Below are positions 1 through 22,351 of a stretch of DNA of 22,351 nucleotides, piece after piece. The notes beneath the pieces are model-generated. The model was not told where the DNA came from. It saw nothing but the letters and a program-made list of their open reading frames with translations, and did no database searches. Both the position numbers and the translations under genes were made by a program. How positions within the stretch are numbered: position 1 is the first letter of the stretch; each line of letters begins with the position of its first letter. Source of the DNA: a virus; the IMG/VR virus record IMGVR_UViG_3300034101_000782, positions 1 through 22,351 of that record; one strand, given 5' to 3'.

Positions 1-90
1 GAGGTTCTCGTCCTGTTCGTCCTGGGGCTGAATGGTCTTAGGCAGGCTAATGCCCGGTGGGAGGATGATTCCCGCTTCACTCGTCTGCAT
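1..90 (-). CDS. Partial late gene, N-terminus only (unknown)
   Basis: The frame opens with ATG at 90 and stays open through position 1, giving 30 codons that begin MQTSEAGIILPPGISLPK; the rest lies outside the window. It overlaps the end of the preceding leftward gene by 14 bases, which fits the compact late operon. The ribosome site is weak (a purine-rich AAAGAAAGCC lies upstream). The order terminase, portal, small protein suggests that scaffold, capsid or another head protein follows, but the visible residues do not identify a family. The open frame and the overlap are observed; the head-gene role is only inferred from gene order. Confidence 0.5.
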   Translation of the reverse strand, partial: MQTSEAGIILPPGISLPKTIQPQDEQDENL

Positions 91-271
91 CTTCGGCTTT
101 CTTTGCAAGGTCAAGGATGTAACGCTCCGCCATCGCCAGACCTTGGATGACGCCGCAGAGCTTTTGGTATTCCTCAAAATTGCGACACGCGCCACCCGCC
201 AAGTCATCGGCGTAGTTGTTCATGTCGGTGCGTATTTGTTCGCGCAATACGCGTGCGAAGTCTTGGATCAC
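77..271 (-). CDS. Small protein downstream of portal (unknown)
   Basis: This 64-residue product starts with GTG inside the portal stop codon (GTGA, 4-base overlap), so its translation is probably coupled to the portal. The protein is mostly helical and charged, with an N-terminal run MIQDFARVLREQIRTDM and an acidic tail KKAEDADE. I see no signal peptide, membrane segment or metal motif. Small helical proteins of unknown role are common between portal and scaffold or capsid genes in tailed phages. A role in head assembly is plausible from position but is not shown by the sequence. Confidence 0.7.
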   Translation of the reverse strand: MIQDFARVLREQIRTDMNNYADDLAGGACRNFEEYQKLCGVIQGLAMAERYILDLAKKAEDADE

Positions 272-2724
272 TTAGTGTTCCTAGTGGGTTGACGTGCCTG
301 TTCAGCACGGGCTTTAGCGATCTCGACGCCCAGCTTGACGCCATCACGCTCGTTGTCGGCCTGCATCTTGGCCTTGTCTTTCTCAATGTTGGATGCAACC
401 TGCATCGCCCGAAGCTGGAGGTCGCCCTTGACCTTCTCCTCTTCAAGCGCCTGCTTGTCGGCTTTAGCCGTAGCATCCACCGCCAACTGCTTCTCCTTGA
501 GCGCAAGCTCCTGAGCGCGAAGCTGCAACTCTTGCTGCTGCATCTGGATCACCGGGTCTTGCGCCTGCTGCTGAGCCTGCATCATCGCGGCCTGCTGAGC
601 GGCTTGGGCGTTGACTTGCGTAGCAGCTTGGGCCATCATTGACGACAGCGCGATCTCGATTTGCGGCGGGAGTTTCTCGTCTTCGGGAGGCAGAGGCATG
701 CCCAACTGCGCCTCAATCTGCTTGCGCATCTTGTAGCCCAGGTGTTCAGCAATATGCGCTTGCTGCGCGGCAACGATCTGCTGCGCCATCGGGTTCTGCC
801 CCACGATCTGCGCCACCAACGGGTTCTGCGTGATCATCATGTGCACCGCAATGTGTGCGTCGTGATCCTGGTGCAGGAACGCCTTGACCGGCTTGTTCTT
901 GAGCAAGTCTTGGTTCTCGGTGACCGGGTCGATGGGCTTCTCGTCATCAGGCAACGGAACGAGCTTCTCTGCGTTCTTGATACCCAACACGTCCAGCATC
1001 GCCCGGTGCAACTGCGGCAGGTCGTAAATCTGCGGGGCCATCTGCGCCATCTGAATGACGGCTTGGTACTGCACCACCCGCTGCGACATCGTGGCAGCGT
1101 TGGGGTCTGACACGGGGATCACGTCCACCATGTCGTAGTCAGACTGCTTGGCGCGCTTGGTGCCGTACTCTGGGTCGTATGTGTAGTCCGGCTCCGTGTA
1201 GTCGCGGATGATGGACTTGAGCAGCCCGAACTCTTGCTTGAGTGAGTTGTGCGTACGGGCCTGGACTGCCGTCAAGACCTTCAACTGTCTTTCCAACAAC
1301 GCGAGCGTTGTACCCACCGGAGCCTGCGCCGACATGTCGCTGACCTTCATGTCAGCGGTTGCAGCAAACCTGCGGCCTTCCTCTACGATGTTGCCCAGCA
1401 GGCTGTAGAGAACTTGGCTCGGTTCCTTGTAGGGCAGCGGCAAGATGCTGTCGCGGATGTTCCCACTAGCGACGTCCACGTCGCGGAACTCGCCAGGGGC
1501 GATAGGCGTGTCATCGCCCTTGATCCGCAAACCACGTGACTTCAGTCCGCCAGGGAGATTAGACAGAGTGCCAGCGTCAACAAGCTGGCGCATGAGCGAA
1601 GTAGCACTCTTTGCAAAGCCACCGATAAGATGGAACAGACCAAAGCCGTACGCTCCGAAGCCGGGGACGTACTGGTAGTGCACGAAGTGCTGGCGCTTGA
1701 GTTTGAGCGGATCATCTTCGTTCCAGTTGCGATAGACGCTCAGGATGGTGTTTGTGCCACGGATCAGCGTGACCACGTAGGGCACAGCGATTTCGTTTTC
1801 TTTCTCGCCGTAGGGATCGTCAGGAATGTGCAGATCAACGTGCACCTCCATCAGCGTGAAGCGATCATCATTGAGATCGCTGAAGCCCGTCTCTTTGTCT
1901 TTGGCCTGCTGGATGTCGGACTTGTTCTTGTCGGGATCACCCAGTTCTACTTCGCGGTAAAAGCCTGCGGCTTGCAGCTTGAGCAACTCGTTCTTGCTCT
2001 TGCGCATGACGTGCGTCAGGCGACGGCACGTGTCCATGTCGGTGGTGCCGTACGGCAGGATGATGTCCTCCGCAGGCACAAACATACTGACTTGACGGCC
2101 CAGGTTCGGGTCGTAATAAACTTTTTTGAAGGCACTGCCAGTGGCCGGGAGGCTCCACAGCATGCGCTCGTGCTCAGGCCGGTACTCCTTCATGACTTCG
2201 GTCAACTCGAAGTTCATGTCGTCTTCAACGCGGACAGCGGCTTCTTTCTTCTCGGGCGTCTCTTTACCAATGATCTTGGTCTTGACCGGCCCACGCGCAG
2301 GGAACGTCTCCGTGATCATCTCTGACTGAAAACGAACAACGGCTTCCGTGATCATTGGGTGGAACACACCACAGGCGCCGTTCCAGGGTTCTGTTCTTTC
2401 CTCGATCTGCAAGCCCAGCAGCTTCAGACCGTCCACATACGCCTTCTCCCACTCCTTGCGGGACGCCTTGTCTTGGTCGATGTCGGCAACCAGATCACCG
2501 CCTAGACCCTCAATAAACGAAGAATCCAAGTACTCGGCCAAGTTGGCGTCGAATGAGTCTGCGGTCTTGGGTTCTGGGCGGAGGCTTATCTCCATCCCGT
2601 CGATGCCGATGTTGACCTCTTCCGGGTCAATGATCTCGATCTCAATCTCCGGTTCGGCCTGAGCCAACTCTTCGATGCCCGTCGGGGCGGAGTAGAGCGC
2701 CTTGTCGATGTTCGTCGCCATCAT
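268..2724 (-). CDS. Phage portal protein
   Basis: This is an 818-residue protein directly downstream of the large terminase, the standard place for the portal, the dodecameric ring at the capsid vertex through which DNA enters and to which the tail joins. The large size, an acidic N-terminus (about residues 20-60), a central region with segments such as WNGACGVFHPMITEAVVRFQ and HYQYVPGFGAYGFGLFHLIG, and a long C-terminal Gln/Ala/Lys-rich coiled coil (about residues 690-815) resemble the large portals of podovirus-like phages (P22-type). Two ATG codons stand in tandem (2724 and 2721). An AAGGA site overlapping the terminase stop region is better spaced for the second, so the first residue may be absent. 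It is separated from terminase by only six bases and coupled to the next gene by GTGA. Family assignment rests on recognition of the sequence plus context. Confidence 0.88.
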   Translation of the reverse strand: MMATNIDKALYSAPTGIEELAQAEPEIEIEIIDPEEVNIGIDGMEISLRPEPKTADSFDANLAEYLDSSFIEGLGGDLVADIDQDKASRKEWEKAYVDGLKLLGLQIEERTEPWNGACGVFHPMITEAVVRFQSEMITETFPARGPVKTKIIGKETPEKKEAAVRVEDDMNFELTEVMKEYRPEHERMLWSLPATGSAFKKVYYDPNLGRQVSMFVPAEDIILPYGTTDMDTCRRLTHVMRKSKNELLKLQAAGFYREVELGDPDKNKSDIQQAKDKETGFSDLNDDRFTLMEVHVDLHIPDDPYGEKENEIAVPYVVTLIRGTNTILSVYRNWNEDDPLKLKRQHFVHYQYVPGFGAYGFGLFHLIGGFAKSATSLMRQLVDAGTLSNLPGGLKSRGLRIKGDDTPIAPGEFRDVDVASGNIRDSILPLPYKEPSQVLYSLLGNIVEEGRRFAATADMKVSDMSAQAPVGTTLALLERQLKVLTAVQARTHNSLKQEFGLLKSIIRDYTEPDYTYDPEYGTKRAKQSDYDMVDVIPVSDPNAATMSQRVVQYQAVIQMAQMAPQIYDLPQLHRAMLDVLGIKNAEKLVPLPDDEKPIDPVTENQDLLKNKPVKAFLHQDHDAHIAVHMMITQNPLVAQIVGQNPMAQQIVAAQQAHIAEHLGYKMRKQIEAQLGMPLPPEDEKLPPQIEIALSSMMAQAATQVNAQAAQQAAMMQAQQQAQDPVIQMQQQELQLRAQELALKEKQLAVDATAKADKQALEEEKVKGDLQLRAMQVASNIEKDKAKMQADNERDGVKLGVEIAKARAEQARQPTRNTK

Positions 2725-2730
2725 GAATCC

Positions 2731-4308
2731 TTAGTAGTACGCCGCTTTGCGGGCGCGGAAGAACGTGTCTTCCTTCTCGTCTGAGTCCAGACTGATGAAG
2801 CCCCCTTGGCGAAACCGCAGGAGCGCCTGGGTCATAGTGTCTACGAAGTCGTCGTGCTCGCCTACTGGGAACGCCGCTACCTCCTCGATCACCTCCCGCG
2901 CCCAGCGCGTGTCGGGTGCCCAGACTTTGCCGGAGGAGAACAGGTCAGCCACCGCGTTCATCCGCACCACCTTGTCATTGCCGCGCGACGGCGTGTACTC
3001 CGCCACTGGGATGCCCATGTTGCGCAGTTCATACATAAGCGGAGCGCCTGCGGCCTTCTTTTCCACGATGAACGCGTCGGGTTCCCACTCTTTATAGTGC
3101 TTGAGTGCGACTTGCTTGAGTTCAGGAAACGCCATCCGGTCTTTGAACGCGTCCAGCAGCATCAGTTGAGGGCTGTTGCCCTCTTCCTCGTTGTACCAAA
3201 CGCCCCACGTAGTGCAGGCGCTGAAGTCGGAGGTTGTCTTTGTCTCGTAGGCCGTGTCCCAAGACTGGATGATGTACTCACACGGCGGAGGATCGTCGTT
3301 TGGCCAGATGCGCCACAGGTGCCGCCCCACAATGGCAGAAGCGTCAGCCGTAGGCTGCTGCATGTACTGCGCGTTCCAGAACCTGGGGTCTAGGTTGGCC
3401 TTTTTAGACTTGAGTTGGTCCAGTGGCCACTGCTCTGGCCACAGAGACTTCTCGTTCTCGGTGTTTTCGTGCAGTATCGCGGGCAGTTCCACGACTTCCC
3501 ACTGATCCGCCTCTGGGTTCTTGGTCTGGTAGTCAATGAGACGCCCGGTGAGGTCAAGAAGTGACCACCGCGTCATGATGACTATGATGGCGCCCCCTGG
3601 CATCAAGCGTTGCAGCGGGCCTGTTTGGAACCAGTTCCACGCCGTGTCGAACGCGAGGCGGCTGTTGATCTTTATGTCCTGCTCAGAGTGTGGATCGTCA
3701 ATAACAAACAGATCAGCGCCGCGACCAGCCAGAGCACCACCGACACCAGCAGCGTAATACTGGCCTCCCTTGGAAGTAGACCACTTCCCGGCGGCTTTTT
3801 GGTCCTCAGCCACCAGCGTTTCCGGGAAAAGCTCGGCGTATTCATCCGAGTCGATCAGGTTTCTGATCCTCCGTCCGAAGTCTTCAGATAGAGACGCAGT
3901 GTGCGTGCCCATGATGATCTTCTTCTCGGGGAATTTACCCAGGAAGTACGCCGGAAACAAGTAAGAACTGAACTCGGACTTACCCATACGGGGCGCGATG
4001 TTGATGATCACCCGCTTTTTCTTACCCGCAAGTACGTCCTCGAAGATTCTGGCCAGTTTTTTGTGGTGCGGCCCCACCTTGAACCCCGGATAGACGTGTT
4101 TTGCAAAGCCAATGAGGTTCTTTTGGGCCAGATCACGCGAAAGTCGGCGCTCGCGCTCTTCCAAGTCCTCAAAAAGCTCCATCTTCTCCGCCAAAGACAT
4201 GCTTGGCAGAGCCGTCTGGATGGCAGAAAGCTCACGCGGGGTGAGACTGGTCAGCGTCTGAAGATTCATCGGTCGGCTGGGCGTGGTCCGGTTCTTCTGC
4301 GCCCACAT
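2731..4308 (-). CDS. Terminase large subunit (ATPase and nuclease)
   Basis: This is the motor protein that pumps DNA into the prohead through the portal and cuts the concatemer. About 525 residues, normal for the family. Visible motifs: Walker A APRMGKS (about 105-111), Walker B with acidic pair LFVIDDP (200-206), a coupling-type motif MTRWS (245-249), and the RNase H-like nuclease acids D351 (QSWDTAYETKTTSDFSA), E416 (FIVEKKAAG) and the C-terminal HDDFVD (485-490). The start is uncertain: ATG at 4308 and ATG at 4269 are both possible, neither has a clear ribosome site, and both overlap the 3' end of the upstream gene, so translation is probably coupled. The nuclease and ATPase motifs both look intact. 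The call rests on motifs seen and on the portal gene next door. Confidence 0.95.
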   Translation of the reverse strand: MWAQKNRTTPSRPMNLQTLTSLTPRELSAIQTALPSMSLAEKMELFEDLEERERRLSRDLAQKNLIGFAKHVYPGFKVGPHHKKLARIFEDVLAGKKKRVIINIAPRMGKSEFSSYLFPAYFLGKFPEKKIIMGTHTASLSEDFGRRIRNLIDSDEYAELFPETLVAEDQKAAGKWSTSKGGQYYAAGVGGALAGRGADLFVIDDPHSEQDIKINSRLAFDTAWNWFQTGPLQRLMPGGAIIVIMTRWSLLDLTGRLIDYQTKNPEADQWEVVELPAILHENTENEKSLWPEQWPLDQLKSKKANLDPRFWNAQYMQQPTADASAIVGRHLWRIWPNDDPPPCEYIIQSWDTAYETKTTSDFSACTTWGVWYNEEEGNSPQLMLLDAFKDRMAFPELKQVALKHYKEWEPDAFIVEKKAAGAPLMYELRNMGIPVAEYTPSRGNDKVVRMNAVADLFSSGKVWAPDTRWAREVIEEVAAFPVGEHDDFVDTMTQALLRFRQGGFISLDSDEKEDTFFRARKAAYY

Positions 4309-4849
4309 CAATAACGTCGGTGACGTTCATAAAACGGTTGAGCTTGTCCTTGATGCGCTGCTCAAGATCAGCGTCGGACATTTCCGTCTTCTTTATCTCG
4401 ATCTTCTCGGTGAACAAGCCCACTTCTGTGACCTTGCCCAGCAAACCAAGCGCCTTCAAGCGGATATTGGCGTTGGAACTTTGAGTTTCTTCAAGCAGCT
4501 TGGCCACCGTGTAGCCACGCAGTTCTTTGGCCTGCTCAACAAACTCCCAGTCGTATGCCGTCAGCATGCCAGTTAGATGGCGCACGGCTGCGGGAGTTTT
4601 AAGTTGGGAAAGTGCTTGATGCTGGAGCGTCTTATCTTGCGCGGTGGCCAGTGCACCAAAGGCTTGGCGGGCCGCTTCTTTTTCAAAAGGTGCAGTTATA
4701 GCTTCGTCATCAACTGCGCCTAACTCTTGAAGCCAGTCGGCAGTGCGCACTTGCGCAGACAAAAGCTCTTCGGCGGACACTTTCTCAAGTTCCACGAATC
4801 CGTCCGGTTTGGTGATTTCCGGCTTGAAGTGCACCAGATGTTCCAGCAT
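4232..4849 (-). CDS. Probable terminase small subunit
   Basis: This 205-residue protein is immediately upstream of the large terminase and overlaps it by 38 to 77 bases depending on the true terminase start. Small terminases recognise the packaging site on phage DNA and regulate the motor. The segment around residues 135-180 (NIRLKALGLLGKVTEVGLF followed by an acidic and lysine-rich helix) resembles the region after the DNA-binding part in several small terminases. The C-terminus is acidic and probably disordered. I chose ATG 4849 because AAGGGA lies seven bases upstream; a longer frame begins at 4897 but has no such site. I cannot see an unambiguous helix-turn-helix, so the assignment depends on position and overall similarity. 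Confidence 0.62.
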   Translation of the reverse strand: MLEHLVHFKPEITKPDGFVELEKVSAEELLSAQVRTADWLQELGAVDDEAITAPFEKEAARQAFGALATAQDKTLQHQALSQLKTPAAVRHLTGMLTAYDWEFVEQAKELRGYTVAKLLEETQSSNANIRLKALGLLGKVTEVGLFTEKIEIKKTEMSDADLEQRIKDKLNRFMNVTDVIDVGAEEPDHAQPTDESSDADQSHPA

Positions 4850-4943
4850 GGGGCTTCCCTTTTGCTGCGCGGACTGTACACTAATAAACGACAGCAAGGC
4901 AACTTGTCTGTCGCTTCTCCTCTCAGTTGCAAAGCTGACTTAT

Positions 4944-4973
4944 GCCCCGGCTGAAAAGCGCGGGGCTTTTTTT
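4944..4973 (+). terminator. Rho-independent terminator-like hairpin
   Basis: GCCCCG (4944-4949) pairs with CGGGGC (4961-4966) around an 11-base loop, and seven T residues follow. The T run makes it functional only for rightward transcription. No rightward gene ends just upstream, so it may block antisense transcription out of the packaging genes or attenuate a promoter that I could not identify. Confidence 0.65.
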
Positions 4974-5022
4974 CTGGTGGGGTGTCAAATGTTTTACAGG
5001 GTTTTCCCGAAATTTTTGTAGT

Positions 5023-5158
5023 GGGGTGGGGGGTTGGCGCGGGATTGGAGAAGGGGGTGTGTCTAGGGTTTTACAAAATGGGTGGTGCGGGTGAGGATTA
5101 GTGTTCTTGTGTGGCCGTCCCCTTTGCTCAGCAATTGGGGGGTGGGGGTAGGGTGGGG
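5023..5158 (+). other. G-quadruplex-type G-run clusters
   Basis: On the plus strand, 5137-5158 has four G runs (6, 5, 3 and 4 Gs) separated by loops of only 1 or 2 bases, a textbook G-quadruplex pattern. A second cluster at 5023-5057 has runs of 4, 6, 3 and 5 Gs with loops of 1, 7 and 9 bases. Both lie upstream of the early promoter. Folding in vivo is an inference. Confidence 0.55.
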
Positions 5159-5207
5159 TCGCGGCGCGGCGAAGTACGCACCGCGCGCAAGGCTACAAAA
5201 CACGCTG

Positions 5208-5216
5208 TGTTAAAAT
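5208..5216 (+). promoter_or_regulatory. Candidate early promoter (extended -10)
   Basis: TGT followed by TAAAAT matches the extended -10 form TGnTATAAT with one mismatch in the hexamer. No good -35 is seen at 17 bases, which extended -10 promoters can tolerate. Transcription would begin near 5223 and give a leader of about 75 bases before the first early gene. Confidence 0.45.
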
Positions 5217-5252
5217 AGAGGCATCGGTTGGGGAGACTTGGCCGATTGGTTT

Positions 5253-5278
5253 GCCCTGTGCCACACACGGGGCTTTTT
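5253..5278 (+). terminator. Leader terminator or attenuator before first early gene
   Basis: GCCCTGTG (5253-5260) pairs with CACGGGGC (5266-5273) over 8 bp, including one G-T pair, with a 5-base loop, followed by TTTTT. It stands 19 bases before the first early start codon and downstream of the candidate promoter. An upstream pair ATCGG/CCGAT (5223-5246) could form another hairpin. This arrangement suggests attenuation or antitermination; alternatively it ends a transcript entering from the left. Confidence 0.55.
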
Positions 5279-5297
5279 CGTTTCTAGGAGCAATGAC

Positions 5298-5729
5298 ATG
5301 AGCAAGAAAGTATTCGAGGGTTTGGTCGTCACCACAGCGATGGCGGCGGTGTTCGAGGATGTGGACAACACGTCCACGAGTTTCTGCGAGCGACTGCTCG
5401 CACTTGGCATCGGCGACCGCGCTACTGCGCGGCCATTCGTCATGCTGTGGGCGGCTAAGAAGTACAACGCCCGTATCGTGATGGGTCAACGCGGCGAGAC
5501 TTGGGCGGTGCGCGACTGCGATGCGTCACGCGCTACATCACGGGTTCTTGCCGCTTGCTTCCCAAGCGTTGATCTGCCCAAGCGCAAGGGGAACAGCAAG
5601 AGCAAGCCCGTGAAGTTCACGCGAGCCATGACTAGTGCCGCTAACTTGTTTCTCGCAGAGTTCGAGGGCAAAGACAAGGCCGCGCAGATCAAGCAAGCCT
5701 TGGCCCTGCTTCGTTCTTTGCAGAAGTAA
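5298..5729 (+). CDS. First early protein (unknown, 143 residues)
   Basis: ATG 5298 is chosen because AGGAG stands 7 bases upstream; the frame could be opened further upstream without a ribosome site. The product begins MSKKVFEGLVVTTAMAAVF and is basic in its C-terminal half (a Lys-rich stretch LPKRKGNSKSKPVKF near residues 95-109), ending in a helical segment. I see no helix-turn-helix or metal motif I would trust. A copy of the 27-bp palindrome lies inside the coding sequence and encodes VDNTSTS at about residues 22-28. As the first gene after the leader, it would be expressed early, and the basic region would fit nucleic acid binding, but no function can be assigned from sequence. Confidence 0.72.
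   Translation: MSKKVFEGLVVTTAMAAVFEDVDNTSTSFCERLLALGIGDRATARPFVMLWAAKKYNARIVMGQRGETWAVRDCDASRATSRVLAACFPSVDLPKRKGNSKSKPVKFTRAMTSAANLFLAEFEGKDKAAQIKQALALLRSLQK
5356..5382. repeat. 27-bp palindrome, copy 1 (within first early gene)
   Basis: Core GTGGAC-AACAC-GTCCAC at 5361-5377. The left flank AGGAT departs from the consensus AACTY, while the right flank GAGTT matches. It is translated as VDNTSTS in the first early gene. Confidence 0.85.
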
Positions 5730-5754
5730 CTTGTGGACAGTTCGTCCACGAGTT
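5728..5754. repeat. 27-bp palindrome, copy 2 (after first early gene)
   Basis: Core GTGGAC-AGTTC-GTCCAC at 5733-5749 with flanks AACTT and GAGTT. It begins in the stop codon of the first early gene and is followed by the hairpin at 5761. Confidence 0.9.
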
Positions 5755-5760
5755 TTCCAG

Positions 5761-5802
5761 GCGGCGATTCCTGCGAGGGGGTCGCCGCTATTTCTTTTCT
5801 TG
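5761..5802 (+). terminator. Hairpin with T-rich tail before second early gene
   Basis: GCGGCGA (5761-5767) pairs with TCGCCGC (5782-5788) around a 14-base loop, followed by a T-rich tail TATTTCTTTTCTT. It lies 18 bases upstream of the start at 5820. The loop is large and the T tract interrupted, so termination may be partial. Confidence 0.45.
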
Positions 5803-5819
5803 TCAAAGGAGCAATGACC

Positions 5820-5981
5820 ATGAAGAAGCAATTCACCACCAAGACCATCGACCGCAACACTGGCCGCGAGATCAAGAAAGCCCTGCGCGAAGAGCGCAAG
5901 GCCAAGGCACGCGCCAACGAGATCAAGCACCGCGCCAACGAGTCCGAGTGGCAAGCCGAACTGCGCCGCCTCGGTTTCTAA
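5820..5981 (+). CDS. Small highly charged protein (unknown, 53 residues)
   Basis: The product is rich in Lys, Arg and Glu and predicted to be one long amphipathic helix or coiled coil (KKALREERKAKARANEIKH at about residues 18-36). An AAAGGAG site precedes two in-frame ATG codons, at 5814 and 5820; the second is better spaced. The charge pattern would fit an RNA- or DNA-binding or host-takeover peptide, but no family is recognised. Palindrome copies flank it on both sides (copy 2 upstream, copy 3 overlapping its stop). Confidence 0.65.
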   Translation: MKKQFTTKTIDRNTGREIKKALREERKAKARANEIKHRANESEWQAELRRLGF

Positions 5982-6006
5982 CTCGTGGACAACTTGTCCA
6001 CAACAT
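5980..6006. repeat. 27-bp palindrome, copy 3 (after second early gene)
   Basis: Core GTGGAC-AACTT-GTCCAC at 5985-6001 with left flank AACTC; the right flank AACAT is imperfect. It overlaps the stop codon region of the 53-residue gene and opens the repeat-rich gap that follows. Its right arm, TTGTCCACA, is one base from the DnaA box TTATCCACA. Confidence 0.9.
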
Positions 6007-6014
6007 CTTGTGGA

Positions 6015-6045
6015 GATACCCTAGTAAAAACCCTGAGTGGGTATC
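6015..6045. repeat. Inverted repeat GATACCC/GGGTATC
   Basis: Perfect 7-bp arms (6015-6021 and 6039-6045) around a 17-base spacer. The 9-mer AGTGGGTAT that includes the right arm recurs at 6343-6351, just before the next gene. Confidence 0.6.
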
Positions 6046-6082
6046 GCGTCCTCGATCCCACACTAGTGGACATCGCGTGGAC

Positions 6083-6112
6083 ACCCGCAAACCCGCGCCA
6101 ACACTAGCGTCC
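6083..6112. repeat. Direct repeat, copy 1
   Basis: Shares a 16-base identical core AACCCGCGCCAACACT (6090-6105) with a second copy 177 bases downstream. The core runs into CGCCA..TAGCG, a degenerate short dyad. Confidence 0.65.
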
Positions 6113-6126
6113 ACCCACAACCACCC

Positions 6127-6170
6127 CTTACTTACCTATCTCTATATCTATATAAAAAAGGATAAGTAAG
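6127..6170. repeat. AT-rich dyad (possible unwinding element)
   Basis: Perfect 8-bp arms CTTACTTA (6127-6134) and TAAGTAAG (6163-6170) enclose 28 bases made almost only of A and T with a few C and G. It is the most AT-rich spot in an otherwise GC-rich window, as expected of a DNA unwinding element or an unusual cruciform. Confidence 0.6.
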
Positions 6171-6207
6171 TGTGTGTATGCGGTGGACGCTCTTGTTGTC
6201 CGGGAAG

Positions 6208-6236
6208 TTGGTCTTTCCCTAAGTGCACTCTAAAAT
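6208..6236 (+). promoter_or_regulatory. Candidate sigma70-like promoter
   Basis: TTGGTC (6208-6213), a 17-base spacer and TAAAAT (6231-6236). The -35 lies in a short dyad GGGAA/TTCCC (6202-6220) that could be an operator. It would serve the zinc-protein gene at 6388 with a leader of about 145 bases. Confidence 0.55.
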
Positions 6237-6259
6237 GAGATAGGTATGTTGAGACAAAA

Positions 6260-6290
6260 ACCCCGCAACCCGCGCCAACACTGGCGCTCC
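6260..6290. repeat. Direct repeat, copy 2
   Basis: Second copy of the repeat at 6083, with the identical 16-base core at 6267-6282. Here the core ends in CGCCA-ACAC-TGGCG, a perfect 5-bp hairpin. Confidence 0.65.
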
Positions 6291-6387
6291 CGCTGTCCAG
6301 GAAATGTCCACTAGCGTGGAATCCAGGACGCAAACGGCTTCAAGTGGGTATGCCGTCCACAAAACACCCCCAAACAGGAGCAAAACG

Positions 6388-7155
6388 ATGCCCGACACAC
6401 GCATCTGCACATCTTGCAACACCACTCAACCCGCCGCCAAGTTCCGCGCTTGGATGAGCAAGAAAGAAGCCCTTGGCCGAGGCTACAGCGGCGAGCGCCG
6501 CATCCTTTATGTCTCCTCGCTGTGCCAAACCTGCCGCGCCGCACTCAAGCGCAAGCCAACCAACACCACCATCAAACATATCCAAAACCGCATCGGCTCG
6601 GGTGACTTGCACCCGCTGGTCGGCAAGTCTTGGATAGCCAAGCGCCGGGACAACGCCAAGGCCAAGCAAGCGCAAGCCATCGCCAAGGCATGGCGCAAAG
6701 CAGACCGCGCCACCTACAAACCCGCACTCGACTCACTCAGAAAGGAACTGCTATGGACTCAGGGCCAGATCAACTACCGCTACCCCAAGACCCCGACCGC
6801 ACCGCCCGACCAACTCTATGCCCACTTCCTGCTCCCGTACCGGGTGCTGCTCCAACGCATCAAGGCGCACATCAACGACATCATCAACGCCCCCACCAAA
6901 CAACGCACCAACCCCAACATACCCACCCATCGCATCCCCCACGCTCAGTTCGCAGACTGGGAGGACTACGCCACTGAAGACCAACGCACCCTGGTGCAAA
7001 CCCTATGGAACAACCTACCTGAAGAAGAAAGGAGGAAGGTGCGCCACACCCCGGCGCTCATCTCGTGGCGTGCAGCAGAGCAACGCCGCGCACCACCCGC
7101 AAGGCCCACACGCCCTGCGAAAAAGAAACTCGTGGACAAGGTGTCCACAACTTAA
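6388..7155 (+). CDS. Zinc-binding protein with two CxxC pairs (unknown)
   Basis: This is a 255-residue basic protein. ATG 6388 is chosen because AGGAG lies upstream (11 bases); an in-frame start at 6304 has no usable ribosome site. C7-x2-C10 and C46-x2-C49 form a probable zinc ribbon at the N-terminus, a layout found in some phage HNH-like and recombination proteins, although no HNH catalytic histidine is evident. The middle is Lys/Arg/Ala-rich and helical and the C-terminus is Pro/Arg/Lys-rich. The last residues LVDKVSTT are encoded by palindrome copy 4. DNA or RNA binding is a reasonable inference; the exact function is unknown. Confidence 0.72.
   Translation: MPDTRICTSCNTTQPAAKFRAWMSKKEALGRGYSGERRILYVSSLCQTCRAALKRKPTNTTIKHIQNRIGSGDLHPLVGKSWIAKRRDNAKAKQAQAIAKAWRKADRATYKPALDSLRKELLWTQGQINYRYPKTPTAPPDQLYAHFLLPYRVLLQRIKAHINDIINAPTKQRTNPNIPTHRIPHAQFADWEDYATEDQRTLVQTLWNNLPEEERRKVRHTPALISWRAAEQRRAPPARPTRPAKKKLVDKVSTT
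7127..7153. repeat. 27-bp palindrome, copy 4 (end of zinc-protein gene)
   Basis: Core GTGGAC-AAGGT-GTCCAC at 7132-7148 with flanks AACTC and AACTT. It encodes the C-terminal LVDKVSTT of the zinc protein, and the AAAGGAG of the next gene follows at once. Confidence 0.92.
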
Positions 7156-7167
7156 AGGAGAAAGCAA

Positions 7168-7764
7168 ATGGCTACATACCTCGACGACTCAGCGCGTTCC
7201 AACATCGTGAGCAAGATCATGGACGATGTGCCCACAACCAACATCGACACGATCAAGCAACAGATACAGGACGCACTCTACTTACTCATGAAACCGGAGA
7301 TCGCTGACTTCCACAAGCAGTACGGCGAGAAGCATCCCGATATGTTCAAGACCGACTACTACGAGTACACCTTCAACTTGGGTCGCTTCTTTTGGGGCAA
7401 CCTCAAGGCAGTAAGCCCAACACTCGATGGGTTCAAGCCACTGGAAGACTACTCGGAGTTGCAGCGGAAGCAAAGCGAGATGCGGGAGAAGCTGCAGGCC
7501 ATGTTCAAAACCTGCCGCACAGTGAAGTCACTGCACGAGAAGTACCCCGAGTTTGCCAAGTACTACCCCGCTGACGACACCGTCCCAACCATACGCAACA
7601 AGTCAGGCAAGACAGCCGAGGAGTTAGCGGCACTAGCCGAGGCCAAGCGCAAGCAAGAAGAGGAGGAAGCCAAGCGCAGACTGAACGCGTTCAGTGTTGC
7701 AGCCAACCTGTCTGCCCTCGGGTGGACACCCAGTGAAACCAACGAGAAAGGAGCAATGCAATGA
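7168..7764 (+). CDS. Unknown early protein (198 residues)
   Basis: The start is secured by AAAGGAG at 7154-7160. The N-terminal segment (ARSNIVSKIMDDVP followed by helices and YGEKHPDMF) loosely resembles phage proteins annotated as nucleotide-modification-associated (Nmad5-like); I hold this as a weak suggestion only. Residues about 150-172 are a charged Glu/Lys/Ala coiled coil (EELAALAEAKRKQEEEEAKR). It has no membrane segment or cysteine cluster. The final codons ATG CAA TGA are part of the next gene's ribosome-site cassette, giving a 4-base ATGA overlap with the NinX-family gene. Confidence 0.7.
   Translation: MATYLDDSARSNIVSKIMDDVPTTNIDTIKQQIQDALYLLMKPEIADFHKQYGEKHPDMFKTDYYEYTFNLGRFFWGNLKAVSPTLDGFKPLEDYSELQRKQSEMREKLQAMFKTCRTVKSLHEKYPEFAKYYPADDTVPTIRNKSGKTAEELAALAEAKRKQEEEEAKRRLNAFSVAANLSALGWTPSETNEKGAMQ
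7741..7763 (+). promoter_or_regulatory. Ribosome-site cassette, copy A
   Basis: AGAAAGGAGCAATGCAATG precedes the NinX-family gene. The first ATG, CAA and TGA form a two-codon frame whose stop overlaps the true start (ATGA). In this copy these are the last codons of the upstream gene. Confidence 0.65.
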
Positions 7765-8075
7765 AGATCAAGACGAGTGAACTGACCGGAGCCGCGCTCG
7801 ACTGGATGGTGTGCGTGTGTGAAGGCGAATCCCCGAGCCGATACACCCGGTACTCAACCGACTGGGCGCAAGGTGGCCCGATCATTGAGAAGGAGAAGAT
7901 CGATGTGGTTTATGTGGGGTATGCACAATCAGATGACAAGCAATGGGTTGCGATGGATAAGAGCTACGGCCCCACGCCACTGGTCGCAGCCATGCGGTGC
8001 TATGTGGCAAGCCAACTCGGTGACGAGGTGGATGTGCCTGACGAACTCGTGGACAAGTTGTCCACAAGTGTTTAA
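7761..8075 (+). CDS. NinX-family phage protein (DUF2591)
   Basis: This 104-residue protein strongly resembles the P22 NinX / DUF2591 family: N-terminal MKIKTSELTGAALDWMV, a central YSTDWAQGGPIIE, then GPTPLVAAMRCYVASQLGD. The family is widespread in phages and its molecular role is not established. The start is fixed by AAAGGAG and the ATGA overlap with the preceding gene. The usual family C-terminus is followed here by DKLSTSV, encoded by palindrome copy 5, as if the palindrome had extended the frame. Family assignment is from recognised sequence; no function is claimed. Confidence 0.85.
   Translation: MKIKTSELTGAALDWMVCVCEGESPSRYTRYSTDWAQGGPIIEKEKIDVVYVGYAQSDDKQWVAMDKSYGPTPLVAAMRCYVASQLGDEVDVPDELVDKLSTSV
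8044..8070. repeat. 27-bp palindrome, copy 5 (end of NinX-family gene)
   Basis: Core GTGGAC-AAGTT-GTCCAC at 8049-8065 with flanks AACTC and AAGTG. It is the most symmetric copy and encodes ELVDKLSTS at the end of the NinX-family protein, in the same reading frame as copies 1 and 4. Its right arm contains TTGTCCACA. Confidence 0.92.
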
Positions 8076-8101
8076 CCAACCAAGAAAGGAGCAATGCAAT
8101 G
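8074..8101 (+). promoter_or_regulatory. Ribosome-site cassette, copy B
   Basis: AACCAACCAAGAAAGGAG followed by CAATGCAATG. Apart from the upstream leader it is nearly identical to the copies at 8867 and 11156. It contains the two-codon frame ATG CAA TGA overlapping the start at 8099. Confidence 0.7.
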
Positions 8102-8419
8102 ACTACGAACAAGGTGATATTGCAACGCAGGTGGAACAACCTGCGTAAGAACATGGAGCACATGGAGAAACTGATCCTTGAACTTATGCGTAACCCTGCC
8201 ACTGAACCTGAACACATGGCGCAAGCACACGCCATGTATGCCAACGCCGCCAAGCAGATCAGTGAGATCAGCGCGAGTGTGGACAACGCGTTGAGGGGCG
8301 TGGCTCAGCCCGAGCCGAAGCCGGTCTATGTCTGTGTCTGCGGTTGCACCGAGCCACCGATGAAGTCCATAGATCACCCCGATGTTTGGCCCTCATGCCC
8401 CAACTGCGGAATGGTTTGA
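8099..8419 (+). CDS. Unknown protein with C-terminal zinc ribbon
   Basis: A 106-residue product. Residues 1-66 form Met/Glu/Lys-rich helices; the C-terminus carries cysteines C79, C81, C83, C100 and C103 (VCVCGCTEPP...CPNCGMV), consistent with a small zinc ribbon. The start is secured by the repeated AAAGGAGCAATGCAATG cassette. It is one of several Cys-rich small proteins in this early block. Possible roles are binding to nucleic acid or to a host protein; no family is recognised. Confidence 0.75.
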   Translation: MTTNKVILQRRWNNLRKNMEHMEKLILELMRNPATEPEHMAQAHAMYANAAKQISEISASVDNALRGVAQPEPKPVYVCVCGCTEPPMKSIDHPDVWPSCPNCGMV

Positions 8420-8432
8420 AAGGAGAAAGCAA

Positions 8433-8639
8433 ATGACAACAGACAACACCAACAACCCCAACGATCCATTCCTTGCACACGAGGCGCTGGATCGCACTTA
8501 CTTGGTGGCGTGCATGGTGGACAGCCACCTGCTAGATCACCCCTACATGGCACGCAACAAGGATGTGCGGAAGCTGATCAGCCGCGCTTCTGACGCACTC
8601 AACAAAGCCTATCAACTCATTGGAGAAAAGACACTATGA
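8433..8639 (+). CDS. Small unknown protein (68 residues)
   Basis: ATG 8433 is preceded by AAAGGAGAAAGCAA, the same ribosome-site form as the gene at 7168. The protein has an Asn/Asp/Thr-rich N-terminus and then helices (NKDVRKLISRASDALNKAYQ at about residues 42-61). Its length and helical character resemble many small phage proteins. It ends in an ATGA overlap with the next gene, so the two are probably made together. No function can be assigned. Confidence 0.7.
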   Translation: MTTDNTNNPNDPFLAHEALDRTYLVACMVDSHLLDHPYMARNKDVRKLISRASDALNKAYQLIGEKTL

Positions 8640-8869
8640 AAAACGGAATCATCATCAACGACTGGTCTGTAGTACCCACGCCCGACAACCTGGGTTTAGC
8701 ACTCAAGCCCTTGTTCGAGGATCAGTACGAGATATGCGTAGCCATACGCGAGGGGTACATCGAGGTGTCGCTTCATGCGGACGGGGTGTACTCGGAACTC
8801 GCATCTATGACCTACAAAGTTTCCTACCAACTCACGGCAGACGACATCGCCATGCCAACCATCGACTAA
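8636..8869 (+). CDS. Small unknown protein (77 residues)
   Basis: It starts inside the stop of the previous gene (ATGA), with GGAG 9 bases upstream. The sequence is acidic and beta-rich (YEICVAIREGYIEVSLHADG at about residues 30-49), lacking membrane segments or cysteine clusters. It is followed after 19 bases by the repeated ribosome-site cassette of the 335-residue gene. It is probably a small soluble phage protein; no family is recognised. Confidence 0.7.
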   Translation: MKNGIIINDWSVVPTPDNLGLALKPLFEDQYEICVAIREGYIEVSLHADGVYSELASMTYKVSYQLTADDIAMPTID

Positions 8870-8891
8870 CCAAGAAAGGAGCAATGCAATG
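8867..8891 (+). promoter_or_regulatory. Ribosome-site cassette, copy C
   Basis: TAACCAAGAAAGGAGCAATG and then CAATG, with the two-codon frame ATG CAA TGA overlapping the start at 8889. It begins at the stop codon of the preceding gene. Confidence 0.7.
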
Positions 8892-9896
8892 ACTAGATCA
8901 ACACACCACTCAGCCGATGTGCGTAACTACACACTGGCACAAGCGCACTTCAAAAACATCAAGCCCGTGCGCTCAAGTTCGTGGCCTGCCAACACCAGAC
9001 CACTGCACCCCAAGCGCGGCTCTTACCCGCAGTACAAACTGATCGAACAAGATGGTGGCAAGTACTACGACATCGTGCTGTACGAAACCATCATGGGCAG
9101 GCACTACGCTCAGGCAGAGGACGGTTCGTACACCTCGTACTACAACAACCACAACACCGCACTCAGCCGTGACTTTCTCTACGACACGCTGCGTAGAAAC
9201 TGGGCCAACGAGATCACCGATACCAACGGCAAGCAAGTTATTGTGCACATCGGGTTCTCAGACACCAAGCACTACTGCGTTGACCCGACAGATGGGCAGA
9301 AGTTCTCAACGCGCATAGTGCTCGTGCAATCACCGACCGACCCAAACAAGTGGCGCATCGACACGGCACGCTCACACGAGGCCAAGTTCTACAGCAAGGT
9401 ATCGACTGACGCCGACAAGCAAGCCCGTGCTCAGTTGCGACAGCGGCTTGAGACTCTGGTTGAGATGGCCGCGCTTCGCTTGCCACAGATGGCGCGTGAT
9501 GCTGACCCTCAGCGGTGGAAGGGTGAGCCGTTCTCATCGTGGCCGTCCAACGCCAAACGCAAATTCCTAGACATGCGTGGGCTGTGCGACCTGAGAGTTG
9601 TGCTCGAAGACGCATGGACAGACGAGGCACGCACTGCGTTCTTCGACGCCGCGCAGCATGTCTACGATACCTTGCTGAGCAAGCGTGCGTATGTCGAGGT
9701 GCGGGGTGCGTGGGACTCGACCTTTGCCGATGCGTGTAACAAGATGATTGATGGGATAACCGAGAAGGATTTCACGCAGTCCTTCATGCGCTTTCTCATC
9801 GACAGATCGGGCAACAACACACAACGCGGACGCAAGTATCTGCCGCAGTTTTCTGCCCCTGGGGAATGGCCCCGTACTGGGGTTTTTGCTGAGTAG
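8889..9896 (+). CDS. Unknown phage protein (335 residues) upstream of ATPase/VWA module
   Basis: The start is secured by the AAAGGAG cassette. The N-terminal half is Tyr-rich with the segment YYDIVLYETIMGRHYAQAED (about residues 58-77) and then SYTSYYNNHNTALSRDFLYD. The C-terminal half is mainly helical with many Arg, Asp and Ala residues. I recognise no enzyme motif. It directly precedes the AAA+/VWA/DUF3150 genes but is separated from them by its own terminator-like sequence and a promoter, so it may be read separately. It could be a partner or target of that module, which is only a guess from position. Confidence 0.75.
   Translation: MTRSTHHSADVRNYTLAQAHFKNIKPVRSSSWPANTRPLHPKRGSYPQYKLIEQDGGKYYDIVLYETIMGRHYAQAEDGSYTSYYNNHNTALSRDFLYDTLRRNWANEITDTNGKQVIVHIGFSDTKHYCVDPTDGQKFSTRIVLVQSPTDPNKWRIDTARSHEAKFYSKVSTDADKQARAQLRQRLETLVEMAALRLPQMARDADPQRWKGEPFSSWPSNAKRKFLDMRGLCDLRVVLEDAWTDEARTAFFDAAQHVYDTLLSKRAYVEVRGAWDSTFADACNKMIDGITEKDFTQSFMRFLIDRSGNNTQRGRKYLPQFSAPGEWPRTGVFAE
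9868..9887 (+). terminator. Weak terminator inside 3' end of the 335-residue gene
   Basis: CCCC (9870-9873) pairs with GGGG (9879-9882), extendable by two G-T pairs, with a five-base loop, followed by TTTTT (9883-9887). It lies just before the stop codon and before the next promoter. The stem is short, so efficiency is doubtful. Confidence 0.35.
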
Positions 9897-9924
9897 TTTG
9901 TTACTGAAAGGAGGTAATTTGATA

Positions 9925-9953
9925 TTGTCAAAGGATGGACAGGGGGGTATACT
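9925..9953 (+). promoter_or_regulatory. Sigma70-like promoter of the ATPase/VWA operon
   Basis: TTGTCA (9925-9930), exactly 17 bases, then TATACT (9948-9953); each box has one mismatch to consensus. Transcription would start near 9960. It is the best promoter in the window. The -10 lies in the loop of a 7-bp dyad (9939-9961), and palindrome copy 6 lies just downstream of the start, so regulation is likely. Confidence 0.78.
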
Positions 9954-9961
9954 TCCCCTGT
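9939..9961. promoter_or_regulatory. Dyad ACAGGGG/CCCCTGT spanning the -10 box
   Basis: Perfect 7-bp arms (9939-9945 and 9955-9961) around nine bases that contain the TATACT box. Its position suggests an operator for a dimeric regulator, distinct from the GTGGAC palindromes. Confidence 0.5.
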
Positions 9962-9964
9962 TCA

Positions 9965-9991
9965 AAGTCGTGGACGCGGTGTCCACAAGTT
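9965..9991. repeat. 27-bp palindrome, copy 6 (in leader of ATPase operon)
   Basis: Core GTGGAC-GCGGT-GTCCAC at 9970-9986 with flanks AAGTC and AAGTT. It lies at about +5 to +31 relative to the predicted start of the promoter at 9925, where a bound protein could block transcription or where the transcript would carry a hairpin 30 bases before the start codon. Confidence 0.9.
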
Positions 9992-10021
9992 CTCGATTCA
10001 TCAACTTCAAGGAGCAATGAC

Positions 10022-11158
10022 ATGGCTATCTATCTCAACTTCGAGCAGACCCTCAACGCGCTGATCAACCTCGGCGACAAGCGCACGATACTCGTGCAGG
10101 GCGAGAACGGCATCGGCAAGACCGCGCTGTTCCACGCAATGAAGCGGCATCCCAAGTTCATCAACCACATCGCGGTTGACCCCATCGACTGCACCCAGTT
10201 GTCCGATGGTTCGGTGTGGATGCCTGACATTGACCGTGAGCATGGCGTATCCCGTGAGTTGCCCAACGAGCGGTTCGGTCTGAGCCACACCAATCAGAAG
10301 GGTGTCAACGGTGCGCGTCCCATCCTTGTGTTCTTCGATGAGATTGCCAAGGCTCGTCAGTACATCAAGGACACCATCGCCCCCATCATCTATGAGCATC
10401 GACTCGGTGCGTATCACGCGCCTGATGGTTCGACTATCTTCGCGGCAACCAACCTTGCTATCGAGGGACTGGGCGACTCCATCCAAGCGCACCTGCGTAA
10501 CCGACTCGTTGTCATCAAGATGCGTAAGCCCACTATGGAGGAGTGGGTCAAGTGGGCGTATGCCAACGGCATCCACGAGTACATCATTGCGTTCTGCATG
10601 GAGTACCCGATGGTGTTCGACTCGTTCATCGACTACGAGCAGGGCGGCAAGTTCGAGGGCAGGAATCTGTCCAAGGACAACGGCCACATCTTCAACCCCA
10701 AGATTCAGCAAGATGCGTATGCTTCGCCGCGCTCCCTGCATGCGGCGTCTGACATATTGCACAAGTGCTTGAATATTGTTGACGACGACACGCTCGAAGC
10801 CCTGCTCACTGGTGCGGTGGGCGAGGTCACATCCAAGTCCATCGGTTCGTTCGTGCGCTTCGGCCATCAGGTCACGCCGTTCGAGCGTGTGCTCCACGAT
10901 CCTGCCAACGCACCGCTGACTGACAACGCAGGTGTGCAGTTGGTGCAGGTGTTGCAGTTCATCAACCGCACCAAGTCTCGTGACGAGGCAGACAAGGTGC
11001 TCGTGTATGTGAACCGCATGAAGGAGGAGATGCAGTCGGTGTTCTGCACTCAACTTGCCAACAGCGCAGACAGCACGCCCAGTGCCCTGCACTTCGGCAC
11101 TAACAAGAAGTTCGCGGACTTGCTTGCCAAGCACCGCATCTACTTCGGCACTAAGTAA
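10022..11158 (+). CDS. MoxR/CobS-like AAA+ ATPase
   Basis: This 378-residue ATPase carries Walker A GENGIGKT (27-34), Walker B LVFFDE (102-107), a sensor-1 asparagine in AATNLA (N144) and arginines HLRNR (158-161) placed like an arginine finger. These features and the gene order resemble MoxR/CobS-type AAA+ proteins, which work with a VWA-domain partner to remodel or insert metal into target proteins. ATG 10022 is chosen because AAGGAG precedes it; an upstream in-frame start at 9935 would translate the promoter region. The next gene encodes a VWA protein, and the third a DUF3150-type protein. Phage copies are often annotated as cobalt chelatase subunits, but no cobalamin genes are seen here, so that label would be misleading. 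The target is unknown. Confidence 0.88.
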   Translation: MAIYLNFEQTLNALINLGDKRTILVQGENGIGKTALFHAMKRHPKFINHIAVDPIDCTQLSDGSVWMPDIDREHGVSRELPNERFGLSHTNQKGVNGARPILVFFDEIAKARQYIKDTIAPIIYEHRLGAYHAPDGSTIFAATNLAIEGLGDSIQAHLRNRLVVIKMRKPTMEEWVKWAYANGIHEYIIAFCMEYPMVFDSFIDYEQGGKFEGRNLSKDNGHIFNPKIQQDAYASPRSLHAASDILHKCLNIVDDDTLEALLTGAVGEVTSKSIGSFVRFGHQVTPFERVLHDPANAPLTDNAGVQLVQVLQFINRTKSRDEADKVLVYVNRMKEEMQSVFCTQLANSADSTPSALHFGTNKKFADLLAKHRIYFGTK

Positions 11159-11184
11159 CCAACCAAGAAAGGAGCAATGCCATG
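11156..11184 (+). promoter_or_regulatory. Ribosome-site cassette, copy D
   Basis: TAACCAACCAAGAAAGGAG followed by CAATGCCATG. It matches copy B except that the second ATG is preceded by CC, so the two-codon frame with a TGA stop is lost. Confidence 0.65.
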
Positions 11185-12384
11185 TCATTCGAGAAACTAA
11201 CACTCCAACAGCGTGTGTCTGCGGCCAACATCGACTGCATGCGTCACCCTGCCTTCTGTCAGTTCACTGCCTACATTGCGATGGGCAAGTCTGAGGTACA
11301 GACAGCGGTCAAGACTGCATGCACCAATGGCCGTGACAAGTTGTACGGCGCTGAGTTCATCAAGCCACTCAACCGCAAGCAGATGCGCTACCTCGTCATG
11401 CACGAGAACCTGCATGTGGCCCTGCGTCACTGCACTGGCTACAAAGCGGTGTCGCGCAAGTACCCCAAGTTAGCCAACATCGCCAAGGACTATGTGGTCA
11501 ACGGCATCATCGAGGAGCTTGACCCCAACTTCCTGTTCGTTGAGCGCCCGACTCCAACCATCCTCATCGACCCCAAGTATTTCGGGTGGTCATTCCCGCA
11601 AGTCTTCAACGACTTGTTCAAGAACGGCAAGGGTGGTGGCGGCGAGGGTGGTGACGAGGATGGTGGCGGCGACTTCAATGAACCCATCGACGCACACGAG
11701 GAGATGGAGTTCGCTGACGAGGAGGCCGAGCGCCAACACGAGCGCGAGATCGAGGACGCTGCTCGGCAAGGCCAGTTGATTGCCAAGCGCATGGCGGGTA
11801 AGGGTAGTGGTGGCCGGGACATCTTCGGCACTGCGGCGCACCGTGACACTGACTGGGTGTCTGCGTTGCAGGACTGGATCGCATCGGTGTCCGAGGGTGA
11901 CGACCTGTCTCGCTTCTGTCCTCCCAACAAGCGCATGCTTGCCGCAGGGTTCGTGATGCCTTCGCACTTCAGCGAGTCGCTCGGCGAGTTGGTCATCGCT
12001 TGCGATACCTCGGGTTCGATGGGGCCGTACTACACCAACATCTTCGGTGAAGTTGCGCGTATCTGCGAGACGACCAAGCCTGCCAAGGTGCGCGTGCTGT
12101 GGTGGGACACGTCAGTATGTGGTGACCAAGAGTTCGCCCCTGGCGACTACGACCGCATCGCATCCCTGCTCAAGCCTGCGGGTGGCGGCGGCACTACGCC
12201 CGATGTAGTTGTGCAGTATCTCAAGGAGAAGAAGATCAACGCCAAGGGTCTGGTCTGGCTAACAGATGGGTACATCGGTTGCGACACGCCACGCACCGAC
12301 ATGCCTGCGATTTGGGGAGTGGTCAATAACGATACGTTCGTGCCTCAGCACGGCAAGGTTCTTCACATCAACGTCAACGTTTAA
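11182..12384 (+). CDS. Metallopeptidase-like plus VWA-domain protein
   Basis: This 400-residue protein has two recognisable parts. The N-terminal half contains HENLH (74-78) followed by ALRH, the HExxH pattern of the putative metallopeptidase domain (DUF2201_N type). A Gly/Asp/Glu-rich linker (about 150-190) follows. The C-terminal half is a von Willebrand A domain with an intact MIDAS: DTSGS (275-279), the Thr in GGGTTPD (338-339) and TDGY (361-364). Such proteins pair with MoxR-type ATPases, as the gene just upstream encodes. The start is fixed by AAAGGAG. Whether the HENLH site is catalytic cannot be told from sequence. It should act in the cytoplasm, since no signal peptide is present. 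Confidence 0.9.
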   Translation: MSFEKLTLQQRVSAANIDCMRHPAFCQFTAYIAMGKSEVQTAVKTACTNGRDKLYGAEFIKPLNRKQMRYLVMHENLHVALRHCTGYKAVSRKYPKLANIAKDYVVNGIIEELDPNFLFVERPTPTILIDPKYFGWSFPQVFNDLFKNGKGGGGEGGDEDGGGDFNEPIDAHEEMEFADEEAERQHEREIEDAARQGQLIAKRMAGKGSGGRDIFGTAAHRDTDWVSALQDWIASVSEGDDLSRFCPPNKRMLAAGFVMPSHFSESLGELVIACDTSGSMGPYYTNIFGEVARICETTKPAKVRVLWWDTSVCGDQEFAPGDYDRIASLLKPAGGGGTTPDVVVQYLKEKKINAKGLVWLTDGYIGCDTPRTDMPAIWGVVNNDTFVPQHGKVLHINVNV

Positions 12385-12406
12385 TCAACTGTAAAGGAGC
12401 AAGCAC

Positions 12407-13294
12407 ATGAATACTCAAGTTACCCCCCGCTACAACATCGACACCTGCGCCATGCTCGTGGAGTTCAACGCTTCGGTGTGGACTGCGCGCAAGTTGGATC
12501 GCTCAACCACTGAGGAAGTTGTTACCAACAAGAACGCGGCGGCTAAGGATGCCGCACGTGTCAACAAGCACTTGCTTGCCGGGCGCAGTGAGTTGGATGT
12601 GGTGCAGCAACTGGTCAACCGTGTGCGTACCTTCGTGTACGACAACACCCTGCCGTGGTCTGACTCGGGCCTGCGCCTGTTGCCCACCAAGAACTTCATC
12701 AAGTTCACCGACAAGATGAACGACTTCGAGTCGGAGTTCGAGGCAACCGTCAACGCGTTTGTGGCTATCTATCCCACGCTCATCACTGCTCAGGCGATGG
12801 CGCTCGGTGACATGTTCAAGCGCGACGACTACCCAACTGCCAATGAGATCGTTACCAAGTTCTCGTTCCGAGTCAACTACATGCCTGTGCCTACTGCGGG
12901 TGACTTCCGGGTTGACGTAGGCAATGCGGCTCAACAAGAATTGCAAACCAAGTTGGCTCAACTCGCTGACGAGCGTGTCGAGGCGGCGATGGCAGATGTG
13001 CGTGCACGACTGGGCGACCACCTCAAGCGTATGTCTGACCGACTCACTACCGACACCGTGGCAGGTGAAGCCAAGGCGCGTAGGTTCCACGGCTCCCTTG
13101 TCGATGGCGCCTTGGAGTTGTGCGACTTGATCAAGACGCTCAACGTGGTGGGTGACGCCACACTCGAAGCAGCACGTCACGAGTTGGAGCAAGCACTGGT
13201 CGGTGTCACGCCTGACGAGTTGCGTAAGAACGAAGCCGTACGTGACGATACCAAGAAAGCAGTTGACTCGATCCTTGGTCGGTTCAACTTCTAA
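12407..13294 (+). CDS. DUF3150-type protein
   Basis: This 295-residue protein is largely alpha-helical and hydrophilic, without membrane segments or cysteine clusters. The overall pattern (an N-terminal VEFNASVWTARKLD, a central KFTDKMNDFESEFE, and a segment RVNYMPVPTAGDFRVDVG at about 161-178) resembles the DUF3150 family, which I recall being found in phages beside ATPase and VWA genes. The function is unknown. ATG 12407 has AAAGGAG upstream and the gene is 22 bases after the VWA gene, so the three form one operon from the promoter at 9925. It ends at a strong hairpin that probably closes the operon. The third subunit of a remodelling complex is the simplest reading. Confidence 0.75.
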   Translation: MNTQVTPRYNIDTCAMLVEFNASVWTARKLDRSTTEEVVTNKNAAAKDAARVNKHLLAGRSELDVVQQLVNRVRTFVYDNTLPWSDSGLRLLPTKNFIKFTDKMNDFESEFEATVNAFVAIYPTLITAQAMALGDMFKRDDYPTANEIVTKFSFRVNYMPVPTAGDFRVDVGNAAQQELQTKLAQLADERVEAAMADVRARLGDHLKRMSDRLTTDTVAGEAKARRFHGSLVDGALELCDLIKTLNVVGDATLEAARHELEQALVGVTPDELRKNEAVRDDTKKAVDSILGRFNF

Positions 13295-13298
13295 GCCG

Positions 13299-13313
13299 GG
13301 GGGCATCGCCCCC
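13299..13313 (+). terminator. Stable hairpin after the DUF3150 gene
   Basis: GGGGGC (13299-13304) pairs with GCCCCC (13308-13313) around a three-base loop, four bases after the stop codon. The tail is TTCCCTCTG, poor in T, so it may protect the mRNA end or act with the hairpin that follows. Confidence 0.5.
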
Positions 13314-13323
13314 TTCCCTCTGC

Positions 13324-13360
13324 CCGTCCCTCTTGGGAACGGTCATCATCTTTCTTTTTA
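13324..13360 (+). terminator. Hairpin with T-rich tail before the HTH gene
   Basis: CCGTCCC (13324-13330) pairs with GGG-A-ACGG (13335-13342, one bulged A) around TCTT, followed by a T-rich tail CATCATCTTTCTTTTTA. The ribosome site AGGAG starts directly after it. It resembles the hairpins placed before the first and second early genes. Confidence 0.5.
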
Positions 13361-13371
13361 GGAGAAGCGAC

Positions 13372-13776
13372 ATGAAAAAACAAACGCAAGAAACCAACGC
13401 AACCGAAAACGTGGCCCCGACCACCCCGACCATCCCCACCAAAACCAACAAGGCTGCGCTCGTCAGAGTGCTGCTCAAGCAGAAGAAGACTGCGAAACAA
13501 ATCGCCGCTGATGTTGGGTGCAAGCCGCAGTACGTTTACAGCGTGCAGAACCACGACCGCGTCAAGGCACGCAAGGCCAAGGCCAAGCGAGATTACGAGC
13601 GCAGGAAAGAGATCGCTGCAGGCTCGGTCAAGCGCAAGTACGTCAAGAGTGGCAAGTTTGCGAAGAAGGCAGCGCCAGAGGTTCGCACTCAGTACATCGA
13701 GATCGAGGTTCCGCAACCGCACTACAACCTGACATGGAGCCAGCGTTTCAAGGCACTGTTCACTGGGAGGGTTTGA
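13372..13776 (+). CDS. Small helix-turn-helix DNA-binding protein
   Basis: This is a 134-residue, strongly basic protein. Residues about 27-60 (KAALVRVLLKQKKTAKQIAADVGCKPQYVYSVQNH) form a helix-turn-helix of the type found in small regulators, with the recognition helix around KPQYVYSVQNH. A Thr/Pro-rich tail precedes it and a Lys/Arg-rich helix follows. ATG 13372 has AGGAG upstream. It follows a pair of hairpins that probably separate it from the ATPase operon. It is a candidate regulator for the palindromes in this window, but nothing in the sequence links them directly. Confidence 0.75.
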   Translation: MKKQTQETNATENVAPTTPTIPTKTNKAALVRVLLKQKKTAKQIAADVGCKPQYVYSVQNHDRVKARKAKAKRDYERRKEIAAGSVKRKYVKSGKFAKKAAPEVRTQYIEIEVPQPHYNLTWSQRFKALFTGRV

Positions 13777-13940
13777 TGAAGACACGAGCACTGAAACTGG
13801 TGCGTGAGTTGTTTGCTGTGGATTACGTACCGATCCACACGCAACGTCACAACCAACGCCAGTGGGTTAAGAGCGTACGCAGATTGGGTGACAGATGGCT
13901 ACTCGCAAAGCAACACGTACCCGAAAAGCGCAAAGCATAG
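13776..13940 (+). CDS. Small basic protein (54 residues)
   Basis: ATG shares a base with the stop of the preceding gene (TGATG) and GGGAGG stands just upstream, so it is likely translated by coupling. The product is Arg/Lys-rich (HTQRHNQRQWVKSVRRLGDR at about 21-40). Its 3' end overlaps the next small frame by 46 bases. No family is recognised. Confidence 0.5.
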   Translation: MKTRALKLVRELFAVDYVPIHTQRHNQRQWVKSVRRLGDRWLLAKQHVPEKRKA

Positions 13941-14050
13941 ACCCACCGCCCAAGGTCTGGCCTTTCCCAACGTGGAAGGGCCAGCCCTACAAGCAACCTA
14001 AACAACCTAAGCCAAAGGTGTGGGAGAACGCACCCGAGGCGCTGATGTAG
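13895..14050 (+). CDS. Small Pro/Lys-rich protein (51 residues)
   Basis: The frame starts MATRKATRTRKAQS and continues with a Pro- and Trp-containing region (PPPKVWPFPTWKG, then KQPKQPKPKVWEN). The sequence fills what would otherwise be a 119-base gap, in a genome with almost no gaps. The ribosome site is weak (GGGTGACAG). It overlaps the preceding gene by 46 bases in another frame. The compositional pattern suggests a real peptide, but no family is recognised. Confidence 0.5.
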   Translation: MATRKATRTRKAQSIDPPPKVWPFPTWKGQPYKQPKQPKPKVWENAPEALM

Positions 14051-14059
14051 GAGAGCCAG

Positions 14060-14392
14060 ATGAGTAGCGATGTAGACGTAGGCCGTGCGCTACGTGATGA
14101 GGGTGCAAAGATTGCACTGGCGAATGCGGGGGACGAGTGGCATGACCTAGCAATGACGTTGACACTCAAGTACTTCGCCGCTGTCGGTGAACGTGGTGCA
14201 TTGTTTGAGGATGCACGCTCATACGCTGTTGCCTGTGGAATCAGCGCACCACCATCACCAAACGCATGGGGGGCCGTGGCACTCGACTTGAGTAAGAAGA
14301 ACCGCATCACGCGCACAGGCGTCATGTTGCCAAGCAAAACCGCCAAGAGCCACGCCCGTGCACAACCTGTTTGGCGTTTGACCAACATATAG
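14060..14392 (+). CDS. Phage protein of unknown function, wHTH-like (110 residues)
   Basis: TAGGAGAG precedes ATG 14060. The sequence has helical segments followed by AYAVACGISAPPSPNAWGAVALDLSKKNRITRTG (about residues 54-88) and ends SHARAQPVWRL. This combination recurs in many phage proteins near replication genes and looks like a small winged-helix fold, but I cannot name a family with certainty. It might bind DNA. It is followed after nine bases by two tiny membrane proteins. Confidence 0.72.
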   Translation: MSSDVDVGRALRDEGAKIALANAGDEWHDLAMTLTLKYFAAVGERGALFEDARSYAVACGISAPPSPNAWGAVALDLSKKNRITRTGVMLPSKTAKSHARAQPVWRLTNI

Positions 14393-14401
14393 GAGAGAAA
14401 C

Positions 14402-14524
14402 ATGCAACGACTGAATGAAGACGGACTGGAGGACTTGGGCTGGCTTGCCGCCATGCTGGCGGCGCTTGGCTTCCTGTTCTTTTCCCTGGTGTACTTCATG
14501 CACTGGGCAGGGTGGCTTACGTGA
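14402..14524 (+). CDS. Tiny membrane protein 1 (40 residues)
   Basis: GGAGAG precedes ATG 14402. Residues 1-12 are polar (MQRLNEDGLEDLG) and about 14-38 form one hydrophobic helix (WLAAMLAALGFLFFSLVYF). There is no charge inside the helix. It ends in a GTGA overlap with the next membrane protein. Tandem one-helix proteins occur in phages as holin-like, anti-holin or membrane-anchored partner pairs, but no lysin gene is in this window, so the role is open. Confidence 0.65.
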   Translation: MQRLNEDGLEDLGWLAAMLAALGFLFFSLVYFMHWAGWLT

Positions 14525-14640
14525 AGTGGCTGACTGACTGGCTTGCCGTGGCGTGGCTGCTTGCTGCCCTGGTTGTGGTGTTCCTCGCCCCGTTCGTGGT
14601 GGCGGCGGTGTTGATTAACTATGTGTGGGGGATGGTATGA
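14521..14640 (+). CDS. Tiny membrane protein 2 (39 residues)
   Basis: GTG start inside the previous stop (GTGA). The product begins MKWLTDWLAV and is almost wholly hydrophobic (AWLLAALVVVFLAPFVVAAV at about 11-30), one transmembrane helix and possibly a second short one. It ends in ATGA overlap with the next gene. The lack of a strong ribosome site of its own suggests dependence on the upstream gene for translation. Confidence 0.62.
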   Translation: MKWLTDWLAVAWLLAALVVVFLAPFVVAAVLINYVWGMV

Positions 14641-14897
14641 CCCGCGACGAAATCATCGACATGGCAAACAAAGCGCATGCCTACATCGACCGCCACTTCC
14701 TGGTCGCTTCTAGCACGGGCATCGCTTCGTTTGAACACTTTGCTCGACTGGTGGCAGAGCGAGAGCGCGAGGCAATGCTCGACACGATTGACGAACTCAT
14801 GGGCATGGAGCGTGAGCGTCACCCCATGTTTTCCGAAGGTTACGACCACGCTCTGCTGCATCTCAAAGAGTTTGTTAGCGCAAGGGAGAAGAAATGA
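14637..14897 (+). CDS. Small soluble protein (86 residues)
   Basis: ATG 14637 overlaps the stop of the preceding membrane protein (ATGA) and has a GGGGG run upstream. The sequence is helical and acidic to neutral, with EREREAMLDTIDELMGMERE (about 40-59) and HALLHLKEFVSAREKK at the C-terminus. An in-frame start at 14625 is less likely. It ends in another ATGA overlap. No family is recognised. Confidence 0.7.
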   Translation: MTRDEIIDMANKAHAYIDRHFLVASSTGIASFEHFARLVAEREREAMLDTIDELMGMERERHPMFSEGYDHALLHLKEFVSAREKK

Positions 14898-15127
14898 GTA
14901 AAGGTTTTTTCGATGACGTACCCCTCCACAACCCAGACCGAGACAAGGCTTGGGAGCGGATCATCAAGCGCAAAGACATGAAGGCGATGATGAAGAAGGG
15001 CGAAGGGTTCAAATTCCCGCTTGATGGTTCCTACGACCTGTGGTGCATCGCATGGAGTTTGGCATGGGGCGCAGGCGCAAAGGCCGGATGGGAAGCGCGT
15101 GAAGAGTACGAGAAGGAGAAGAAATGA
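14894..15127 (+). CDS. Small Lys-rich protein (77 residues)
   Basis: AAGGGAGAAGAA precedes ATG 14894, which overlaps the previous stop. The protein is Lys/Glu-rich with a hydrophobic middle (DLWCIAWSLAWGAGAKAGWE at about 49-68) that is more likely a packed helix than a membrane helix. It carries no recognised domain. A mini-frame of eleven codons begins at its stop. Confidence 0.7.
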   Translation: MSKGFFDDVPLHNPDRDKAWERIIKRKDMKAMMKKGEGFKFPLDGSYDLWCIAWSLAWGAGAKAGWEAREEYEKEKK

Positions 15128-15159
15128 GCAAGATCAACAACCAACTGAAAGGAAACTGA
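15124..15159 (+). CDS. Possible 11-residue mini-frame (MSKINNQLKGN)
   Basis: ATG overlaps the preceding stop (ATGA) with AAGGAGAAGAA in front, and the frame ends after 11 codons one base before the ATG at 15161. It could be a coupling leader that carries ribosomes into the next gene. It may instead be chance: ATGA motifs are frequent here. Confidence 0.3.
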   Translation: MSKINNQLKGN

Positions 15160-15160
15160 A

Positions 15161-15391
15161 ATGACCAAGACCATTAAAGACAACGATGACGGCGCACGTG
15201 TTTTCGCCGATGGCCGTAGCATCACCATTGGCAAGGGGCGCATCCTGTGGGGCACCGCCACGCAAACGAGCCGCAACCTGATCGTGGAAGAGGGGTGGGT
15301 GCTGCCCGGTGGTCAGCGCACAAAAAACTACGATGTCGCGCAAGCCTACGCTCGCTGGATCGACGCGCAGTGCAGAGTGTGGGGTCGTTAA
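15161..15391 (+). CDS. Small unknown protein (76 residues)
   Basis: AAAGGAAACTGA precedes ATG 15161. The product has a beta-rich N-terminal part (RVFADGRSITIGKGRILWG) and a helical C-terminal part (DVAQAYARWIDAQCRV). No family is recognised, although a fold of a few beta strands with a C-terminal helix is likely. It ends 4 bases before a zinc-ribbon gene. Confidence 0.7.
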   Translation: MTKTIKDNDDGARVFADGRSITIGKGRILWGTATQTSRNLIVEEGWVLPGGQRTKNYDVAQAYARWIDAQCRVWGR

Positions 15392-15395
15392 CAGT

Positions 15396-15590
15396 ATGAA
15401 GTGCCCAACTTGCCAAGCGAAAACACACACCCTGTCAACGCGGACGATGCTCAACGGACGTAAGCGCAGACGTTACCAGTGTGACAACGGACATCGCTTC
15501 ACAACGCACGGCACAAGCGTAGACCTGCGACTCAAGCACAACATAGAACAACACAAAAACGACGAAAAGATCACCATGATCGGCGGCTAG
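15396..15590 (+). CDS. Small zinc-ribbon protein
   Basis: A 64-residue basic protein with C3-x2-C6, then NGRKRRRYQCDNGHRFTTH carrying C29 and H33. The CPxC start and RRR-x-C-...-F-T arrangement resemble the zinc ribbon at the N-terminus of NrdR repressors and some phage transcription activators (Ogr/Delta type). ATG 15396 has only a weak ribosome site and lies 5 bases after the preceding stop, so coupling is likely. DNA or RNA binding is inferred from the ribbon; the target is unknown. Confidence 0.7.
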   Translation: MKCPTCQAKTHTLSTRTMLNGRKRRRYQCDNGHRFTTHGTSVDLRLKHNIEQHKNDEKITMIGG

Positions 15591-15740
15591 GATGAATCAT
15601 GTGCTCAACACGCGCCCGGTAGATGTTCGTGTTGGGAACAAGCGCAACGCACCTAGTCGCTTAAAACCTGCGTTGCGCCATTGCTCGGCTGCGGCGGGGG
15701 GCGCAGAATCTACCCATCCCCCCATCTACAAGGACAACAA
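15591..15740 (+). other. Structured leader before the VRR-NUC gene
   Basis: About 150 bases without a convincing gene. Besides the strong 10-bp dyad at 15642-15678, a run of six G (15696-15701) can pair with CCCCCC (15719-15724). Ribosome site AAGGAC precedes the start at 15741. A structured 5' leader that controls translation of the nuclease is possible; nothing matches a known riboswitch. Confidence 0.4.
15642..15678 (+). repeat. Perfect 10-bp inverted repeat
   Basis: GCGCAACGCA (15642-15651) and TGCGTTGCGC (15669-15678) around a 17-base loop. No T run follows, so it is not a classical terminator. A cruciform or RNA hairpin with a possible protein-binding role is plausible. Confidence 0.65.
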
Positions 15741-16025
15741 ATGGCAAGCACACCAGAGGTCAAAGTCAAGAAGCAAATCCGCAAGATGTTGGATGAAGCC
15801 AAGGCTTACTACGCCATGCCCATCGGAACGGGCTACGGCAACTCGGGCGTGCCTGACTTCCTCGTTTGCCACAACGGACGCTTCGTGGGCATAGAGGCCA
15901 AGGCGGGAAAAAACAAACCCACCGCTTTGCAGGAGTTGCACATGGAGCGCATACGAAACTGCGGGGGCACTGCGTTGGTCATCAACGAAGACAACCTGCA
16001 CGAACTTAGGGAGTTGCTTAAATGA
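15741..16025 (+). CDS. VRR-NUC domain nuclease
   Basis: This 94-residue protein matches the VRR-NUC family of PD-(D/E)XK nucleases: GTGYGNSGVPDFLV (29-42, with catalytic D39) and GIEAKAG (50-56, E52 and K54), then Q64. Stand-alone phage VRR-NUC proteins are thought to act on branched DNA such as Holliday junctions, as would be needed to clear concatemers before packaging. All key residues are present. ATG 15741 has AAGGAC upstream. It overlaps the next gene by four bases (ATGA). Specific substrate preference is inferred from the family. Confidence 0.88.
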   Translation: MASTPEVKVKKQIRKMLDEAKAYYAMPIGTGYGNSGVPDFLVCHNGRFVGIEAKAGKNKPTALQELHMERIRNCGGTALVINEDNLHELRELLK

Positions 16026-16300
16026 GCCTGTTCAAAACTGAGAAGGAGATTGAGATGCACGTAGAACAAATGACCCCAGATCAGCGTGACCACTTCAAGT
16101 TGGTCATATCCAAACTGATCGAGTGCTACACCGACGAGGAGAAACATGCGGTGGTGTTGATTGGGAACAAGTCCCCGGCAATGATGGTGCTGTGTATCAA
16201 CGCTACCGAAATGGAAGCTGCATCCTTGTTGCAAGCCGCTGACAACCACATGCAGTACAGAGTGACTGAAGATGCGCCGCCCAAGGAGATGTTTAATTGA
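16022..16300 (+). CDS. Unknown small protein before DNA polymerase (92 residues)
   Basis: It starts by ATGA overlap with the VRR-NUC gene. A second in-frame ATG at 16055 (MHVEQ) has a better site, AAGGAG at 16043-16048, so an 81-residue form is possible. The protein is helical with a hydrophobic strand HAVVLIGNKSPAMMVLCIN. It ends in a TTGA overlap that supplies the polymerase start. No family is recognised. Confidence 0.68.
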   Translation: MSLFKTEKEIEMHVEQMTPDQRDHFKLVISKLIECYTDEEKHAVVLIGNKSPAMMVLCINATEMEAASLLQAADNHMQYRVTEDAPPKEMFN

Positions 16301-18267
16301 GCGCCCCGTTCGACCGCATCCTCGTCATCGACTTCGAGACAGCGTGGGACAGGAAAGACTACACCCTGTCCAAGATGACCACAGAGGAGTACGTGCGCGA
16401 CCCACGCTTCAAGGCATGGGGGTTGTGTTGGAAAGAAGTTGGGCAGAACGCATACCCGATGTGGGTGCGGGGCGATGCTATTGAAGAGTGGGCAAGCTAC
16501 ATTGATTGGAGCCGCACTGCTGTGCTCGCACACAACGCCCAGTTCGATGTGACCATCCTGTCCTGGCGCTACGGTATCCACCCCGTCTTCATCTTCGACA
16601 CGCTGTCGATGGCACGTGCACTGCGCGGAGTTGAGGTGGGCAACAGCCTTGCCAAGTTAGCTGAGGACTTTGGTTTGCCACCAAAGGGCAAGGCCGTGCA
16701 CAGTACCGATGGCATGTTGGACGAGATCAGCGAAGAAGTTGAGCGTGAGTTGGCTGAGTACTGCGCGCACGACACTGTCTTGTGCGAAGAGATATTCAGT
16801 CGCCTGCGCCCCGGCTACCCGACCAAGGAGTTGCGGCTCATCGACATGACGCTCAAGATGTACACGCGGCCTTTGCTTGAACTTGATACAGAGATGTTGA
16901 GCAACGCCATTGAAGAAGAAAGGAACGCACGTGAAGAACTACTACAGAGGCTCGGCGTGGATCAGGCTGTACTTGCGTCGAACGAACAGTTTGCTGAAAT
17001 CCTTCGGACCCTTGGGGTGGAGCCGCCAACGAAGATCAGTAAGACTACAGGTAAAGAGACACTCGCGCTTGCTAAAAATGACGCGCTCTTTCAAGCCCTC
17101 AGAAATGGGGATCGGGAAGACGTTTCGCTTATCTGCGAAGCCCGACTCAAGGTCAAGTCCACAAGCGAACGAACAAGAGCGCAACGTTTTCTGGACATCG
17201 CATCGCGTGGCAGGCTCCCGGTTCCTCTGAGTTACTACGGAGCCACAACTGGCAGATGGACTGCGGCCAAGGGCAGCGCCATCAACATGCAGAACTTGAA
17301 GCGCGGATCGTTCCTGCGTAACGCAATCATGGCGCCGCCGGGGCACGTGCTTGTGGCGGGTGACTTGTCGCAGATCGAGCCTCGGGTGCTTGCTTGGCTT
17401 GCTGACTACCAAGACATGCTCGACATCTTCAAGGCCGGGGGCGATCCTTATGCCGCCTTCGGTTCGCAGATGTTCAACATCCCTGGTCTGACCAAAGACT
17501 CCCACCCTGACCTGCGCCAGTCTGCCAAGTCGGCGTTGCTCGGGTGCGGCTACGGGTTGGGGTGGGCATCCTTTGCTCAGCAACTTCTTACTGGCTTCCT
17601 GGGTGCGCCGCCTGTGCGGTACGAGAAGGAGTTTGCCAAGACACTAGGGGTAAACCGGGAGTACGTTGAACGCTTCCTTGAGTGGGAGGACAACGAGAAA
17701 CGTCTTTTGGAGATACCCCACACGTGCACTGAGAAAGAACTTTTGGTGCACGCGCTTGCTGCCAAGAAGATCATCGACGCCTACCGTGCCACTGCATGGC
17801 CCGTGGTGGCGCTGTGGGACTACTTTTCAACTTTGATTCAACGAAGCCTTGCAGACGGCGAAGAAGTGGTGTACAAATGCCTTACGTTCCGCAAAGGCGA
17901 GATTGTGCTGCCCAGCGGCATGAGCCTGCTCTACCCCGACCTTCGACAAAAGAAGGACTCTCGGGGCAGAAGGCAATGGGTGTATGGGCCTGACGAGACG
18001 AAGCTGTATGCGGGAAAGATCACGAACAACGTGGTGCAGGGCACTGCGCGGATCGTGATGACGGACGGGATGCTCAGAGTGGCGAAGCGTTACCCGATTG
18101 TGGGGACGGTGCACGACGAGTTGATTGCTGTTGCGCCTGAAGAAGAGGCAAGTGACGCGAAGACTTGGGTCTTGGCGCAGATGACTATGGAGCCGAGCTA
18201 CATGCCGGGGATACCCCTGGCCGCTGACGGTGGTGCACACAGACGATACGGACTGACAAAGAAATGA
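16297..18267 (+). CDS. Family A DNA polymerase with 3'-5' exonuclease
   Basis: This 656-residue replicative polymerase has a DEDDy proofreading domain (D12 and E14 in IDFETAW, D84 in HNAQFD, Y155 and D159 in YCAHD) and polymerase motifs A (D356 in GDLSQIEPR), B (R407, K411, L415, Y419 in RQSAKSALLGCGYG) and C (H606 D607 E608 in VHDEL). All catalytic residues are present. The position equal to E. coli Pol I Phe762 is Leu (L415), and motif A reads DLSQIEPR instead of the usual DYSQIELR. The start is TTG at 16297 within TTGA, with AAGGAG eight bases before it. It overlaps the following gene by ATGA. No 5'-3' exonuclease domain is present, as in T7-type enzymes. Confidence 0.96.
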   Translation: MSAPFDRILVIDFETAWDRKDYTLSKMTTEEYVRDPRFKAWGLCWKEVGQNAYPMWVRGDAIEEWASYIDWSRTAVLAHNAQFDVTILSWRYGIHPVFIFDTLSMARALRGVEVGNSLAKLAEDFGLPPKGKAVHSTDGMLDEISEEVERELAEYCAHDTVLCEEIFSRLRPGYPTKELRLIDMTLKMYTRPLLELDTEMLSNAIEEERNAREELLQRLGVDQAVLASNEQFAEILRTLGVEPPTKISKTTGKETLALAKNDALFQALRNGDREDVSLICEARLKVKSTSERTRAQRFLDIASRGRLPVPLSYYGATTGRWTAAKGSAINMQNLKRGSFLRNAIMAPPGHVLVAGDLSQIEPRVLAWLADYQDMLDIFKAGGDPYAAFGSQMFNIPGLTKDSHPDLRQSAKSALLGCGYGLGWASFAQQLLTGFLGAPPVRYEKEFAKTLGVNREYVERFLEWEDNEKRLLEIPHTCTEKELLVHALAAKKIIDAYRATAWPVVALWDYFSTLIQRSLADGEEVVYKCLTFRKGEIVLPSGMSLLYPDLRQKKDSRGRRQWVYGPDETKLYAGKITNNVVQGTARIVMTDGMLRVAKRYPIVGTVHDELIAVAPEEEASDAKTWVLAQMTMEPSYMPGIPLAADGGAHRRYGLTKK

Positions 18268-18545
18268 AAGAAGTTGTGCTGATTGACTACGCGATGCCCT
18301 TGATGCGGGTGGAGCGTTTAGCCAAAGAGATTCATGACTTGTGCCTTGAGGACAAGTATGAAGAGGCGCGGGAGACTGCCATGCAGTTGGTTGTGGAATC
18401 CCGCTTGTTGCAAACCACGCTCAGATACATGAGCGAAGAAAAGGAGAAGCGATATGCAGTTGCCAAAAACAATCAAGGTAAGCCGGACAACGTACAGCGT
18501 CCAGCAACCAAAAAGTCTGCCGCGAATGGCGCTCGGGCACATTGA
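18264..18545 (+). CDS. Small helical protein after polymerase (93 residues)
   Basis: It starts by ATGA overlap with the polymerase. The sequence is helical (RLAKEIHDLCLEDKYEEARE, about 18-37), then Lys-rich and Gln/Pro/Asn-rich to the end. Its last 92 bases overlap the start of the metallopeptidase gene in another frame, which is unusually long. Both frames look real: this one from coupling to the polymerase, the other from a strong ribosome site inside it. No function is recognised. Confidence 0.68.
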   Translation: MKEVVLIDYAMPLMRVERLAKEIHDLCLEDKYEEARETAMQLVVESRLLQTTLRYMSEEKEKRYAVAKNNQGKPDNVQRPATKKSAANGARAH

Positions 18546-18744
18546 CTACGAAAGTAGGACGATCCGCATTGCAAAGCAAGCGCACAACAAAGCAGTTGGC
18601 AAGCACGAACGTAGCGACACCTTCTGGCACGAGTTGACCCACGCCATCCTGCACGACATGGACAGCCGACTGGTGAACGACGAGAAGTTTGTGACTCGGT
18701 TCGCCTACCGTCTCAACAACGCCATCAACTCAGCAAAGTTCTAA
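18454..18744 (+). CDS. Small HExxH metallopeptidase-like protein
   Basis: This 96-residue protein contains HELTHAILHD (59-68), the zinc-binding HExxH motif with the helix expected in small phage metallopeptidases of the ImmA/SprT type, and E77 in the next helix (NDEKFVTRFA), a good third ligand. Early residues 1-25 are basic. GGAG at 18443-18446 gives a strong ribosome site. In temperate phages ImmA-type proteases cleave a repressor; other phage HExxH proteins act as SprT-like enzymes or have unknown targets. No repressor target is identified here. It joins the nuclease gene by TAATG. Confidence 0.82.
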   Translation: MQLPKTIKVSRTTYSVQQPKSLPRMALGHIDYESRTIRIAKQAHNKAVGKHERSDTFWHELTHAILHDMDSRLVNDEKFVTRFAYRLNNAINSAKF

Positions 18745-19406
18745 TGAACATCACTTGGTCACACAGCGCCCTCAAGGACTTCGAGGGATGCGCTCGTCGC
18801 TACCACGAGGTCAAGGTTCTCAAGAAGTACCCGTTCCAAGAGACGCAGCACACCATCTACGGCAAGGACTTGCACAAAGCGGCTGAGGAATACGTGCGTG
18901 ACGGCACGCCCCTGCCGCCGCAGTTCGAGTATGTGAAGGAGACGCTCGATGCGCTCATCGCTAAGCCCGGACGTAAGTTGTGCGAACACGAGATGGGGCT
19001 GACCAAGGACTTGCAACCGTGCGCGTTCAATGACCCCAACAGGTGGGTGCGCGGCATCGCCGACTTGCTCATCATCAACGACGACAACTTCACGGCTCGC
19101 GTAGTTGATTACAAGACCGGCAACAACAAGTACCCGGACAGGGATCAGCTTGTGCTGATGTCGCTCATGGTGTTCGCACACTTCCCACACATACGCAAGG
19201 TTAGCTCGGCTCTGCTGTTCGTTGTGAAGAACGACATGGTGAAGATGACTATGGTGCGCGAAGATGCTGAGAAGGCGTGGTGGCAATACCGGGAACGAGT
19301 TGCCAAGCTGGAGGCCGCGCACGCCCACGATGTGTGGAACCCCACACAGACACCGCTATGCGGGTGGTGTCAGGTCACTGGATGTGAGTTCAATCCCAAA
19401 CACTAG
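18744..19406 (+). CDS. Cas4/RecB-like PD-(D/E)XK nuclease
   Basis: This 220-residue exonuclease-type protein has the RecB-family motifs: a histidine in GKDLHKAAEEY (H44), acidic D107 in GIADLL, D122 and K124 in VVDYKTG, and Q135 in DQLVL. Cysteines C16 (FEGCARRY) and C206, C209, C214 (CGWCQVTGC) match the C ... CxxC...C layout that holds a 4Fe-4S cluster in Cas4 and AddB. No cas1 or CRISPR array is near, so a phage recombination or end-processing role is more likely than adaptation. TAATG couples it to the metallopeptidase gene. Confidence 0.88.
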   Translation: MNITWSHSALKDFEGCARRYHEVKVLKKYPFQETQHTIYGKDLHKAAEEYVRDGTPLPPQFEYVKETLDALIAKPGRKLCEHEMGLTKDLQPCAFNDPNRWVRGIADLLIINDDNFTARVVDYKTGNNKYPDRDQLVLMSLMVFAHFPHIRKVSSALLFVVKNDMVKMTMVREDAEKAWWQYRERVAKLEAAHAHDVWNPTQTPLCGWCQVTGCEFNPKH

Positions 19407-19415
19407 GAGGTAATC

Positions 19416-19688
19416 ATGCCCTACGTCAACAAGCCCCGCCCCTACAAGAAAGAGTACGAGCAGTACGATGGGACGGAAGCGGTCAAGAAGAAACGTGCTC
19501 AACGCAACAAGGCGCGGCGCATGCTTGAGCGCGAGGGAGTTGTCAGCAAGGGCGATGGGAAAGATGTTGACCACAAGCAACCGCTATCCAAAGGGGGAGC
19601 GACGACGCGCTCCAACCTCAAGGCGGTGAAGGCAAGTGCGAACAGGTCGTACGCACGTAACAGCGACCACACAATAAAGGAGAAGTGA
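19416..19688 (+). CDS. HNH endonuclease (small)
   Basis: A 90-residue basic protein with VDHKQPLSKGG (51-61), TRSNLKAV (64-71) and NRSYARN (76-82): H53, N67 and N76 form the HNH/HNN-type core. There are no CxxC zinc pairs. GGAGG stands 7 bases upstream, the strongest ribosome site here. Small stand-alone HNH proteins are widespread in phages and may be homing nucleases, but one near terminase can help packaging; this one is 14 kb from terminase. It ends in a TGATG overlap. Confidence 0.85.
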   Translation: MPYVNKPRPYKKEYEQYDGTEAVKKKRAQRNKARRMLEREGVVSKGDGKDVDHKQPLSKGGATTRSNLKAVKASANRSYARNSDHTIKEK

Positions 19689-20020
19689 TGACACTAGATG
19701 ATGCTCTTAACAAAATAGGGAACTGGCACACAACCCACAACACCATGTACCCAGTTGGCGGCGGCGTGATCGACACGCGCTATCCCACACCAAAAGCGTT
19801 TGTCACGAGCGAGATGCTTGACCATGACGCGTTCAAGATTCCCCTGAGCACGTTGATGGACATGTGGCTTGCTCGGTTTGGCAACGACTGGGTGGACACC
19901 GCGACCTTGCAAGACGATCAGTTCTTCGCCATAGCGGCGGAGCGACTGCGCTCAACTGGGCAACTTGAGTCGCACTATCTGACTGACCGTGCGCGATTCG
20001 TTTGTCGCAAGGCTGAGTGA
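19688..20020 (+). CDS. Unknown protein (110 residues)
   Basis: ATG 19688 overlaps the stop of the HNH gene (TGATG) with AAAGGAG upstream; GTG 19685 would also be possible. The sequence has a N-terminal helix (LDDALNKIGNWH), a central part with DTRYPTPKAF, and a C-terminal helix ending in RFVCRKAE. No motif is recognised. It ends beside the helicase gene start, GTGACCATG. Confidence 0.7.
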   Translation: MTLDDALNKIGNWHTTHNTMYPVGGGVIDTRYPTPKAFVTSEMLDHDAFKIPLSTLMDMWLARFGNDWVDTATLQDDQFFAIAAERLRSTGQLESHYLTDRARFVCRKAE

Positions 20021-20022
20021 CC

Positions 20023-21585
20023 ATGCAGATCGTTGACAACAAAGCGTTGGTTGTCCGAACGCGTAACCCGGACAAGTACACCGTCATCCCCAAGCACAAG
20101 GTCATCCCTCGTTCCGATGGCGGCTTCGATGTGGCCGTCTACTGGGGGCTGGACGAGGCGCGGGTGCTCAAGAACCTGGGCGTCAAGAACGTACCGTCAC
20201 CCATCACCAAGAAGTACGACTGGCCGGGGCGCTACACCCCGATGCAGCACCAGATCGACACCGCATCGTTCCTGACCCTGCACCGCCGCGCTTTCTGCTT
20301 CAACGACCCCGGTACGGGTAAGACGTTGTCGGCATTGTGGGCGGCTGACTACCTGATGAAGCGTGGTGAGGTGCGCCGCGTGCTGATCCTGTGCCCCCTG
20401 TCGATCATGCACAGCGCGTGGATGCAGGACATCAGCAACTCAGTGATACATCGCAGTGCCATCGTCGCGCACCATCAGCAAGCCTCACGGCGAGTTGAGA
20501 TGATTCAGCAGGACTACGAGTTCGTCATCACCAACTACGATGGGCTGAACCTGATTGCACGAGAAGTTAAGAACGATGGGCGCTTCGATATGGTTATCGT
20601 TGACGAAGCCAACGCCTACAAGAACCCGCAGACACAGCGGTGGAAAGCACTTGCCTCGATCATCACGCCCGACACTTATCTGTGGATGATGACGGGCACG
20701 CCCGCATCGCAGTCGCCAATCGACGCTTACGGTCTGGCCAAGTTGGTCAACCCCAACGGCGTGCCTAAGTTCTACACGGCTTGGCGCGACAAGGTGATGT
20801 ACAAGGTGACCAACTTCAAGTGGGCGCCTAAGCCGCAAGCGAAGGACATGGTGCACGAGGCACTGCAACCTGCAATACGTTTTACCAAAGACCAGTGCCT
20901 CGACTTGCCCCCGGTGATGACGGTGACGCGTGACGTGCCCATGACGCCTCAGCAGAACAAGTACTACCGCATGCTCAAGGAGCAGATGCTCGTCATGGCC
21001 GCAGGTGAGACGATCTCAGCGGTCAACGCAGGGGTGGCCGTCAATAAGTTGCTTCAGATCAGTTGCGGTGCGGCGTACACTGACGACAAAGAAGTTGTGG
21101 TGTTCGACTCGGCCCCGCGCCTGTCTGTGCTCAACGAGATACTGGAGGAGACTGCACGCAAGGTGATCGTCTTCGCTTTGTTCCGCAGTAGCATCGACAC
21201 GATCAGCGAGTACCTGACCAAGCACGGCGTAGGCAACGCGCAGATACACGGCGATGTGTCGGCAACCAAGCGTGCACAGATCATCAACGACTTCCAGACC
21301 ACAGACAACGTGCGCGTCCTCGTGCTGCAACCACAGGCTACGGCGCACGGCATCACGCTGACAGCCGCTGACACGGTGGTGTTCTACGGGCCGTTGATGA
21401 GCGTTGAGATGTACATGCAGTGCATCGCTCGGGTTGACCGCAAGGGGCAGTCGTCCAACAAGGTCACAGTTGTCCACATCCAGTCCTCCCATATAGAGAA
21501 GAAGTTGTTCACAGCGATGTCCACAAAGGTCGATGACCACGCGTTGCTGAGCAAGATGTTCGAGAGCGAGACGCAAGAAATTTGA
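20023..21585 (+). CDS. SNF2-type superfamily 2 helicase
   Basis: This 520-residue protein carries Walker A NDPGTGKT (94-101), motif II DEAN (194-197), motif III TGTPA (224-228) and a C-terminal helicase domain ending in QCIARVDRKGQ (466-476), the SNF2-type motif VI. Such phage helicases translocate on double-stranded DNA and act in replication, recombination or fork remodelling. Motif II is DEAN where DEAH is usual. The start may also be GTG 20017, which gives a GTGA overlap; ATG 20023 is taken because AAGG lies ten bases upstream. A Q-like motif YTPMQHQ (71-77) sits just before Walker A. Confidence 0.9.
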   Translation: MQIVDNKALVVRTRNPDKYTVIPKHKVIPRSDGGFDVAVYWGLDEARVLKNLGVKNVPSPITKKYDWPGRYTPMQHQIDTASFLTLHRRAFCFNDPGTGKTLSALWAADYLMKRGEVRRVLILCPLSIMHSAWMQDISNSVIHRSAIVAHHQQASRRVEMIQQDYEFVITNYDGLNLIAREVKNDGRFDMVIVDEANAYKNPQTQRWKALASIITPDTYLWMMTGTPASQSPIDAYGLAKLVNPNGVPKFYTAWRDKVMYKVTNFKWAPKPQAKDMVHEALQPAIRFTKDQCLDLPPVMTVTRDVPMTPQQNKYYRMLKEQMLVMAAGETISAVNAGVAVNKLLQISCGAAYTDDKEVVVFDSAPRLSVLNEILEETARKVIVFALFRSSIDTISEYLTKHGVGNAQIHGDVSATKRAQIINDFQTTDNVRVLVLQPQATAHGITLTAADTVVFYGPLMSVEMYMQCIARVDRKGQSSNKVTVVHIQSSHIEKKLFTAMSTKVDDHALLSKMFESETQEI

Positions 21586-21595
21586 AGAAAGGGGG

Positions 21596-21623
21596 TTGCA
21601 TTTGTACGCGTTCCATGTATGAT
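21596..21623 (+). promoter_or_regulatory. Sigma70-like promoter after helicase
   Basis: TTGCAT (21596-21601), a 16-base spacer and TATGAT (21618-21623), starting near 21630. It leaves only about 25 bases before the gene at 21654, and is the second good promoter of the early strand. Confidence 0.65.
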
Positions 21624-21653
21624 GTCCAATCTTAGACAAATAAGGAGAAGCAG

Positions 21654-22067
21654 ATGAGTGAAGAAGTTGAAGCGCCGTTACCCCTCGACAAGTTAGCGAG
21701 GGTGTACCGCAAGATGCAGTCCAAGATACAGGAACTGACTGCCACCTACGAGTCCGAAGTCGAGCGCATCAGGACTCAGCAGGATGCCATCAAGACTGCA
21801 ATGAAAGACCAAATGTTGTCGCTTGGTGTGAAGACCGTTCGCACCGACGAAGGCACTGTGGTGCTGTCTACCAAGACGCGCTACAACACCCAAGACTGGG
21901 ACTCGTTCAAGCAATTCGTGGTACAGCATGAAGCCGTGGACTTGCTTGAGCGCAGGATCGCGCAAGGCAACATGGCGCAGTTCCTCGATGAGAACCCTGG
22001 TCTTGTTCCCCCTGGGCTGAACTCCATGACGGAGTACGCCATTTCTGTTCGTAAACCAACTCGTTAA
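21654..22067 (+). CDS. Coiled-coil protein, Gp157-like (137 residues)
   Basis: AAGGAG precedes ATG 21654. An N-terminal coiled coil (LARVYRKMQSKIQELTATYE, then ERIRTQQDAIKTAMKDQML, about 14-55) is followed by a beta-rich region (KTVRTDEGTVVLSTKTR) and a C-terminal helix. The layout resembles Gp157-type siphovirus proteins that some phages carry near single-strand-binding genes. This family link is weak. Position at the head of a promoter unit with the next gene suggests replication or recombination support. Confidence 0.7.
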   Translation: MSEEVEAPLPLDKLARVYRKMQSKIQELTATYESEVERIRTQQDAIKTAMKDQMLSLGVKTVRTDEGTVVLSTKTRYNTQDWDSFKQFVVQHEAVDLLERRIAQGNMAQFLDENPGLVPPGLNSMTEYAISVRKPTR

Positions 22068-22077
22068 GGAGAAGTCC

Positions 22078-22351
22078 GTGAGTAACATTACTACCTTCAA
22101 CCCCGCCAATGTTCCCGCGTTTGCACGCAACCGCACCCAGACAAGTTCGCTGTCCAAGGCGCTTGCAGGTGGCGACACTGGAGGCAACCGCATCAGCATC
22201 AAGGGCGGCACGTTCCGCTTGATCAGCGGGGGTAAGGAGATCGCGCAAGTTGAAGAACGCTTCCTCGATGTAGTGGTCGTCAACGCTGCGCCCAAGATCG
22301 CCCGTGTGTTCTACGCCAAGGCATACGATGGTGACTCGCCTAGCGGCCCTG
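22078..22351 (+). CDS. Partial gene, possible single-strand DNA-binding protein
   Basis: GTG 22078 with AAGGAG eight bases upstream opens a frame that continues past the right edge. The visible 91 residues begin MSNITTFNPANVPAFARN, are rich in Gly and Val, and include RISIKGGTFRLISGGKEIAQ (about 38-57) and FLDVVVVNAAPKIARVFYAK (about 62-81), beta-rich segments. Similar phage proteins are often uncharacterised; a nucleic acid-binding role is a guess based on the neighbouring replication genes. GTG rather than ATG as the start is an oddity of this locus. Confidence 0.65.
   Translation, partial: MSNITTFNPANVPAFARNRTQTSSLSKALAGGDTGGNRISIKGGTFRLISGGKEIAQVEERFLDVVVVNAAPKIARVFYAKAYDGDSPSGP

Follow-up and report, generated by a model that had tools for sequence, protein, structure and literature searches.

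The early region of this viral DNA raises the question why one and the same palindrome recurs there six times, and which factor recognises it. The first-pass annotation had counted six copies of GTGGAC-N5-GTCCAC and none elsewhere in the window (the whole stretch of 22,351 nucleotides analysed here), which an exact scan confirmed; the starts given originally are those of 27-mers, 5 bp ahead of the 17-bp cores. In 100 dinucleotide shuffles the chance expectation was 0 and the largest count likewise 0. Neither a seventh copy nor a site with one mismatch was found in the window. Perfect 6+6 palindromes with a 5-bp spacer number 13 in total, six of them carrying the GTGGAC arm, and every other arm occurs at most once among the 13. 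The sites and their surroundings are as follows.

5253-5273, plus strand: intrinsic-terminator-like hairpin with a T run, in the leader of the first early gene
5298-5729, plus strand: first early gene (143 aa, pI 10.0), probable palindrome reader as judged by co-variation in relatives
5356-5382 (core 5361-5377): palindrome 1, within the first early gene, ~60 bp past its start, at codons ~22-27
5728-5754 (core 5733-5749): palindrome 2, 3 bp past the stop of the first early gene
5760-5789, plus strand: intrinsic-terminator-like hairpin directly 3' of palindrome 2
5980-6006 (core 5985-6001): palindrome 3, 3 bp past the second early gene's stop codon
6388-7155, plus strand: gene for a zinc-finger-like (CxxC) early protein, with palindromes on both sides; ruled out as source of specificity
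7127-7153 (core 7132-7148): palindrome 4, over the last codons of the zinc-finger gene; the next ribosome binding site (RBS) follows ~6 bp on
8044-8070 (core 8049-8065): palindrome 5, over the last codons of a NinX-like gene
9925-9953, plus strand: sigma-70-like promoter candidate TTGTCA-17-TATACT, a consensus match
9965-9991 (core 9970-9986): palindrome 6, which would fall just past the start point of this promoter, before the MoxR-like gene
10022-11158, plus strand: MoxR-like AAA ATPase gene, behind palindrome 6

The flanks, described earlier as close to AACTY/RAGTT, are partly kept, with exceptions on the left of site 1 (GAGGAT) and on the right of site 3 (AACAT). Judged by the asymmetric positions, sites 1 and 2 are oriented opposite to sites 3-6: their left neighbour is T instead of C, the right neighbour G instead of A and the spacer ends in C instead of T. 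Sites 2, 3 and 6 do lie between genes, sites 4 and 5, which overlap last codons, approximately so, and the intragenic site 1 does not. Several sites end 13-20 bp ahead of the next start codon, over or beside the RBS, and promoters are not generally enriched at the palindromes. The absence of a T tract, also part of the annotation, is true of most sites in the window, whereas the first site is terminator-like in some relatives. The leader terminators recur in several relatives.

Using the MoxR-like protein as an anchor to fetch related loci, we found that the word GTGGAC-N5-GTCCAC is mostly absent from distant relatives. Nevertheless, 31 of 33 relatives' loci have a lineage-specific palindrome of their own, in 3-10 copies and in the same early region, compared with a comparable palindrome set in 0 of 330 Markov randomised controls. 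At least 14 different words are present among the relatives. Gene boundaries harbour 136 of 171 sites (30% for random 17-mers), and in long records the sites covered by the word scan are confined to the early region. A lack of the sites at matching positions in related phages had been put forward as an argument against a regulatory role; this is literally the case for the word itself, but misleading, because the relatives change the word while they keep architecture and spacing. The second objection, an origin by local copying or recombination, is unlikely, since the sites do not carry their flanks along and, between otherwise near-identical genes, one word stands in for another at the same place. 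Apparent recombinants with mixed words also occur among the relatives. Megablast of the window against phages gave no match, and a search for related prophages in 84,980 species genomes returned just one contig, 5.9 kb long and from a metagenome-assembled genome. No description of such a system was found in the part of the open-access literature that was covered.

Which gene, then, does the word follow? It follows the first early gene and not its neighbours. Pairs with the same word and pairs with different words are told apart by how identical their first early proteins are, with an AUC of 1.000 after rounding; other genes reach 0.88-0.97. In clade tests, whose groups were named only after the palindrome words had been seen, the GGACRG-n4 phages form one clade on the first-gene tree (support 99.9), a clade that is rejected on the trees of MoxR (p 1.6e-13), VWA (7e-68) and TerL (0.012); the GTGGAG-n5 phages show the same pattern with weaker support. 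Parsimony counts of word changes did not discriminate (MoxR 13, TerL 12, first-gene tree 13). In the phages L046 and L049 the zinc-finger and MoxR proteins are 99% identical, but the first proteins and the words differ, and the word after MoxR has been swapped in place. Since word and first early gene change in step, the palindromes are very probably read by the product of this gene. It was one of several candidates named in the annotation. The zinc-finger protein is excluded because its copies in L046 and L049 are nearly the same in spite of different words, and the HTH protein (13372-13776) was dropped as well, having no homologue among the relatives' proteins and only weak PHROG matches.

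The first early protein is small and basic, the latter in all families sampled. Searches against Pfam and PHROG gave nothing at E <= 1, tblastn against phages gave no hit, and fold searches in PDB and BFVD yielded nothing significant. For a homologue, the modelled fold (pLDDT 85, pTM 0.56) has no counterpart among known DNA-binding folds; its weak best matches are KH domains (Z ~4), which are single-strand binders. The window's own protein gave a poor model (pLDDT 51) and is tied to those of the relatives by weak similarity and by its position, length and order of elements; no significant BLAST hit connects them.

From these sequence comparisons we propose that the six palindromes probably serve the first early protein as its set of operators, through which it would repress the early operon. 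The basic protein would bind each palindrome on DNA as a dimer, the halves contacting half-sites 11 bp apart, i.e. one helical turn. The early operon, including the reader's own gene, would be the target, with repression as the presumed direction of regulation. The main mode would be a stoperator-like block of elongating RNA polymerase at gene boundaries; we prefer such a roadblock over promoter sites in view of the lack of general promoter enrichment and the short distance of several sites to the start codon. An exception is site 6, which, as its equivalents before MoxR in L032 and L043, lies behind a near-consensus promoter; here, the protein would sit at the start of the MoxR operon promoter. 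Every lineage would have drifted to its own word, and with a private word for each, a phage would not respond to the regulator of a relative, much like phages of different immunity groups.

We favour that the palindromes act as DNA sites rather than as RNA hairpins. Among the sites scanned the arms are all-or-none: 152 are exact, four have one mismatch and none is a compensated pair. One site in L079 may be such a pair. The spacer length is constant in 12 of 14 word families, while its sequence varies, also from site to site within one phage. Watson-Crick pairs in the flanks (339 versus 357 in shuffles, sd 12) are not above chance and G-U pairs are not enriched, although paired runs adjoining the core show a weakly significant excess (P 0.011). 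Both site orientations exist in several families, including exact reverse complements within L015. On the other hand, spacers of 6, 7 and 4 in the GGGGAC family, and the single spacer orientation kept by GTAGAC and GGGGAC sites, are more naturally explained by RNA hairpins.

If RNA were the target, the first early protein would bind hairpins of the early mRNA and control termination or antitermination, in the way that lambda N or HK022 Nun do at boxB, or else RNA processing or translation. We consider this rather unlikely. The reader's place as first gene of the early operon, as for lambda N, would suit such a role, as would the 5-6 bp stems with 5-nt loops that the transcribed strand can form, the terminators in the leader, the terminator-like first sites, the spacers of the GGGGAC and GTAGAC phages and the KH-like fold match. 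It is harder to reconcile with loops of fixed length but variable sequence, the missing compensation in arms and flanks, the reversed copies, and the leader terminator that precedes the first site in the window. The boxA strings GCTCTT, CTCTTA and CGCTCT were not found within 50 bp of 130 sites, though a diverged boxA could escape, and an Rfam search gave nothing relevant. Of the two ideas in the annotation, the early-region regulon with its comparison to stoperators is supported, and RNA processing hairpins are less likely.

It is improbable that the palindromes serve replication, partition or packaging, be it as DnaA boxes, as parS-like sites or as origin iterons. The DnaA-box-like half-site TTGTCCACA is present at sites 1, 3 and 5, and an origin-like region beside site 3 holds further copies. 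These half-sites, however, stay GTGGAC where the palindromes are GTAGAC or GGACAG, so that both look like separate systems, and the palindromes track gene boundaries. We rejected the reading of TTGTCCACA as a DnaA box, as the word changes between relatives along with one phage gene; instead of a constant, host-determined word there are at least 14 among the relatives.

Still less probable are hairpin promoters of an N4-type phage RNA polymerase, or sites for an activator of the next gene. Distant MoxR relatives are found in N4-like phages and the sites stand before early genes, but a homologue of the N4 virion RNA polymerase was absent from ten relatives while the control phage matched. Both orientations occur, and sites ending 13-20 bp before a start codon leave no space for a transcript start. 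A search for single-subunit RNA polymerase (PF00940) gave no match, but neither did its control, so that this negative carries no information. We see hardly any chance that the copies are a dispersed repeat (REP- or MITE-like) or a recombination by-product without regulatory role: they are several, near-identical, short and in intergenic DNA, but share only the palindrome and not the flanks, recur at similar positions across lineages though the word changes, and are co-inherited with one gene.

Returning to the operator reading, the relatives show co-evolution of such a protein and its target words. More tentatively, small basic early phage proteins of this kind may make up a new family that reads palindromes sequence-specifically. 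The code would change as a whole, the protein along with every one of its scattered sites, from one close and apparently virulent relative to the next, which might divide them into incompatibility or immunity groups in the absence of lysogeny. We count at least 14 natural pairs of reader and word; some come from close relatives in which several neighbouring genes differ little although reader and words are different. Together with the mixed-word recombinants, they allow asking how a regulator and its scattered sites shift specificity together, and which residues of the reader determine the word. Should the phages be virulent, this raises the question why a phage without lysogeny would need a private operator code.

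Several known systems combine a phage or plasmid protein with recurring sites. In lambda N/nut and HK022 Nun/nut, a first early gene is paired with phage-specific hairpin-forming sites in the early operon; here, no boxA was found, up to ten sites occur and some are reversed, and in contrast to the conserved GNRA-like loop of lambda boxB the spacers vary within a phage. The KorB operators of plasmid RK2 and the SopB/ParB sites of F and N15 are dispersed short palindromes with one reading protein, and some relatives' words (TGGGACAnnnTGTCCCA) resemble SopB sites, but our reader has no ParB-like match and its word differs between close relatives. Lambdoid immunity regions (CI/Cro) have palindromic operators read by a phage protein, with specificities that differ between relatives; those operators are clustered at two promoters, whereas here the sites are distributed over the operon, at the ends of genes.

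Cluster A mycobacteriophages (L5, Bxb1, TipsytheTRex) have one short site in many copies in short intergenic spaces, as well as promoter operators, and site and phage-encoded protein diverge in step between lineages (PMC6550527, PMC9283540). Each of their genomes has more than 20 sites, asymmetric 13-mers to which a monomer binds and which mostly point one way, whereas ours number 3-10 per phage, are perfect 6+6 palindromes whose partial symmetry extends further (~17-27 bp), are restricted to the early region and occur in both orientations in several families. Cluster A sites stop elongation once the repressor is bound, an effect that we propose for the palindromes too. The Cluster A repressor has an N-terminal HTH and homology to the L5 repressor, but no HTH was recognised here by Pfam, PHROG or fold search. 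Cluster A phages are temperate; no integrase was found in the related records (PF00589 in 15, PF07508 in 10), some of which are possibly incomplete. What both systems share is the placement of sites at gene boundaries, with one (site 6) behind a promoter-like element, and a site that diverges together with its probable reader.

GTGGAC-N5-GTCCAC occurs exactly six times in the 22,351 bases of this IMG/VR virus record (17-bp cores starting at 5361, 5733, 5985, 7132, 8049 and 9970); dinucleotide shuffles of the window predict zero matches and no one-mismatch variant was found, so the first-pass annotation was right in counting six copies and none elsewhere. All six are located between the minus-strand terminase/portal genes and the divergent plus-strand MoxR-VWA-DUF3150 genes, and flank and spacer asymmetries show sites 1 and 2 to be inverted relative to sites 3-6. 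The landmarks are:

5298-5729, plus strand: first early gene (143 amino acids)
6388-7155: zinc-finger gene
10022-13294, plus strand: conserved block encoding a MoxR-like ATPase (10022-11158), a DUF2201 VWA protein and a DUF3150 protein

The MoxR-like ATPase has distant homologues in N4-like phages. Palindromes 4 and 5 (7127-7155 and 8044-8075) overlap coding sequence; two proteins with no relation to each other thereby have C termini set by the site, KLVDKVSTT in one and ELVDKLSTSV in the other.

Via the MoxR-like protein (46-60% identity) we fetched 55 related loci from virus contigs. Nearly all with enough upstream DNA carry a repeated palindrome of their own. A scan for the window's word (arm plus spacer length) recovered it in only two of these relatives (L005 and L008) and in the near-identical L062 and L063; with sufficient upstream sequence, nearly all others have a different palindrome, including GTAGAC-n5, GTGGAG-n5, GTGGGA-n5, GTTGAC-n5 (ten copies), GGTGTG-n5, GGGGTG-n5, GCAGAG-n5, GGGAC-n5, GGGGAC-n6, GGACGG-n4, GGACAG-n4 and GGGTTC-n4. 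Families of at least three exact copies were present in 31 of the 33 loci with an assigned word versus 0 of 330 Markov-shuffled controls, and 136 of 171 sites fall at gene boundaries (30% for random positions), frequently 3-25 bp 3' of a stop codon or immediately 5' of a ribosome binding site. In long records, exact words within reach of our degenerate scan are confined to the early region, except for scattered non-family matches. Rhizobium phage RHph_TM3_14A (MN988472) has about 28 TTACC-N5/6-GGTAA palindromes ranging over its whole 50-kb stretch, within and between genes, structural genes included.

Every locus with coverage has a first plus-strand gene of 121-158 codons; one site lies just 5' of this gene or within it, and often another just past its stop. 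When gene families were clustered across loci, most first-protein families were joined by matches that are weak but significant, as well as by a common C-terminal motif; BLAST does not reach the more diverged proteins of the window, L032 and L052, which were assigned by position and alignment. Identity of this protein ranks same-word above different-word pairs almost completely (AUC 1.000 after rounding; same-word minimum 41%, different-word maximum 48%). For other genes, phages that differ in word can still be 77-99% identical. The GGACRG-n4 phages, a group named like the GTGGAG-n5 phages after the words had been seen, form a single clade on the first-gene tree (support 99.9) that is rejected by the MoxR (AU p 1.6e-13), VWA (7e-68) and TerL (0.012) trees; the GTGGAG-n5 phages show the same pattern with weaker first-gene support (84.8). 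Simple label-change counts did not discriminate between genes. In two phages (L046 and L049) the zinc-finger and MoxR proteins are 99% identical and the first proteins 19%, and behind MoxR one palindrome has replaced the other at the same spot, the surrounding DNA otherwise matching; being physically linked to the first gene is thus no explanation for the downstream sites. Very probably the palindromes have a function and are inherited together with the first early gene, whose product is the probable reader of the words.

Mixed words occur in three phages, probably recombinants or assembly chimeras. L091 has a first gene and two sites of the GTAGAC type and GGACAG at two later sites (9642, 10558), and L042 retains a single GTAGAC relic (13255); both look like recombinants with incomplete conversion, chimerism being possible for L091 as metagenome assemblies are concerned. 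L079 has a GTGGAC site (3203) where near relatives carry GTGGAG. The window also has an origin-like stretch (6000-6390) with an AT-rich core, a 38-nt inverted repeat (6046-6083/6294-6331) and solitary GTGGAC/GTCCAC boxes. These boxes look independent of the palindromes, since they cluster at the same place in four relatives (L034, L038, L039, L042) with other words.

The first early protein is basic in all sampled families (pI 8.9-11.7) and received no Pfam or PHROG assignment. An AlphaFold2 model of the L043 homologue (pLDDT 85, pTM 0.56) has the order helix-helix-strand-strand-helix, linker, two helices, similar to that of the low-confidence window model; searches of PDB and BFVD gave no significant match.

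We consider it likely that the palindrome is bound as duplex DNA, a reading judged some three times as likely as action at the RNA level. The latter would suit the GGGGAC family, with spacers of 6, 7 and 4, the GTAGAC phages, whose spacers keep one orientation, a small surplus of uninterrupted pairing adjoining the core (P 0.011) and first palindromes that carry a terminator-like T run (L043, L033, L046, L050, L051). Against it, arms are invariant within each phage, and among the sites scanned 152 are exact, four have a single mismatch and none shows a compensated pair; spacer length is constant in 12 of 14 families while spacer sequence varies, flanks pair no better than shuffles, and reversed copies occur, in L015 as exact reverse complements.

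Repression by roadblock is somewhat favoured as the mode of action: one protein would block elongation at gene ends and also a promoter, placing the early operon, its own gene included, under negative control. Promoter-like elements are not generally enriched at sites; site 6, like its counterparts in L032 and L043, begins 17-22 bp downstream of where a near-consensus -10 element starts. An intrinsic-terminator-like hairpin precedes the first early gene (5253-5273), likewise in several relatives, and together with the T-run palindromes suggests that the early leader is subject to attenuation. Neither a tyrosine nor a serine integrase turned up in the related records, which may be incomplete, and the search of species genomes yielded no related prophage, suggesting that the phages are virulent.

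Defining features of lambda N/nut and of N4 promoters were looked for and not found: 130 sites have no boxA-like motif within 50 bp, spacers differ between the sites of one phage, and ten relatives gave no match to an N4-type virion RNA polymerase. As far as a partial open-access search shows, this palindrome family has no prior description. The stoperators of Cluster A mycobacteriophages, for which an asymmetric site is defining, behave most similarly (PMC6550527, PMC9283540). The window sites lack this asymmetry and temperate-phage genes were not found, so we do not class the system as a Cluster A stoperator; it may work like one, and it is a real family of early-region sites, very probably operator sets with a co-diverging reader.
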